Of a stretch of DNA of 64,000 nucleotides, positions 1 through 64,000 are shown piece by piece (within the stretch, counting starts at the first letter, position 1; each line of letters begins with the position of its first letter). The position numbers were made by a program, and so were the translations under genes. The notes under the pieces are model-generated. The model was not told the origin of the DNA, searched no databases, and saw nothing but the letters and a program-made list of their open reading frames with translations. The stretch covers positions 1 through 64,000 of the forward strand of contig NZ_NKTX01000009.1 of the NCBI RefSeq assembly GCF_003207815.1, in the 5' to 3' direction. Origin of the DNA: Komagataeibacter oboediens. GTDB taxonomy: Bacteria; Pseudomonadota; Alphaproteobacteria; Acetobacterales; Acetobacteraceae.

Positions 1-467
1 TTCGGGCTATGACGCGGGCAAGAAGGTCAAGGGCCGCAAGCGCCATATCGTGACTGATACCTGCGGCTTCCTGATCTTTCTCCTCGTTCATGCCGCCGAC
101 ATCCAGGACCGTGATGGGGCCGTTGATGTTCTGGCGGCAATACGCAGGCGCTTTCCCTGGCTGCGCCACATCTTCGCTGATGGCGGCTATGCTGGCGACA
201 AATTGCGATCCGCGCTCGCCTCCATGGGAAAATGGACGATCGAAATCATCAGGCGGTCCGATACGGCGAAGGGCTTTCAGATCCTGCCGCGCCGCTGGGT
301 GGTTGAACGGACATTCGCCTGGCTGGGACGGTGCAGGCGGCTCGCCAAAGATTGGGAAAAGTCCATTGCTTCCTCAACCGCATGGACATTGATCGCCTCG
401 ATCCGCATGCTCACACGACGGACAGCAAGGCATTGTCAAGCTTGAAAAACTTTCGGATCGGGCTCTC
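1..467 (+). mobile_element. IS5-family insertion sequence, 3' part (cut by window edge)
   Basis: The right-hand end of an IS5-family (IS1031/IS427-like) element. It holds the 3' part of the transposase gene followed by a short tail whose sequence (about 446-467, aaaactttcggatcgggctc) looks like a terminal inverted repeat. The left end lies outside the window, so neither the matching repeat nor the target duplication can be confirmed. Immediately to the right the frame of an unrelated protein opens, so the element appears to sit inside a host gene. The exact right boundary is uncertain by a few bases. Confidence 0.75.
2..445 (+). CDS. IS5-family transposase, C-terminal part
   Basis: DDE transposase fragment, open from the first bases of the window (frame starting at base 2) to TGA at 443-445; about 147 residues are visible. 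It shows the IS5 features KKVKGRKRHIVTDT near the left edge, the second catalytic Asp in FADGGYAG and the catalytic Glu in RRWVVERTFAWLGR. The internal GTG at base 50 is not the real start; the N-terminal third lies outside. In other IS1031-type elements transposase expression often needs a frameshift between two frames, which cannot be judged here. Confidence 0.85.
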   Translation, partial: SGYDAGKKVKGRKRHIVTDTCGFLIFLLVHAADIQDRDGAVDVLAAIRRRFPWLRHIFADGGYAGDKLRSALASMGKWTIEIIRRSDTAKGFQILPRRWVVERTFAWLGRCRRLAKDWEKSIASSTAWTLIASIRMLTRRTARHCQA

Positions 468-470
468 AGC

Positions 471-755
471 AGCCAGGTCAGTGAATTCCTGACAAAACCG
501 CGCCCCTGCATTTTTCTGAATACGCATCGGGTGGAATGGCGTGGCAACCCGAATTACGAAAACTGGACCCTTGGCCCCGTTGTTTCAAGCATGGATGAAT
601 TTGCCCTTACCCTTGACAGGGCCTTCCTCACGCATGCAAATTTCCTTGATCGACAAAAAGAGTATATACGCGATACGTTCGGGTTTGCGGCTCCGGAAGA
701 TACGGCGGCCAAAGGCGCGAAATCGATTATTGACTTTTTGAGGTTAATTGGTTGA
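471..755 (+). pseudogene. C-terminal remnant of a CDP-glycerol glycerophosphotransferase-like (GT-B) protein, interrupted by the IS
   Basis: A reading frame opens directly after the IS end and runs 94 codons to TGA at 753-755. Its protein contains PCIFLNTH, RGNPNYENWTLGPV and a helical end with RQKEYIRDTFGF. This pattern resembles the C-terminal GT-B domain of CDP-glycerol glycerophosphotransferase/capsule-type transferases; the family call is from memory of motif style and is moderate. The N-terminal part is missing, so this is probably a gene broken by the IS. Its stop overlaps the TTG start of the next gene (TTGA), which implies that the two were once translated together and that the lost gene belonged to the lipid locus. 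Confidence 0.5.
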
Positions 756-2548
756 ACACCGCCCATTCGCCGTTTCAAGTTACGTCTGTGGAAGTCACAT
801 TACCGGAAATGATAAGCCTCCCGACCCCCTCCGATTCTGGTTTGCCGCGTCGTTACGGCGATTTTCCGACGTTCCCGGCAGCGCTGGATTATGCCGCACA
901 GGGCAAGAGCGGCTTCAACATCTACTCTGGCAAGGGCGTACTGCTCGAAACGCTGCCTTACAGCACGTTGCGCGAACAGGCGATCGAGACGGCCAGGCGC
1001 CTGCTGTCGCTGGGGCTGGAACCGGGTGACCGTGTCGCCATCGTCGCCGAAAGCGATGGGGATTTCGCCCGTATTTTCTTTGGCTGCCAGTATGCAGGCC
1101 TTGTTCCTGCCGCCCTGCCGCTGCCGGTCGCATTTGGCGGGCGTGAAGGTTATGTGGGCACACTGCGTGGAATGATCGAAGGGGCCGCAGCCTCCGCCGT
1201 GGTCATTGCCTCCATCATTTCATCATGGACGGATGAGATCACCGCCGGGCTGGATCTGAAATTCTCCGGCACGCCAGCGGAACTGCTGGAAACGCCCATT
1301 ACGGTCGAAACGCTGCCCTCGGTCCAGCCTGATGACCTGTCCTACCTGCAGTTTTCCTCGGGCAGCACCCGTTTCCCCATGGGAATCGCGGTTACCCAGC
1401 GTTCCGGCATGGCAAATGCCCATGCCATCGCCCTGAACGGGCTGAAGGTCCGGGAAACGGGCGATCGCTGCGTATCATGGCTTCCGCTTTATCACGACAT
1501 GGGTCTGGTGGGCTTTTTCCTGACCCCCATGACATGTCAACTGAGTGTCGACATGCTGCCCACCCGCGAATTCGCGCGGCGCCCGCATGTCTGGCTGGAT
1601 CTGATCAGCCGCAACCGTGGCACGATTTCCTACAGCCCGTCCTTTGGCTATGAACTGTGCGCACGTCGCGCCACCTCCATCGAGCTTGACCTGTCGTCAT
1701 GGCGCGTGGCGGGTATTGGCGGTGACATGATCCGCTATCATATCCTTGAGGATTTTGCCCAGCGCTTTGCCTCGGTCGGGTTTGACAGCGGCGCGTTTAC
1801 CGCCAGCTATGGCATGGCCGAAGCCACGCTGGCCATGAGTTTCGCACCGCTGGGTTCGGGCATCAGGACGGATACGATCGACCTGCGCGCACTGGAAACG
1901 CGGGGCGAAGCCATTCCTTCCAATGATCCTACGCGCGCCCTGCGCACCTTTGTCATCTGCGGTGAAGTCCTGCCGCGCCATGAACTGGAAGTCCGCGATC
2001 CGCAGGGCAACGTGCTGCATGACCGCCAGATCGGGGCCGTATTCGTACGCGGCCCCAGCCTGATGCAGGGGTATTTTCGCCGCCCGCAGGAAACCGCCCG
2101 CGTGGTGGATGCCAATGGCTGGCTGAATACCGGCGACCTGGGATACATGCTGGATGGACAGGTTGTCATAACCGGCCGCGCCAAGGACCTGATCATCATC
2201 AACGGCCGCAATATCTGGCCGCAGGATCTGGAATGGTCTGCCGAGACCGAAATCAGCAGCCTGCGCAGCCGCGATGTCGCTGTCTTTTCGGTTGACGAGG
2301 ATGAAGGCGAGAAAATCGTGGCACTGGTCCAGTGCCGTGCCTCTTCCCCCGAAGCGCGTGAAACACTTAAAACCGAAACAGCCAACCTGTTCCGCCGGCA
2401 GCATGGGGTGGATGTCTCCGTCATTCTGGTGCCCCCCCATACGCTGCCGCAGACGTCATCGGGCAAGCTGACGCGTGCGCGTGCAAAGGCCATGCTGCTG
2501 TCTGGTGCGTTCCAGCCGCTGGAAACATCGTCGGTTTCCGTGGCCTGA
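752..2548 (+). CDS. Fatty acyl-AMP ligase-like protein (acyl-ACP ligase of sphingolipid synthesis)
   Basis: Adenylate-forming enzyme of 598 aa, expected to activate a fatty acid with ATP and load it on the small ACP encoded next. Seen: P-loop FSSGSTRFPMG (about 201-211), where the usual PKG lysine is Met; SYGMAEA; NTGDLGY; and a C-terminal SSGKLTRARAK with the catalytic Lys. There is no membrane segment. The start is TTG at 752, chosen because it overlaps the upstream stop (TTGA) and follows GAGG at a suitable distance; a Met near residue 20 is an alternative. In Caulobacter an acyl-ACP synthetase neighbours spt and acp, so the same role is inferred here: supplying the acyl donor for serine palmitoyltransferase. 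Confidence 0.8.
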   Translation: MNTAHSPFQVTSVEVTLPEMISLPTPSDSGLPRRYGDFPTFPAALDYAAQGKSGFNIYSGKGVLLETLPYSTLREQAIETARRLLSLGLEPGDRVAIVAESDGDFARIFFGCQYAGLVPAALPLPVAFGGREGYVGTLRGMIEGAAASAVVIASIISSWTDEITAGLDLKFSGTPAELLETPITVETLPSVQPDDLSYLQFSSGSTRFPMGIAVTQRSGMANAHAIALNGLKVRETGDRCVSWLPLYHDMGLVGFFLTPMTCQLSVDMLPTREFARRPHVWLDLISRNRGTISYSPSFGYELCARRATSIELDLSSWRVAGIGGDMIRYHILEDFAQRFASVGFDSGAFTASYGMAEATLAMSFAPLGSGIRTDTIDLRALETRGEAIPSNDPTRALRTFVICGEVLPRHELEVRDPQGNVLHDRQIGAVFVRGPSLMQGYFRRPQETARVVDANGWLNTGDLGYMLDGQVVITGRAKDLIIINGRNIWPQDLEWSAETEISSLRSRDVAVFSVDEDEGEKIVALVQCRASSPEARETLKTETANLFRRQHGVDVSVILVPPHTLPQTSSGKLTRARAKAMLLSGAFQPLETSSVSVA

Positions 2549-2554
2549 TGGAGC

Positions 2555-2570
2555 GGAGCCGCACGGCTCC
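2555..2570. other. Perfect hairpin in the 199-base gap between acyl ligase and ACP genes
   Basis: GGAGCC, loop GCAC, GGCTCC. No T-run follows, so it is not a typical Rho-independent terminator; it may be a processing or attenuation hairpin. The rest of the gap (2571-2747) shows no reading frame I can support; AAGGA about eight bases before 2748 serves the ACP gene. Confidence 0.35.
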
Positions 2571-2747
2571 CGTCCGGTCGGGCAAGAATGTAAAGCAGGA
2601 CTGGCCAAAAACCTGTTTTTCGATCATAAGACTTCCGATCAGGGGACCGATTGCAGTCCCCGCTCCCCCGGTCATGGACTGTGGGGCAGGCCATTCATGC
2701 TGATCCCCTGCCTGTAAGCAGGCAGGACATGCCATAAGGATGTAGGA

Positions 2748-2999
2748 ATGAGTGAAACGGTAGCGAGCGTCTCCGCGCTGATCGTGAAGACGCTGCTGGC
2801 GAACCCCAAGGTTCCCCGTGATATCAATGGCAGCAGCAAGATCGTCGAGGATCTGGCCTTTGATTCACTGGCCGTCATGAATTTTGTCATGGAAATCGAG
2901 GATACCCTCGACGTTTCTGTGCCGCTTGACCGGCTGGCGGATATCCGCACGATTGATGATCTGGCGGCCTGCATCGTCTCTCTCAAGCAGGCATCCTGA
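2748..2999 (+). CDS. Acyl carrier protein dedicated to sphingolipid synthesis
   Basis: Small acidic ACP of 83 aa. The phosphopantetheine attachment site is Ser40 in FDSLAVMNF, followed by the usual acidic helix (MEIEDTLDVSVPLD). It differs clearly from the housekeeping AcpP encoded at 15848-16087, which has [10 protein letters not shown]. The start ATG has AAGGA upstream. It lies six bases before serine palmitoyltransferase and after the acyl-AMP ligase, the arrangement known from Caulobacter, so it probably carries the acyl chain that is condensed with serine. It needs a phosphopantetheinyl transferase that is not in the window. Confidence 0.88.
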   Translation: MSETVASVSALIVKTLLANPKVPRDINGSSKIVEDLAFDSLAVMNFVMEIEDTLDVSVPLDRLADIRTIDDLAACIVSLKQAS

Positions 3000-3005
3000 T
3001 ACACC

Positions 3006-4208
3006 ATGTCAATTTTCTCGAAATATGAAGGTCTCGCGTCCGCCCTGTCGGCCGTGACGGCTGGCGGCGGACGCAATCCTTTCAACGTCGTGATCGAAAA
3101 GCCCATTTCCTCCACGGTCGGGCTGATCGAAGGACGTGAGACGCTTCTGTTCGGTACCAACAACTATCTCGGGCTGAGCCAGTCCCCCGCCGCGATCGAA
3201 GCTGCGGTGGAAGCCGCCAAGGCATATGGCGTCGGCACGACCGGTTCGCGTATCGCCAATGGTACGCAGGGGCTGCACCGCCAGTTGGAAGAACGGCTGT
3301 GCGCCTTCTTCCGCCGCAGGCACTGCATGGTGTTTTCCACCGGGTATCAGGCTAATCTGGGCACGATTTCCGCGCTTGCGGGCAAGGACGACTACCTCCT
3401 GCTGGATGCGGACAGTCATGCCAGCATTTATGATGGCAGCCGCCTTGGCCATGCACAGGTCATCCGCTTCCGTCATAACGATGCCGATGACCTGCACAAA
3501 CGCCTGCGCCGCCTTGAAGGGACGCCAGGATCGAAACTGATCGTGGTCGAGGGCATCTATTCCATGATGGGCGATGTCGTGCCCATGGCCGAATTCGCGG
3601 CCGTCAAGCGGGAAACCGGTGCGTGGCTGCTGGCGGATGAGGCGCATTCCGTTGGTGTAATGGGCGAACATGGCCGTGGCGTGGCGGAAGCCGACGGGGT
3701 GGAGGATGATGTCGATTTCGTTGTCGGCACCTTCTCAAAAAGCCTTGGCACGGTCGGCGGTTACTGTGTGTCCAACCACGACGGGCTGGACCTGATCCGG
3801 CTGTGTTCACGTCCCTACATGTTCACAGCATCCCTGCCGCCTGAAGTCATCGCCGCGACCATGGCCGCGCTAACGGAACTGGAAAACAGGCCGGAACTGC
3901 GTGTGCGCCTTATGGATAACGCCCGCAGGCTTCATGCCGGGCTGCAGGCTGCCGGGCTGCGCACCGGCCCGCAGGCCAGCCCTGTCGTATCCGTCATTCT
4001 GGATGATGTGGCGGTTGCGGTCGCCTTCTGGAACCGGCTGCTGGATCTGGGGGGTTACGTCAACCTCAGCCTGCCGCCCGCAACGCCTGACCAGCATCCG
4101 CTGCTGCGGACGTCCGTCATGGCGACGCACACGCCGGAGCAGATAGACAGGGCGGTCGAAATCTTCGCCGTTGTAGCGGGCGAGATGGGTATCAATCGCG
4201 CCGCCTGA
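3006..4208 (+). CDS. spt: Serine palmitoyltransferase
   Basis: Pyridoxal-phosphate enzyme of the alpha-oxoamine synthase family, 400 aa (normal length). It condenses L-serine with an acyl thioester to 3-ketosphinganine, the first step of sphingolipid synthesis. Seen: His138 in DADSHAS (stacks on the cofactor), DEAHSVG at 211-217, and the PLP lysine K245 in GTFSKSLG. The N-terminus is soluble, with no membrane anchor, as in bacterial SPTs. Related KBL, BioF or HemA enzymes are alternatives, but a dedicated ACP and acyl ligase directly upstream, and a lipid kinase and hydroxylase nearby, favour SPT. Its last 17 bases overlap the convergent gene on the minus strand. Confidence 0.87.
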   Translation: MSIFSKYEGLASALSAVTAGGGRNPFNVVIEKPISSTVGLIEGRETLLFGTNNYLGLSQSPAAIEAAVEAAKAYGVGTTGSRIANGTQGLHRQLEERLCAFFRRRHCMVFSTGYQANLGTISALAGKDDYLLLDADSHASIYDGSRLGHAQVIRFRHNDADDLHKRLRRLEGTPGSKLIVVEGIYSMMGDVVPMAEFAAVKRETGAWLLADEAHSVGVMGEHGRGVAEADGVEDDVDFVVGTFSKSLGTVGGYCVSNHDGLDLIRLCSRPYMFTASLPPEVIAATMAALTELENRPELRVRLMDNARRLHAGLQAAGLRTGPQASPVVSVILDDVAVAVAFWNRLLDLGGYVNLSLPPATPDQHPLLRTSVMATHTPEQIDRAVEIFAVVAGEMGINRAA

Positions 4209-5160
4209 AAAAACCTGCCTGCCGTAATTTCCATAACAGATACGGCAGGCAGATCAGCGGATGCCGTTCCGAAAACGGCCCCAGCGGCAGTTCAATGCCG
4301 GAATGGCGCCTGATCTTCCATGCAAGATAGCGTGCTCCGCCTTCAAACGTAAACGCGGCCTTGAACAGGCGGCTGACATTCAGCACACGGCCCAACCGGC
4401 CGCGCAGCCACCAGCCTTCACGCATGGCCTGACGCAGTTCTGGTGTCAGCCGGGGCGACAGTTCGTCCCCCGTGCACGTAAAGGGCAGGCCATCGGCCCG
4501 CCATATATCAGGTAACAGGGTCCTGTACCGCGCCTCCTGCCCCTGCAGCAGACTCCTGGGCCTGTGCCCGTTCTCGACACGCAGTTCCGCGCCATAGGTG
4601 TGCGCGAACAAGGCCAGCCAGTAATCATCCGCCGTCCCGTGTGCAGGACCCAGTGCCGCAGCCCAGCGCCCGGCCTGCGCCACCGCGCGGATGATGCAGG
4701 CCAGAATGGCATCCGCCGCCTCCGGTCCCCTCACCCATACCAGTCGCACAGGCTGGCAGAAGCGCGCCCAGACCGTCGTATCCAATGTGGCGCGCCCAGT
4801 CATGCGCCGGAACTGTGCAATCGACAGGATTGCCACCTTGGCCCGGATGACGCGTCCCTCAATCGTAATTTCGTGATATTCCACATTGGGCGGCAGGATA
4901 CGGTTGGCTTCACGTGACAGCGTGCCAGCAGTCCAGTCTTCCAGCCGTTCGACAATCACATAGAAATCCAGGATACCTTCCGGGTCTGGCGCGCGCAGGG
5001 CAGACCCATAAAAAATCACACCCAGCGGCTGCGTCCCGCCCAGCAGGCGCGTCACAAACCCGGTCACAAAGGGGGCGACCGGCTGAACCAGATCATGGGC
5101 CAGCAGGTGGGCGACCCGACCGGCTGCGGCAGTGCGGTCTGAAGGACTGGACTGGGGCAT
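4192..5160 (-). CDS. Tam41-like nucleotidyltransferase-fold protein (putative CTP:lipid-phosphate cytidylyltransferase)
   Basis: A 322-aa protein. The N-terminal half has the hallmarks of Tam41, the mitochondrial CDP-diacylglycerol synthase: FYGSALR (about 50-56), ILDFYVIV with Asp65, then VEYH, EGRVIRAKVAILS and a hydrophobic/aromatic stretch ending QPVRLVWV. Tam41 shows the same order (YGS, LDFVFTV, a GRLIKYGV-like segment, QKPVKII). This similarity is my own motif comparison. No signal peptide is seen. The start is ATG 5160, with AAGGAAGG seven bases upstream, rather than the GTG two codons earlier. It begins 12 bases after the lipid kinase gene on the same strand, so the pair probably acts in sequence: a lipid phosphate is made, then activated with CTP. 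The substrate is unknown. Confidence 0.55.
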   Translation of the reverse strand: MPQSSPSDRTAAAGRVAHLLAHDLVQPVAPFVTGFVTRLLGGTQPLGVIFYGSALRAPDPEGILDFYVIVERLEDWTAGTLSREANRILPPNVEYHEITIEGRVIRAKVAILSIAQFRRMTGRATLDTTVWARFCQPVRLVWVRGPEAADAILACIIRAVAQAGRWAAALGPAHGTADDYWLALFAHTYGAELRVENGHRPRSLLQGQEARYRTLLPDIWRADGLPFTCTGDELSPRLTPELRQAMREGWWLRGRLGRVLNVSRLFKAAFTFEGGARYLAWKIRRHSGIELPLGPFSERHPLICLPYLLWKLRQAGFFRRRD

Positions 5161-5172
5161 GGTCACCCTTCC

Positions 5173-6153
5173 TTACGCGTGAATGAAATCTATCGGGGCC
5201 GTCGCGGACAGCACGATCCGGCCAGCGGGACCGGGTGAAAACACCTCCCCATCCAGTACAAAATCGGATTCCAGCAGCATTTCAATGCGGTCCTCACACC
5301 CGCTGCAATAATCCGGATCCTGTCGCAGCCATGCCGGGTGCCGTCCACGCAGCAGCGCCCATGCCGCCGCCGCCAGTCGCGAAGGCTGGCCTGCAACATG
5401 AAGGAAGTTGATGACATCGTCACGCGTGCCAGGCGCGGTCCAGAACGGCCATATGCCGTGGGGCAGATGCTGCAGCGTCGTTGACAGGAACAGAAAGCAG
5501 TTGCCCTGACGCTGGATATGCGCCCCGGCCCGCATGACAAGCGCGTTGCCGCGCATCCATTCCTGCCGGGACCGCCGTGTCAGCAGATGCGCCACCGATG
5601 ACAGGAACGAAACGACAACCGCCATTTCATGCGAATAATTGTTCAGGATCGCCGGCTGGTGGGCCAGTTCGATGCCGCGCGTAAACGCGGCAGCCCCATG
5701 GAACATGCCCACGACGGGCGCGCGACCGTCTGGTTCCGGCCATTCCACAACCAGCCCGCAGCGCCTGCGCACGTTCCGACGCAGCAGGCCCGATGCGTCC
5801 AGGCGCTGCAGGTGTTCCAGCGCCTTGATGCCACGCAGCCCGAAACCGACATCCCCCGCAATCAGATTGGTATTGCCGGATGGCAGGATGGCCAGGGCAG
5901 GCAGCCTGTCCGCTGGATAATGCCGGTGGATGGCAGTCAGGACGTCACTGACGGTCCCGTCCCCTCCATCTATGACGATACAGTCGGTCCCGCGCGACGC
6001 GAATTCCGCAATATTGGCATCCAGACGGGAACGGTCAGCCGGATCAACGAAGTTTTCTCCCAGCAGATCACGGGCTGTCTGGGCGTATAAGCTCCTGTCG
6101 CCCATGTTCCGCCGGCTGCGCGGGTTATAAACAAGCGCAAATCGTCCGGTCAC
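5173..6153 (-). CDS. Diacylglycerol-kinase-family lipid kinase (ceramide/sphingoid kinase candidate)
   Basis: DAGK-catalytic-domain protein of 326 aa. Seen: NPRSRRN near the N-terminus, nucleotide-binding GGDGT at 63-67, LPSGNTNLIAGD at about 90-101 (the GGTAN-type motif of YegS and sphingosine kinases) and LDGEVF near the C-terminus. It phosphorylates a lipid hydroxyl with ATP at the inner membrane. In Caulobacter a homologous kinase beside spt acts on ceramide, so ceramide or sphinganine is the inferred substrate here. The start is GTG: an in-frame stop lies two codons upstream and GATGGA precedes it. The 159-base gap to the divergent metallophosphoesterase gene must hold promoters for both directions; I saw no strong consensus. 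Confidence 0.75.
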   Translation of the reverse strand: MTGRFALVYNPRSRRNMGDRSLYAQTARDLLGENFVDPADRSRLDANIAEFASRGTDCIVIDGGDGTVSDVLTAIHRHYPADRLPALAILPSGNTNLIAGDVGFGLRGIKALEHLQRLDASGLLRRNVRRRCGLVVEWPEPDGRAPVVGMFHGAAAFTRGIELAHQPAILNNYSHEMAVVVSFLSSVAHLLTRRSRQEWMRGNALVMRAGAHIQRQGNCFLFLSTTLQHLPHGIWPFWTAPGTRDDVINFLHVAGQPSRLAAAAWALLRGRHPAWLRQDPDYCSGCEDRIEMLLESDFVLDGEVFSPGPAGRIVLSATAPIDFIHA

Positions 6154-6312
6154 TGATCATTCCATCCCTGTCTGAAATTTGACTTACAGGCCATAAGCAA
6201 CCATCTGCCTTCTATTGCAAGGCACGAAAAGATAGAGCGCCCTCCCGCGCACGCAGCCATAACACATGTCGACAGCGGTACCGGCAGGCATGAGGCAAGG
6301 AAAGAGGTCAGC

Positions 6313-7230
6313 TTGAACACCATCACCATCGCGCATTTATCCGACCCCCACCTGCCCACCGAAATGGTGCCGCCGCGCGTGGGGGAACGACTTAACAAGC
6401 GCATGTTCAGCTATTTTTCGTGGAAAGGCCGCCGCCGCCATCTCCATCGCCCGGAAATCCTGGCCAAGGTCATGGCGGATATCGCAACCTGTCCGGTCAG
6501 CATGATCGCCGTAACGGGCGACCTGACCAATATGGGCCTGCCGGGGGAATGCAGGCAGGCACGACGCTGGCTGGAGCAGATGCCTGCACCGTGTACAGTC
6601 ATTCCGGGGAATCATGACACCCTTGTGTATGACAGATGGCCCCAGACCTTGGGATTGTGGCAGCCATGGATGGGCCCCCTGCCGTTTCCCTTCGTCCGGC
6701 GGGTGGGAAACGTGGCGCTGATCGGGGTCAGTTCGGCAGTACCCACACCATGGTTCATGGCGACCGGAACCGTTGGCACGCGGCAGGCAGCCCGGCTGCG
6801 CGATATCCTGCGGGACACCGGCAGGCAGGGACTGTGCCGCATCGTCATGATCCACCACCCGCCGGTATCGGGACTGGCCATACGCCGTAAATCCCTGACG
6901 GACATACAGGATTTTGACTCCTGCATCGCTGCCGAAGGTGCGGAGATGATCCTGCACGGCCATACCCATACATCGACCCTGTCCTCCCTTCCCGGTCGCA
7001 TGGGACCGGTGCCGGTCGTCGGGATCGCATCGGCTTCGGCACGTTCGTGTGATCCGCTGCGCGCGGCGGGATGGAACCGTATTTCGGTCACCCCGCATGA
7101 CGCGGGTTACAGCCTGCATGTCGTGCGTCGTTTCTTCATGGCTGATGCGACGACAGGCACGGGGCAGGAAACTATTTTTGACCTGCCCTCTCCATCACAG
7201 TGTGGTTCCGGTGTAAGCACGCCTGCATGA
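6313..7230 (+). CDS. Calcineurin-like metallophosphoesterase
   Basis: Cytoplasmic binuclear metallophosphatase, 305 aa. All family motifs are present in order: SDPHL (DxH) at the N-terminus, VTGDLTN, PGNHD, MIHHPP and HGHTHTS. The start is TTG 6313, with AAAGAGG five bases upstream. It is the first gene of a chain in which each start overlaps the previous stop (ATGA with the LptF-like gene), so it belongs functionally with the permease, hydroxylase and nucleotidyltransferase that follow. Candidate substrates are a phosphorylated sphingolipid, a nucleotide-lipid or a cyclic nucleotide; the sequence does not decide. Confidence 0.8.
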   Translation: MNTITIAHLSDPHLPTEMVPPRVGERLNKRMFSYFSWKGRRRHLHRPEILAKVMADIATCPVSMIAVTGDLTNMGLPGECRQARRWLEQMPAPCTVIPGNHDTLVYDRWPQTLGLWQPWMGPLPFPFVRRVGNVALIGVSSAVPTPWFMATGTVGTRQAARLRDILRDTGRQGLCRIVMIHHPPVSGLAIRRKSLTDIQDFDSCIAAEGAEMILHGHTHTSTLSSLPGRMGPVPVVGIASASARSCDPLRAAGWNRISVTPHDAGYSLHVVRRFFMADATTGTGQETIFDLPSPSQCGSGVSTPA

Positions 7231-8459
7231 GTCGCATGTCCTTGCCACATCGGATTGTAGGGAAACTCAGTCCCAACACAATGGACCGCTACCTGCTGCG
7301 TCAGGTCGTGCCGCCCTTTGCCATTGCGCTGGGCGTGGTCATGGCGGCCCTGCTGCTGGAGCGGCTGCTGGTCCTGTTCGACCTGCTGGCGGCCAATGGC
7401 AGTTCGATGAAAACCTTCGTCGCGCTGCTCAGCGATCTCGTACCCCATTATCTGGGCCTGGCGCTGCCTGCCGCCATGTGCGTCAGCGTATTTTCCGTGA
7501 TCCGGCGCATGAGCGCCAACCATGAAATCGACGCGCTGACCGCGGGCGGGGTGTCGATCTTCCGCATATGCCAGCCCTTTGTCCTGACGGGGGCCATATT
7601 CGGCCTGCTGGCCTTTTCGCTGTATGGGTTCATACAGCCATACGCGCGTTACGATTACCGCTCGGCCTTCTATTTCGCCAGCCATGCGGGCTGGACGCCG
7701 CATCTGCAGTCCAAGATGTTCGCGGAATCGGACAATATCCTGCTGACGGCGGAAACGGTCGATCACGCCGGATCGCGCCTGTGGAATGTCTTTATCCGCG
7801 ACCAGACGGACAAGGCGCATGTCCGCCTTATTTCTGCACAGAAAGGATATATCTATATCCCCGCGGATGGTTCGAAGATACGCCTTGACCTGGTCGATGG
7901 CACGATCGTGACGGACAGCGCCGACAAGTCTCCCTCCATTACGGAGTTCACGCGTACCACCCGCCTCATCTCGCCCGAAGCCAAGCTGGATGACGAAGCC
8001 TATCGCCGCCGTGGTGAAACAGAACGTGAACTGACCGTGCCGGAGCTGTATTACGGCATACGGCACGGCAACCCGTCCATCAGCCATTCCTACATGATTG
8101 CCGAACTGCATTTCCGTCTGGCCCGTACGGCGGCGATCCCGTTCATCCCCATCCTTGCCTGTGCACTGGCCGGCGTGCGCAAGCGGCAGAAGGGCAACCC
8201 CGGCCTTGCCATCGCCGCGATCACGCTGGTCGGCTTTGACCATACGCTGCAGATGGGAATGAGTTTTGTCGCCAACATGCATACGTCCCCGCTGCTGGTG
8301 ATCTGGCTGCCCACGCTGGCATTCGCCGTGATCTGCGTCTGCATGCTGATCCATCAGGCAGGTGGCATCCGTGTCCTGCTGACCCGTGGTCCCGCCCTGC
8401 CGCCGCGCGAACTGTCGGCCGATGGGCTCCCGCGCCGCATTACGGAAGCCGGAGCATGA
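7227..8459 (+). CDS. LptF/YjgP-family permease, probably sphingolipid-locus paralogue
   Basis: LptF/LptG-family integral membrane protein, 410 aa. It has N-terminal membrane segments beginning near MDRYLLRQ, a large periplasmic beta-jellyroll insertion in the middle, and three C-terminal segments. LptF and LptG form the transmembrane part of the ABC exporter that extracts LPS from the inner membrane, with LptB as ATPase. I chose ATG 7227 because it forms an ATGA overlap with the upstream stop; the ATG at 7281 is the alternative. The usual neighbours (lptD, surA, pdxA, pepA) are absent and lipid-modifying genes surround it, so a second, dedicated exporter is possible. Confidence 0.82.
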   Translation: MSRMSLPHRIVGKLSPNTMDRYLLRQVVPPFAIALGVVMAALLLERLLVLFDLLAANGSSMKTFVALLSDLVPHYLGLALPAAMCVSVFSVIRRMSANHEIDALTAGGVSIFRICQPFVLTGAIFGLLAFSLYGFIQPYARYDYRSAFYFASHAGWTPHLQSKMFAESDNILLTAETVDHAGSRLWNVFIRDQTDKAHVRLISAQKGYIYIPADGSKIRLDLVDGTIVTDSADKSPSITEFTRTTRLISPEAKLDDEAYRRRGETERELTVPELYYGIRHGNPSISHSYMIAELHFRLARTAAIPFIPILACALAGVRKRQKGNPGLAIAAITLVGFDHTLQMGMSFVANMHTSPLLVIWLPTLAFAVICVCMLIHQAGGIRVLLTRGPALPPRELSADGLPRRITEAGA

Positions 8460-9565
8460 AATTCCGGCTACGCCTGGCCAGCGGCACGGTCCTGCTGGGC
8501 TACCTGTCGCGTGAACTGCTGTCCAAGGTGATGACAACCACCATTATCGTGGTGGCACTTATGGAAATCCTGGCGCTGCTGGAGCAGGTGACGGAAATCA
8601 TGCACCGCCACCTTGGCCTGACGGGGGTGCTGTACTACGCGGTGATGCATATGCCGCTGCTGTTTGGCAACGCCATGCCCATTGCCGTGCTGATCGGCAC
8701 GCTGCTGACGCTGCTGCAACTGACTACGTCGAACGAGATTTCGATCATGCGCGCAGCCGGCCTGTCCACGCCGGGACTGATCAAGCTGCTGCTGCCCACT
8801 GTCATCGCCCTGGGCGTTCTGTGCGGCATTGTCGATGACCAGGTCACCCCCAGAACGGAACAGGCCCTGGCGCAATGGTGGAACGCCACGTCCCCCAATG
8901 CGCCGAACGACTGGCACAACTACTGGATCAGGGCGAACAATGACCTGATAAACGTAAACTTTCTCAGTGCTGGCGGCGCGATGATGAAGCAGGTGACCGT
9001 CTATCACCGCGATCACCGCAACCTGCTGCAGAAAGTCACGACGCTGGCTGATGTGCACTATATTCACGGTCGCTGGTATGGTACGCCGACCCGCATCCTC
9101 AGCGTGGTCAGCCCCACGCGCGTGGACCTGCTGGATACCCCGCCCGGGCAGAGCATACGTCTGGACTGGCCTGCGTCCCTGACGCCGGGATACCTCATCC
9201 AGTTGACGGTCAGCTATACACAGTCCATCAACACAATGCTGGAGGAACAGCGCGGCGCGCTGCCTTCCAGCCAGTCCCCGTCCTTTTTCCTGACGGAAAT
9301 ACTGGGACGCATCATGTTACCCGTGACGTTCACGGTAATGCTGTTACTGGCCGTGCCGGTGGTCTATATCCCACCGCGGGCCGGAACGCGCAGTTGGCTG
9401 CCAATCTGGTGTCTGGGCGCGGGCCTGCTATTTATCGTATTTCAGGGGCTATTGCGCGCACTGGGAAATGCGGGAACATTGCCCTCGCTTATGGCGATAT
9501 TCGTCGGGATCCTGATTTTCATCCTTGGCGTCATCACCGTGCTACTGAGGATCGAAGAGCGATGA
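8456..9565 (+). CDS. LptG/YjgQ-family permease, partner of the preceding gene
   Basis: Second LptF/LptG-family permease, 369 aa, with the same architecture: an N-terminal membrane helix bundle (starting around YLSRELLSKVMTTT), a periplasmic domain at about residues 140-260, and C-terminal helices ending in a hydrophobic run before RIEER. Its ATG lies in an ATGA overlap with the LptF-like gene, so the two subunits should be made in equal amounts. No LptB-type ATPase is encoded in the window; such a pair would have to share the housekeeping LptB. Whether the cargo is LPS or the sphingolipid made by the neighbours is undecided. Confidence 0.82.
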   Translation: MKFRLRLASGTVLLGYLSRELLSKVMTTTIIVVALMEILALLEQVTEIMHRHLGLTGVLYYAVMHMPLLFGNAMPIAVLIGTLLTLLQLTTSNEISIMRAAGLSTPGLIKLLLPTVIALGVLCGIVDDQVTPRTEQALAQWWNATSPNAPNDWHNYWIRANNDLINVNFLSAGGAMMKQVTVYHRDHRNLLQKVTTLADVHYIHGRWYGTPTRILSVVSPTRVDLLDTPPGQSIRLDWPASLTPGYLIQLTVSYTQSINTMLEEQRGALPSSQSPSFFLTEILGRIMLPVTFTVMLLLAVPVVYIPPRAGTRSWLPIWCLGAGLLFIVFQGLLRALGNAGTLPSLMAIFVGILIFILGVITVLLRIEER

Positions 9566-10344
9566 TTACGAATACCCTCAAAAACAGTTCCATCCGAACA
9601 GGACGCAGTTTCGACCTGGGCAAGATGAACCTGCGTCAGCTCTGGATTGCCTACCTGACCTACCCCACCATCCTGCTGTATTTTGCGCTGGCAATCGCCA
9701 GTTATGCGTTGATGGTCTATAATTTCACGTCGCTGGCACCGGTTGCGATCAGCATAGTGTCCGTCATACTGGTCTACCCGCTGGTGTGGTACGCCATTCA
9801 TCGCTTCATCCTGCATGGACGGTTTCTCTATCGCATGAAATGGAGCGCCACGCTGTGGAAGCGCATCCACTTCGATCACCACCAGGATCCCCACCTGCTT
9901 GATGTGCTGTTCGGTTCCCCGCTGAACACCATTCCCACGATCGCCATCGTCACCATTCCCATCGGTTATGCCATTGGCGGCACGGCAGGGGCGGCGGCGG
10001 CCTTTGGCGCGGGGCTGACCATTACGTGCATCTATGAATTCTTCCACTGCATCCAGCACCTGAACTACAAGCCGCGTATGGGCTGGATCCAGCGGATGAA
10101 GCAGCGCCACGTACTGCATCACTTCCATAACGAAAACGGCAATTACGGCATTACCAGCTTTGTGGCGGACCGCCTGTTCCGTAGCTATTACACCGATGCC
10201 CGTGGGTGCCCCCGCAGCCCGACGGTGTTCAACCTTGGTTATGACGTGAAAGAGGCCAAGCAGTATCCATGGGTAATGGAGGAAACCGGTTCCCCCCCGC
10301 GTGACCGGCCTGATGGCGCAAACACCATCCGTAACGCGGCGTGA
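9562..10344 (+). CDS. Sterol desaturase/fatty acid hydroxylase-family di-iron enzyme
   Basis: Membrane di-iron oxygenase of 260 aa with four hydrophobic stretches and the His clusters of the family: HRFILH (80-85), HFDHH (103-107), HCIQH (162-166) and HVLHHFH (183-189). Such enzymes hydroxylate sphingoid bases at C4 or N-acyl chains at C2. Acetic acid bacteria are reported to make ceramides with 2-hydroxyacyl chains, so a lipid 2- or 4-hydroxylase is a reasonable inference. Its start is in an ATGA overlap with the LptG-like gene and its stop overlaps the next start (GTGA). Confidence 0.8.
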   Translation: MITNTLKNSSIRTGRSFDLGKMNLRQLWIAYLTYPTILLYFALAIASYALMVYNFTSLAPVAISIVSVILVYPLVWYAIHRFILHGRFLYRMKWSATLWKRIHFDHHQDPHLLDVLFGSPLNTIPTIAIVTIPIGYAIGGTAGAAAAFGAGLTITCIYEFFHCIQHLNYKPRMGWIQRMKQRHVLHHFHNENGNYGITSFVADRLFRSYYTDARGCPRSPTVFNLGYDVKEAKQYPWVMEETGSPPRDRPDGANTIRNAA

Positions 10345-11120
10345 ACGCGCAGATGGGACTGAATGTTCTCATACTGGCGGGCAGTCGGCCGGGTCGTCCC
10401 GACCCCATGGCGCAGGCGGCAGGGATTTCCCACAAGGCCATGCTGCCGGTATGCGGCATTCCCATGATCAATCGGGTCATTAGGGCCCTGCAGGCGGTCG
10501 AAGGCATCGGCAGGATTGCCGTCTGTATCGAACGGCCTGAGGTGCTCTCCGGTGCCGTCCCGGACAATGTGACCTTCATTCCCCCCGCAGCAGGCCCCAG
10601 CGCCAGTGTCATGCGGGCGCTGGACACGCTGGGCACGCCCCTGCTGGTCACCACTGCCGACCATGCCCTGCTGCAACCAGGCTGGGTCCACGCCTTCGTG
10701 CAGGGGGCGCAGGACAGTGGCTGTGACGTCGCCGCCGGAATCGCGATGGAGCCGGATATCCTGCGCGATGTGCCAGGCACCAGACGCACCATGATCCGGC
10801 TGGCGGATGGCGCGTTTTCGGGCTGCAACATGTTCCTGTTCCGTACGCCGGCCGCCGGTGGCGTAATCCGGCTGTGGCAGAAACTGGAAGCCGACCGCAA
10901 GCACCCGTTCAGGATGGCGCGCACCCTGGGGGCGGGAATCCTGCTGCGGTTCGTCCTTCGTCGCCTGACGCGGGCAGATGTCTGCCGACGCATCGGGCAA
11001 CTGTCACATGCGCGGGTCGTCATGGTTCCACTGCCGGACGGGCGTGCCGCGGTCGATGTGGATAAACCCGCCGACCTGGAACTGGTGACCCGGCTGCTCT
11101 CCGCCCCCCCGGCCGCCTGA
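10341..11120 (+). CDS. MobA-like NTP transferase domain protein
   Basis: A 259-aa protein of the NTP_transf_3 (MobA/LicC-like) superfamily. The N-terminus carries a variant nucleotide-binding loop (LILAGSRPGRPDP), then HKAMLPVCGIPMINRV with the conserved Lys. TTADHALL supplies a metal-binding Asp, and PDGRAAVDVDKPADLELV is typical of the C-terminal end. Relatives transfer a nucleotide to a sugar phosphate or phospho-alcohol. In this setting it could activate a headgroup for a sphingolipid, but no substrate can be assigned. GTG 10341 overlaps the previous stop (GTGA); the ATG at 10353 is a possible alternative start. Confidence 0.65.
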   Translation: MNAQMGLNVLILAGSRPGRPDPMAQAAGISHKAMLPVCGIPMINRVIRALQAVEGIGRIAVCIERPEVLSGAVPDNVTFIPPAAGPSASVMRALDTLGTPLLVTTADHALLQPGWVHAFVQGAQDSGCDVAAGIAMEPDILRDVPGTRRTMIRLADGAFSGCNMFLFRTPAAGGVIRLWQKLEADRKHPFRMARTLGAGILLRFVLRRLTRADVCRRIGQLSHARVVMVPLPDGRAAVDVDKPADLELVTRLLSAPPAA

Positions 11121-11136
11121 CCGGTCCGGACGGCCC

Positions 11137-11637
11137 ATGCCCCGCCCGCCCGCGCCACAGGTCCAGTCCGCCATCCGCACCGGCGCAAACCGGATGTGCA
11201 GGCTGCATGGCTGGGCGGTGCTGCATGAATTCAGCCTGCCGGACCGCAGGCGCGCCGATATCATGGCCCTGACGCCCAAAGGCCATTTCATCTGTATCGA
11301 GATCAAATCCGGACTGCCCGATTTCCGTGCCGACCAGAAATGGCAGGATTACGTGCAGTGGTGCGACCAGATGTATTTTGCCGTCAATCAGGACTTTCCC
11401 CAGGCCGTTCTGCCACAGGACACCGGCCTGATCATGGCCGCGACGGATCACGGCGTGGACGGGATGGCTGCCTGTGTTGACTGTGCCATCCTCCGTCCCT
11501 CCCCGCTGGCCACGCTGGCCCCTGCGCGACGAAAGCAACTTACGTTACAGTTTGCCATGCAGGCCGCTGAACGGTTAGGCAGGATGGAAACGCCCCAAGT
11601 GGACCGCGCGGTGAAAACGGCGTTACGCGTGGACTAG
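11137..11637 (+). CDS. mmcB: MmcB-family DNA repair protein
   Basis: Small protein (166 aa) with a PD-(D/E)xK-type core: Asp41 in RADIMAL and Glu55/Lys57 in CIEIKSGLPDFRADQKW, followed by QWCDQMYFAV and GLIMA. This matches the MmcB family, reported as mitomycin-C-related repair proteins of alphaproteobacteria. It starts 16 bases after the NTP transferase gene on the same strand and is followed 30 bases later by the phosphatase gene, so it may share the transcript without a role in lipid chemistry. Confidence 0.78.
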   Translation: MPRPPAPQVQSAIRTGANRMCRLHGWAVLHEFSLPDRRRADIMALTPKGHFICIEIKSGLPDFRADQKWQDYVQWCDQMYFAVNQDFPQAVLPQDTGLIMAATDHGVDGMAACVDCAILRPSPLATLAPARRKQLTLQFAMQAAERLGRMETPQVDRAVKTALRVD

Positions 11638-11667
11638 GATTTTCATACCCCAAAAGAAAGCTACCCC

Positions 11668-12456
11668 ATGACACAGGCCATTCTGACCCGTTTTGAAGCC
11701 GCCCGCTCGGTGGTACGTGATGCCGCGGACCTCGCCATGAAAATGCGCCCGGCGCCCGGCGGCCCCAAGGGCACGCAGAAAAGCGCGCAGGACTGGCTGA
11801 CGGAAACCGACGGCGCGGTGGAGGCCTTCATATCCGAACGAATCGGCATGCTGTTCCCCGAAGACGGCTTCCAGGGCGAGGAGGAAGGTCGCACCCGCAC
11901 CGGCACCCTGCGCTGGGTGGTGGACCCGATTGATGGCACATCCAATTACGCGCGCGGTCGCAACCGATGGTGCATCTCGCTCGGCCTGATGGATGGCGAC
12001 ATGCCTGTTGCCGGCATTATCGAAGCCCCCATGCTGGGCGAAACCTATACGGCGGTGCGTGGGCATGGCGCGTTCCTCAACGGTCAGCGCATCCATGCAT
12101 CCCCGGTTACCGACACCGCATCCTCCCTGATCGAGATGGGATGGAGCAACCGCGTGCCCCCCGGCGTATTCCAGCAGAAGATCGACGCGATCCTGAACCT
12201 TGGCGCCATGCCGCGGTCGGGCGGGTCCGGTGCCATCGCCCTGGCAGAAGTCGCGTGCGGGCGTCAGGACGGGTATCTGGAAATCTGCATCAACCTGTGG
12301 GATGTGGCCGCGGCCCTCGTGCTGCTGGATGAAGCCGGGGCGCGTGTATCGCCCTTCCTGCGCGACGGCGGACTGACGGGAGGCGTCTGTATTCTGGCAG
12401 CCGCACCGGGCATTGCCGATGCACTGTCGAACGCAGTCGGGGTCTCCCTTAAATAA
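11668..12456 (+). CDS. Inositol monophosphatase family protein
   Basis: Mg-dependent phosphatase of the IMPase/FBPase superfamily, 262 aa. Metal-binding motifs are intact: GEEEG at 70-74, DPIDGTSNY at 86-94 and the C-terminal INLWDVAAA. Substrates in the family include inositol-1-phosphate, histidinol phosphate, 3'-phosphoadenosine phosphate and sugar phosphates, and the sequence alone does not separate them. Being last in the lipid locus makes a headgroup-related phosphate conceivable; a housekeeping role is equally possible. AAAGAAAG lies just upstream of the ATG. Confidence 0.8.
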   Translation: MTQAILTRFEAARSVVRDAADLAMKMRPAPGGPKGTQKSAQDWLTETDGAVEAFISERIGMLFPEDGFQGEEEGRTRTGTLRWVVDPIDGTSNYARGRNRWCISLGLMDGDMPVAGIIEAPMLGETYTAVRGHGAFLNGQRIHASPVTDTASSLIEMGWSNRVPPGVFQQKIDAILNLGAMPRSGGSGAIALAEVACGRQDGYLEICINLWDVAAALVLLDEAGARVSPFLRDGGLTGGVCILAAAPGIADALSNAVGVSLK

Positions 12457-12582
12457 CCGCAATATATGGCTGTATCGTGCCACATGGGCTTGCCTTATGG
12501 ACCATGATTCAGCCATGAAAACGGACCACTCCAAGGCACGGGCCGTTTTGGTGGATCTGCCGTTACGAATCGGAAAGGGAGC

Positions 12583-13404
12583 ATGGGTTTGCACAAGTTT
12601 CATCTCATCAGGACATCACTCGCCACCCTGGCCCTGATGATACCGCTGCACACGGCCATGGCCGCCAGCATGGAAGAAGAACAGAGCCTGGTGGACCGCG
12701 CCACCTTGACCGTTCGTGACATGTTTTCCACCGCAACTGCAGGCAGCAAGGTGACCCGTTACCTTGCCGAAGCGCGCGGGGTCATTGTCTGCCCGTCCGT
12801 CTTCCGTATGTCGATCGCCTTTGGCGGCGGCGGGGGGGGCTGTGTTTTCCTGACGCGTGATGCGCATGGATCATGGTCCGACCCGGCGTTCTACCGTATG
12901 TCGTCGGCCAATTTCGGCCTCCAGCTGGGCATGCAGGATGTCGAGGTCATGCTGTTCGTCATGACTGACGATGGCGTGCAGTCCCTGCTGGACAGCCAGA
13001 TGAAGCTGAGCGCGGATGTCGGCACGTCATTCGCGTCCTCCGGGTCCGGACTGGAAAGCGGCACGGCGGGCGAGCACAATACCAGCATCAAGGGCGTACA
13101 GAAATCCAAGGGGCTGTTTGCCGGTGCGGCCCTTGGCGGGTCCAAGATGCGGGTCAACAGTGCCGCCAACCGGGCCTATTACAACCAGATTGTCGGGCCG
13201 GAAGATATCGTGGTCTCCATGCGCGTCAACAACTCCGGCGCGGACCCGCTGCGCTCTGCCCTGAGTGAAGTCCTGACCACGGCCCAGAGCCGCCCGGACA
13301 AGACCAGCGGCCAGACCACCACCACGAATACCACCACCCAGACACAGCCTGTCGCCACGGCCCCGTCCGGATCGGTCAGCAGCCAGAGCCTGCCGCCCCA
13401 GTAA
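12583..13404 (+). CDS. SYLF/Ysc84-domain lipid-binding protein, exported
   Basis: A 273-aa protein with a signal peptide (cleavage probable after ALMIPLHTAMA), then a SYLF domain: RGVIVCPSVFRMSIAFGGGGG, GSWSDPAFYRMSSANFGLQLG, VEVMLFVMTDDGVQSLL, and a KGLFAGAALGGS segment. SYLF domains bind phosphoinositides in eukaryotes; the bacterial role is unclear. The C-terminal 40 residues are a Thr/Ser/Gln-rich low-complexity tail. GAAAGGGA precedes the ATG. It is monocistronic and convergent with mltG. Confidence 0.8.
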   Translation: MGLHKFHLIRTSLATLALMIPLHTAMAASMEEEQSLVDRATLTVRDMFSTATAGSKVTRYLAEARGVIVCPSVFRMSIAFGGGGGGCVFLTRDAHGSWSDPAFYRMSSANFGLQLGMQDVEVMLFVMTDDGVQSLLDSQMKLSADVGTSFASSGSGLESGTAGEHNTSIKGVQKSKGLFAGAALGGSKMRVNSAANRAYYNQIVGPEDIVVSMRVNNSGADPLRSALSEVLTTAQSRPDKTSGQTTTTNTTTQTQPVATAPSGSVSSQSLPPQ

Positions 13405-13426
13405 CAGCCATCGCAATAGCCAGACA

Positions 13427-13445
13427 GCCCCCCTTACCGGGGGGC
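13427..13445. terminator. Hairpin between convergent SYLF and mltG genes
   Basis: GCCCCCC, loop TTACC, GGGGGGC: a seven-pair G/C stem located between the convergent stops and overlapping the last codons of mltG. There is no clear T-run on either side, so termination in both directions is likely but not certain. Confidence 0.4.
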
Positions 13446-14432
13446 AACTGCCTGCACACGCCTGCCGGCCCGATATGCGGATACATTGCGGTTATGATCC
13501 CCCAGCGTCGCCGCAAAATCGTGGCCACCTTGGCCGTTCGCCACAAAATACAACTGATCACCAGGCGCCGGGTGGGCTGCCGCCTGTAGCGCAGCCTGCC
13601 CCGGTGAACAGATGGGCCCCGGCGGCAACCCCGCAATCACATACGTATTATAAGCCGTAGGCTGCATAAGGTCGGCATGTGACAGGGCATGGCCCAATGG
13701 TCCGGCCCCCTGATTCAGCCCATACACCACGGTCGGGTCGGATTGCAGTTTCATGCCCTGATGCAGGCGGTTCAGGAATACGCGCGCCACCATTGGTCGT
13801 TCCGCCGGGTTTCCTGTCTCCCGTTCGATCATGGATGCCAGAACCAGCAGGTCCTGGCGGTTCATGATGGTGGGGTCCACGTCCCGCCCCTCCCATGCCT
13901 GATCCAGCGCACGATCCATGGCATGCTGCATGCGGGACAGCATCTGCGCCCGCGGCATGCCCCATTCATAATCATAGGTCAGCGGCATGACCGACCCTTC
14001 AGCAGGAAACGGAAAGCTGCCATCCATATACGGTGCATGTTCCAGCAGGTTTGCAATCTGGATCGCGGACAGGCCTTCGGGCACCGTCAGCCTGTGCACC
14101 ACCGGCCTGCCATGACGCAGCACGAACAACGTCTGCTGTATGGACGCATGAGCGGGGAAAACCAGTTCGGCAGCATGAAATGCCCCATCCACGCGGGTCA
14201 GGGCCGTTGCGGCTTCAAACACGTTCCGGGTCAGCACCCCGGTATCCAGAACGCCCGCCTGCTGCAATGTCAGCAGGACCTGTTCCGTGCCACCGTGCGG
14301 AATGACGACCGTACGCTCTTCAATCAGGGGACCGGGGGCTTCATACTGTCGCACCCCGACAAAGACGATACCCAGAGCAGACACGACCAGCACCAGAAAT
14401 ACCAGTCCAAGTGCAGCCAGAACCCTGCGCAC
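13434..14432 (-). CDS. mltG: Endolytic murein transglycosylase MltG
   Basis: YceG/MltG family, 332 aa. It cleaves nascent glycan strands in the periplasm and is thought to set glycan length. Seen: one N-terminal membrane anchor (about 4-27), a LysM-like part, then the catalytic domain with the Glu in LASMIERETGNPAERP and the signature LQSDPTVVYG and YNTYVIAGLPPGPICSPG. It follows fabF, as in many alphaproteobacteria, but a strong terminator lies between them, so it may rely on readthrough or its own promoter. Confidence 0.92.
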   Translation of the reverse strand: MRRVLAALGLVFLVLVVSALGIVFVGVRQYEAPGPLIEERTVVIPHGGTEQVLLTLQQAGVLDTGVLTRNVFEAATALTRVDGAFHAAELVFPAHASIQQTLFVLRHGRPVVHRLTVPEGLSAIQIANLLEHAPYMDGSFPFPAEGSVMPLTYDYEWGMPRAQMLSRMQHAMDRALDQAWEGRDVDPTIMNRQDLLVLASMIERETGNPAERPMVARVFLNRLHQGMKLQSDPTVVYGLNQGAGPLGHALSHADLMQPTAYNTYVIAGLPPGPICSPGQAALQAAAHPAPGDQLYFVANGQGGHDFAATLGDHNRNVSAYRAGRRVQAVAPR

Positions 14433-14465
14433 GCCCTCTCCTTACTCCTGAGATGTTCCTGAAAT

Positions 14466-14489
14466 GAAAAGGGCGCCTGCAGGCGCCCC
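14466..14489 (-). terminator. Rho-independent terminator downstream of fabF
   Basis: On the minus strand a near-perfect GC palindrome (GGGCGCC, TGCA, GGCGCCC) is followed at once by TTTTCATTTC. This is a textbook intrinsic terminator at the end of the fabD-fabG-acpP-fabF unit. Confidence 0.75.
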
Positions 14490-14493
14490 GGTT

Positions 14494-15777
14494 TCACACG
14501 CCGCGCAGGATCACGCTGGCATTGGTTCCGCCAAACCCGAAACTGTTGGACAGGATCGTATCGATCCTGCGTTCCTGTGCCGTGTGCGCAATCCGGTCGA
14601 TCACGCTTTCACGCGACGGATTATCCAGATTGAGCGTTGGCGGCGCGACATTGTCGCGAATGGCCAGGATGGAATAGATCGCTTCCACAGCACCAGCCGC
14701 TCCCAGAAGGTGCCCCGTGGCAGATTTGGTGGACGACATGGCCAGATTGCGCGCGTCATCACCAAACAGGCGTTCAACCGCGTCAAGTTCCAGGTCATCG
14801 GCCATGGTTGATGTGCCATGGGCGTTGACATACTGGATATCAGCAGGCGTCAGGCCCGCGCTGCGCATGGCGTTCTGCATGGCGCGGAAGGCACCTTCAT
14901 GCCCTGCTGCCGGGGCCGTGATATGGTGCGCGTCACCAGACATACCGTAGCCGATGACCTCGGCATAGATCTTGGCGCCACGAGCCTTGGCGTGTTCGTA
15001 TTCTTCCAGCACCACGATACCGGCACCTTCACCCATCACGAAACCGTCGCGGTCACGGTCCCACGGACGGGATGCCTTTTCCGGGGTATCGTTAAAATGG
15101 GTGGACAGCGCCTTGGCGGAGCAGAAACCCGCAATGCCCAGAGGGCACACGGCGGCTTCGGCGCCACCGGCAACCATGACGTCCGCATCCCCCAGCATGA
15201 TCATGCGGGCCGCGTCGCCAATGGCATGCACACCCGTGGCGCAGGCCGTAACAACCGAATGGTTCGGTCCCTTGAATCCGTATTTGATGGAGACATGCCC
15301 CGAGACCAGATTGATCAGGGCGGACGGAATGAAGAAAGGCGACAGGCGACGCGCCCGCCCTTCCTTCACCGTCACGGATGCCTCGTAAATGGTCTGTAGA
15401 CCACCGATACCCGCGCCAATCATGACGCCGGTGCGGCAGCGGTCTTCTTCCGATTCCGGCTTCCAGCCCGAATCCTCGACCGCCTCGGTCGCGGCGACAA
15501 GACCAAGATGGATGAAACGATCCATCTTTTTCTGGTCCTTGACCGGTACCCAGTCCGAAAGGGTCAGGCCGCCACTTTCCGTTGGCCCCGCGGGCACTTC
15601 ACCCGCAACCTGTGCCGGCAGGTCGGACGCGTCGAACGAAGAAATGCGGCCAAAGCCGTTTTCCCCGGCCACAAGGCGTGACCAGTTCCGCTCCACACCC
15701 AGTCCGAGAGGGCTGACAATGCCCATACCGGTTACGACAACGCGCCGCTGTCCAGACGTTAATCCGGTAGACTGCAT
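14494..15777 (-). CDS. fabF: 3-oxoacyl-ACP synthase II (FabF)
   Basis: Condensing enzyme of type II fatty acid synthesis, 427 aa. It elongates acyl-ACP with malonyl-ACP. Seen: active-site Cys179 in TACATGVHA, His in NAHGTST, and His plus Lys context in SATGHLLGAAG; VVVTGMGIVSPLG lies at the N-terminus. ATG 15777 was preferred over the TTG one codon earlier; AGGAG/AGGA motifs lie upstream. It is the last gene before the terminator and is separated by 70 bases from acpP. Confidence 0.94.
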   Translation of the reverse strand: MQSTGLTSGQRRVVVTGMGIVSPLGLGVERNWSRLVAGENGFGRISSFDASDLPAQVAGEVPAGPTESGGLTLSDWVPVKDQKKMDRFIHLGLVAATEAVEDSGWKPESEEDRCRTGVMIGAGIGGLQTIYEASVTVKEGRARRLSPFFIPSALINLVSGHVSIKYGFKGPNHSVVTACATGVHAIGDAARMIMLGDADVMVAGGAEAAVCPLGIAGFCSAKALSTHFNDTPEKASRPWDRDRDGFVMGEGAGIVVLEEYEHAKARGAKIYAEVIGYGMSGDAHHITAPAAGHEGAFRAMQNAMRSAGLTPADIQYVNAHGTSTMADDLELDAVERLFGDDARNLAMSSTKSATGHLLGAAGAVEAIYSILAIRDNVAPPTLNLDNPSRESVIDRIAHTAQERRIDTILSNSFGFGGTNASVILRGV

Positions 15778-15847
15778 CAACCCGTCCTGCTCCTGAAAGT
15801 AACGATACCTGACTGAATTCGTGTAATTATGATCGGAAACAGACCGA

Positions 15848-16087
15848 TCAGGCAGCTTTCTGCTTCTCGATGTAGTCGATCGCGTCCTTCACGGTCGTGA
15901 TCTTTTCGGCTGCGTCTTCGGGGATCTCGACGCTGAACGCTTCCTCAAACGCCATGACCAGTTCAACCGTGTCCAGGCTGTCCGCGCCCAGATCATCGAT
16001 GAAAGAGGCGTCGGGGGTAACCTTGCTTTCGTCCACACCAAGGTGCTCGACTACGATCTTCTTAACCTTATCGGCGATTTCGCTCAT
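15848..16087 (-). CDS. acpP: Acyl carrier protein (housekeeping)
   Basis: Canonical AcpP, 79 aa, with the phosphopantetheine Ser37 in [19 protein letters not shown] 16087 gives the standard N-terminus [10 protein letters not shown], with AGGAAG ten bases upstream; the open frame extends further upstream but is not coding. An inverted repeat (TGATCGG/CCGATCA, 15830-15850) overlaps the stop codon and may stabilise or pause the message. The 257 bases between acpP and fabG hold only a weak hairpin (GACAGC/GCTGTC, 16276-16290) and probably an acpP promoter. Confidence 0.96.
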
Positions 16088-16344
16088 CTGTCTCTGCTTC
16101 CTGTCTGCCCCTGAAAGAAACGGGCGGTTCGAAACGTGTTCGTCGTGTAACGTCCCTGCAAACCAGTGTTGCACACCAGCCCGCTTCGGACGAAGCTGCG
16201 GGCGATTAGCACGGTTTTGATGCGATCGCCAAGGCGGCGAATGCATTTCCTGTCTGCTTGCCCCGCAATTAAGGGGACAGCGCGGCTGTCAGGACTATCT
16301 TTTTTGTCACTTCCGGCCTGCTGTCCAGCAAAATATCACATCTG

Positions 16345-17100
16345 TCAGACCATCGCCATGCCGCCGTTGACGTGGATCGTGGCCCCGGTGACCCACCCGG
16401 CCTCGTCCGAGGCAAGGTAAACCACGGCCGGGGCGATGTCCGTCGCCTGGCCCATGCGGCCAAGGGGAATGGATCCGACCAGCTTTTCCTTCTGCGCATC
16501 CGGCAGGACATCGGTCATGGCGGTCTGCACGAAGCCCGGCGCCACGGTATTGACGGTCACGCCACGGCTGCCCGCTTCCTGCGCCAGCGACTTGCCCATG
16601 CCGATCATCCCGGCCTTGGCGGCGGCATAATTGGCCTGCCCCGCATTGCCCGTCACCCCCACGACGGAAGCGATGTTGACAATCCGCCCCGCCCTGCGGC
16701 GCAGCATGCCCTTCAGGGCCGCGCGGCACAGCCGGAAGGGAGCGGCCAGATCAACGTCCAGCACACGGTTCCAGTCCTCGTCCTTCATCCGAATCGCAAG
16801 CGTATCACGCGTCAGCCCGGCATTGTTGACCAGAATGGCCAGTGGCGCACCGGCCTTTTCCTCGGCGCAGGCGACCAGCGCGTCAGCCGCCGCCGCATCC
16901 GACAGGTCAGCGGGGCAGACATGCAGCCGGTCCGCGCCACCTTCCGCGCCGATGGATGCCGCCACGTCTTCCAGCACCGCCTGCCGGGTGCCCGACAGCA
17001 CCACGACCGCACCCTGTGCATGCAGTGCGCGCGCGATCTCGCGCCCGATTCCACCCGATGCCCCGGTAACCAGAGCAACCTTTCCGTCCAGCCTGAACAT
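16345..17100 (-). CDS. fabG: 3-oxoacyl-ACP reductase FabG
   Basis: Short-chain dehydrogenase, 251 aa, reducing 3-oxoacyl-ACP with NADPH. Seen: TGASGGIG cofactor loop at 12-19, NNAG at 92-95, catalytic Ser145 (NIAS), Tyr158 and Lys162 (YAAAK). ATG 17100 (MFRLDGKVALV) is chosen; the open frame continues upstream but the SDR fold begins here. It lies 74 bases after fabD, with acpP and fabF downstream. Confidence 0.94.
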   Translation of the reverse strand: MFRLDGKVALVTGASGGIGREIARALHAQGAVVVLSGTRQAVLEDVAASIGAEGGADRLHVCPADLSDAAAADALVACAEEKAGAPLAILVNNAGLTRDTLAIRMKDEDWNRVLDVDLAAPFRLCRAALKGMLRRRAGRIVNIASVVGVTGNAGQANYAAAKAGMIGMGKSLAQEAGSRGVTVNTVAPGFVQTAMTDVLPDAQKEKLVGSIPLGRMGQATDIAPAVVYLASDEAGWVTGATIHVNGGMAMV

Positions 17101-17174
17101 GACCTGTCCGTTCCCTTCGGTATCCATCAACAAAACACGATCCCACGGCCGGGGCCGCAGGACAGACGCCTCTC

Positions 17175-18152
17175 TCAGCGCGCGGCCAGATAGGCTTCGA
17201 TATCGGCCGGGGTCCCGACCGGACGGGTGGCCACATCGCCATTGATCCGCTTCACCAGACCCGACAGCACCTTGCCCGAACCGATTTCGACAAAGCTGTC
17301 GACACCCATGGCCACCATCGCATCCACGCTTTCACGCCAGCGCACGGTGCCGGTCACCTGACGCACCAGCAGGTCGCGGATCGTGGCCGGATCCGTAACC
17401 TTGGCCGCCGTCACGTTCGCCACCACGGGCACGACCGGCACCTTGATGTCGGTATCGGCCAGCGCCGCGCGCATTTCCTCCGCCGCAGGGGCCATCATCG
17501 AACAGTGGAACGGGGCGGACACCGGCAGCTTGAGCGCGCGCTTGACACCCTGCGCCCTGGCCAGCGCGATCACGCGGTCAATTGCCGCCATTTCCCCCGC
17601 CACGACCACCTGGCCGCCGCCATTGTCGTTCGCGACCTCGAGTACCTGCGTATGGACCTTCCCCGCGTCATCGGTAAAGGTCGCGGCTTCCGCGCACAGG
17701 CTGGTGGCGCGTTCCATATCCATGCCCACACCGATCAGGGCCGCCATGCCCCCCATGCCCGGCGGCACGGCCTTCTGCATGGCATTGCCGCGCAGGCGCA
17801 GCAGGCGGGCCGTCTGGGCCACACCCAGCGCACCTGCCGCCGCAAGGGCCGAATATTCGCCCAGCGAATGCCCGGCTACCAGCGCTACGTCCCGTTTAAG
17901 GTCCACGCCCCCCTCGCGCTCCAGCACCCGCAGGACGGCAAGCGAGACCGCCATGAGCGCGGGCTGGGCATTGTCAGTGCGGGTCAGGTCCTCCATCGGG
18001 CCATCGAACATGAGTTTCGAGAGATGCTGTCCCAGCGCGTCATCCACTTCCTGGAACACTTCCCGCGCAGGGGCGAATGCCTCGGCCAGATCGCGTCCCA
18101 TTCCAACAGACTGACTTCCCTGACCGGGGAAAACAAAGGCTTGCACAGGCAT
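17175..18152 (-). CDS. fabD: Malonyl-CoA:ACP transacylase FabD
   Basis: Loads malonyl units on AcpP; 325 aa from MPVQAFVFPGQGSQ. The catalytic Ser96 lies in GHSLGEYSALAAAG and the second active-site His in APFHCSMM. ATG 18152 is preceded by GGATGGAAG; two in-frame upstream codons are unlikely starts. It is the first gene of the fab cluster. The 65 bases before it, after ydcF on the same strand, could hold a promoter. Confidence 0.94.
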   Translation of the reverse strand: MPVQAFVFPGQGSQSVGMGRDLAEAFAPAREVFQEVDDALGQHLSKLMFDGPMEDLTRTDNAQPALMAVSLAVLRVLEREGGVDLKRDVALVAGHSLGEYSALAAAGALGVAQTARLLRLRGNAMQKAVPPGMGGMAALIGVGMDMERATSLCAEAATFTDDAGKVHTQVLEVANDNGGGQVVVAGEMAAIDRVIALARAQGVKRALKLPVSAPFHCSMMAPAAEEMRAALADTDIKVPVVPVVANVTAAKVTDPATIRDLLVRQVTGTVRWRESVDAMVAMGVDSFVEIGSGKVLSGLVKRINGDVATRPVGTPADIEAYLAAR

Positions 18153-18217
18153 GACTTCCATCCACACTCATATTGTTTTTCGGTTCATCCGCGTGATGCG
18201 GGTTGCGGCAGGCAGTG

Positions 18218-18745
18218 TCAATCACCATCCCGCCATCCGCGTAGCCGGTAACCGGCCAGCAGCAGCGCATCCCAAGGCAGCGCCGCCCCTTCACGTAGCC
18301 GCCAGAACCACCGCCTGCCCACACCACGGGCCGCAGGCACGGGGGGCGGGGGCACACGCACCACACGCCATCCCATCATACGCATGAGCAGCAGGCAGCG
18401 CGGCAGGTGGTAGGCACTGCTGGCCACGGCCACCGGCCCTGCATGTCCCCGCCGCCGCAACAGCGCCGAACACCGGATGACCGAGGCCAGCGTATCCGGT
18501 GCCGTATCCTCCACCACCACGCCGTCAGGCGGGACACCAGCGGCATGCAGCATATCGGCCATGACGGCCGCCTCCCTCCGCCCCGAGGGTGGTGAGGGGC
18601 CTCCTGTGGGCACGTACATCACCCTGCCCTGCCGCGTGCCAAAGGCATGCGCCGCCGCCACCCGCAGCCGCAACGTGCGCGTGGGCGTGCCGTCAGGTTT
18701 CAGCTTCGCGCCGAATATGACGACCGGCAGCGCATGGTCCACCAT
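18218..18745 (-). CDS. YdcF/DUF218-family protein
   Basis: DUF218 (YdcF/SanA) protein of 175 aa. Seen: VVIFGAKLKPDGTPTRTL at the N-terminus, YVPTGG, REAAVMADMLHAAGVP, VVVEDTAPDTLAS, and VASSAYHLPR. Members include SanA and ElyC, linked to envelope integrity. Here there is no membrane anchor, so it is probably cytosolic. It begins two bases after the methyltransferase stop and is the last member of a five-gene minus-strand run. Confidence 0.8.
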   Translation of the reverse strand: MVDHALPVVIFGAKLKPDGTPTRTLRLRVAAAHAFGTRQGRVMYVPTGGPSPPSGRREAAVMADMLHAAGVPPDGVVVEDTAPDTLASVIRCSALLRRRGHAGPVAVASSAYHLPRCLLLMRMMGWRVVRVPPPPVPAARGVGRRWFWRLREGAALPWDALLLAGYRLRGWRDGD

Positions 18746-18747
18746 GG

Positions 18748-20022
18748 TCAGCGCGGTGCGCGCAGCAGCACCCGGTTCAGCGATTCCAGCGTGGTGAAGA
18801 CCTGTTCCCAGACCTTTGCAAAGCGGCTGGCGGACAGGCCGCGCGTTTCCATGATCGCTCCGATCTCGCCCACCGTGCGCTCCCCATCGATCAGGGGCAG
18901 GATACCGCGCGTCTGCGGCGGCACGGCGATTGCAACCTGCAACGTGCCAAAAGCAAACGGCAGCCGGTCGTTGCCGCCGATCATACGGGCAAGTTCGATG
19001 CCCGGGATTTCACGCATGACGGGCACCGCATCCGCCGCCATGGCGTCGGCGCGGGTCACGGGCTCGCCCGCACGGCGGACATAGGCGACATGGGTGGCCA
19101 TGTTACCCGCCACGTCCTCCGCCACGGCCTGACGTGCGCGTTCGGGCAGTGCCGCAATCCGGTCGCGCAGGCGCGGGTCAGGCAGCAGCAGGGCGGGATC
19201 GTAACGGGCCGGTTCCATCAGGCACGTGGCAGCCAGCCCCGCGCGGTCCAGCAGGCCATGGAAGGCCGTGATGTCATAGGCACGGTCACGCGGGTTGAGC
19301 AGCAGGTCATACAGCCCCGCATCCCCCCCGGTCAGATGATCACCAAAATTACCATTCTGCCGCAGCCATGCCGTGGCGGGCAGGTGCCGCATGACGCGGC
19401 GCGCCACGTCCAGCCGCTGCCCCGGCGCATCCGCCACCGGGGCCAGCCGCTCCAGCGCGTCCTGCAGCATGTACACGCCCGTGCGCCCGTACGGGGCATA
19501 GACCATGAGGCCCATCCCCCCACCGGGGGCCAGCACGCCCTCCAGCGCCGCAAGCCCGGCATCCGGGTCAGGCAGGTGATGCAGTACGCCACAGCAGTCG
19601 ATATAGTCGAACGGTCCGGGCGCAACCGAAGCAAGGCTGGTCAGGTCGCCACGCACGAAGCGCATGTTTTCCAGACCACGCACCTGCGCCCGCGCCCGCG
19701 CCGTTTCCAGCGCCACGGTGGAACGGTCCAGGCACAGCACCTCCCCCGCCCGTCCCGCGCGCGCCATGTGGGTGGCCAGCATGATGGCCCCGTCCCCCGT
19801 GCCACACCCCGCCACCAGAACCCGCAGGGGTACTGACTGCGGCCGGGTGGCCCCGAACACCCAGTAATCGATTTCGCGCAGGTGGCTGGGACTGCCGATC
19901 AGCAGACGGCTCTTTTCCTCACGCGGGTCGCGGGCGGGATAGGGATACTGCTCGTACTGGGCCTGAAGGCCTGCATCACGTGCATCATGGGCGGGCAGGA
20001 CATCGGTTTCATGCTGGCTCAT
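18748..20022 (-). CDS. Class I SAM-dependent methyltransferase
   Basis: A 424-aa protein. N-terminal YEQYPYPARDPREEKSR, then a Rossmann methyltransferase domain at about 55-200 with the SAM loop VLVAGCGTGDGAIMLA, an acidic residue in LCLDRS, and DYIDCCGVLHHLPDP. The C-terminal 200 residues are an unassigned helical domain that may bind the substrate. I cannot name the substrate. It sits in an operon-like run after the OpuAC gene (9-base gap) and before ydcF (2-base gap). Confidence 0.75.
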   Translation of the reverse strand: MSQHETDVLPAHDARDAGLQAQYEQYPYPARDPREEKSRLLIGSPSHLREIDYWVFGATRPQSVPLRVLVAGCGTGDGAIMLATHMARAGRAGEVLCLDRSTVALETARARAQVRGLENMRFVRGDLTSLASVAPGPFDYIDCCGVLHHLPDPDAGLAALEGVLAPGGGMGLMVYAPYGRTGVYMLQDALERLAPVADAPGQRLDVARRVMRHLPATAWLRQNGNFGDHLTGGDAGLYDLLLNPRDRAYDITAFHGLLDRAGLAATCLMEPARYDPALLLPDPRLRDRIAALPERARQAVAEDVAGNMATHVAYVRRAGEPVTRADAMAADAVPVMREIPGIELARMIGGNDRLPFAFGTLQVAIAVPPQTRGILPLIDGERTVGEIGAIMETRGLSASRFAKVWEQVFTTLESLNRVLLRAPR

Positions 20023-20031
20023 GACGGGGCC

Positions 20032-20790
20032 TCAGCGCGGCAGCAGCTTGCCGCGCTGCCATGCCTCGGCCGCCTCATCGGCACTCATGCCGTCAAAGCG
20101 CATGGCATGATCCAGCGCACTGACCACCTTGTTGCCCAGCGTCAGTTCATCCAGTTCGTCCAGCAGGTCCTGATCCATGTCCCCCCTGATGGCGGAACGC
20201 AGCAGGATGCGGGCGTCCTGTTCAGCCCCGAACGTCCCCTTCGGGTCATCCAGCTGCACAAGGCGCTGCCCGTAATGCAGGAAGGACGGCTGCCAGGTCG
20301 GGATGATTTCAGGCAGGCCACCGGCAAGGATATGGGCCGCGTGGTCACAGGCTTCCGCGTCGGGACGGCTGGCGATGGTGTATCCCGCTTCCGTCAGGTT
20401 GTAGGCGGCGACAACCTGACGCACGCGGTCAAGGATGGATTCCGGGGTCACGATCTCACGGCCGATGGGGCAGCCCTCGCCCGCCAGCTGGGCCACCGAC
20501 GTGATGCCGGTTGCCGCCGCTTCGGGCACGCACCAGCCAAAGGCGGGACGGTAGAGCTGGCCAAACGCCTCCATGCCCAGATCGGGGGCAAGGAAGGCCG
20601 CATCGACATCCGGCAGCCATGCGGACACGAACAGGTCCACATCGCCACGGCGCATGTGTTCCACCATTTCGTCACGGGCAGCCACGACATATTCGATTTC
20701 AAGTTCATAGGCTTCCAGCACGCGCGCCACGGCCGCCGCCGATGCCTGCTGCAGGGTGTTGTCCAGATGACCCAGGGTCACGGTTGTCAT
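20032..20790 (-). CDS. OpuAC-type glycine betaine-binding domain protein without signal peptide
   Basis: A 252-aa protein matching the substrate-binding domain of glycine betaine/proline ABC transporters. Seen: VTLGHLDNTLQQASAAAV, VDLFVSAWLPD, GREIVTPESILDRV, PEIIPTWQPSFLHY. It starts directly with the mature fold: there is no signal peptide or lipobox, and no permease or ATPase genes are adjacent. It may therefore be a cytosolic ligand sensor rather than a transport component. GGAG lies nine bases before the ATG. Start misassignment is unlikely because only 37 bases separate it from the next gene upstream. Confidence 0.75.
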   Translation of the reverse strand: MTTVTLGHLDNTLQQASAAAVARVLEAYELEIEYVVAARDEMVEHMRRGDVDLFVSAWLPDVDAAFLAPDLGMEAFGQLYRPAFGWCVPEAAATGITSVAQLAGEGCPIGREIVTPESILDRVRQVVAAYNLTEAGYTIASRPDAEACDHAAHILAGGLPEIIPTWQPSFLHYGQRLVQLDDPKGTFGAEQDARILLRSAIRGDMDQDLLDELDELTLGNKVVSALDHAMRFDGMSADEAAEAWQRGKLLPR

Positions 20791-20827
20791 GTAATCTTAC
20801 TCCATTGATGGGAATGTGCCCGGCGTG

Positions 20828-21475
20828 TCAGCCCTGCTGCAGGGGCACGCGCAGGCGACCGGTCCGGACCGGGGCCTTGGGCTGGGGATGCGCGGAAGGA
20901 AGGGCATAATCGAACACGAGGGTGCTGACGATGAAGGGGGCCGCGAATTTCTTGAAGGCTTCGTGCGCAGGATCGAAATAGGCCGGATCGGTCACGACGG
21001 GACGGCCGACATAATAATTGCGGTCGCCTTCCGAACGGAATGTGACCACGAAGGCCTGCTGCAGCCCTTCATCCAGACCTTCACCACTCATCTGCGCCCC
21101 CGTCTCGATGGAGGTGACGACGGGGCTGCCATCGCTGCGCCGGGAAATCTGGCGCAGCGCCATGAAGCGGCGTACGACCTCTGCGCGCTGGGCATCGGTA
21201 ATGGTGGGCAGGAACCGGAACATGACGATATGCCGCACCGTGCCCTGATGGAACGTGGGTGCCGTGAAGTGCAGCAGTCCGACCTGGGATGCGATCAGCC
21301 TCTCGGCATGGGCGGCGTCGCTGATCTGGGCTTCGGGCGGTGTATCCGTCCCCGCCGTATCGGGGGCGGCGGGTGCATCCGCCCGCGCCGTACCCGCCAC
21401 AAGCAGACAGCCTGCCGCCAGAAGGGCAAGATACCCCGTCTTCATGTCCCGAAACTTCATTATGTCTGTCTTCAT
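20828..21475 (-). CDS. Exported Dabb (stress-responsive alpha/beta barrel) domain protein
   Basis: A 215-aa protein with an N-terminal signal sequence (hydrophobic YLALLAAGCLLVAG ending TARA, then a Pro/Ala/Thr-rich linker) and one Dabb domain from about residue 80: VRHIVMFRF, ITDAQRAEVVRRFMALR, AFVVTFRSEGDRNYYV, and a PAHEAFKKFAAPFI helix. Dabb domains form small dimeric ferredoxin-like barrels and can be enzymes or ligand binders. Three in-frame ATGs lie in the first 11 codons; the start is uncertain within these. The gene is 23 bases after the ferritin-like gene. Confidence 0.75.
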   Translation of the reverse strand: MKTDIMKFRDMKTGYLALLAAGCLLVAGTARADAPAAPDTAGTDTPPEAQISDAAHAERLIASQVGLLHFTAPTFHQGTVRHIVMFRFLPTITDAQRAEVVRRFMALRQISRRSDGSPVVTSIETGAQMSGEGLDEGLQQAFVVTFRSEGDRNYYVGRPVVTDPAYFDPAHEAFKKFAAPFIVSTLVFDYALPSAHPQPKAPVRTGRLRVPLQQG

Positions 21476-21498
21476 TCCTGTCTGTCGTGTGGATGCGC

Positions 21499-22323
21499 TC
21501 AGGCCAAGGCCATGACCCGCGCAAATTTGCGCTGGCGCATCATGAGCAGGCGATACACCGCCCGCGCGATCAGCGCATGCAGCCGCCCGTGCGGCGTCCA
21601 GCCGATGGTCTTGAGGATCATGCCCGTCACCCGCACGGCATGGCGCGGCTGGTAAAACCGCAGCGCGCGCGACATGTAGGCGGCAATGCAGCGCTTGTGG
21701 TCATAGGGCACGGTGCTGGGTTCATTGGTGGTATGGAAGGCAGAGGCCAGTTCGTCATCCTCGCTTTCCGTCACCCGTCCCAGCGCAATGCGCGTGCGCT
21801 GCCATACCCCAAGGTGCTCGCGCCGCAGGTAGCGGTGCATATGATCATAGAACAGCTTGAAATGGCGGTATTCATCCGCCGCAATCTGGCGGCATATCGC
21901 CTTGAGCACCGGTTCGTCCGTCGCATCGGCCAGTGCGGTATAGAATGACGATGTTCCTGTTTCCACCATGCAGCGCGCAATCAGTTCCCCCGTGCGCGAC
22001 CCGCGGATGGAGGCATCGACATCCAGATCCAGCCTGTAGGACTGCCGGTACCGGTCAAACGCCGCCATGTAGTCCCATGACGGGTCCGCCAGCATGGCCC
22101 ACCGGCCCAGCGCGTCGCCATGCTGGACCTCTTCCTGCGCCCAGTTATCCGCCGCCCTGCTGAAATCGGGGTCATCGGCGAACACGTTCTTCAGATAACA
22201 GGCATAATCCAGGCCATTCCGTTCCACGACCGATGCGGCCTTGACCAAGGGGACAATGTCAGGGTCCACACGTCGCGGATCGAAACGGTCCCAGTTCATC
22301 TGTTCAATGCGCCAGTGTTTCAT
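21499..22323 (-). CDS. Ferritin-like di-iron protein
   Basis: A 274-aa helical protein with a ferritin-like metal site: Glu/His in WAQEEVQHGD, Glu in CMVETGTSSFY, and ADEYRHFKLFYDH. It could be a di-iron oxygenase related to acyl-ACP desaturases or an iron-dependent oxidase; the substrate is unknown. ATG 22323 (MKHWRIEQMNW) follows AGGT; the longer frame upstream has no support. It heads a minus-strand run and is divergent from sucC across 185 bases, which must contain both promoters (no strong consensus seen). Confidence 0.72.
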   Translation of the reverse strand: MKHWRIEQMNWDRFDPRRVDPDIVPLVKAASVVERNGLDYACYLKNVFADDPDFSRAADNWAQEEVQHGDALGRWAMLADPSWDYMAAFDRYRQSYRLDLDVDASIRGSRTGELIARCMVETGTSSFYTALADATDEPVLKAICRQIAADEYRHFKLFYDHMHRYLRREHLGVWQRTRIALGRVTESEDDELASAFHTTNEPSTVPYDHKRCIAAYMSRALRFYQPRHAVRVTGMILKTIGWTPHGRLHALIARAVYRLLMMRQRKFARVMALA

Positions 22324-22508
22324 CGCTACCTGTCTTCTGCATTTTCTCCATGACGGCGCGCCGCGCGTGCCACTGTTGGAGAGGACATGACACATGTTTC
22401 ATGATTACGCCAATCCCGCATCCATCCCACCCCTGTCATTCCGGGGCCATATCGTGCTAGGGGCGTAGCCCGACACCGCCAATAAGAACGACAGATTGGG
22501 TCGCCAAA

Positions 22509-23708
22509 ATGAATATTCACGAATATCAGGCAAAGGCGCTTCTGCGCTCCTACGGCATGCCCGTGCCTGAAGGACGTGCCGCCACCACCGTTGCGGAAGC
22601 TGCCGCCGCCGCCAGCGCCCTGGACGCGCCCGTTACCGTGGTCAAGGCGCAGATCCACGCCGGTGGCCGCGGCGCCGGGCATTTTGCGGGCAAGCCCGAG
22701 GGCAAGGGCGGCGTGCGCCTGGCCCGCAGCGCAGACGACGTGACCGACGCGGCACAGGCCATGCTGGGCGAAGTGCTGATCACCAAGCAGACCGGCCCCG
22801 CGGGCCGCCTTGTCCGCACGCTGTATATCGAATCCGGCTGCGACATCGCGCGCGAACTGTATTTTTCCATGCTGGTTGATCGCAGCACCGGCCAGATCGT
22901 CATTGTTGCCTCCCCCGATGGCGGCATGGAGATCGAGGACGTGGCGGCCCGCACGCCTGAACGCATCCTCAAGGAATATATCGACCCGGCCAAGGGCCTG
23001 TGTGATTACCAGTCACGCGACGTGGCCGTGCGCCTTGGCCTGAAGGGGCGCGAGATCAGAGCGTTCCAGAACGTCGTGCGTTCCGCCTACAACGCCTTTA
23101 CCGGCCTTGATGCCGCGATCGTGGAAATCAACCCGCTGGTCGTGACCGGGGCGGGCGACCTGCTGGCGCTGGACGCCAAGATGTCGTTCGATGAGAACGC
23201 ACTGTTCCGCCACCCTGACCTTGCCAGACTGCGCGACGTGCATGAAGAAGACCCGCGTGAGCGTGAAGCCGCCGAATACGGGCTGGCCTACGTCGGGCTG
23301 GATGGCAATATCGGCTGCATGGTCAACGGCGCGGGCCTGGCCATGGCAACGATGGACATCATCAAGATGGAAGGCGAGGAACCCGCCAACTTCCTTGATG
23401 TCGGTGGCGGCGCGTCCAAGGAACGGGTGGCGGCAGCCTTCCGTATCCTGATCGGTGACCCCAAGGTGCGCGGCATCCTGGTCAACATCTTCGGCGGCAT
23501 CATGCGCTGCGACGTGATTGCGGAGGCCATTATCGCCGCATCGCACGAAACCAGGCTGAACGTGCCGCTGGTCGTGCGCCTGGCCGGCACGAATGTCGAA
23601 CGCGGCAAGGCGCTGCTGGCTGAATCCGGCCTGACCATCATCCCCGCCGATGATCTGGGCGATGCCGCCCGCAAGATCGTATCCGCCGTCCGTAATGCGG
23701 GAGCCTGA
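22509..23708 (+). CDS. sucC: Succinate-CoA ligase (ADP-forming) beta subunit
   Basis: ATP-grasp subunit, 399 aa. Seen: [95 protein letters not shown]. It couples succinyl-CoA hydrolysis to ATP formation in the TCA cycle. The stretch [13 protein letters not shown] also recalls malate-CoA ligase (MtkA), but the glycine-rich loop and the SucD partner favour succinate. sucD begins four bases after its stop. Confidence 0.85.
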
Positions 23709-23712
23709 GTGA

Positions 23713-24585
23713 ATGTCCATTCTCGTCAACCAGTCCACCAAGGTGATCACGCAGGGCTTTACCGGCGCGCAGGGCACCTTCCATACCGAACAGGCCATTG
23801 CCTATGGCACCCGCATGGTCGGCGGCGTCACGCCGGGCAAGGGCGGCAGCCTGCATCTTGGCCTGCCGGTATTCGACACCGTGGCGCAGGCGCGTGAGGC
23901 CACGGGGGCCGACGCCTCCGTCATCTACGTGCCGCCCGCCGGTGCGGCGGATGCGATCCTTGAGGCAATCGCCGCCGGTATCCCGCTGATCGTGTGCATT
24001 ACCGAAGGCATTCCGGTGCAGGACATGGTGCGCGTGCGTGCCGCCCTTGAACGTTCCGACAGCCTGCTGGTCGGTCCGAACTGTCCCGGCATCATCACCC
24101 CCGATGAATGCAAGATCGGCATCATGCCCGGTCCGATCCACCGCCGGGGCCATGTTGGCATCGTCTCGCGCTCGGGCACCCTGACCTATGAGGCCGTGGC
24201 CCAGACCTCCGCCATCGGGCAGGGACAGAGCACCTGCGTCGGCATTGGTGGTGACCCGGTCAAGGGCATGGACTTTACCGATGTGCTGGAACGCATGATC
24301 GCGGACCCGGATACGCATTCCATCGTCATGATCGGCGAAATCGGCGGCACGTCCGAAATCGAGGGTGCCGAACTGATCCGCGCCAGCGGCACACGCAAGC
24401 CGGTGGTGGGCTTCATTGCAGGCGCCACCGCCCCCCCGGGCCGCCGCATGGGCCATGCGGGCGCCGTCATTACCGGCGGACACGAAACCGCCAGCGCCAA
24501 GATCGAGGCCCTGCGTGAAGCGGGCATCCATGTCGCCCCCAGCCCCGCCGAACTGGGCACGACACTGGCGCGCGTGCTGGGCTGA
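23713..24585 (+). CDS. sucD: Succinate-CoA ligase alpha subunit
   Basis: A 290-aa CoA-binding subunit. Seen: [89 protein letters not shown], and the phosphorylated His in [10 protein letters not shown]. The match to alphaproteobacterial SucD is close. It forms an operon with sucC and is followed by an intrinsic terminator. Confidence 0.9.
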
Positions 24586-24594
24586 TCCCCCGTT

Positions 24595-24640
24595 CCGGCG
24601 ATGGCCCCATAATAATAAAAGTATGGTCATCGCCGGTTTT
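24595..24640 (+). terminator. Rho-independent terminator of sucCD
   Basis: CCGGCGATGGCC and GGTCATCGCCGG pair across an 18-base A-rich loop (one mismatch) and are followed by TTTTGT. It ends sucCD and separates it from bioB. Confidence 0.65.
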
Positions 24641-24692
24641 GTATGGCACAGTCGGAAGCGTTTTCCACCTGACCACCAGAGGATCCAGACCG

Positions 24693-25712
24693 ATGCCCGA
24701 TGGGAGCAGCCCGGACACCCTGTCCATGCACGCCGGGGCCACCAGCCTGCCCCCCATAAGGACAGACTGGACGCGTGATGAAGTCGCGGCCCTTATGGCC
24801 CTGCCGTTCCCGGACCTGATCTATCGGGCGCAGACGGTACATCGCGCCCGCTTCGATCCCACGGAAATGCAGATTTCCACCCTGCTGTCGATCAAGACCG
24901 GCGGATGCCCCGAAGACTGTGCCTACTGCCCGCAAAGCGCCATGCATGAAGATGGCGGCGTCAAGGCCAGCCGCCTGATGGCGGTGGAAGAGGTGCTGAA
25001 GGAAGCCCGTGCGGCAAAGGCTGCCGGGGCCGCGCGCTTCTGCATGGGGGCCGCATGGCGCAGCCCCAAGGACCATGACCTGGATACCGTGTGCGCCATG
25101 GTCGAAGGCGTCAAGGCGCTGGGATTGGAAAGCTGCGTGACGCTGGGCATGCTCGACAACACGCAGGCACACAAACTGAAGTCCGCCGGGCTGGATTACT
25201 ACAACCATAACATCGACACCTCGCCCGAATATTATGGCGACATCATTTCCACCCGTACCTTTCAGGACCGGCTGGATACGCTGGAAAACGTGCGCGATGC
25301 CGGGATCAATGTCTGCTGTGGCGGCATTGTCGGCATGGGGGAAGACAGCACGGACCGCGCTGGCATGATCGCGGCGCTGGCCAGCCTGCCCCGCCACCCC
25401 GAAAGCGTGCCGATCAACATGCTGGTCCGGGTGGAGGGGACGCCGCTGGCGGACAGGTCTGACGAAACGGTCGACCCGATCGAATTCGTCCGCACCATTG
25501 CCGCCGCCCGCATCACCATGCCCGCCAGCCGCGTGCGTCTTGCCGCAGGCCGCGAGGACATGACCGATGAGGCCCAGACACTGTGCTTCCTTGCTGGCGC
25601 CAACTCCATTTTCTATGGCGAACGCCTGCTGACGACACCCAATCCCGCCGCCCTGCGTGACCGGCAGTTGCTTGACCGGCTGGGCATGCATACATCACAC
25701 AGGCAGGGCTGA
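24693..25712 (+). CDS. bioB: Biotin synthase
   Basis: Radical-SAM enzyme, 339 aa, inserting sulfur into dethiobiotin. The [4Fe-4S] motif is [12 protein letters not shown], followed by [23 protein letters not shown] and [10 protein letters not shown]; the Arg of the [2Fe-2S] site is in [14 protein letters not shown] 24693 has AGAGGA upstream; the open frame begins earlier, inside the terminator, which is not plausible as coding. No other bio genes are nearby. Confidence 0.94.
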
Positions 25713-25797
25713 ACCCGACGCAGCCGGGCGCGGGACCGGCTGGGACAGTTCCCACGCGGGGTCCGCTGCCGGCCGCGTGCAGTATGAAATCTGGAAC

Positions 25798-26433
25798 ATG
25801 TCCTATACCGTAAAGGAAATATTCCCCACCCTGCAGGGTGAGGGCGCACAGGCAGGCCGTACGGCGGTATTCTGCCGGTTTACAGGCTGCAACCTGTGGT
25901 CCGGCCTGGAACGCGACCGGGAGCGGGCGACCTGCCGCTTCTGTGATACGGATTTCATTGGCACGGATGGTGCCGGTGGGGGCCGTTTCGCCACCCCGGA
26001 CGATCTGGCCGACGCCATTGCGCAGCAGTGGCCGGCACCGGACAGGGATGCCGCCTTTGTCGTCTTTACCGGCGGCGAGCCCCTGTTGCAGCTGGATGAT
26101 GCGCTGGTCGCGGCTGTTCATGCGCGTGGCTTTGAAATTGCGGTGGAAACCAATGGCACCCTGCCCGCGCCCGATGGTATCGACTGGATATGCGTCAGTC
26201 CGAAATCCGGTGCGCCACTGGTCCAGACACGCGGGCATGAACTGAAGCTGGTCTTTCCCCAGCCCGACCTGATGCCCGACCTGGTGGCCGGGCTTGATTT
26301 CCGGCAGTTCTGGCTTCAACCCATGGACAACGCCCGCAGCACCCAGAACACCGTTGATGCGGTCACATACTGCATGCACCACCCGCAATGGCGACTGTCA
26401 TTGCAGACCCACAAGCTGATCGGGATCCCCTGA
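25798..26433 (+). CDS. queE: 7-carboxy-7-deazaguanine synthase QueE
   Basis: Radical-SAM enzyme, 211 aa, third step to the queuosine precursor preQ0. The N-terminal [14 protein letters not shown] is diagnostic. The cluster motif is spread as CRFTGCNLW...CRFCD, the long insertion typical of the QueE type seen in alphaproteobacteria. TGGEPLLQ and VETNGT follow. ATG 25798 is chosen because it starts the conserved fold; upstream is non-coding. queC begins after one base. Confidence 0.92.
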
Positions 26434-26434
26434 C

Positions 26435-27172
26435 ATGAGCGTTCCCCCTCCCCCATCCCATCCTGAAAACGAAGCGGCGCTGGTGCTGTTTTCCGGTGGA
26501 CAGGATTCAGCCACCTGTCTGGCATGGGCGCTGTCGCGTTTTGGCCGGGTGGAAACGCTGGGGTTCGATTACGGGCAACGCCACGCGGTCGAACTGGAAT
26601 GCCGTGATGCGCTGCGTGACGGAATGGCTACGGAAAATCCCCAGTGGGCGCAGCGCCTGGGCGCGGACCATACGCTCGACCTTGCCGCCCTTGGCACCGT
26701 CTCGGACACGGCGCTGACGCGCGAAGCCGAAATCACGATGAATGAAAACGGCCTGCCCAATACATTCGTGCCCGGTCGGAACCTGATTTTCCTGACATTT
26801 GCGGCAGCCCTGGCCGCGCGCCGCCATATCCGCCATATCGTGACCGGCGTGTGCGAAACGGATTATTCCGGCTATCCGGACTGCCGCGACGATACGATCA
26901 AATCCCTGCAGGTCACGCTCAACCTGGGCATGGACAGTCATTACGTGCTGCACACACCGCTTATGTGGATCGACAAGGCGCAGACATGGGAACTGGCCCG
27001 CCAGCTGGGCGGTAACGCGCTTGTCCGCCTGATCAACCGTGAAAGCCACAGCTGCTACCTTGGCTCGCGCGGCACGCTGCATGCATGGGGACACGGCTGC
27101 GGCACCTGCCCCGCCTGCCAGCTGCGCAAGGCAGGGTGGGAGCAGTTCATGGCGGCGCGCCAGCATGTTTGA
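26435..27172 (+). CDS. queC: 7-cyano-7-deazaguanine synthase QueC
   Basis: ATP-dependent amidotransferase-like enzyme, 245 aa, converting CDG to preQ0. PP-loop [12 protein letters not shown] at about 13-24, [23 protein letters not shown], and a C-terminal zinc site with GTCPACQLR. It is the middle gene of a queE-queC-queD cluster; the stop overlaps queD by eight bases. Confidence 0.93.
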
Positions 27173-27692
27173 ACTGGTTTTTACCCGGCGCTTTTCCATG
27201 GCGCACCGGCTGCTGGCCGGTGAAAGCGAACGCTGCGCCCTGCCCCACGGCCATAATGAATATATTCGCGCGTACCTGCGCGCCACGGCCCCCACGGCGC
27301 TGGATGGCTACGCCAACATGGTCATGCCCTTCCAGCGCGCGAAGGGTGTCTGGCACGGTTTTATCGACGATCATGTCGATCATGCCCTGCAACTGGCCGA
27401 AGATGATCCCCTGCTTGCGTGGTTTACCCATAACGAGCCCCAGCGCGCGCAGCGGATACTGGTCACGCCGGGCGACCCCACGACGGAGCTTCTGGCCTGT
27501 CTGCTCATGGCCAAGCTCAATGCCTTCCTTGCAGCCGATGGCGGGGCGCTGACCTGCGCCAGCATCGAAATCGAGGAAACACCCACCAACACGGTCCGTT
27601 ACAGCGGCGACCCGCTGGCGGTCCTGCCCTGCCCCCGTCCCGCCCCGCAATGCTGGTGGCGGCGGCCGGACATGACCCTGTCCGATACCTGA
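27165..27692 (+). CDS. queD: 6-carboxy-tetrahydropterin synthase family protein QueD
   Basis: A 175-aa T-fold enzyme acting before QueE. Zinc His in FSMAHRL and PHGHNEY, the catalytic Cys in ERCALPHGH, and [13 protein letters not shown] near the C-terminus. It is longer than typical QueD (about 120 aa) because of an insertion around [22 protein letters not shown] and a C-terminal tail. The ATG lies inside the end of queC, indicating translational coupling. Confidence 0.85.
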
Positions 27693-27726
27693 TGACCCCC
27701 TCGCCCTGAAAGGCCCGGTTTCCTTC

Positions 27727-29187
27727 ATGTCTGCACTCGCCCGCTACCGTCAGGAATGGTTCGGCAACATCACGCGTGATACCCTGGCCGGCATGGTCGG
27801 CACGTTTGCGCTGATCCCCGAAGTCATTGCATTTTCCTTTGTCGCCGGGGTCGATCCCGCGGTCGGGCTTTATGCATCCTTTGTCATAAGCGTGGTCATT
27901 GCCTTTACCGGCGGCAGGCCGGGCATGATTTCGGGCGCGGCCGGGTCCGTGGCGCTGGTGGCGGCAGCTCTGGTGCGTGGCCACGGTGTTCAGTACCTGC
28001 TGGCGGCAACCCTTCTGTGTGGACTGCTGCAGGTCATCTTCGGCCTCCTCCGCCTGCATGTGCTGATGCGCTATGTTTCCCGTCCGGTCCGGACCGGGTT
28101 TGTCAATGCGCTGGCGATCCTGATCTTTTCAGCACAGGTTCCGCACATGCTGCATGTGACATGGCATACCTACGCCATGATCGCGCTGGGGCTGGCGATC
28201 ATCTATACCCTGCCCCGTCTTTTTTCGGCCATCCCGTCGCCACTGATCTGCATCGTGATCCTGACGGTCATATCCGTGCTGTGCCCCATGCCGCTGCACA
28301 CGGTGGCGGATCTTGGCCGCCTGCCTGACAGTCTGCCGCATCTGGTCTGGCCTGATGTACCGTTCTCACTGGATACCCTGAACATCATCGCCCCCTATGC
28401 ACTGGCCATGGCCAGCGTGGGCATGCTGGAATCCATGATGACGGCGCGCGTGGTGGATGACCTGACGGAAACCCACAGCAGCAAGCGGCAGGAATGCATG
28501 GGGCTGGGGATTGCCAATATCGCGGTCGGCCTGTTTGGCGGGATTGCGGGTTGTGGCATGATCGGACAGACAGTGGGCAACCTGCGTTATGGCGGACGGG
28601 GGCGGCTGTCCACCTTTGTCGCGGGCGCTTTCCTGCTGCTGCTTATGGTGGCGCTGCGTCCGTGGGTTGCGCAGGTGCCGGTGGCTGCCCTTGTGGCCAT
28701 CATGATCATGGTTTCGGCCAGTACGTTTTCCTGGTCCTCCCTGCGCGACCTTGTCCATCATCCACGCACCACCAGCGTCATCATGCTGGCAACGGTGGCT
28801 GTCGTCGTTGGTACGCATGACCTTGCCGCCGGGGTGGCCGTGGGTGTGCTGCTGAACGGGCTGTTCTTTGCCTTTCAGGTATCCAGCATGCTGTCGGTCA
28901 CCAGCACGCTGTCCGATGACGGCACGCGACGCACCTATATCGTGAACGGACAGGTCTTCTTTGCATCATCCGACGGGTTTGCCGATGCGTTCGACCTGCA
29001 TGATACGGCCCGTCACATCACGATCGACCTGACGCATGCCCATATATGGGACATGACGGCTGCCGGCATGCTGGAGGAACTGATCGGCAAGATGGAGGCA
29101 CAGGGCAAGGACGTGCAGCTGATCGGCCTGAACGGTGCCAGCACAAAACTGCTGGCACGCCATACCCGCCTGCAGCCAGCGGAATGA
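27727..29187 (+). CDS. SulP-family anion transporter with STAS domain
   Basis: A 486-aa membrane protein: about ten hydrophobic segments up to residue 380, with ALIPEVIAFSFVAGVDPAVGLYASF (in part) typical of SulP, then a C-terminal STAS domain from about 400 (ITIDLTHAHIWDMTAAGMLEEL). Substrates in the family are sulfate, bicarbonate or dicarboxylates; it cannot be narrowed. It is 34 bases after queD, so cotranscription is possible, though functionally unrelated. Confidence 0.85.
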   Translation: MSALARYRQEWFGNITRDTLAGMVGTFALIPEVIAFSFVAGVDPAVGLYASFVISVVIAFTGGRPGMISGAAGSVALVAAALVRGHGVQYLLAATLLCGLLQVIFGLLRLHVLMRYVSRPVRTGFVNALAILIFSAQVPHMLHVTWHTYAMIALGLAIIYTLPRLFSAIPSPLICIVILTVISVLCPMPLHTVADLGRLPDSLPHLVWPDVPFSLDTLNIIAPYALAMASVGMLESMMTARVVDDLTETHSSKRQECMGLGIANIAVGLFGGIAGCGMIGQTVGNLRYGGRGRLSTFVAGAFLLLLMVALRPWVAQVPVAALVAIMIMVSASTFSWSSLRDLVHHPRTTSVIMLATVAVVVGTHDLAAGVAVGVLLNGLFFAFQVSSMLSVTSTLSDDGTRRTYIVNGQVFFASSDGFADAFDLHDTARHITIDLTHAHIWDMTAAGMLEELIGKMEAQGKDVQLIGLNGASTKLLARHTRLQPAE

Positions 29188-29299
29188 AAACGCGATGGTG
29201 GTCGTATCTGGCGACCACCGATCAGGCGTTCAGTGTATGGTTCCCGCAAAGGCAGGTCCCCATGCGGAGGGAACCCAAGTGACTGTTCCGAATAAGGAA

Positions 29300-29390
29300 T
29301 TGATAAAAAATAATAAAAGTTTGGAGCGCTTTTTCAAAAAGGCGCCATTTCCCGAATCTTTTTGAAAAAAGCTTCACCAGAAACGTTCAT
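29300..29390. repeat. A/T-rich inverted-repeat element sharing a GGTGAAGC core with 45671-45730
   Basis: In the 214-base gap between the SulP and GNAT genes, GCGCTTTTTC/AAAAAGGCGC forms one hairpin. A second part, CTTTTTGAAAAAAGCTTCACC, carries on its opposite strand GGTGAAGC preceded by GTTTC. The same core (GTTTT..TGGTGAAGC) recurs at 45685-45701. It is probably a dispersed intergenic repeat; it may also terminate the SulP transcript. Nothing else is recognisable in the gap. Confidence 0.45.
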
Positions 29391-29401
29391 TAGATCCATA
29401 G

Positions 29402-30001
29402 TCAGACTGTCTTCAGGCGTTTTTTTCGGGTCAGCCACTCCTCACGGGTTATTTCCCATCGTTCGGCTGGCAGTTGGTCGCCACACAGGAAATCACGGTG
29501 AAACCGCTCGACCAGCCGCATGCCCGTCTTGCGTGAGATTGCGCTCGAGGCCCGGTTTTCCCCAGCCTTGGCAGTACGCAGGACTGGCTGCGCCAGCACG
29601 GTGAACCAGTAATCGGTCACGGCCTCGACTGCTTCGGTCATCAGGCCCTGTCCCTGCCATTCCGGTGCAAGCCAGAACCCCCGGTTATCCCCCTGCGGGT
29701 TTTTTTCACTTTTCATCAGGGTAATCACGCCAATCAGCGTTTCAGGAGCCACGCGCGGACGGATTGACCATTCCCACAGTTCGCCACACGCCATGGCGGG
29801 CAGCGAAATATCCCGTATATAAGTTAACGCTGCATCCGGCCCATAAGACCAGGGAACGCGACGGGACAGATACTTTACAATTTCCCACCGGGGAAAGGTC
29901 TGCTGCAGCGCAGGGACATCTTCCATTCCCAGCGGCCGTAAATACAGACGTGGTGTTTCCAGTACCGGCAACCGCACGCCCATCATCTGCTCCTGTTCCA
30001 T
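29402..30001 (-). CDS. GNAT-family N-acetyltransferase (RimJ-like)
   Basis: A 199-aa acetyltransferase of the RimJ/RimL type. Seen: LETPRLYLRPLGMEDVPAL, WSIRPR, IGVITLM, FWLAPEWQGQGLMTEAV (acetyl-CoA loop) and NRASSAISRKTGMRLVER. The substrate, probably a protein N-terminus or an antibiotic, is unknown. It stands alone: 167 bases without clear features separate it from the lipoprotein gene behind it on the same strand. Confidence 0.8.
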   Translation of the reverse strand: MEQEQMMGVRLPVLETPRLYLRPLGMEDVPALQQTFPRWEIVKYLSRRVPWSYGPDAALTYIRDISLPAMACGELWEWSIRPRVAPETLIGVITLMKSEKNPQGDNRGFWLAPEWQGQGLMTEAVEAVTDYWFTVLAQPVLRTAKAGENRASSAISRKTGMRLVERFHRDFLCGDQLPAERWEITREEWLTRKKRLKTV

Positions 30002-30168
30002 ATCCCAACATTGATCGGGATACGGAACGGGTCAAGACGCAGCCCTGAAACCTGCGTGCGGACTCATACGGAAAAATGTTTCAGGCAGATGCGCGGTCCA
30101 ACAGCCCGCTGTTTCCCAGCCCTGACGCCCGCCCCTGAACGGATCAGCCCACGGCTGTGGCCTGACCC

Positions 30169-31056
30169 TTATTTTTTCTTCGTCGTTGCTGTCGCGGGTA
30201 GCGCAAAGGGATCAACAGCAGAGGTGGTACCCGCCAGTTTTGCCCATTGGGCGGCTGTCGTCTTGTCACCCGCCTGCAGCGCGCTCTGGCTGGCGCGGGC
30301 ATAAAGCTGGGCGGCGGCCTGTGCATTTCCTGCCTTGGCCGCGGCACGACCGGCAACGCCAAGGGCGCGGGCCATATCACGGTAATCCACCTGTGTCTGG
30401 CGAATGGTCGCCGCCTGCATTGCATCCTGCATTGCGGTCTGCGTGCTGCCACCGGTGACCAGCAGGTTACGGGCAGCGATTTCCTTCGCATCCGCCGTCC
30501 AGCTATCCGGGAGCTTTCCGGTGAGGTTGGCGAAATAGGCATCAACAGAAGCCAGCGTGGCCTGATCCCCGCTGTCATCGGCAATCAGCCCCCGGATCAG
30601 CTGGGCTTTCTCGACGATATCGGTGTCCTGCGCACCTGCGGCGCGTGATGCCGCTGCAGCAGCTTCGGTCTCCCGCCCCAGCCGGTGCAGCGCGCCTGCC
30701 TGCACCAGATCCAGACCGGAATCATCGCCCGTCTGGCCTCGCATCGCCAGGGCCGAACGTGTCGCGGTTACCGTGGACAGCGCATCCTGTGGCTTGCCTT
30801 CATCCAGTTGCACCGTCGCAAGGTTGTAGCCAGCATCGCCTATGGCCGTGACATCATCGCGTGCAACGGCGCGTTGGCCAGCTGCGCGGTACTGCTGTTC
30901 CGCCACGGCAAGGCGCTCAAGTCCCACGGCATCCTTCGCAGTATCCATGTCCTGCGACAGGGTGGTATCGCCCGGCTGGGTGACAGCCTGCCCCCCGCCG
31001 CATCCTGCCAGCACCAGGGCAAGGCCGAGGGTCGCGTATTCCTTCTTCATTTTCAT
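30169..31056 (-). CDS. Lipoprotein with TPR-like helical repeats, MCE operon
   Basis: A 295-aa lipoprotein: MKMKKEYATLGLALVLAGC gives a lipobox with Cys19. The remainder is Ala/Gln-rich and helical, resembling tetratricopeptide repeats (AEQQYRAAGQRA, AQAAAQLYARASQSAL). ATG 31056 overlaps the MCE gene stop (ATGA), so it is an operon member and a candidate periplasmic or outer-membrane partner of the MCE protein. It does not resemble the usual PqiC/DUF330 auxiliary lipoproteins. Confidence 0.7.
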   Translation of the reverse strand: MKMKKEYATLGLALVLAGCGGGQAVTQPGDTTLSQDMDTAKDAVGLERLAVAEQQYRAAGQRAVARDDVTAIGDAGYNLATVQLDEGKPQDALSTVTATRSALAMRGQTGDDSGLDLVQAGALHRLGRETEAAAAASRAAGAQDTDIVEKAQLIRGLIADDSGDQATLASVDAYFANLTGKLPDSWTADAKEIAARNLLVTGGSTQTAMQDAMQAATIRQTQVDYRDMARALGVAGRAAAKAGNAQAAAQLYARASQSALQAGDKTTAAQWAKLAGTTSAVDPFALPATATTKKK

Positions 31057-32006
31057 GGCTGCACCTTCTGCGCCGGAAGACGGGCATGGGCATGCTTCGC
31101 CGTCTTGTTGCCGTTGCCGCCCAGTATCCACAGGCCACGCATCTGATCGACCAGCTTCTGCAGGCTGCTGGCAGTCGTCTGTGCCTGCACCAGCAGCACT
31201 GGCAGCTGCTGGCTGGCATCCTTCAGGTTCTGGGTAATGGCCGGGGAGGCGTTGCTCAGATCACCTGTCGCCTTCTGCACGTTGGTCATGCTGGCGCTGG
31301 CCTTGTCCATCACGCCGGCAAGCTGTTTTTCAATTGGTGTCAACTGGCTGACCGTGGCGTTCAGGCTGGTGATCATCTGTTCCGCCTGGCGGATCAGGTC
31401 ATCATTGGTCATGAGCCGCCCGATGGATCCCTTGCCCGCATGCATGTCCGTAATGGTTGCGTCCAGCGTTGCCATCATGTGCTGCGCGTTATCCAGAACC
31501 GGGATGACACGATCGCGGATGTCACTGAAGGTCTGGGTAATGGTATCAGCCGGGTTCGGGGCGTTGGTGGCGCTCAGCACCGCATAGCTCCAGTCCAGCT
31601 TGTCCCCTGTCCCGCGTGAAATATCGATGTAGCTGGCCCCGGCCACGACGAACTGCTTGCGGATGATGGCCGTGCTGTCACGGCGAATATAGGGTTCGAT
31701 ATCGGGATCGATTTCGGCAATGGCGTACATGCCGCCCGCCGGGTTGATCCGCACGCGCCGCACCGTGCCGGCATGAATGCCCATCACCTGAAGATCATCA
31801 CCGACCGACAGGCCACTGACCCCGTTTTCAGGCAGGACAATCCGCAGCTTGCCCGCAGGGGTCAGCCAGTCACGCAGCACGCCAGCTTCGATCACTGCCC
31901 CAAGCAGGATGACAAGGGACACAAGGACAAGTATCCCCACCCATTCATCGGCGTAACGGACACGCACAAGCTGCCGGATTCCGTCTGACTGTTGTTTCTG
32001 GACCAT
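31053..32006 (-). CDS. MlaD/MCE-domain substrate-binding protein
   Basis: A 317-aa protein with one N-terminal membrane anchor (about 20-45, VGILVLVSLVILLGAVIEAGV) and an MCE domain at about 50-135: LRIVLPENGVSGLSVGDDLQVMG, GTVRRVRI, AEIDPD and VVAGASYIDIS. After it comes a long helical region that could form a barrel or coiled coil in the periplasm. MCE proteins form hexameric rings that shuttle lipids between membranes. Its start overlaps the stop of the ATPase-like gene by one base (TAATG). Confidence 0.85.
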   Translation of the reverse strand: MVQKQQSDGIRQLVRVRYADEWVGILVLVSLVILLGAVIEAGVLRDWLTPAGKLRIVLPENGVSGLSVGDDLQVMGIHAGTVRRVRINPAGGMYAIAEIDPDIEPYIRRDSTAIIRKQFVVAGASYIDISRGTGDKLDWSYAVLSATNAPNPADTITQTFSDIRDRVIPVLDNAQHMMATLDATITDMHAGKGSIGRLMTNDDLIRQAEQMITSLNATVSQLTPIEKQLAGVMDKASASMTNVQKATGDLSNASPAITQNLKDASQQLPVLLVQAQTTASSLQKLVDQMRGLWILGGNGNKTAKHAHARLPAQKVQP

Positions 32007-32701
32007 TACACCACCCGCATGGGAAAAAGACCTTCATCAAGAAGGCGCATGTGGATATTCACCGCCTTGCGATATTCATGCCACGCTGCTGCTGACCGCA
32101 CGAACCATAACACGCCACAGCCGCGATCCCGCGCCGCGGTCATCATTTCAAGAAACGGCAGGATGTTCTCCTCTGGCAGCGTGTCGGAAATATCCTCCAG
32201 CACCAGCAGGTCCGGCCGCCCCACAAAGGCCCGCACACATGCCGCCCGTGCCAGGTCAGCCCCCGACAGCCGGTCGGGCGTCGATGTGGGCAGACCGGGA
32301 AAACCAAACCGGTGCCCCAGTTCCGTGGCGGACAGGACCACATGATCAAACGGGTCCGTTGTATGGTACAGATGCGGCAGCATGATATTGAGATGCGTGC
32401 CAAACAGGTTGAGCCAGCTGCTGCTGCGCGAAATACGGCCGATACGCCCACGCAGCGCGTTCAGCTGCCGGTCGCGCAGTGTGCTCCAGTCCAGTCCCAT
32501 GAACTTGATGCTGCCCTGCGTCAGCGAAATCATACCCGAACACAGGTCCGCGAACATGGCGGCGCGTTCGAAATCACGGCAGTCGATCACCGCGCACTCA
32601 CCGGGCATGATACGCAGGTTATAGGGCGCGGGCATCAGCCCGCTTTCCTCGAATGACGGGACGGCATCACGCAGTTCCAGCAGGGGAGCGTTGGCTGTCA
32701 T
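32006..32701 (-). CDS. MlaF-like ABC ATPase subunit with degenerate nucleotide-binding motifs
   Basis: A 231-aa protein in the position of MlaF between permease and MCE genes. Its fold order fits an ABC ATPase, but the motifs are lost. Where Walker A should stand (about 39-47) the sequence is IDCRDFERA, with no Gly-rich loop and no GKS/T. The Q-loop region reads ISRSSSW; the signature is LSGAD (145-149); Walker B is LLVLED, with Asp replaced by Glu; the H-loop region is WFVRSA, without His. The frame is intact and coupled to its neighbours, so it is not a decaying pseudogene. It may be a structural, non-hydrolysing subunit. Confidence 0.75.
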   Translation of the reverse strand: MTANAPLLELRDAVPSFEESGLMPAPYNLRIMPGECAVIDCRDFERAAMFADLCSGMISLTQGSIKFMGLDWSTLRDRQLNALRGRIGRISRSSSWLNLFGTHLNIMLPHLYHTTDPFDHVVLSATELGHRFGFPGLPTSTPDRLSGADLARAACVRAFVGRPDLLVLEDISDTLPEENILPFLEMMTAARDRGCGVLWFVRSAAAWHEYRKAVNIHMRLLDEGLFPMRVV

Positions 32702-32703
32702 GG

Positions 32704-33594
32704 TCAGAAATCCAGCATGAAGAGGACGTTGACCACCAGCACCAGCATGATCCCGCGCGCGAACCCGCGTGGCATGATGGTGGCCATCGTATCATTACTG
32801 CTGACGGTCAGCCCCGAAATGCAGGCCCCCAGCCCGACGAAGAAGCCGACCAGCACGAATTTAAGCGGAATGATCAGGTAATCCCACGTGGTCATCGCCG
32901 CAAGGACATTGAAAAAGAACGTCCAGACCGATGTCGTAATCGCCCCCGTGGAATGCGCGATGACAAACCCCATCAACAGCGACACGACCGCAAAGATCAT
33001 GCCCAGCGTGAAGCCACCAAGCGTGAAGGCGAACGTACGCGGCATGACCAGCGCCAGGAACGGGTCGATACCACGCGCCTGCAGGGCACGCACCTCCCCG
33101 CCCAGCACCATCATGCCGATTTCCGTCAGGGACAGCATGCCGCTGCGCCCCATCAGGATGATACCGACAAGGATGGGCGAGATTTCACGCACCAGCACAG
33201 ATACGAGGATGGACCCCGTCATCTGCGCCATGCCCGCGAACCCCAGCCAGTACGCGGCCTGTGACACCACCATGAGGCCCGTCAGCGTCGCGGTGACCAC
33301 GATGCTCAGGAACCCACCACTGACAACCTGCCTCAGTGATGCGCGGAATTCATAGATAACCGGCCTGCGCCATGAATTGGGCCGCAGGCTTTCGCGGATC
33401 GTGCCCCATCCCGCCCCGATCACCAGCAGGGTGAACCGGATCTGGTGGCGCGTCAGGCGCCCGATGGCGGCAAGCCAAGGCGCGAAACGGCGCAACAGAT
33501 GGACAAAGCGACCGGCATCGTCCGGCTGCGGACCGGAAAACGGGTTCGTCTGCGGTGCCGTGCGGTCAGGGGCTGGGGGTGACGTATCGGTCAT
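32704..33594 (-). CDS. MlaE-family permease
   Basis: A 296-aa integral membrane protein with about five to six hydrophobic helices. The MlaE coupling segment is recognisable: MGRSGMLSLTEIGMM, then EVRALQARGIDPFLALVMPR. The N-terminal 60 residues are a soluble Pro-rich extension. The stop is two bases before the ATPase-like gene, and the start overlaps the receptor gene stop (ATGA). Confidence 0.87.
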   Translation of the reverse strand: MTDTSPPAPDRTAPQTNPFSGPQPDDAGRFVHLLRRFAPWLAAIGRLTRHQIRFTLLVIGAGWGTIRESLRPNSWRRPVIYEFRASLRQVVSGGFLSIVVTATLTGLMVVSQAAYWLGFAGMAQMTGSILVSVLVREISPILVGIILMGRSGMLSLTEIGMMVLGGEVRALQARGIDPFLALVMPRTFAFTLGGFTLGMIFAVVSLLMGFVIAHSTGAITTSVWTFFFNVLAAMTTWDYLIIPLKFVLVGFFVGLGACISGLTVSSNDTMATIMPRGFARGIMLVLVVNVLFMLDF

Positions 33595-35936
33595 CGCCGT
33601 CCGGCCAGCACATAGGTCCGTGTCAGCCCCATGCCGGGAATGAAGAACCGGCCGCGTTCACGGAACAGGAAATACTGACGCAGGCGCTGATAGACATTTT
33701 CAGACACCTGGATCGTGCCGACATCCGGCGCGCCCTGCGCCATCATCTCGGCCATGCCCATCGCATCGCCCCACAGGTTGAACGCCTGCGGGTTCTTGCC
33801 CAGCATGCCGCCGAATACCGGTCCCACGTCGATGCCGATGCGGAAGACCGGGTCAAGGTCGGCCTGCGACAGCATGGCCAGCACGTTTTCACGCATCATG
33901 AGCGCGGCATTCGCCATACGGAACACCGCCCCCTTGTCCGGCGTGCGCGAACAGCCCGCGACACAGACAACCCGGTGCCCCAGCATGCGGATGGAATACA
34001 GCCCGCACTGGTGGGCGATATCCTGCAGCGTGCCGGCCATCGTATCGATCAGCTTGATATTGGCAGCCGGATCATTCTGGGCCGTCATGATCATGTCGGA
34101 CAGGCTGATGACCATGATGGTGACGGCAGGATAGAACCCGTCCAGCTTGGTCAGGTCCACACTGCCGGCCTGCCCGTTAATGGACAGCGCACCGGGCGAC
34201 AGCAGGAAGCCCTGACTGGGGTCCTGGGGCTCTTCCTCGCCTGCGGCGGGTTCCGATTCCAGTTCCTCACGCGCGGCGGCGACCGCCGTATAATGCTGTG
34301 CGGAGAAACGGGCCGCCGCGACACCTGCGATCATGTCCACGAAGTGGGAGACCATTTCCGCACGGGGGGCATCTTCCAGCGTAATGACACCTACGGGACC
34401 GCTACTGCCCTGGATCGGGCTGCAGAACAGCGAACTGCTGCCAAAGGCCCGCATGTAAACGCGGTAGAAGGCTGTCGTTCGGTCATCGGTCGATGCATTG
34501 GTCGCGACCAGCGCATCACCATGGGAAACGGCATCAAAGAACTTTTTCAGATCCGTGGTCGCCATTTCGAAGCCACCGGAATGCACGTCCTGCTGCCTGT
34601 CATAGGAATCGATGCACATGAGCGTATGCCCATCGTGCAGGATACGCCATATGGCGGCGCGGCGTGCATGGGACTGATCGGCCAGCGTCTCGGTCAGGAC
34701 AAGGGCGTTGTCCTCCGGATTGAACAGGTCGGGATAGGCCGCGACCGACTGCAGGGCGTGGCTTTCGTAGTTGGCGACGGCCTCGCTCTGGCGGATCCTG
34801 TTGCGCAGACGGTCACTGCGCCGCGCCTGCAGGAACAGAAGCAGCCCGAAACCCAGCGCCATGATCACCACCAGGACAAAGAACAGCAGGTTTTGCCGCC
34901 CGTCCGCCATGGCGAAGCGCGAAAAATCGTCCTCGGGTGCTACCAGCAGCAGAACCCAGCTATCCTTGCCAACCGGCAGGTTGGCGGTAATGGTGACATA
35001 CTGCCGACCCTTTACCCTGACCGTGCGGGCCCCATATCCATGGACGCGATATTCATCGAACGCCTTGGTCATGACCGGAAATTTTTCCGGATCCAGCGTC
35101 ATCTTGGACGGATCGCCATGCGCCTTGGTCTGCGTTTCCTGCATGCCGTGGCCAGCGACGACATGCCCGTCCTGATCAAGCAGGATCGCGGTACCGCTTT
35201 CACCAATTTTCAGTGAATTGAGAAAACTGTTGAGATGATTAAGGGACATGTTGATGGCATAGACATACGTCTTGTCATTACTGCCCTTGTACGGAACCGC
35301 AGCCGTGATGGTGACCTGCTTGGTCACCTCCACCATATAGGGACGGGTCCAGAATTCCTGCCCTGCCTTGACCGTATCGGCAAACCAGCCATGCCCGCGG
35401 GGATCGTACGTCCCTGCAGGCGTCTGCCACTGTTTCAGCAGCTTGCCGTTGTCATCACGCAGTTCATGGGTGAAAATGGCCTGGGGCGTGCCGACGCCAT
35501 GCAGGGTGGTCAGCGCGGTCTCGCCCTGCTTTTCCCCATGTTCCAGCGTGCTGAAATTGCCGTCGCTGTCGGCAATGTAGAAGGACTGGATCTGCAGAAC
35601 ATTCCGCATCATGGTGCTGCTGTAGCCGGTGAAGATCTTCTGCTCCACCTCCGGCGCGCCATGTTCAAGCATGTCGCGCGCCACGATCGCCCCGGCAGAG
35701 GCAGGCATAAGAAAGGAACTGACTTCCTTTGCGACGTAATCCTGCTGGCTGACCAGCAGGTCATGCGTCAGGGTCAATGCGCCAGTGCGAACAGTCCGGT
35801 AGGAATGCCACCCCACACCAGCAATGACGGCAATGACCGAAACCACACCGGCCACCGGAATGCCGATATGAAACAGGAAGCGTCTGAACTGGTCGGAAGG
35901 GGCAATCGTGGGATCGACAATCTCGTCCGTGGCCAA
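33591..35936 (-). CDS. Cache-GAF receptor with degenerate class III cyclase domain
   Basis: A 781-aa membrane receptor. TM1 is at 21-45; a large periplasmic dCache-type sensor follows at about 50-340 (SFYIADSDGNFST, DPRGHGWFADTVKAGQEFWTRPY); TM2 is at about 348-370; a GAF-like domain spans about 395-550; and an adenylate/guanylate cyclase homology domain occupies about 600-775. In the last, the first metal Asp is Ser611, the KxxGD motif reads RMLGH (Arg650, His654), the Asn is Gly727 and the transition-state Arg is Met731; only LWGD is retained. Cyclase activity is therefore unlikely. The start is TTG, with AGGAAGAG upstream. It is the first gene of the MCE operon. Confidence 0.78.
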   Translation of the reverse strand: MATDEIVDPTIAPSDQFRRFLFHIGIPVAGVVSVIAVIAGVGWHSYRTVRTGALTLTHDLLVSQQDYVAKEVSSFLMPASAGAIVARDMLEHGAPEVEQKIFTGYSSTMMRNVLQIQSFYIADSDGNFSTLEHGEKQGETALTTLHGVGTPQAIFTHELRDDNGKLLKQWQTPAGTYDPRGHGWFADTVKAGQEFWTRPYMVEVTKQVTITAAVPYKGSNDKTYVYAINMSLNHLNSFLNSLKIGESGTAILLDQDGHVVAGHGMQETQTKAHGDPSKMTLDPEKFPVMTKAFDEYRVHGYGARTVRVKGRQYVTITANLPVGKDSWVLLLVAPEDDFSRFAMADGRQNLLFFVLVVIMALGFGLLLFLQARRSDRLRNRIRQSEAVANYESHALQSVAAYPDLFNPEDNALVLTETLADQSHARRAAIWRILHDGHTLMCIDSYDRQQDVHSGGFEMATTDLKKFFDAVSHGDALVATNASTDDRTTAFYRVYMRAFGSSSLFCSPIQGSSGPVGVITLEDAPRAEMVSHFVDMIAGVAAARFSAQHYTAVAAAREELESEPAAGEEEPQDPSQGFLLSPGALSINGQAGSVDLTKLDGFYPAVTIMVISLSDMIMTAQNDPAANIKLIDTMAGTLQDIAHQCGLYSIRMLGHRVVCVAGCSRTPDKGAVFRMANAALMMRENVLAMLSQADLDPVFRIGIDVGPVFGGMLGKNPQAFNLWGDAMGMAEMMAQGAPDVGTIQVSENVYQRLRQYFLFRERGRFFIPGMGLTRTYVLAGRR

Positions 35937-36034
35937 TGCTCTCTTCCTGTTTCAATACGTCAGGTACGAATAATACGTGGCAGGTTAGACCAAACGTCCC
36001 GGTGGGACCACTCCCTTTGTTACATACCGCCCAT

Positions 36035-36715
36035 TCAGGCGATCCACAGCGGGTCCGACAGGTGTCCGACAAACGCCTGATGGGCTTCAAGTTCTGCCGG
36101 ATCAGGCCTGACGCGCACCGGCACATGGCCGGCAGGCCGGGCATAGGTATAGGTGGCGATCCCCCCGCCATTATCATCCACCGCCAGGCTGAAGCCGCGC
36201 TGCCTGCCTCCGGTCAGTTCCAGATAGACCGCCGCCAGCAGTTTGCAGTCGAGCAGCGCGTTATGGGTGGTACGTTCCGACAGGTCGATGGAAAAACGGC
36301 GGCACAGGGCATCAAGGCTGTTGGGCATACCCGGGAAACGCTCCCGCGCCATATCCAGCGTATCGACCATCCGCCCCATATCAAGTTCCGGCAGTCGCGC
36401 GCGCGACAGTTCCGCGTTCATGAAGCCAAAATCGAAGCGGGCATTATGCGCGATCAGGGGGTCATTACCGACAAATTCCAGAAAATCTGGGGCAATTTCC
36501 GCGAATTTCGGCTTTCCTTCCAGATCTGCCCGCGTGAAGCCATGCACGCGCGACGCTTCTTCCGGCACGTCGCGTTCCGGGTCGATCAGGACATGGAAAC
36601 TGCGCCCCGTGGGCAGGTCACCCACCAGTTCCAAGGCCGCGATTTCAATCACCCGGTCCCCTTTGAGCGGATCAAGGCCTGTGGTTTCCGTATCAAACAG
36701 AATGGTACGTTTCAT
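36035..36715 (-). CDS. dnaQ: DNA polymerase III epsilon subunit
   Basis: The 3'-5' proofreading exonuclease of the replicative polymerase, 226 aa. DEDDh motifs: FDTETTGLDP at the N-terminus, AHNARFDFGFMN in the middle, and THNALLDCKLLA with the catalytic His. ATG 36715 (MKRTILFD) is the natural start. It is the last gene of aroE-coaE-dnaQ, the order found in many alphaproteobacteria. Confidence 0.94.
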   Translation of the reverse strand: MKRTILFDTETTGLDPLKGDRVIEIAALELVGDLPTGRSFHVLIDPERDVPEEASRVHGFTRADLEGKPKFAEIAPDFLEFVGNDPLIAHNARFDFGFMNAELSRARLPELDMGRMVDTLDMARERFPGMPNSLDALCRRFSIDLSERTTHNALLDCKLLAAVYLELTGGRQRGFSLAVDDNGGGIATYTYARPAGHVPVRVRPDPAELEAHQAFVGHLSDPLWIA

Positions 36716-36757
36716 GCAGGTTTCCCCCCGGCCGCCGCCCATGCGGCGGGACGTCCT

Positions 36758-37348
36758 TCACGCAGTGCATAGTGCATACAGCAAACGCCTGACCTGCCGC
36801 ACCGTTTCGTGGCGCGACAGGCCGGTTTCAATAATCACGTCGGCCCGCCGTCGGCGCTCGGCATCGGGCATCTGGCGGGCAATGACCGCATCGATCTGCG
36901 CTGGCGTCATCCGCCCCCGCCGCAGCACGCGCTGACGCTGTATGGACGCTGGCGCGCTGACCACCACCACGCGGTCACATATCCGGTCGGTTCCGGTTTC
37001 AAACAGAAGCGGGACATCCAGCACGACCCACCGGCAGCCATCGCGCCGGGCGCGCGCCAGAAACCGCTGACGCGCCCGACGCACCAGCGGGTGGATAATC
37101 CCCTCCAGACCACGCATGACCACAGGGTCGGACAGCGCCGCCTGCCGCAGCACCGCGCGGTCCAGCACGCCGTCATGCACCGAACCGGGCACCAGCCGCC
37201 CGATGGCAGGCAGGGCCGCCCCATGCGGGGCCTGCAGGGCGGCAACGGCAGCATCGGCATCGAACACCCGCATGCCCGCCCGTTTCAGCAGGGCGGCCGT
37301 CGTGGACTTGCCCATACCGATCCCGCCCGTCAGCCCCAGTACGCGCAT
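36758..37348 (-). CDS. coaE: Dephospho-CoA kinase
   Basis: Last step of CoA synthesis, 196 aa. P-loop GLTGGIGMGKST at 5-16, DADAAVAAL, a LID-type segment with RQRVLRRGRMTPAQIDAVI, and DVPLLFETG. It lies 11 bases after aroE and 42 bases before dnaQ. Confidence 0.93.
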   Translation of the reverse strand: MRVLGLTGGIGMGKSTTAALLKRAGMRVFDADAAVAALQAPHGAALPAIGRLVPGSVHDGVLDRAVLRQAALSDPVVMRGLEGIIHPLVRRARQRFLARARRDGCRWVVLDVPLLFETGTDRICDRVVVVSAPASIQRQRVLRRGRMTPAQIDAVIARQMPDAERRRRADVIIETGLSRHETVRQVRRLLYALCTA

Positions 37349-37359
37349 GATAGCCCCGT

Positions 37360-38226
37360 TCAGCCCGCGTGCACGCGATGCAGGTCGGCATCCAGCAGGG
37401 CTTCAACCTCCGGCCCGATATCCGGTGTCGCCCCAAACCATTTTTCAAACCCGAGTCCGGCCTGATGGATCAGCATGCCCAGGCCATCGACAGTACGCAG
37501 CCCACGTTCTGCCGCCTGCCTGAGCAGCGCGGTCTGACGCGGCACATAAACGATATCACAGACAACCAGCCCGGCATCCGCCCGCGACAGGTCCAGCGGA
37601 AGCGTGGCGTCCGCCCCTCCCTCCATGCCGATGGACGTGGTGTTGACCACAAACCGGCAGGATGGCAGCAACTCGTCCGCCCCCGCCCAGTCAATGACGG
37701 TAATGCCTGCAAGCTGCGCGGCCAGGGCGTCCGCCCGTGCGCGGGTGCGGTTGGCCACGACAACGTCCACACCCCGGTCCAGCAGGCTTGCGGCGATGGC
37801 ACGCGCGGCCCCGCCAGCCCCCAGCAGCAGGGCACGTCCCCCTCTGACCGGGATTCCATGCGCCTCCACATTGGCCACGAACCCGTCGCCATCGGTGGAA
37901 TATCCCTCAATCCTGCCATCGGGCGCGAAAACCAGCGTATTGACCGATCCCGAACGCTGGGCCGAACGGTCCAGACGGTCCACGATCCGATAGGCCGATT
38001 CCTTGTGCGGAATGGTCACGTTCACGCCACGGAAGCCTGCCGCCTGCAGCCCCCGCACCGCGACATCGAACGCACCCGGCGCCACGGGCAATGGAACGTA
38101 TGCCCCGTTGATCCCGCGCTGTTCCAGCCAGAAATTATGCATGAGCGGCGAGCGCGAATGCGCCACCGGCCAGCCGATCACCCCGGCCAGCAGGGTATGC
38201 CCGTCAATGCGTGGCCTGCGTTCCAT
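37360..38226 (-). CDS. aroE: Shikimate dehydrogenase
   Basis: Reduces 3-dehydroshikimate to shikimate; 288 aa from MERRPRIDG. Seen: VIGWPVAHSRSPLMHN with the substrate serines, VNVTIPHKE with the catalytic Lys, STDGDG, the NADP loop LLGAGGAARAI with NRTRARA behind it, and HQAGLGFEKWFG. ATG 38226 has TTGGA at a good distance; an in-frame ATG five codons upstream (38241) is an alternative. First gene of aroE-coaE-dnaQ. Confidence 0.93.
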   Translation of the reverse strand: MERRPRIDGHTLLAGVIGWPVAHSRSPLMHNFWLEQRGINGAYVPLPVAPGAFDVAVRGLQAAGFRGVNVTIPHKESAYRIVDRLDRSAQRSGSVNTLVFAPDGRIEGYSTDGDGFVANVEAHGIPVRGGRALLLGAGGAARAIAASLLDRGVDVVVANRTRARADALAAQLAGITVIDWAGADELLPSCRFVVNTTSIGMEGGADATLPLDLSRADAGLVVCDIVYVPRQTALLRQAAERGLRTVDGLGMLIHQAGLGFEKWFGATPDIGPEVEALLDADLHRVHAG

Positions 38227-38269
38227 TGTTTTCCAATCCATCAAATGCCGGATATGTTGATAGGGGTGG

Positions 38270-39100
38270 CTAGTGCCTGAAATCTTCCCATGCCTGCGGC
38301 AGGATACGTGCCAGGCGCTGCGCCCATTCCGCCTGCCCCTGTGCAGTGGCGATCAGGTCCTGGCGTATCTCGATTTCCAGATAGGGTACCCCGCGCCCTT
38401 CGGCATGGACCGGCACGGTATAATCACTGACATCCGTCAGGGCATAGGGTTCATTGCTGCCGACCACCAGCCCTTCTTCCGCCGCCAGCAGGTCACGCAC
38501 CCGCAGGCCGAAGGCCGGATTGCGATTATGCAGCACACCCGTATGCCATGGCCGCGCCATGCCATTCATGCGGTCGGTAAAGCTGTGCAGGGACACCAGC
38601 ACCACAGGCTGCCCGGCCTCCAGCCGTGTCGAGATCTCGCGGCTGATCCGGTCGTGGTATGGCAGGAAGATTTCCTCCACCCGGCTACCTTCTTCCGCCG
38701 CCGTGATATCGATGTTGGCCGGAACCCGCGTCCCGTCACTTTCGCGCACGATGGACGTCGGGTGCCCCGGGGCGCGGTTGCAGTCGATCACAAGGCGTGA
38801 ATAGGCCTGTTCGATCAGCACGCAGTCCAGTTCCCGCGCCAGCAGCCGCCCGGTTTCGGCCATGCCCAGGTCACAGGCGATATGGCGCGCGTGATCAGCC
38901 GCGCTGACCCCCATGTCCCCCAGCGCAGACGGAATGCCACGCCCCGCATGATCACTGACCAGCACGAACGGCAGGCCGGGCGGCGGCATGGCGCCATCAA
39001 GCGCGGAAGTGCCATACTGGATGACGGGAGCCGGATCATCCTGCGTCAGCAACCGTAACGGCTCCTGCGCAAGGGCTGTATGCTGCATTGTGCGGGACAT
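38270..39100 (-). CDS. N-formylglutamate amidohydrolase family protein
   Basis: HutG/NFGase-family zinc hydrolase, about 276 aa. Seen: LVSDHAGRGIPSALGDMG, ACDLGMAETGRLLARELD, SRLVIDCNRAPG, SLHSFTDRMNG with metal-binding His, and LEIEIRQDLI. No hut genes adjoin, so the real substrate may be another N-acyl amino acid. ATG 39100 is chosen; an ATG four codons in (39088) is equally possible, and the open frame further upstream is not coding. The 212-base gap to argH carries divergent promoters that I could not resolve. Confidence 0.82.
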   Translation of the reverse strand: MSRTMQHTALAQEPLRLLTQDDPAPVIQYGTSALDGAMPPPGLPFVLVSDHAGRGIPSALGDMGVSAADHARHIACDLGMAETGRLLARELDCVLIEQAYSRLVIDCNRAPGHPTSIVRESDGTRVPANIDITAAEEGSRVEEIFLPYHDRISREISTRLEAGQPVVLVSLHSFTDRMNGMARPWHTGVLHNRNPAFGLRVRDLLAAEEGLVVGSNEPYALTDVSDYTVPVHAEGRGVPYLEIEIRQDLIATAQGQAEWAQRLARILPQAWEDFRH

Positions 39101-39312
39101 CCTGTGCCATGGGCGGGTTCGTCCCGATGTTACAGGTCCCGCCGCGGGAGTGAAAGACCCCTGCCGCCCATCCACCGCACGGGACGGGCAGCCCGCCACG
39201 CGAACGATTGTATCTGCCGCGCCAGATGGGTAGGGTGCGCCGCATGTGATGGCATTATGCCACAATGCACGAGACACGATCCTTTTCACACTTGGGGTAG
39301 CTGGAACACAGG

Positions 39313-40752
39313 ATGCCGGGGAACGCAAAAACGCCGACCGATCACGACGCGCAGAAGGCGAACGCACAATGGGGCGGCCGCTTTGCCGGGGGGCCGGCGG
39401 CGATCATGCAGGACATCAATGCCTCGATCGGTTTTGACAGGGCCCTGTGGCGGCAGGATATCGCCGGGTCAAAGGCCCATGCCGCCATGCTGGCGAAAAC
39501 CGGCATCATTTCCGATGCGGATGCCCGCGCCATTACCGAGGGGCTGGACCAGATCGGGCGCGAAATCGCGGCGGGCACCTTTGAATTCAGCACGGCGCTG
39601 GAAGATATTCACATGAATATCGAAGCCCGCCTGTCCGACCGGATTGGCGAGGCGGGAAAGCGCCTGCACACCGCGCGTTCGCGCAACGATCAGGTCGCGA
39701 CCGATTTCCGCCTGTGGGTGCGTGACGCGATCGACGGGCTGGACCAGCAGGCCGCGTCCCTCATGCGTGCGCTGGCGCGGCGGGCGGCGGAACATGCCGC
39801 AACTCCCATGCCCGGTTTCACCCACCTGCAGACCGCGCAGCCCGTGACCTTTGGCCACCACCTGATGGCCTATGTGGAAATGCTGGCGCGTGACCGCGGC
39901 AGGCTGGCGGATGCACGGCGCAGGCTGAATGAATCCCCGCTGGGATCGGCGGCCCTTGCGGGCACGTCCTTCCCCATCGACCGGGACATGACGGCACGGG
40001 CGCTGGGCTTTGACCGCCCCACGGCCAATTCGCTCGATGCGGTGTCGGATCGTGATTTCGCGCTGGAATACCTGTCCGCACTATCCATCATGGCCGTGCA
40101 CCTGTCGCGGCTGGCGGAAGAAATCGTGGTCTGGTGTTCAGCCCCCTTCTCCTTCATCCGCCTGTCCGATGCGTTCACGACCGGGTCGTCCATCATGCCG
40201 CAGAAGCGCAACCCCGATGCGGCAGAACTGGTCCGCGCCAAGGGCGGGCGCATTACCGGTGCGCTGGTTGGCCTGCTGACCGTGATGAAGGGCCTGCCAC
40301 TGGCCTATGCCAAGGACATGCAGGAAGACAAGGAACCTGTTTTCGCCGCGACCGATGCCGCTGCCCTCAGCCTTGCGGCAATGGATGGCATGATCCGCGA
40401 CCTCAGCGTCAATGCCGATCAGATGCGCGCCTATGCCGGATCGGGCTTTTCCACCGCAACCGACCTGGCCGACTGGCTGGTGCGGGTGCTGAAGGTGCCC
40501 TTCCGCACGGCCCACCATGTGACCGGCCGCCTGGTTGGCAAGGCAGAAGCAAAGGGCGTGGGGCTGTCTGACCTGACGCTGGAGGAAATGCAGGCGGAAG
40601 AGCCGGGCATCACCGCCGACATCTTCACCGTGCTGGATGTCGATTCCTCCATCGCCTCGCGCACCAGCCTTGGCGGCACGGCGGCAGGCAACGTGCGTGC
40701 GCAGGCCACGCGCTGGCTTGATACCCTGGGGACGGAAGGAAACGACAGATGA
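39313..40752 (+). CDS. argH: Argininosuccinate lyase
   Basis: Final step of arginine synthesis, 479 aa. Fumarase/aspartase superfamily motifs: [33 protein letters not shown], and the signature [12 protein letters not shown] with the catalytic Ser loop. Homotetramer in the family. Its stop overlaps the start of a small lipoprotein gene (ATGA). Confidence 0.96.
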
Positions 40753-40910
40753 ACATCCACCTTCGCACGCGCGGGCGCAGCATCATGCTGCTGACACTGC
40801 TCGGGCTGGTCGCCGCCTCCACGCTTGGCGCGTGCGGGCGTATCGGGCCGCCGCACCAGCCTGCGGGTTCGCGGAACTATTACATGACCTACCCCAACCC
40901 GCAGCGCTGA
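40749..40910 (+). CDS. lptM: LptM-like small lipoprotein
   Basis: A 53-aa lipoprotein: a basic N-terminus ([11 protein letters not shown]), a hydrophobic stretch, and lipobox LGAC with Cys29, followed by [11 protein letters not shown], close to the CGxxGPxxxPP start of LptM/YifL. LptM assists assembly of the LPS translocon LptD/LptE. The locus argH-lptM-lysA is conserved across many proteobacteria, which supports the call. Its ATG overlaps the argH stop. Confidence 0.8.
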
Positions 40911-40919
40911 TACCTGTAT

Positions 40920-41318
40920 TCAGGCCAGATTATCGGGCCCGAAACTGTCCGGCAGCAGTTCCGCCAGCGTGCGGACCAGCAGGACCTCCCCTGTGGGTGA
41001 CGCCATGGTGACGGGCGTATCGGGGCTTGCGAATTCCCTGATCTTCTGCCTGCATCCCCCGCATGGGGGGCAGGCGGTATCCACGCCGCCAGATATTGCG
41101 ACACGGCGGATATGCCGCCCGCCCTGCGCCACCATGGCCGCAATGGCCCCCGCTTCGGCACAGGTGGCTTCGGGGTAGGCCGCATTTTCAACATTGCAGC
41201 CTGAATATATCTGGCCGTCCGTGGTTTCCACTGCCGCCCCCACCAGAAAGCGTGAATACGGCGCATAGGCACGCAGCCGGATATCAACGGCAGCCTGTAT
41301 CAGGGGATCATTGTTCAT
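40920..41318 (-). CDS. cdd: Cytidine deaminase
   Basis: A 132-aa zinc enzyme deaminating cytidine and deoxycytidine. Zinc site: Cys53 and catalytic Glu55 in CAEAGAI, Cys87 and Cys90 in PPCGGCRQ. Seen also: YSRFLVGAAVET and GCNVENAAYPE. It is inserted on the opposite strand between the LptM-like gene and lysA. Confidence 0.93.
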   Translation of the reverse strand: MNNDPLIQAAVDIRLRAYAPYSRFLVGAAVETTDGQIYSGCNVENAAYPEATCAEAGAIAAMVAQGGRHIRRVAISGGVDTACPPCGGCRQKIREFASPDTPVTMASPTGEVLLVRTLAELLPDSFGPDNLA

Positions 41319-41396
41319 AACCGGCTTCTCCTTCTCGTTCTTTCATGCGTCAAGCACCTTGGAAGCAACGGGGCAAGACGGTATCGTGCGGACATC

Positions 41397-42767
41397 ATGG
41401 CTGATGCTACCCCTACCTGTCGTGGACAGGACCCATCCGTTGCCGCCCTGCTGGCCGTCCGTCCGGCGCTATCCATGCATGCCATGGATGGACTTGTGCT
41501 GGAAGACGTTCCCCTCAACGCCATTGCCGATGCCCTTGGCACGCCCACATGGGTCATGAGTGCGGGAACCCTGCGCGCACGGTACCGCAGGCTTGCCGCG
41601 GCTCTTGCGGCCACAGGCCGCCCGGTTTCCATTCATTTTGCCGTCAAGGCCAACGACCACCTGGCGGTGCTGCGCGTGCTGGCCGCCGAAGGGGCCGGGG
41701 CAGACGTGGTCAGCGGCGGTGAACTGCGCCGCGCCATGATGGCGGGCATCCCGGCGGCCAGAATCGTGTTTTCAGGCGTTGGCAAAACACTGGAGGAAAT
41801 GCGCCTTGCCCTGCAGGCGGGCATCGCGCAGATCAATGTGGAAAGTGCCGAGGAGCTTGAACTTCTCTCAGCCGTAGCGGAAGCCGAAGGGCTGGAGGCA
41901 CGCGTGGCGCTGCGCATCAATCCCGATGTCGATGCCGGCACCCATGCCAAGATCACGACTGGCCTCGCCACCAACAAATTCGGCATTCCATATGACCGGG
42001 CGGTTGAACTTTATGCCCGCGCGGCCACTTTACCGGGTATCCGGCCCGTCGGGCTGGCAATGCATATCGGCAGCCAGATCGTGCGCATGCAACCCTACCG
42101 CACCGCCTATGCCAGACTCGCTGACCTTGTCCGCGCGATCCGTGCGCGGGGGCTGGCGATCGAGGCCCTGGACTGTGGCGGGGGGCTGGGCATTTCCTAT
42201 CGCGATGAAACCGAAGGTGCGCCCGAAGCCCTCGCCGCTGCCATCCATGCCGAACTGGGTGACCTGGGCACGCGGCTTGCCATTGAACCCGGGCGCTGGC
42301 TTGCTGGTCCCGCTGGCGTGCTGCTGTCCACCGTGATCCTGCGCAAGACGGGATATGACGGCATGCCGCCATTCCTTGTACTGGATGCCGCGATGAATGA
42401 CCTCATGCGTCCCAGCCTGTATGATGCATGGCATGGTATCGTGCCCCTGTCCGCCACGACCGCCACGGCCCCCACCGAACAGGTGCATGTGGTGGGACCG
42501 GTATGCGAAAGCGGTGATACCTTTGGCCATGACCGCACCCTGCCGCACATGGATGCCGGGGCGCGCGTGGCGCTGCTGGATTGCGGCGCCTATGGCATGG
42601 TCATGAGTTCGACCTACAACGCCCGTCCGCTGGCGGCACAGGTCATGGTCGATGGCGACCGCTGGTCCGTCATCCGCGAACGCCAGCAGCCCGAGGACCT
42701 GTGGGCAGCCGACCGTATTCCCGAGTGGGTGGAGGAAACCCTCCTCCCCGCTGGCGGAGGCCTATGA
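41397..42767 (+). CDS. lysA: Diaminopimelate decarboxylase
   Basis: PLP-dependent last step of lysine synthesis, 456 aa. PLP Lys in HFAVKAN, HIGSQI, CGGGLGISY, EPGRWLAGPAG, and the substrate motif CESGDTFG. The N-terminus is about 25 residues longer than usual; ATG at 41476 would give a shorter form. Its stop overlaps the next start (ATGA). Confidence 0.93.
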   Translation: MADATPTCRGQDPSVAALLAVRPALSMHAMDGLVLEDVPLNAIADALGTPTWVMSAGTLRARYRRLAAALAATGRPVSIHFAVKANDHLAVLRVLAAEGAGADVVSGGELRRAMMAGIPAARIVFSGVGKTLEEMRLALQAGIAQINVESAEELELLSAVAEAEGLEARVALRINPDVDAGTHAKITTGLATNKFGIPYDRAVELYARAATLPGIRPVGLAMHIGSQIVRMQPYRTAYARLADLVRAIRARGLAIEALDCGGGLGISYRDETEGAPEALAAAIHAELGDLGTRLAIEPGRWLAGPAGVLLSTVILRKTGYDGMPPFLVLDAAMNDLMRPSLYDAWHGIVPLSATTATAPTEQVHVVGPVCESGDTFGHDRTLPHMDAGARVALLDCGAYGMVMSSTYNARPLAAQVMVDGDRWSVIRERQQPEDLWAADRIPEWVEETLLPAGGGL

Positions 42768-45508
42768 CAGCCGGGCAGGACAGCACCCAGCCCGGCGGCA
42801 GCCTGCCGCGACGCCTGGCCCGTGCCCGCCAGCAGGCGCGCCGTGCCCTGTGGGTGGAACAGCTATGGCCGCTCATGCTGCCTACGGTCGATGCCGCCAT
42901 GGGGGTTGCGCTGCTGGGGCTTACGCGCCTGCCCCAGCACATGCCCGACAGCCTGCATGCCGCCCTCCTGACCGGGGCAGGCGCCGGAACGCTCTACGCC
43001 ACGTGGCGGCAGTGGCGTGGCATCCATCCCCCCACCGCGTCCGAGACCGACCGCCGGGTGGAGCAGGCATCCGGCCTGACCGGCCAGCCGCTGCGCACGC
43101 TGCATGACCGGCCCGCCAACGCCATCACGCCCGAAATCACCTATCTGTGGCAGGTCCACCTGCACCGCACCACGGCGGCACTGGGCCGCCTGCGGGGTGG
43201 GTGGCCGCGCCCGCACCTGCGTGGCGCCACGTGGTGGGCGGCCACCCCGGTCCTTGCCATACTGCTGGCTGGCGGCATGATATGGAGCGGCGACCATGCC
43301 GCAAGCCGCGTTACGGCAGCCTTCCTGCCCGGCACGGATGATGCCGACACCCCCGCGCCCCAGATCAATGCATGGATTACCATGCCCGACTACGCACCCG
43401 GCGCACCGGTCTTTCTGGACGCAACACATACCAGCGCCACTGTTCCCGCGGGCGCGCAACTGACCATCACGCTGAACGGGCTGAATGGCCGGCCCACCCT
43501 GCGCATGCATGCCAGCGGACCACAGCCTGCAATCGGTCCCCATGATTTTCACGCCCTGGGCAATGCAAGCTGGAATGCGCAGGCCTCCCTTCTGGCCAGT
43601 GGCACGCTGCGCCTGCGCGGACGTGGACGCACGCTGGGGCAATGGAACCTGACCGTAACACCCAATCCCGCGCCGGAGATTGCATGGGGCAAGGATCCCG
43701 GCAGCCGCGAAGGTGAATGGCGCACCCGCCTGCCCTACCATGTGGCCCAGCCTTACGGGATTGCCGCGATGCATGCGGAACTGGTCATGCCGGACGGCCC
43801 GCAGGATGTCCTGACGGTCCCGATCCCGCTGAATGGCCACCCACGCGTGGCGGATGACGTGGCAACACCCGACCTGTCGCAAAATCCGTGGGCGGGCGAG
43901 GACGTGACCGCGCGTCTGGTCGCCACCAGCACGAGTGGCATGACCGCGACCTCTGTCCCGGTCCGGCTGCGCATGGGGGCACGGCCCTTCAGCAATCCGC
44001 TGGCCAAGGCGATACTGGATATCCGCAAACGCGTGGCCCTGCACCGCGAAAACCGGGCACAGGCAGCACGTGAACTGCTGGCGCTGGGTCAGGCCGACAC
44101 CATGCTGACCCACCATGTCGGCCTGCTGCTGGCATTGACCAGCGTGGCCGCCGTGCTGGGCGATGCGGATGACGTGACCGATGACTACGCCATTACGCAG
44201 GCCACCGGACGGCTGTGGTTCCTTGCGCTGGACATTGAACACAACCGCCGGGACATCAATAACGAACAGGCTGACTTTGGCGTTCAGGCGGCGCAGGATG
44301 CCGTACGCGAACAGCTTGAACACATGCGCGACATGGGGCCCAGGGGACAGGGACCTGAACAGCAGGCGGAACTGCAGCACCGCATGCAGGCACTGAAGGA
44401 CGCGATTTCGCGTAAGATGCAGGCGCTGGCCCAACAGGCCATGCGTGACCATTCAGCCATTCCCGCCATGCCGGAAATGACATCACGCGGTGAACAGAAC
44501 ATGGCCCGGATGATGCAGCAGTTGCAGGACGACGCCGCCAATGGCCGTAATGCCGATGCAATGCAGAAGCTGCAACAGATGGAGGACATGGCCAACGGCA
44601 TCCGCAACGCCACCCCACAGGACATGATGCAGCTGGCACAGCAGATGCAGGCCCGCCAGCAGGCAAAGGAACTGCGCCGCGCACTGCGTGACCTGATCAG
44701 CCGCCAGTCCCAGTTGCTGGACCACGCCCAGTCCCGCATGGACCAGACCCAGCGCCAGCAGGACCGTGATGCCACCAGCCGCCAGACCGATATGGATGAG
44801 GAAGGCGGCGATCTGTCCTCCATGTCCACTGCCGACCTGCTGCGCCAGCTTGGCATCACGCCATCGGGCGGTACGCCCCAGCCGCCACAGGCCAGCGCTC
44901 CGCCACCGGAAAGCATGACGCCGGAAGCCCACACGGCGCAGCAGCATGCCGACCGGGCCATGCAGCATGCCCTGTCCCGCGCGCTGCATGAACTGCAACG
45001 CGAATTCAGGCAGGCCAGCGGCAAGGACATGCCCGCGCTGGACAAGGCGCAGACGGACATGAAGGCCGTGCGCGCAGCACTGGGCGCGGGCAAGGATCCA
45101 GATGCGGCGGCGGCCGAGAAAAAGGTTCTGGCGGACCTGCAGCAGGGCGACCAGCAGATGCGTCAGTCCATGCGTAACCAGAGTACGCATGGCGGCATGA
45201 CGGTATTCCTGCCCATGATGTCGCAGGAAAATGGCAAGGGCAGCCATGGCAGCGGCGGCAACCACCCCGGCAGCCAGGATGATGAGGACGACACCGACCA
45301 GCAGGCCGAGGGCAAGGGCGATCGTGACCCACTGGGCCGCAAGACCGGTGGCACCCATGCAGGCATGGATAACGACACCCATGTGCCTGACAATGTCAGC
45401 CGCGAACGCGCGCGTGAAATTGAGCAGGAACTGCGCCGCCGCGATGCCGACCGCACCCGCCCACCCGAGGAACTGGAATATCTCGACCGGCTGCTTCGCG
45501 CTTTCTAA
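42764..45508 (+). CDS. DUF4175/TIGR02302-family membrane protein
   Basis: A 914-aa protein. Two or three hydrophobic segments lie in the N-terminal 175 residues (around 35-75 and 150-172). They are followed by a beta-rich extracytoplasmic part (INAWITMPDYAPGAPVFLD) and a long, Gln/Met-rich coiled-coil region of about 330 residues (MMQQLQDDAANG, MQKLQQMEDMANG), ending in the motif RERAREIEQELRRRDADRTRPPEELEYLDRLL (in part). Family function is unknown. In alphaproteobacteria it regularly follows lysA, as here, with an ATGA overlap. Confidence 0.8.
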   Translation: MTAGQDSTQPGGSLPRRLARARQQARRALWVEQLWPLMLPTVDAAMGVALLGLTRLPQHMPDSLHAALLTGAGAGTLYATWRQWRGIHPPTASETDRRVEQASGLTGQPLRTLHDRPANAITPEITYLWQVHLHRTTAALGRLRGGWPRPHLRGATWWAATPVLAILLAGGMIWSGDHAASRVTAAFLPGTDDADTPAPQINAWITMPDYAPGAPVFLDATHTSATVPAGAQLTITLNGLNGRPTLRMHASGPQPAIGPHDFHALGNASWNAQASLLASGTLRLRGRGRTLGQWNLTVTPNPAPEIAWGKDPGSREGEWRTRLPYHVAQPYGIAAMHAELVMPDGPQDVLTVPIPLNGHPRVADDVATPDLSQNPWAGEDVTARLVATSTSGMTATSVPVRLRMGARPFSNPLAKAILDIRKRVALHRENRAQAARELLALGQADTMLTHHVGLLLALTSVAAVLGDADDVTDDYAITQATGRLWFLALDIEHNRRDINNEQADFGVQAAQDAVREQLEHMRDMGPRGQGPEQQAELQHRMQALKDAISRKMQALAQQAMRDHSAIPAMPEMTSRGEQNMARMMQQLQDDAANGRNADAMQKLQQMEDMANGIRNATPQDMMQLAQQMQARQQAKELRRALRDLISRQSQLLDHAQSRMDQTQRQQDRDATSRQTDMDEEGGDLSSMSTADLLRQLGITPSGGTPQPPQASAPPPESMTPEAHTAQQHADRAMQHALSRALHELQREFRQASGKDMPALDKAQTDMKAVRAALGAGKDPDAAAAEKKVLADLQQGDQQMRQSMRNQSTHGGMTVFLPMMSQENGKGSHGSGGNHPGSQDDEDDTDQQAEGKGDRDPLGRKTGGTHAGMDNDTHVPDNVSRERAREIEQELRRRDADRTRPPEELEYLDRLLRAF

Positions 45509-45857
45509 AGCATGCTACGCAAGGTCCGGAGAGCCTGACCGGCCCTTCGGAACACAGGCGGTCCATCCGCTCCGGACAACAGGGGGCAACGGGGGCTGCG
45601 CCCCACCATAGATGGCTGTCACAGAACCGGTCAGAGCAGGCGTATGGGGCCTGCCGTCCTCAGCTTCCGATATCTTGGAAAAGAAGGTTTTTTGGTGAAG
45701 CCTCCTGCAGGAAGCTTCACTCAAAACGCCAGTTTTTCTGAAAAAGACGAAAGACGATTGTTCCTCTGCTCCCCCGGGATCAGGACCGTCCATACCTGAA
45801 GGCGCGTCACTGCCCTGATCCGACTACTACCCGCACAAGGCGCACCCGGCGCACAGG
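45509..45857. repeat. 349-base intergenic region with a large palindrome
   Basis: Between the convergent DUF4175 and antiporter genes I see no coding frame. At 45695-45720 GTGAAGC and GCTTCAC flank a CCTGCAGG core, giving a long stem, preceded by GTTTTTTG. This unit shares its core with 29300-29390 and looks like a dispersed repeat of this genome. No tRNA or small-RNA signature was recognised. Confidence 0.5.
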
Positions 45858-48482
45858 TCAGGCGTCGCTCGCCTGACTATCCTGACGCACCGGAATGGCG
45901 CGGGTGACGGGGGCGGTGGCAAGGTCAATGGCGTCGTATGATGGCGGGCTTTCCGGCGCATCCTGTCCGTCCTGCGGCAGAAGCTGGGCGTCGGGCAGTT
46001 CACCCTTGCTGCGGGCCTGTGCCAGACATTCCAGATTATCGCCAATACGCGGGTATTCTTCCACCAGCCTGCGGAAGTTACGTGCGCTCATCGTCATGAA
46101 ATGCCCGAACTGCAGGGAACGGCTGGTGGCCGTGACACGCTCGTCCTTCAGTGCTTCTTCCCCACCCAGCACCGCACCCGCGCCAAAGCGTACGTCGTGC
46201 TTGGGATAATGGGTTTCAGCCAGACCCGCGCTGATGAAATAGACCGTGCGCACCTTCTGCCCCTTGCGGTAGAGCCGCTCACCGGGAGAGGAAAAGTGGA
46301 TGGACATCTTCATCGCAATGTCATGCAGCACGCCATCGGCCACCCCTTCAAACAGGGGGAAGTTATGGATGCGGCTTTCAATCCCTGCCCGGATATTGAA
46401 TTTCAGTCTGAAATCCAGCTGTTCACGCCGGTGTTCCACATCGCGGTGCAGTTCACGGTGCAGTTCCTCGCTCAGCAGCGATTCGGACATCAGGGTATCG
46501 TATTTCTCTTCTTCCAGCCGCAGCGCGATCTGGCGCAGCATGCGGTTTTCCAGTGCTTCGGAATAACCATGGTAATGCAGCCGCAGGGTCTGCAATGCCT
46601 CATCCAGCAGCTTGCACTGCCGACCCAGCACTTCACCCACGATTTCACTGATACGCGTTCCCAGCGTCGGCTCCATGCGCTGGCGCATGAAACGGGTCAG
46701 CGACAGGGAGACGAAATAGCCGATCATCAGCATCTCGAACCGTTCCATCATGCAGTACATGAGGGGCGTATCGAAATTGAACCGGTGATGGATCACCTGC
46801 GCCACACGGAAACGCAGCGAAGGACGCAGGCGACGGCGCAGGGCACGGACATAGCCAAACCGCCCTTCCAGTCGGGCACCATCGACCATGGCCTCGGCCG
46901 ACCGCAGCAGCGTTTCCATCACACGTCGCGACAGCCCCTGTATGCGGAACAGGTCAAGCAGGATGGAACGTTCACGGTTGGCAATGACAATCAGCGCCAG
47001 CGTCACCCGCTGTCGGTCGCCCAGGGCCGTGTCGAAGGTATTGGCCTGTTCTTCCGAATGGACGCGGCGGTCTATGACCTCGACCACCGTATTGGTGACA
47101 TTGTTCGAAAAACCCAGTTCGCCCGCGACCTCCCGCGTCTGGTCACGGACCTCACCCAGCCCGATGGCAAGGATCTGATGACGCAGCGCCTGATCGATCA
47201 GCGGCAGTTGATCGAGCTTGAGAAACAGCACCAGGTACCGCAGCGACATCCCGTTCACGAACAGGGTAATCAGCACGAACCCCGTGGCGATGATCCCGAT
47301 GAAATGGGCGATGCTGCTGGAAACATGTTCATTTTCCGTCACGGCCAGCGCCAGCGCCAGCGTAATGGCACCACGCAGGCCACCCCATACCATCGTCACC
47401 TTGAACGGGGTCGGCACGGGGGGGGACAGCCTGGTGGCGGCAAGGATGGGCAGCATGCCGAACACCACCGCTCCGCGCGCCAGCAGCCCGGCACCTGCTG
47501 CCAGCAGGATCAGCACGCAGTCCCATTTGGTCATGCCCACCAGCAGGCGCGGCACCAGCATGGAAGCCAGCACGAACACCAGTGACCCGGCCCAGAACAC
47601 AAGCTGCTGCCACAGCTCGTTCAGGAAGCGCCATGTCTGGGGCCGGAAAGTGGACGGCCCGTAAATTGAAATCGTCAGGCCGGACGCAGCTGTGGCCACC
47701 ACGCCGGAAAAACCCAGGAATTCATCACAGACGATATAGGACAGGTACGGCAGCGCCACCGTCAGCGTGACCTCGGCCGCGGGGGCAGCCCCCAGCGCGG
47801 GAATCACCATAAGGGTCAACCGGCCGAAGACGATGCCGATGATCAGCGCCCCGATGAAGGACACAAGGAATTCCAGCACCGCGCCGCCCAGCATGATCTT
47901 GTGGTGCGACGTAATGGAGCCAAGCAGGATGGTGAAAATGGAAATGGCGGCAGCGTCATTCAGCAACGCCTCGCCTTCCACCAGCCGGGTCAGGCGGCTG
48001 GCAGCACCAATTTCCTTGAATATCCCCGCCACGGCCGACGGATCGGTCGTCGCCACAATGGAGCCAAGCAGGAGGCACACCGCCAGCGGCATGCCCGCAA
48101 AGGGATACAGCGCGAAGCCGATGGCCGCAGTTGAGACCGCCACCGCCACCACGGCCAGCAGAAGTACGGTCGCGGTTTCATGCGCCAGCCTGCGCACGTC
48201 AATGCCCAGCGCCCCCTGAAACACCAGTATGGGCAGGAAAATCAGCAGGAAGGCTTCGCTGTTAAGCGGGAAATCCAGCAGCGTCTGCGCCGCGCCATTG
48301 AAGATTTCCAGATGGGAATTGCGCAGTACAAGGTCGGCCGCACCGCCGATCACGATACCCACAATGGCAAGCAGAACGGTTTCGGACAGTTCCAGACGGC
48401 GGGCAAGCGGCTGAACCGCGCTGACCACGACAAGCAGCACGGCAATCGCCATCAGAATTGCTGCCAGACCCGCTATCTCCAT
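45858..48482 (-). CDS. CPA1-type cation:proton antiporter with C-terminal cyclic-nucleotide-binding domain
   Basis: An 874-aa protein. About 12 membrane helices lie in the first 430 residues with CPA1 motifs (FLPILVFQGALGID, TTDPSAVAGIFKE, EGEALLNDAAAI, WGGLRGAITLALAL). A long helical cytosolic linker follows, then a cNMP-binding domain at about 700-820 (FPLFEGVADGVL, FSSPGERLYRKGQK, GGEEALKDERVTATS, which keeps Glu and Arg of the phosphate cassette). The architecture is like sperm NHE or plant SOS1. Na+ or K+/H+ exchange gated by a cyclic nucleotide is inferred. Confidence 0.85.
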   Translation of the reverse strand: MEIAGLAAILMAIAVLLVVVSAVQPLARRLELSETVLLAIVGIVIGGAADLVLRNSHLEIFNGAAQTLLDFPLNSEAFLLIFLPILVFQGALGIDVRRLAHETATVLLLAVVAVAVSTAAIGFALYPFAGMPLAVCLLLGSIVATTDPSAVAGIFKEIGAASRLTRLVEGEALLNDAAAISIFTILLGSITSHHKIMLGGAVLEFLVSFIGALIIGIVFGRLTLMVIPALGAAPAAEVTLTVALPYLSYIVCDEFLGFSGVVATAASGLTISIYGPSTFRPQTWRFLNELWQQLVFWAGSLVFVLASMLVPRLLVGMTKWDCVLILLAAGAGLLARGAVVFGMLPILAATRLSPPVPTPFKVTMVWGGLRGAITLALALAVTENEHVSSSIAHFIGIIATGFVLITLFVNGMSLRYLVLFLKLDQLPLIDQALRHQILAIGLGEVRDQTREVAGELGFSNNVTNTVVEVIDRRVHSEEQANTFDTALGDRQRVTLALIVIANRERSILLDLFRIQGLSRRVMETLLRSAEAMVDGARLEGRFGYVRALRRRLRPSLRFRVAQVIHHRFNFDTPLMYCMMERFEMLMIGYFVSLSLTRFMRQRMEPTLGTRISEIVGEVLGRQCKLLDEALQTLRLHYHGYSEALENRMLRQIALRLEEEKYDTLMSESLLSEELHRELHRDVEHRREQLDFRLKFNIRAGIESRIHNFPLFEGVADGVLHDIAMKMSIHFSSPGERLYRKGQKVRTVYFISAGLAETHYPKHDVRFGAGAVLGGEEALKDERVTATSRSLQFGHFMTMSARNFRRLVEEYPRIGDNLECLAQARSKGELPDAQLLPQDGQDAPESPPSYDAIDLATAPVTRAIPVRQDSQASDA

Positions 48483-48705
48483 TCAAAATCCCCGACTTCC
48501 GGCCATATCATGCTTACAGACCGATCCTAGTGGCTGACCATGAACAGATTATGTCCAATACGTTTCAGATCAACAGAATCCAGCTTGTAAAACCAACATC
48601 TGGCTGCAAAAGACGTTCCTTCGCATATCCGCATGTCGCGTATCAATAATGCCACACCAACGTTGCATCAACAACACATGATGCATCACATTATATTCCA
48701 GTATT

Positions 48706-49326
48706 TCACACACTGACCAGACGGGCCGTGGCGGCAAGCCATGCCCGGACCTGTGCCTGCGGGTCCGGCATGCGAATGAAATCGGACACCGCCGATACAC
48801 AGTCTGCCCCGGCCGCAATGCACAGCGGCGCGCGCGCAAGGGTAATCCCCCCGATCGCGACAAGCGGAATATCGCCAATGCGCCGTTTCCATACCGACAG
48901 CTTTTCCGTGCCCTGCGGCTCCCACGGCATTTTCTTCAGTTTTGTGGGCCAGACCGGCCCCAGCGCCACATAATCGGGGGCGACGGACAGCGCGCGCTCC
49001 AGTTCAGCATCACTATGGGTGCTGACCCCCAGCTTCAGGCCTGACGCACGAATGGCCGTCAGGTCCGCCGTGTCAAGGTCTTCCTGTCCCAGGTGGATGA
49101 AGTCCACCCCTTCCTCGATCGCAAGCTGCCAGTAATCATTCAGCACAAGGCAGACATGATGCGCACGGGCAAGTTGGATGCCTTCGCGGATTTCATGACG
49201 CAGGGCATCCATCGCCATGTCCTTGAGCCGCAACTGGATCAGCCGTGCCCCAGCCTGCCCCAGGCTTCCAACCCAGTGTGCGGCGTCCACGACGGGATAG
49301 ATGCGTGACGGCAGAACGGAACTCAT
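48706..49326 (-). CDS. thiE: Thiamine phosphate synthase
   Basis: TIM-barrel enzyme joining the thiazole and pyrimidine halves; 206 aa. Seen: [71 protein letters not shown]. Last gene of thiO-thiS-thiG-thiE; its ATG overlaps the thiG stop. The 223 bases beyond it, up to the antiporter start, are relatively A/T-rich and contain no feature I can name. Confidence 0.92.
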
Positions 49327-50093
49327 AGTACCGCCTGCCCGATCACGGGGGTGGAGGGAACGGCCATGTCACGTTCTTCCATCGGGTCGGCAATATAGGC
49401 CATGCGGCCCGCTTCCACCGCCATGGCGAAGGCACGCGCCATTTCCGCAGGGTTGCCCGCCTTGGCCACCGCCGTATTGATCAGCACGGCGTCATAACCC
49501 AGTTCCATCGCCTGTGCCGCGTGGGAGGGCACGCCAATCCCCGCATCGACCACCATGGGCACGTCCGGAAAATGGGCACGCAGGGCACGCAGGCCAAACA
49601 GATTGTTCAGTCCCTTGCCCGACCCGATAGGCGCCCCCCATGGCATCAACACCTCGCACCCCGCGCGCAACAGGCGTTCCGCGCCGACAAGATCCTCGGT
49701 CATGTAGGGAAAGACCCTGAAACCATCTTCCGTCAGGATACGGGCGGCTTCGACCAGCGCGAACATATCGGGCTGCAGCGTATCGGATTCCCCGATCACC
49801 TCCAGCTTGATCCAGTCCGTGCCGAACACCTCCCGCGCCATCTGCGCCGTGGTCACGGCTTCACGCACGGTATGACAGCCCGCCGTATTCGGCAGGACGG
49901 GCACATCCAGTTCACGGATCAGCGTCCAGAACGCCTGCCCCGCGCGGCTGCCTGCCGCCTCGCGCCGCAGCGACACGGTCACCACCCCGGCCCCGGCCCG
50001 CCGGACGGCGTCACTCAGGATTTCAGGCGAAGGGTACTGTGCCGTGCCCAGCATCAGGCGCGACGCCAGTTCAGTGCCATAGAAAAGGGTCAT
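49323..50093 (-). CDS. thiG: Thiazole synthase
   Basis: Forms the thiazole phosphate from deoxyxylulose phosphate, ThiS-thiocarboxylate and iminoglycine; 256 aa. Seen: [33 protein letters not shown], the Schiff-base Lys in [39 protein letters not shown]. It is five bases after thiS. Confidence 0.95.
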
Positions 50094-50098
50094 TGCGG

Positions 50099-50299
50099 TT
50101 ATCCTCCCTGCATGGGGGCCAGAATTTCCACCCGCGCCCCGTCATGCAGGGAATGGGTCGCGCGCCTGCCGGCCGCGACAAAGCAGCCATCCACCGCAGT
50201 GGCGATGCGGGCCGTGACATCATAACCCAGTTCATCAAGCAATGCTGCAAGGTTGGCGGCTGTCACGTCGTGGTGTTTGTCATTCACCAGTATCTGCAT
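50099..50299 (-). CDS. thiS: Sulfur carrier protein ThiS
   Basis: Ubiquitin-like sulfur carrier, 66 aa, ending in the required Gly-Gly (APMQGG). ATG 50299 is preferred because GGGAGG sits six bases upstream; the ATG two codons earlier directly abuts this site. It lies between thiO and thiG. Confidence 0.92.
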
Positions 50300-50322
50300 G
50301 TCCATCCTCCCTTTCTGTCGGA

Positions 50323-51318
50323 TCAGCTTTCACCAAATACGATATCGGCTGCCTCGGCCGCGCGAACGGGGGAAAGCAGGAAGCCGTGGCGATACATGCC
50401 GTTGATATGGATATGCCGCCCCTGTCGCCTGACGGCAGGCATGTTGTCGGGATAGGATGGACGCAGACCGGTACCGGTCTCCAGTATTTCGGCTTCCCCA
50501 AATGCCGGGTGCAGGGCATAGACCGCGCCCAGCATTTCCACCATCGACCGCAGGGTCATGGGGCCGGCATTTTCACTTTCGATCATGGTTGCTCCCACCA
50601 TGTACACGTGCCCCGCCCTCGGTACGACATAAATGGGAATGCGCGGATGCAGCATACGCACCGGGCGATGCAGCGTGACATCGGGACACCGCAGCAGCAG
50701 CATTTCCCCCCGCACGCCGCGCATGTCGGTCATCCTGTCACGCGCCGCGATACCGGTACAGTCCACCACCCAGTCATACCCCGCCGTACCGGCGTCAACC
50801 GGCACATTGAACCGCAGGCTGCCCCCCAGTTCCACCACCCGGGCGGCAAGGGCATTCAGGGCGTCGCGCGGGTTGACATGTCCCTCCCCCGCGAAAAACA
50901 GTGCACGGGAAAAACGGTCGGCAAGATCGGGCTCCATCTGCGCGATCTCACCCTCGCCTATCGTGGAAAAATGTGATGTCCTGCGGGCGAAACGCATGAT
51001 TTCGCGCACATCGCGCGGCGGCGCCAGCACAAGGGTGCCATTGCGGTCCACGCCGGGAACGTGCGCATCCCACCAGTCAAGGGACGCAAGTGACTGGGCG
51101 GTGACCTCCGGGGTGGCGGACTCCGCCTCGCACCAAGGGGCCAGCATGCCGCCAGCCTTCCATGACGCGCCCCAGCCCACGCGCCCGCCGCATTCATGCA
51201 CACTAACCCGCGCGCCACGTTCGGCCAGCGTCACAGCCGCCGTCAGGCCCGACACACCCGCGCCCCGCACAAGAACAGACGGTCCCGTCCCGTGGGGGAT
51301 TGCCGTTTGTGCTACCAT
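50323..51318 (-). CDS. thiO: Glycine oxidase ThiO
   Basis: FAD-dependent amine oxidase of the DAO family, 331 aa, producing the iminoglycine used by ThiG in aerobes. FAD-binding VRGAGVSGLTAAVTLAERG near the N-terminus, GASWKAGGMLAPWCEAE, GHVNPRD, VDCTGIAA, and the C-terminal GLRPSYPDN with HINGMYRHGFLLSP. First gene of the thi operon, 65 bases after glmS. No TPP-riboswitch motif is visible in that gap. Confidence 0.9.
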   Translation of the reverse strand: MVAQTAIPHGTGPSVLVRGAGVSGLTAAVTLAERGARVSVHECGGRVGWGASWKAGGMLAPWCEAESATPEVTAQSLASLDWWDAHVPGVDRNGTLVLAPPRDVREIMRFARRTSHFSTIGEGEIAQMEPDLADRFSRALFFAGEGHVNPRDALNALAARVVELGGSLRFNVPVDAGTAGYDWVVDCTGIAARDRMTDMRGVRGEMLLLRCPDVTLHRPVRMLHPRIPIYVVPRAGHVYMVGATMIESENAGPMTLRSMVEMLGAVYALHPAFGEAEILETGTGLRPSYPDNMPAVRRQGRHIHINGMYRHGFLLSPVRAAEAADIVFGES

Positions 51319-51339
51319 GTGCGTCGTGCCCCTGTCCCG

Positions 51340-51345
51340 ATTATA
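51340..51345 (-). promoter_or_regulatory. Candidate -10 element for the thiOSGE operon
   Basis: A perfect TATAAT on the minus strand lies about 21 bases before the thiO start. The -35 region at the expected distance is weak. It lies in the short gap after glmS, so the thi genes may have their own promoter with a leader too short for a riboswitch. Confidence 0.4.
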
Positions 51346-51383
51346 GCTACTGACGGTAAGTGTGCCGGTTATACCCGGGGTGT

Positions 51384-53207
51384 CTATTCAACAGTCACGG
51401 ATTTGGCGAGGTTACGCGGCTGGTCCACATCCGTGCCCTTCAGCAGCGCGACCTCATAGGCCAGGATCTGCACCGGGATCGTCTGCAGGATCGGGGCCAC
51501 GAATTCATCCACTGTCGGAATTGCCACCACGCATTCCGCGATTTCACGCAGGCGCGGCGCACCCGCCATGTCCGTGAACACCAGCAGGCGACCACCACGG
51601 GCCTTGGCTTCCTGCAGGTTGGACAGCGTTTTTTCAAACAGCGGGCCGGACGGCACGGTCGCCACCACCGGCACCGTGCTGTCGATCAGCGAAATCGGCC
51701 CATGCTTCATTTCCCCCGCCGCATACGCCTCGGCATGAATGTAGGAAATTTCCTTGAGCTTCAGCGCCCCTTCCAGCGCCACGGGGAACATGGACCCACG
51801 ACCAAGATAGAGCACATCCCGTGCTTCGGCCACGATGGCGGCCATGCGACGGATTTCATCATGGCGTTCAAACACCTCGGTCGCCTTGCTGGGCAGGTCC
51901 AGCAGGTTGGTCACCATGCTTTCCTCCTGCTGCGCGCCGATCAGACCACGCGCACGGCCAAAGGCAATGGTCAGGCAGGCCAGAACGGATAGCTGCGCGG
52001 TAAAGGCCTTGGTGCTGGCAACGGATATTTCCGGCCCTGCCACGGTACCCAGCACGGCGTCGCTTTCGCGCGCCATGGTACTCTGTTCCACATTGAGGAC
52101 CGAGACGATATGCTGCCCCGCCGCCCGCATGCCACGCAGGGCCGCCAGCGTGTCCGCCGTCTCCCCCGACTGGGAAATCAGCAGCCCCAGCCCACCCCTG
52201 GCCAGCGGCGGATTGCGATAGCGCATTTCACTCGCCACATCGATATCGACCGGCAGGCGCGCATACTGCTCGATCCAGTACCGTCCGATCATGCCGGCAT
52301 AGAACGCCGAACCGCAGGCCGTCAGCACCGCGCGGGGAATGGCGGCAAGGTCAAATGGCAGGTCGGGCATGATGACGCGGCGCGTCGCCGGGTCGATCAG
52401 GCGCTGCAGGGTCTGCCCGATCACGACGGGATGTTCGTGCAGTTCCTTTTCCATGTAATGGCGATAGCCATCCTTGCCGACCGATGCTGCAATCAGCGCG
52501 GTCAGCTTGACCGGACGTTCGACCGGGTTGCCCGCCATGTCAAAGAAGGCGGCACCCGCAGGCGTGATTACGGTCCAGTCCCCGTCATCCAGATAGGCGA
52601 TCCGGCGGGTCAGCGGCGCCAGCGCAAGGCTGTCGGAACCGAGGAACATCTCGTTATCGCCAAAACCCACCACCAGCGGCGCGCCATGCCGCGCGCCAAT
52701 GACCATGCCGTCATGCCCGGCAAAGATCATGGCGAGCGCGTAGGCCCCTTCCAGCCGCCTGAGGCAGGCATGCGCCGCATCCTGCGGGGACAGGCCGCGC
52801 TGCAGGTGATAATCCACCAGCTGGGCGATCGTCTCGCTATCCGTATCGGTGGAGAAGACCTGCCCTGCCGCCTCCAGTTCACGGCGCAGTTCCTCGAAAT
52901 TCTCGATAATGCCGTTATGGACGACCGATACGCGCTCCGTCCCATGGGGATGGGCATTGTTTTCGGTGGGCGCGCCATGCGTGGCCCAGCGCGTATGGCC
53001 AATGCCGGTCACGCCCGGCAGCGGCATGCGCGCCAGGAGGGTGGCCAGGTGATCCAGCTTGCCCGCCGCGCGACGGCGTTCGACATGGCCTTCTTCCAGC
53101 GTGGCGATACCCGCGGAATCATAGCCGCGATATTCCAGCCGGCGCAGGGCGTCCAGAATGACCGGCGTGGCCTGATTGCTACCGACAACCCCTACTATGC
53201 CACACAT
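51384..53207 (-). CDS. glmS: Glutamine-fructose-6-phosphate aminotransferase
   Basis: First step to UDP-GlcNAc, 607 aa. N-terminal glutaminase with Cys2 (MCGIVGVVG), THGAPTENNAHPH, and two SIS sugar-isomerase domains (SQSGETADTLAALR, ASTKAFTAQL); the C-terminal tail is PRNLAKSVTVE. It starts at a TGATG overlap with glmU, so the two pathway enzymes are coupled. No glmS ribozyme is expected or seen. Confidence 0.96.
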   Translation of the reverse strand: MCGIVGVVGSNQATPVILDALRRLEYRGYDSAGIATLEEGHVERRRAAGKLDHLATLLARMPLPGVTGIGHTRWATHGAPTENNAHPHGTERVSVVHNGIIENFEELRRELEAAGQVFSTDTDSETIAQLVDYHLQRGLSPQDAAHACLRRLEGAYALAMIFAGHDGMVIGARHGAPLVVGFGDNEMFLGSDSLALAPLTRRIAYLDDGDWTVITPAGAAFFDMAGNPVERPVKLTALIAASVGKDGYRHYMEKELHEHPVVIGQTLQRLIDPATRRVIMPDLPFDLAAIPRAVLTACGSAFYAGMIGRYWIEQYARLPVDIDVASEMRYRNPPLARGGLGLLISQSGETADTLAALRGMRAAGQHIVSVLNVEQSTMARESDAVLGTVAGPEISVASTKAFTAQLSVLACLTIAFGRARGLIGAQQEESMVTNLLDLPSKATEVFERHDEIRRMAAIVAEARDVLYLGRGSMFPVALEGALKLKEISYIHAEAYAAGEMKHGPISLIDSTVPVVATVPSGPLFEKTLSNLQEAKARGGRLLVFTDMAGAPRLREIAECVVAIPTVDEFVAPILQTIPVQILAYEVALLKGTDVDQPRNLAKSVTVE

Positions 53208-54574
53208 CAGCCCCGTTCCTTCCTGTTCTTCAGCCGTTCGCGAAACGATGCGGCATGTCCTGCCTTGTTTGCCTGCCGTGCCCGGCCAATGGCCATGGCA
53301 TCATCGGGAACGTCATGGGTAATCACGCTGCCTGCCGCCGTAATGACGCCTGTGCCCACCCGAACGGGAGCCACCAGAACCGAATCCGAGCCAATGAAGC
53401 TGCCCGCGCCGATTTCGGTCCGGTGCTTGAACACACCATCATAATTGCAGGTTATGGTACCCGCACCGATATTGGCCCCGCTGCCCACCGTAGCATTCCC
53501 CAGATAGGTCAGGTGATTGGCCTTGGCCCCCGCCCCCAGCGTCGTGGCCTTGATTTCCACGAAATTGCCTACACGCGCCTTTGCCCCCACGTCGCTGCCG
53601 GGGCGCAGGCGGGCATAGGGGCCGATCTGTGCATCCGGGCCGACCGTCGCCCCCTCGATATGTGAAAAGGCATGGATTTCCGCGCCGGTTTTTACATGTA
53701 CGCCGGGGCCGAACACCACATTGGGGTGCACCACCGTATCGGGTTCCAGCACGGTATCGACGCACAGGAACACGGTATCGGGGGCGACAAGCGTGGTGCC
53801 ACCATCCATGACCGCCTGTCGCAGTCGGGCCTGCACGCATGCTTCCGCCTGTGCCAGTTCCGCACGCGAATTGATGCCGCGCAGTTCGTCCTCCGGTGCG
53901 ACGACCGCCCGCACGATCCGCCCATCCGCCACGGCGCGGGCCACCACGTCGCCCAGATAGTATTCGCCCTGCGCGTTGTCATTGCCAACTTCGTTCAGCC
54001 AGCGACGGAAATCAGCGGCATCGGCACACAGCACACCGGCGTTGCACAGCCGGATCGCCCGCTCATCCGCGGTGGCGTCCGCCCATTCAACAATCCGTTC
54101 AACCCGCCCGTCCCGCGTCACCACGCGCCCGTACCGCGCGGGATCGGCCGGTTCCATGGCCAGCAGGGCCAGACCGGTATCCCCACTGCGGCGCTGGTCC
54201 AGAAGTGCCCGCATCGTACCGGGCGTGATCAGCGGATTGTCACCATACAGGACCGCCACATCCTCGGTGCCGAACGCGGCTTCGGCCTGCCGGGCGGCAT
54301 GGCCGGTGCCAAGGCGGTCCATCTGCACCACAACGTGATGCGGGGCGGCAAGGGCTGCCACATCATCCATGTCCGGCCCCACGACCACAACAATCCGGTC
54401 AAAGACCTGTGCCGCGTTATCCAGCAGGTAGCGCAGCATCGGCTGCCCCGCCAGCGGGTGCATGACCTTGGGCCGCTGCGATTTCATGCGGGTACCACGC
54501 CCCGCAGCCAGGATGACAGCGGTCGACACGATGCGTGCGGGGGCGGATACTGCGGTATCGGTCTGGGTATTCAT
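53207..54574 (-). CDS. glmU: Bifunctional UDP-GlcNAc pyrophosphorylase/GlcN-1-P acetyltransferase
   Basis: A 455-aa enzyme: an N-terminal uridyltransferase (VILAAGRGTRMKS, VLYGDNPLI) and a C-terminal left-handed beta-helix of hexapeptide repeats (ARVGNFVEIKATTLG, GNATVGSGANIGAGT). ATG 54574 (MNTQTDT) is chosen; the upstream open frame is not coding. Operon glmU-glmS. Confidence 0.95.
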   Translation of the reverse strand: MNTQTDTAVSAPARIVSTAVILAAGRGTRMKSQRPKVMHPLAGQPMLRYLLDNAAQVFDRIVVVVGPDMDDVAALAAPHHVVVQMDRLGTGHAARQAEAAFGTEDVAVLYGDNPLITPGTMRALLDQRRSGDTGLALLAMEPADPARYGRVVTRDGRVERIVEWADATADERAIRLCNAGVLCADAADFRRWLNEVGNDNAQGEYYLGDVVARAVADGRIVRAVVAPEDELRGINSRAELAQAEACVQARLRQAVMDGGTTLVAPDTVFLCVDTVLEPDTVVHPNVVFGPGVHVKTGAEIHAFSHIEGATVGPDAQIGPYARLRPGSDVGAKARVGNFVEIKATTLGAGAKANHLTYLGNATVGSGANIGAGTITCNYDGVFKHRTEIGAGSFIGSDSVLVAPVRVGTGVITAAGSVITHDVPDDAMAIGRARQANKAGHAASFRERLKNRKERG

Positions 54575-54685
54575 GGCAGTGTGCGGGTACTCCGCACCCG
54601 CGCACCCTGTCAAACCCTTATGCGCGTGCGATACCATCACTTAGAATTTCCGATTGCTACTTCATTCACACCGTCAAAGGCGTTC

Positions 54686-55365
54686 ATGATGACCTCTCTC
54701 CCGTCCCGCCTCGCCGTTTTCGATATGGACGGCACGCTGATCGACAGCCTCCCCGATCTGGCGGCCAGCGCCAACCGGCTTCTGGCCCATTACGGCCTGC
54801 CGTCCATTGCCACCGAACAGGTCCGCCCCATGGTTGGCGATGGCGTTGCAGCCCTTGTCAGCCGTTTGCTGGTCCATGCCGGTTCGGCCGCCACCGGCAT
54901 TGATGCCGAGCAGGCCACGGCATGGTACATGGCCGATTACACCCCTCATTCCACCGACCTGTCCCGCCCCTTTCCCGGCACGATAGGCATGCTGGAAGAT
55001 CTGCACGCCACAGGGTGGCACATGGCCGTCTGCACCAACAAACCCGTTGCCGCCGCGCGCCACATACTGCGTGTCCTTGATCTGGAAAAATGGTTCGTGG
55101 CCGTGGGTGGGGCGACAGCTTCAGCGTACGCAAACCCGACCCGCGCCACCTGCTGGGCACAATTGCAATGGCGCAGGGCAACCCGCACCGCGCGGTCATG
55201 ACCGGTGACCACCATAACGACATGGCCACGGCCATCGGGGCACATGTGCCCGCGATTTTCGCCCGCTGGGGATATGGCCGCCCCGAAATGGAAGCCGGGG
55301 CCACGGTTGGCGCCGATTCCATTTCCGAGGTCGCTCATCTGGCCAATGAACTGGTACCAGCGTAG
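54686..55365 (+). pseudogene. gph: Phosphoglycolate phosphatase, frameshifted
   Basis: HAD-family phosphatase whose reading frame is broken once. The first part (from ATG 54686) has VFDMDGTLIDSLPDLAASANRLL and VCTNKP, but runs off frame after VAVGG. The conserved continuation GGDSFSVRKPDPRHLLG ... TGDHHNDMATAIGA, ending at 55365, is in the +1 frame. The break sits at the GGGG run 55109-55112: one additional G restores a full protein. This is either a real mutation or a homopolymer sequencing error. All catalytic motifs are present across the two frames. Confidence 0.85.
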
Positions 55366-55371
55366 CCCGGG

Positions 55372-57930
<2,559 letters not shown>

Positions 57931-59055
57931 TCATACATGGGGGGCAAGATTACCCTCACCCGGCGTCACGAATTCGGCGATCTGGCGCAGAGGCGTGAAA
58001 TGTTCGCGGTCTGTTCCAGTCAGTAAAACGCCGGTGTCCATCCGTCCGATCGCCTGAAACAGGGCCTCGCGCCGCACATCATCCAGATGCACCAGCGGTT
58101 CATCCAGCAGAAGCATCGGCATCTGCCCCCGGCATGCCGCCAGGATACGCGCATGTGACAGGACGATACCCAGCAGCAGCGCCTTCTGCTGCCCCGTGCT
58201 GGACAGACTGGCCGGACGCCGCGTCAGCCGGTCCGCCATGCGCAGGTCGGTACGGTGTGCGCCAAAACGACTCCCCCCGCGCTGCCGGTCGATGGCGCGT
58301 GTTGCCGCGATCTGCTCCGCCAGCCAGTCTTCCACCGCCAGGGCTGGCATTTCGCGTAACTGATCGGCAATACGGCAATCAAGTTCCAGCCATGCGGCGG
58401 GAAAGCCATCGGCAACCGCCTGCTCATCCGCATTCAGGCGCGCTACCATATTCACCCGGGCGGCAACAGCCGCCACCGCGTGGCGCGCCATGGTACGTTC
58501 CAGGGCGGCCAGCCAGTCCGTATCCGCCCCACGCTGCGTCAGCAGGCGGCTACGCTGCATCATCGCGCGGTCATGGGCGGCCAGTTCACGCGCGTGGCCG
58601 GGTTCAAGCGCCAGCACCAGCCGGTCCAGAAACCGGCGGCGACTGCCTGCCCCGTCCTGAAACAGGCGGTCCATCTGCGGTGTCAGCCAGACGGCGGAAA
58701 AATATTCGCCCACCGCATCGCGGTTGCGCTGGGCCTGTCCATCCACGCGAAATGCACGCCGTTCCGGCCGCAGCGGATCGGCCCCCGTGGCGATCTGGAC
58801 GGTCAGGGCATCATCGCCCCACTGCGCCATCACGTCGGCGGCGACACCCCACAGCGTCGCACCATGACGGGGCAGTTCATCCATGCGCGCGCCCCGCAGG
58901 CCACGCCCTGGCACCAGCAGCGAGACCGCTTCCAGCAGGTTGGTCTTGCCACTGCCGTTCGGCCCGGTAATGACCGTGGCCGGACATGCCGGTTTCCATG
59001 AAAGATGATGATAATTACGGAAATCCGTAAGTACCAGTCGTGTCACGCAGGCCAT
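57931..59055 (-). CDS. recF: DNA replication and repair protein RecF
   Basis: SMC-like ATPase that helps load RecA at gaps; 374 aa. Walker A GPNGSGKTN, signature LSSTGQQKALLLG, Walker B MLLLDEPLVHLD. LTDFRNY at the N-terminus is typical. It lies between dnaN and gyrB, the classical order. Confidence 0.93.
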   Translation of the reverse strand: MACVTRLVLTDFRNYHHLSWKPACPATVITGPNGSGKTNLLEAVSLLVPGRGLRGARMDELPRHGATLWGVAADVMAQWGDDALTVQIATGADPLRPERRAFRVDGQAQRNRDAVGEYFSAVWLTPQMDRLFQDGAGSRRRFLDRLVLALEPGHARELAAHDRAMMQRSRLLTQRGADTDWLAALERTMARHAVAAVAARVNMVARLNADEQAVADGFPAAWLELDCRIADQLREMPALAVEDWLAEQIAATRAIDRQRGGSRFGAHRTDLRMADRLTRRPASLSSTGQQKALLLGIVLSHARILAACRGQMPMLLLDEPLVHLDDVRREALFQAIGRMDTGVLLTGTDREHFTPLRQIAEFVTPGEGNLAPHV

Positions 59056-59077
59056 GCGACCGGAAGGCCGCGCGCGA

Positions 59078-60202
59078 TTACACGCGCATCGGCATCAGGA
59101 CATACAGTGCGGAGGGGCTGTCCACATCACGCACGATGGTGGGCGCGGAACTGTCAGAAAAGGCGAATTCCACTTCCTTTTCCACCTGATCGGTAATGTC
59201 GTTCAGGTAGCGGGCCTGAAAGCCGATCTCCATGGGCGACGCATCATAAGAGACATGGTTTTCGTCCAGCTCTTCCGTCGCGGTCCCCTGATCCTGGCTT
59301 GCGGCCGACAGCGTCAGCAGGTTGTGCGCCATGCTCAGCTTGACCGGGCGGGAACGCTCCTGGCTGATCGCCGCCACGCGGGATACGGCATCGGAGAATA
59401 TTTTCTTGCCCACGCGCAGGATCTTGTCATTCCCGTGCGGGATCACGCGTTCATATTCGGGGAAGGTACCGTCAATCAGCTTGGAGGTCAGCGTGATGTT
59501 GCCGATGGAGAACTGGATGCGGGTATCGGACAGGGCAACGGCAACCTGCTCGGGCCCTTCGTCAAGCAGCTTGCGCAGCTCAGCCACCGTCTTGCGCGGA
59601 ACGATCACGCCCGGCATGCCTGCGCTGCCTGCGGGCAGTTCGGTCTCGACACGGGCCAGGCGGTGCCCGTCCGTCGCCACCGCACGCAGCACCGGACCTG
59701 CATCCCCTTCGGCCACATGCAGGAAGATGCCATTAAGGTAGTAGCGCGTTTCCTCGGTGGAGATGGCAAAGCGCGTACGGTCGATCAGGCCACGCAGCAC
59801 CTGTGCCGGAATGCTGAATTCATGCGGCAGGCTGCCAGCCATCATGGACGGGAAATCATCCACATCCAGCACATTCAGGCTGGTGGCGAACCGCCCCGCC
59901 CGCAGGCCCAGTGGCGCATCACCCCCGGCATGGTCCAGTTCGACATGCGCGCCATCGGGCAGCTTGCGCACGATTTCATACAGGACAGCCGCTGGCGCCG
60001 TAACAGCGCCGTCACGCAGGGTTTCCGCCGCAACGCCTTCAACCACCGCGATTTCCATGTCGGTGGCGGTCAGTGTCATGGCACCATCAACGACATTGAT
60101 CAGCACGTTGGCCAGGATGGGGATGGTATTGCGCTTCTCGGCAACGCTCTGGATATGGGCCAGTGCCTTGAGCAGCGTTACACGGTCGGCCTTCAACTTC
60201 AT
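59078..60202 (-). CDS. dnaN: DNA polymerase III beta sliding clamp
   Basis: The processivity clamp, 374 aa, three repeated clamp domains. Seen: RNTIPILANVLI, SSTEE-like region ISTEETRYYLNGIFLH, ATDGHRLA and the C-terminal LYVLMPMRV. ATG 60202 (MKLKADRV) is used; GGAGG lies 11 bases upstream. It is 113 bases after dnaA. Confidence 0.96.
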   Translation of the reverse strand: MKLKADRVTLLKALAHIQSVAEKRNTIPILANVLINVVDGAMTLTATDMEIAVVEGVAAETLRDGAVTAPAAVLYEIVRKLPDGAHVELDHAGGDAPLGLRAGRFATSLNVLDVDDFPSMMAGSLPHEFSIPAQVLRGLIDRTRFAISTEETRYYLNGIFLHVAEGDAGPVLRAVATDGHRLARVETELPAGSAGMPGVIVPRKTVAELRKLLDEGPEQVAVALSDTRIQFSIGNITLTSKLIDGTFPEYERVIPHGNDKILRVGKKIFSDAVSRVAAISQERSRPVKLSMAHNLLTLSAASQDQGTATEELDENHVSYDASPMEIGFQARYLNDITDQVEKEVEFAFSDSSAPTIVRDVDSPSALYVLMPMRV

Positions 60203-60315
60203 CGGTACAATATCCTCCACATCCCGTCACGTCAGGCATACGTACAGACGGGGGGTGACATGTTTAGCAGCCGCGGGCGACTCTGGTAAAGGGGGGCGTT
60301 GAACCCTAAATTTAT

Positions 60316-61776
60316 TCAGCTTTCCAGCATGCGGCGCAACAGCTCCACATCTTCGGCAAAAGCGGGGTCCTGTTCCATCAGCTCCGTCACGCGGGTCACG
60401 GCATGCATGACCGTCGTATGATCACGATTGCCGAACTTGCGCCCGATTTCAGGCAGGGAACGGCTGGTCAGCTGCTTGGCCAGGTACATCGCCACCTGAC
60501 GGGGCCGCGCCACGGCGCGCGCGCGACGGGCCGAGGACATGTCGGTCAGGCGGATATTCCAGTGTTCGGCCACCTTGCGCTGGATTTCCTCGATCGTGAC
60601 GCGCCGGTCATGGGCCTTGAGGATGTCATGCAGCACATCCTGCGTCGCTTCCAGCGTGACCGGGCGACCGAACAGGTTGGCATGGGCGATCAGGCGGTTC
60701 AGCGCGCCTTCCAGCTCACGCACGTTCGACGTGATCTTGTGCGCAAGGAATTCCAGCACCTTGGCGGGCACCACCACGCCGGACGCACTGGCCTTGGCCT
60801 CCAGAATGGAGATACGCAGTTCAAACGTGGTGGCATGAATATCCGCCACCATGCCACAGCCAAGGCGGGTGCGCAGCCTGTCCTCCAGCCCCGACAGGTC
60901 GGAGGGGGATTTATCGGCCGAAACCACGATCTGCCGTCCCGCATCAACCAGTGCGTTGAAGGTATGGAAGAATTCTTCCTGCGTATTATCCTTGCCGATC
61001 AGGAACTGCAGGTCATCGATCATCAGCACATCGACAGAGCGCAGCTGCTCCTTGAATTCCATGGTGGACTGGGACCGGATGGCCGCGATGAAGCGGTACA
61101 TGAACTTTTCCGCCGACATGTAGGCGACGGATACCTTCCCCTCACGCAGCAGTTCGGCCCCGATGGCATGCATGAGGTGCGTCTTGCCCAGCCCGACCCC
61201 ACCATACAGGAACAGCGGGTTGAAGCCGGGGCTGGAGGGCCGCTCCGCAACCCGGCGGGCGCAGGCATAGGCAAATTCGTTGGGCTTGCCCACCACAAAG
61301 GTATCGAAGGTGAAGCGCGGGTCCAGCGGGGCGGCAAGGTCGCTGCGGACTTCGGCGTGCCGGGGCTCTTCGTGTGCCGGGGCGGGAGCTGCCGCCACAC
61401 GGGGGGCCGCATCTTCGCTGTTGGCCGGTGCTGCGGCTGCCGCGCCATCCGCCTGGGCTGGCGCGGACGCGCTTCCCGGACGGGCGACCTGCAGTTCGAC
61501 ACGGCGGATGGCGGGCACTTCGGCATTCCACAGCGTACCAAGACGGTCGCCGTATTGCCCACGCACCCAGTCCCGCAGGAATCGGGTGGGCAGGTAGAGG
61601 GTAATCTCGTCCTCCTCCACCGGGCCGACCGTGATCTGGCGCAGCCACGTGCGGTATTCGACTTCCCCGACCTCGGCCTTCAGCCGTTCGCAGATGCGCG
61701 ACCAGTGGATGGCAAGCACACTTTTCTGCGCATTGGCTTCCGCAACTGCGTCATAGCCTTCCAGTCCGCCTGTCAT
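60316..61776 (-). CDS. dnaA: Chromosomal replication initiator DnaA
   Basis: A 486-aa initiator. Domain I is at 20-95, followed by an Ala/Pro-rich linker (about 100-145). The AAA+ domain has FLYGGVGLGKTHL and VLMIDDLQFL. C-terminal DNA-binding signature: GRKFGNRDHTTVMHAV. It heads the dnaA-dnaN-recF-gyrB block. Confidence 0.97.
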   Translation of the reverse strand: MTGGLEGYDAVAEANAQKSVLAIHWSRICERLKAEVGEVEYRTWLRQITVGPVEEDEITLYLPTRFLRDWVRGQYGDRLGTLWNAEVPAIRRVELQVARPGSASAPAQADGAAAAAPANSEDAAPRVAAAPAPAHEEPRHAEVRSDLAAPLDPRFTFDTFVVGKPNEFAYACARRVAERPSSPGFNPLFLYGGVGLGKTHLMHAIGAELLREGKVSVAYMSAEKFMYRFIAAIRSQSTMEFKEQLRSVDVLMIDDLQFLIGKDNTQEEFFHTFNALVDAGRQIVVSADKSPSDLSGLEDRLRTRLGCGMVADIHATTFELRISILEAKASASGVVVPAKVLEFLAHKITSNVRELEGALNRLIAHANLFGRPVTLEATQDVLHDILKAHDRRVTIEEIQRKVAEHWNIRLTDMSSARRARAVARPRQVAMYLAKQLTSRSLPEIGRKFGNRDHTTVMHAVTRVTELMEQDPAFAEDVELLRRMLES

Positions 61777-61961
61777 ATCCGCTCCCGGCTACATGGGACA
61801 TGGAACACGCGCCCCCGCGCATGCACCCGCACCCCCGCTCCATCCATCAACTGTTCCACAACGCCACTGCGCCCGCACACAGCAGGCGGCACGCCAGCCG
61901 CGCACCTGACACGACCCACAACCCGGACCATCAAGGCCCAAGGCAACAGATGACGTTGGAA

Positions 61962-61970
61962 TTATCCACA
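61962..61970 (+). promoter_or_regulatory. DnaA box
   Basis: TTATCCACA, an exact match to the consensus, about 185 bases upstream of the dnaA start. It is consistent with dnaA autoregulation or with being part of an origin. Confidence 0.65.
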
Positions 61971-62055
61971 TAAGGTAGAGCAGAGAATCGGACGAAGCAA
62001 CGAGAATCTGCCCCCGCCCCGCCAAAACCCGATCACACCTGCGGAAATGGCAAAC

Positions 62056-62094
62056 AAAAAAGGCCGCTATCACCACTAATGGTGATACACGACC
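62056..62094 (-). terminator. Rho-independent terminator of rpsT
   Basis: On the minus strand GGTCG..TATCACC, loop ATTAGT, GGTGATA..CGGCC is followed by TTTTTT. The two-part stem (7 pairs plus 5 pairs) with the T-run lies 50 bases after the rpsT stop. Confidence 0.8.
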
Positions 62095-62143
62095 TCCTTC
62101 ATTACTTACCGCATTCTTTCAGATGAAAGAATACAGAAGGTTT

Positions 62144-62413
62144 TTACGCCGCAGCAAGGGACTTGATACGGGCGGACAGGCGCGAAATACGACGGGCAAC
62201 CGTGTTGGCGTGAAGAACGCCCTTGCCAACCGCACGCTGCAGTTCAGGCTGCGCCTCACGCAGCGCAACAGCGGCATCGTCCTTCTTGCCGGTCGCGATC
62301 GCGACCTCGACCTTCTTTACGAAGGTGCGCACGCGGGACAGGCGGGCCGTGTTACGGGCGTTGCGGCGTTCGTTCTGGCGGATGCGCTTGCGCGCGGATG
62401 CTGTATTGGCCAT
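62144..62413 (-). CDS. rpsT: 30S ribosomal protein S20
   Basis: An 89-aa, Lys/Arg/Ala-rich helical protein: [21 protein letters not shown] and [20 protein letters not shown] are typical S20. ATG 62413 is chosen; the frame extends upstream but is not coding. It has its own promoter candidate and terminator. Confidence 0.96.
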
Positions 62414-62492
62414 TGCTCTCAGTTCATCTGCATAAATCAGGTTACGGCGGTCCGCCACCCGATCGTTGCGGACATCCCATATCAGGCTGGCG

Positions 62493-62522
62493 ATCTAGTC
62501 CACCCTGACCCCATTCGTCAAG
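62493..62522 (-). promoter_or_regulatory. Candidate promoter of rpsT
   Basis: On the minus strand CTTGAC (-35) and CTAGAT (-10) are 18 bases apart, close to the alphaproteobacterial CTTGAC-N17-CTATAT type used by ribosomal genes. The -35 overlaps the mutM stop codon. Confidence 0.5.
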
Positions 62523-63399
62523 ACAAGTCTTTGCCTAAATCATTTTCCACCCTCTGCTGCCGGGGGCAGAAAAAGCTGGAACGCCCGGACTGGGTGATCC
62601 GCATCACCCCATCGCATGCCGGTGGACCGGGGCAGTCGGGGCAGCCTTCCCCTTCCCGCCCATACACACGCCAGGCATGCTGGAAATAGCCCAGCTCCCC
62701 ATCCGGTTGCACGTAATCACGCAGGCTTGAGCCTCCGGCCGCGATTGCTTCCTCCAGAACCGCACGGATTTCGGTGGCAAGTTTCTCGTACTGTTCGGCA
62801 TTTATGTCCCCTGCCGTCTGCGCGGGGTGGATGCGCGCGCGGAACAGGGCTTCGGATACATATATGTTGCCAAGTCCCGCCACGACGCGCTGGTCCAGCA
62901 GCAGGGCCTTGATGCTGGTACGTCGCCGCCCGGCGCGCGCGGCCAGCCATGCACCGTCAAACCGGTTGCCCAGTGGCTCCGGCCCCATGCCCGCCAGCAG
63001 GCGGTGGGTTTCCACCCCTGTCGCCGGCACCAGATCGACCATGCCGAAACGCCGGGGGTCCACCAGCCCACAACGCGCACCCTGCGCCGTCTCGATCACC
63101 AGATGTTCGTGGCGTGCGGGCGGCAGGCCCCGTTCCGCTCCCGCGGGAGACGACAGCAGCACCCGGCCGGACATGCCCAGATGCAGCACCACGACCATGC
63201 CGCCCGACAGCGTGATGAGGATATATTTCCCCCGGCGGGAGAATCCATCAATCCGCCGTCCCTGCAACGCCGTGGCCAGACCGGGTGGAAACGGCCACCG
63301 CAGGCCGGTATGGTGCGTGCTGGCGTGGGAAATAGTGTGACCTTCAAGATGCACTCGCATCCCGCGCATCACAGTTTCGACTTCAGGTAGTTCCGGCAT
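62518..63399 (-). CDS. mutM: Formamidopyrimidine-DNA glycosylase
   Basis: Removes 8-oxoguanine; 293 aa. Catalytic Pro2/Glu3 (MPELPEVET), the Lys of GKYILI, HLGMSGR, DPRRFGM and [12 protein letters not shown]. The zinc finger is abnormal: CPDC is followed by an extra Cys (PPAC), and the last pair reads FFCPRQQ, so the fourth zinc Cys is Gln. Arg of the finger loop (QSGRSSFF) remains. It is divergent from ubiE over 29 bases. Confidence 0.93.
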
Positions 63400-63428
63400 G
63401 GCCTCATCTGGGGTTATACCTGTGCATC

Positions 63429-64000
63429 ATGACCGACATTAGCCAGCCATACCATCCCTCCCCTTCCGCAGGCCGTCCCGATGACCGCCAGGCGGATACC
63501 ACCGATTTCGGCTTCCGCGACGTGCCGTTGCGCGAGAAGAAATCCTTGGTCCGGAACGTCTTTGACAGCGTGGCCTCCAAATACGACATCATGAATGACG
63601 TGATGTCGCTGGGCATTCACCGCGCATGGAAGAAGATTTTCGTCACCGAGCTTGCCCCCCACCCCGACCTGTCGCTGCTCGACCTTGCGGGCGGAACGGG
63701 GGATATTTCCTTCGGATGGCTGCGCGGTGGCGGTGGCCCCGCCATCCTGTCCGACATCAATGTCAGCATGCTGACGGTAGGGCGCAACCGTGCGCTGGAA
63801 CGCGGGCTTGTCTCCGGCCTCAACTTCATCGCTGTCGATGCCGAAGCCATCCCGCTGGCCGACAATTCGGTTGATCGCGTCTCCATCGCGTTCGGCCTGC
63901 GCAACTGCACGGACAAGCTGCAGGTGCTGCGGGAGGCGCGGCGCATCCTGCGTCCGGGCGGACGGTTCCTGTGCCTTGAGTTTTCCCGCGTGCAGGTTGC
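63429..64000 (+). CDS. ubiE: Ubiquinone/menaquinone methyltransferase UbiE, N-terminal part
   Basis: C-methyltransferase of ubiquinone synthesis. About 190 residues are visible before the window ends. Seen: VRNVFDSVASKYDIMNDVMSLGIHRAWK, in which the run from FDSVA to NDVMS is the family signature; LLDLAGGTGDIS (SAM site); IAFGLRNCTDK; and LRPGGRFLCLEFS. ATG 63429 starts 29 bases from mutM. The C-terminal quarter is outside. Confidence 0.94.
   Translation, partial: MTDISQPYHPSPSAGRPDDRQADTTDFGFRDVPLREKKSLVRNVFDSVASKYDIMNDVMSLGIHRAWKKIFVTELAPHPDLSLLDLAGGTGDISFGWLRGGGGPAILSDINVSMLTVGRNRALERGLVSGLNFIAVDAEAIPLADNSVDRVSIAFGLRNCTDKLQVLREARRILRPGGRFLCLEFSRVQV

Follow-up and report, generated by a model that had tools for sequence, protein, structure and literature searches.

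The window analyzed here, a whole stretch of DNA of 64,000 nucleotides, carries an operon of five minus-strand open reading frames (ORFs; 35936-30169) encoding a receptor, an MlaE permease, an ABC nucleotide-binding domain (NBD), an MCE protein, and a TPR-type lipoprotein. Judged from the sequence, the operon lacks tested defining features of each of the Mla, Mpc, Pqi, Let, and Mce1-4 systems. The sequence-only reading had proposed a new class of regulated MCE lipid-transport system. A separate, conserved type of operon with a predicted pseudo-ATPase and a predicted pseudo-cyclase was borne out, while regulation and lipid transport are functions that we infer. The features, all on the minus strand, are as follows.

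33591..35936, minus strand: membrane receptor of 781 aa, with a dCache_1 sensor, a GAF domain, and a domain resembling class III cyclases in which the usual catalytic residues are lacking
35079..35456, minus strand: dCache_1 sensor stretch, residues 161-286 (Pfam; PctA is the closest solved relative)
34317..34700, minus strand: GAF domain, residues 413-540 (Pfam)
33603..34130, minus strand: predicted pseudo-cyclase domain, residues 603-778 (Pfam and residue comparison)
32704..33594, minus strand: MlaE-family permease of 296 aa (Pfam MlaE; RE pair kept)
32006..32701, minus strand: predicted pseudo-ATPase, an ABC NBD fold without Walker A, the Walker B Asp, or the switch His
32558..32581, minus strand: Walker A-aligned codons, which read CRDFERAA versus GxxxxGKS (NBD alignment)
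31053..32006, minus strand: MCE (MlaD-domain) protein of 317 aa with one MCE domain, residues 62-132
30169..31056, minus strand: lipoprotein with the lipobox LAGC and Cys19; all-helical TPR-type model

The five genes were as tightly joined as had been claimed. The receptor and MlaE genes overlap by 4 bases (33591-33594), a 2-base gap (32702-32703) separates the MlaE and NBD genes, and overlaps of 1 base (32006) and 4 bases (31053-31056) follow at the NBD-MCE and MCE-lipoprotein junctions. The receptor gene starts with TTG, with aggaag upstream, and the lipoprotein gene starts with ATG; in the ORF listing, an alternative longer GTG form of the latter begins at 31131. Promoter- and terminator-like sites at the operon were not clearly above those in shuffled sequences.

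To the program Pfam, the NBD was barely recognizable (ABC_tran, E value of 0.008, 17.3 bits, under the cutoff of 25). We used an alignment of 91 distinct NBDs, including that of the window, together with two motif-bearing NBDs of the same genome; one of the 91, from L177, is a wrong-frame fragment. The Walker A motif GxxxxGK[ST] was found in 0 of the 91, with the same reservation about L177. The P-loop Lys was likewise kept in none, and Ala stood at its position in 67/91. The Walker B Asp was retained in a single NBD (Glu instead in 87/91), and the switch His was retained in two. In the signature, L was kept in 75/91 and S in 67/91 NBDs, and the fifth position was Asp in 88/91. Within the same alignment, the two reference NBDs retained their ATPase motifs. 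The family also has conserved blocks of its own, namely, GECALIECRD, FADLCSG, ALRGRIGR, and FGLPGLP. An AlphaFold2 model of the NBD showed an ABC fold; its best pLDDT was 76, the five models spanned 76 to 42 with two near 42, and residues 94-112 and 135-140 were the weak parts. When this model was searched with Foldseek, ABC NBDs were recovered with E values of about 1e-12 and query-normalized TM scores of 0.63-0.77 among the best 50 matches, and MlaF, FtsE, LolD, MetN, and BceA were among the matches listed. The NCBIfam MlaF model gave only 16.9 bits against a cutoff of 441, and the DevA, LolD, and FtsE models ranked ahead of it.

The receptor was recognized by Pfam as carrying dCache_1 (5e-13), GAF (3e-5), and Guanylate_cyc (4e-21) domains. 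Its cyclase-like domain is homologous to class III nucleotidyl cyclases, the best solved match being a catalytic domain of the mycobacterial type. For comparison, 84 distinct receptors were obtained from 90 sequences, ORFs shorter than about 700 aa being excluded; receptors of loci from two other families (L111, L112, and L171-L176) count among the 84. Five cyclase catalytic residues, with roles in binding metal or substrate or in the transition state, were scored: 40 receptors keep none of them, 40 keep one, and 4 keep two. The class III substrate Asp was replaced by Asn in 82/84. The first metal Asp was excluded from the scoring because the alignments disagree, a gapped alignment giving Asp in 64/84 and the HMMER alignment giving Ser in the window protein. 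Thus, in contrast to class III cyclases, catalytic residues are largely gone in all 84 receptors, and the receptor is encoded together with a transporter. The statement of the sequence-only reading that both nucleotide-binding domains look dead agrees with these counts, since Walker A occurs in 0/91 NBDs and at most two of the five cyclase residues occur in any of the 84 receptors.

According to PMC10104139, dCache_1AA amino-acid sensors are marked by a motif that in PctA includes Y121, W128, Y129, Y144, and D173. Arg126 also belongs to the motif, which then reads Y121/R126/W128/Y129/Y144/D173. The window receptor has Y, H, W, F, Y, and N at these positions, with Arg126 replaced by His, Tyr129 by Phe, and Asp173 by Asn, so it does not carry the motif. 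With aromatics treated as interchangeable, the five positions from R126 on were all kept in 22/84 receptors, of which L157 is the sole named locus from L115-L158; at position 173, 61 of the 84 carry Asn and 23 carry Asp. Given that PctA is the closest solved relative, that 22 receptors keep these five positions, and that substitutions are found elsewhere, the sensor probably derives from an amino-acid sensor whose ligand pocket has since been altered.

The permease matched Pfam PF02405 (MlaE) at 2e-34, above the cutoff, and scored under the cutoffs of both NCBIfam MlaE models. Its residues 87-261 can be aligned with solved permeases of the MlaE type, and it retains the conserved RE pair, which is equated in this analysis with Arg97-Glu98 of Escherichia coli. 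The coupling-helix stretch is probably kept, and the NBD has probably retained its dock on MlaE. The MCE protein contains a single MCE domain (Pfam MlaD, 1e-10) and reached 35.4 bits with the MlaD equivalog TIGR04430, whose cutoff is 135. About 170 residues lie C-terminal of this domain, and their length and weak coiled-coil-type matches suggest a helical stalk. The lipoprotein, presumably located at the outer membrane, gave a TPR_16 match below the cutoff (0.002), and its model is a 13-helix solenoid with a pLDDT of 88. The best structural matches of this model are TPR proteins (best E value of 5e-5, TM scores mostly 0.3-0.6), and no PqiC entry occurs among the best 50. A type III chaperone model also hit the lipoprotein, at 23.5 bits with a cutoff of 70; this identity was rejected, and the match was taken as a TPR signal.

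The distribution of the operon was examined at several levels. A tblastn search with the NBD matched 150/150 genomes of the order at an E value of ≤0.001 because any ABC NBD is picked up, and strong matches were separated from generic ones by score. A profile, A1, was then built from 32 NBDs and used with E values up to 1e-26 in the family. It matched 137/397 Acetobacteraceae genomes in 38/102 genera, the 137 including a decayed copy (G021) and one split into two pieces (G737). The matches included 14 genomes of the genus to which the window belongs, and none of 20 listed nonmatching genomes (there were 240 further) belonged to that genus. A class-wide search covered 385 genomes, of which 5 are from the same family, leaving 380 other Alphaproteobacteria. 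Some ABC match at 1e-10 was given by 368/385 genomes, and more than 240 bits was reached in only 2 of the 380 (G500 and G185), the next best score being 82. In the orders of these two genomes, 3/43 and 5/17 genomes matched, respectively, with G500 and G185 included. A scan of named genomes, limited by two peptide patterns, yielded 50 loci, comprising 44 true relatives and six weak generic matches. The relatives come from Komagataeibacter, Novacetimonas, Gluconacetobacter, Acetobacter, Acidomonas, Brytella, and an uncultured Rhodopila, and the NBD of Komagataeibacter intermedius TF2 (L115) is identical to that of the window over 231 residues. L075, L076, L077, and L114 were rejected as kin, being weak ABC matches with no MlaE or MCE gene of this kind adjoining. 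The loci from two other families (L111, L112, and L171-L176) also lack the NBD ATPase motifs; therefore, the catalytic losses either predate the Acetobacteraceae or moved between families.

Gene order was compared in 98 strong-NBD loci drawn from two collections, some genomes being present in both, so that these are not 98 independent genomes. All five genes were found in the same order and on the same strand in 86/98 loci, a grouping beyond chance. The 4-base receptor-permease overlap was present in 70 of the 86 complete loci, the 1-base NBD-MCE overlap in 60, and the 4-base MCE-lipoprotein overlap in 62. The window's flanking genes were sought in 35 loci; aroE-coaE-dnaQ was found upstream in three and SulP downstream in four. 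Thus, the five genes remain together though their neighborhood changes. Among the remaining loci, the receptor is absent from five with readable upstream DNA, all in one genus (g5; L071 and L179-L182), and the contig ends at a sixth locus of that genus (L190). A full-length receptor was found in 0/6 genomes of this genus. ORFs of 377 and 394 aa upstream of MlaE (L071 and L181) were rejected as a replacement receptor, having no Pfam match and appearing antisense-like. Receptor gating would therefore not be universal. The MCE and lipoprotein profiles gave no match at L157 and L183, L074 is decayed, L116 lies on a short contig, and the genes of L177 and L184 are out of order as judged through a script-chosen frame.

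Next, selection was estimated as dN/dS by a simple counting method in 55 pairs from 11 Komagataeibacter loci. The medians were 0.117 for the NBD, 0.113 for MlaE, 0.078 for the MCE protein, 0.130 for the pseudo-cyclase, and 0.165 for the lipoprotein. With a value of about 0.12, like that of the permease, the NBD is best described as a conserved predicted pseudo-ATPase, preserved rather than decaying. That the operon as a whole is in decay is hardly credible: one decayed copy (L074, in G021) and truncated frames in two draft genomes (L127 and L138) speak for it, but median dN/dS values of 0.08-0.17 in all five genes and the presence in 38 genera speak against it.

We compared the operon with known systems. 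It shares the MlaE and MCE families with Mla; however, Mla has MlaB, MlaC, and a live MlaF, and its MlaD has 183 aa in the sections of PMC12436622 consulted, versus 317 aa for the MCE protein here. As the sequence-only reading had said, MlaB (STAS) and MlaC are missing: according to Pfam, neither domain occurs in any of the five proteins, and MlaC is encoded only elsewhere in the genome. This absence had also been used to argue for novelty, a point that did not survive by itself. A phylogenomic study makes the case that an MlaEFD unit whose MlaD is long represents the common form in diderms (PMC10665443), and MlaC was not detectable for the Mpc (Mla-Pqi chimeric) system of Brucella (PMC12436622). 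The operon is distinct in other ways. Mpc of Brucella and a similar set of the host genome (C256) share with it an MlaE permease, an NBD, a long single-MCE protein, a terminal lipoprotein, and the lack of MlaC in the operon. Mpc has an N-terminal STAS domain on its permease, an MlaF-homologous ATPase, and a PqiC-like lipoprotein (sections of PMC12436622), whereas the operon gives no STAS or ABC_trans_aux match, has a dead NBD and an all-helical lipoprotein of the TPR type, and begins with a receptor gene. In Veillonella and other diderms, a three-part MlaEFD likewise has no MlaA, MlaB, or MlaC in the unit and has an elongated MCE protein. It would differ in an MlaF presumed to be an ordinary ATPase and, in Veillonella, in an MlaD that ends in a beta-barrel; the excerpts describing it mention no receptor gene. 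Pqi and Let, like the operon, are MCE transport systems without an ATPase, but their membrane proteins are of the PqiA/LetA type and their MCE domains are several, where the operon encodes an MlaE permease and a single MCE domain. Actinobacterial Mce1-4 operons have two YrbE permeases and six MCE genes, in contrast to the single permease and single MCE gene here. The earlier statement that the set does not match Mla, Pqi, Let, or Mce1-4 was thus confirmed for tested defining features of each.

No description of a cyclase/receptor-MlaE-MCE operon was found in the open-access PMC literature, by title and start of abstract, among the matches listed; the 1083-genome Mla survey (PMC10665443) may still list the operon in its tables. 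A defense system was considered and rejected, since PADLOC gave only weak part-matches (ZorA and the Pycsar cyclase PycC).

The host, a Komagataeibacter of the family Acetobacteraceae, has a genome of 3.78 Mb. Three MlaE permeases only were found in it. On contig C223, an MlaE gene and a motif-bearing NBD gene lie beside a gene that we take to be RadA-like. Contig C256 has the Mpc layout: it encodes an MlaE of 400 aa, which matches STAS_2 weakly and under the cutoff, together with an NBD that bears the motifs, an MCE protein, and a lipoprotein with ABC_trans_aux. The two MlaC homologues of the genome are on C212 and C221 only. An MlaD above the cutoff is on C22 and an MlaD-like protein below it on C33, a three-MCE protein is on C209, and a further single-MCE protein is on C212. 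Therefore, the operon of the window is an extra system and not the sole Mla-type set of the cell.

These loci bear on how a permease with a dead NBD might work. It could borrow a live ATPase from another locus, as MceG serves mycobacterial Mce1 and Mce4 (PMC9947336); within a mixed dimer, the pseudo-NBD would then be the regulatory or asymmetric partner. The genome does encode two NBDs of the MlaF type whose motifs are intact, but both of these best MlaF-like NBDs adjoin an MlaE of their own (C256 and C223). With no more than three MlaE permeases found, no orphan MlaF is apparent; as the operon also has its own conserved NBD, we regard borrowing as fairly unlikely. An ordinary pump of the Mla or Mpc type, whose ATPase works through a nonstandard nucleotide site, would agree with the Mpc-like order of permease, NBD, MCE protein, and lipoprotein (parts of PMC12436622) and with the signature L and S kept in 75 and 67 of the 91 NBDs. 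It is highly improbable against a P-loop Lys in none, a Walker B Asp in one, and a switch His in two.

The operon could also be a signaling module and no transporter, in which the MCE protein and the permease sense envelope lipids and the receptor relays the signal with its pseudoenzyme domains, in the manner in which BceAB- or FtsEX-like ABC proteins control their partners. Two dead enzymes and a sensor within one operon would suit such a role, as would FtsE and BceA among the Foldseek neighbors of the NBD, though these are expected of most ABC NBDs. However, Pfam recognized no output domain, kinase, or regulator in the five proteins, and genus g5 keeps the permease, NBD, MCE protein, and lipoprotein without the receptor, a sign that the core works independently. 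We consider the signaling reading quite unlikely.

We tentatively favor, at a little short of an even chance, a dedicated five-gene envelope system that would be a lipid conduit independent of ATP and gated by the receptor. In it, an MlaE dimer, together with an MCE hexamer whose C-terminal stalk is long, would make up the route that lipid takes out of the inner membrane and towards the TPR lipoprotein. The pseudo-NBD, keeping its ABC fold, would dock on MlaE and serve without ATP binding or hydrolysis. Since the NBD is without the known motifs for either, the movement of lipid would be passive and follow its gradient. The review PMC10212509 reports that in the Mla system of E. coli MlaD-to-MlaC lipid transfer occurs without ATP, that ATP hydrolysis was found to prevent this outward leak, and that MlaE, when free of ATP, opens towards MlaD; Mla transport overall is held to be mainly retrograde and ATP dependent. 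With a dead NBD, MlaE would stay in its ATP-free form, which faces the MCE ring in an open state. From this open state and the ATP-less transfer, the net direction would likely be outward or two-way, and not that of a retrograde pump. Gating of the permease would fall to the dCache receptor, which is usually translationally coupled to MlaE and whose pseudo-cyclase part would contact the pseudo-NBD. By analogy with MlaB, which is required for MlaF to stay on MlaE (parts of PMC7367683), the receptor may dock on the NBD in a similar role. A more specific form of the conduit is possible but doubtful: a natural "ATPase-off" Mla machine, ligand gated and ATP independent, would carry phospholipid outward across the envelope under a periplasmic sensor that opens or closes it, with the cyclase as a mechanical lever, the ATPase as a docking or gating subunit, and an amino-acid-type dCache whose pocket has changed in acetic acid bacteria.

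For Mla it is disputed whether MCE machines of the MlaE type can move lipid in the absence of ATP, and which way they move it (PMC10212509). A family in which the ATPase motifs were removed and the subunit was kept is a natural experiment bearing on this dispute. If the proposed conduit is true, acetic acid bacteria, which are used for cellulose and vinegar, would have a rare dedicated receptor wired to a lipid transporter, with two linked pseudoenzymes.

The genes for the permease MlaE, the pseudo-ATPase (NBD), the MCE protein and the lipoprotein were retained without the receptor gene in genus g5 (loci L071, L179, L180, L181 and L182), and a full-length receptor match was found in 0 of 6 genomes of this genus. 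Receptor, MlaE and NBD were present at L157 and L183, where they were followed by an ORF of 450 to 470 aa that had no Pfam match; neither locus gave a match to the MCE or lipoprotein profiles. At L074 (genome G021), the operon was in decay, with the frames of receptor, permease and MCE genes broken.

The operon is adjoined by the following gene, a neighbor found in 4 of the 35 loci searched (L044 to L047):

27727-29187, STAS-containing SulP transporter

The genome of the window operon also carries an Mpc-like set (L043 on contig C256 of G000):

C256, MlaE, with a weak STAS_2 match at its N-terminal part
C256, MlaF-like NBD, motifs intact
C256, MCE protein
C256, ABC_trans_aux lipoprotein

When solved relatives of the operon's MCE protein were searched for by sequence, the only one found was chain I of PDB 13hr (312 aa), titled "Mce/MlaD domain-containing protein."
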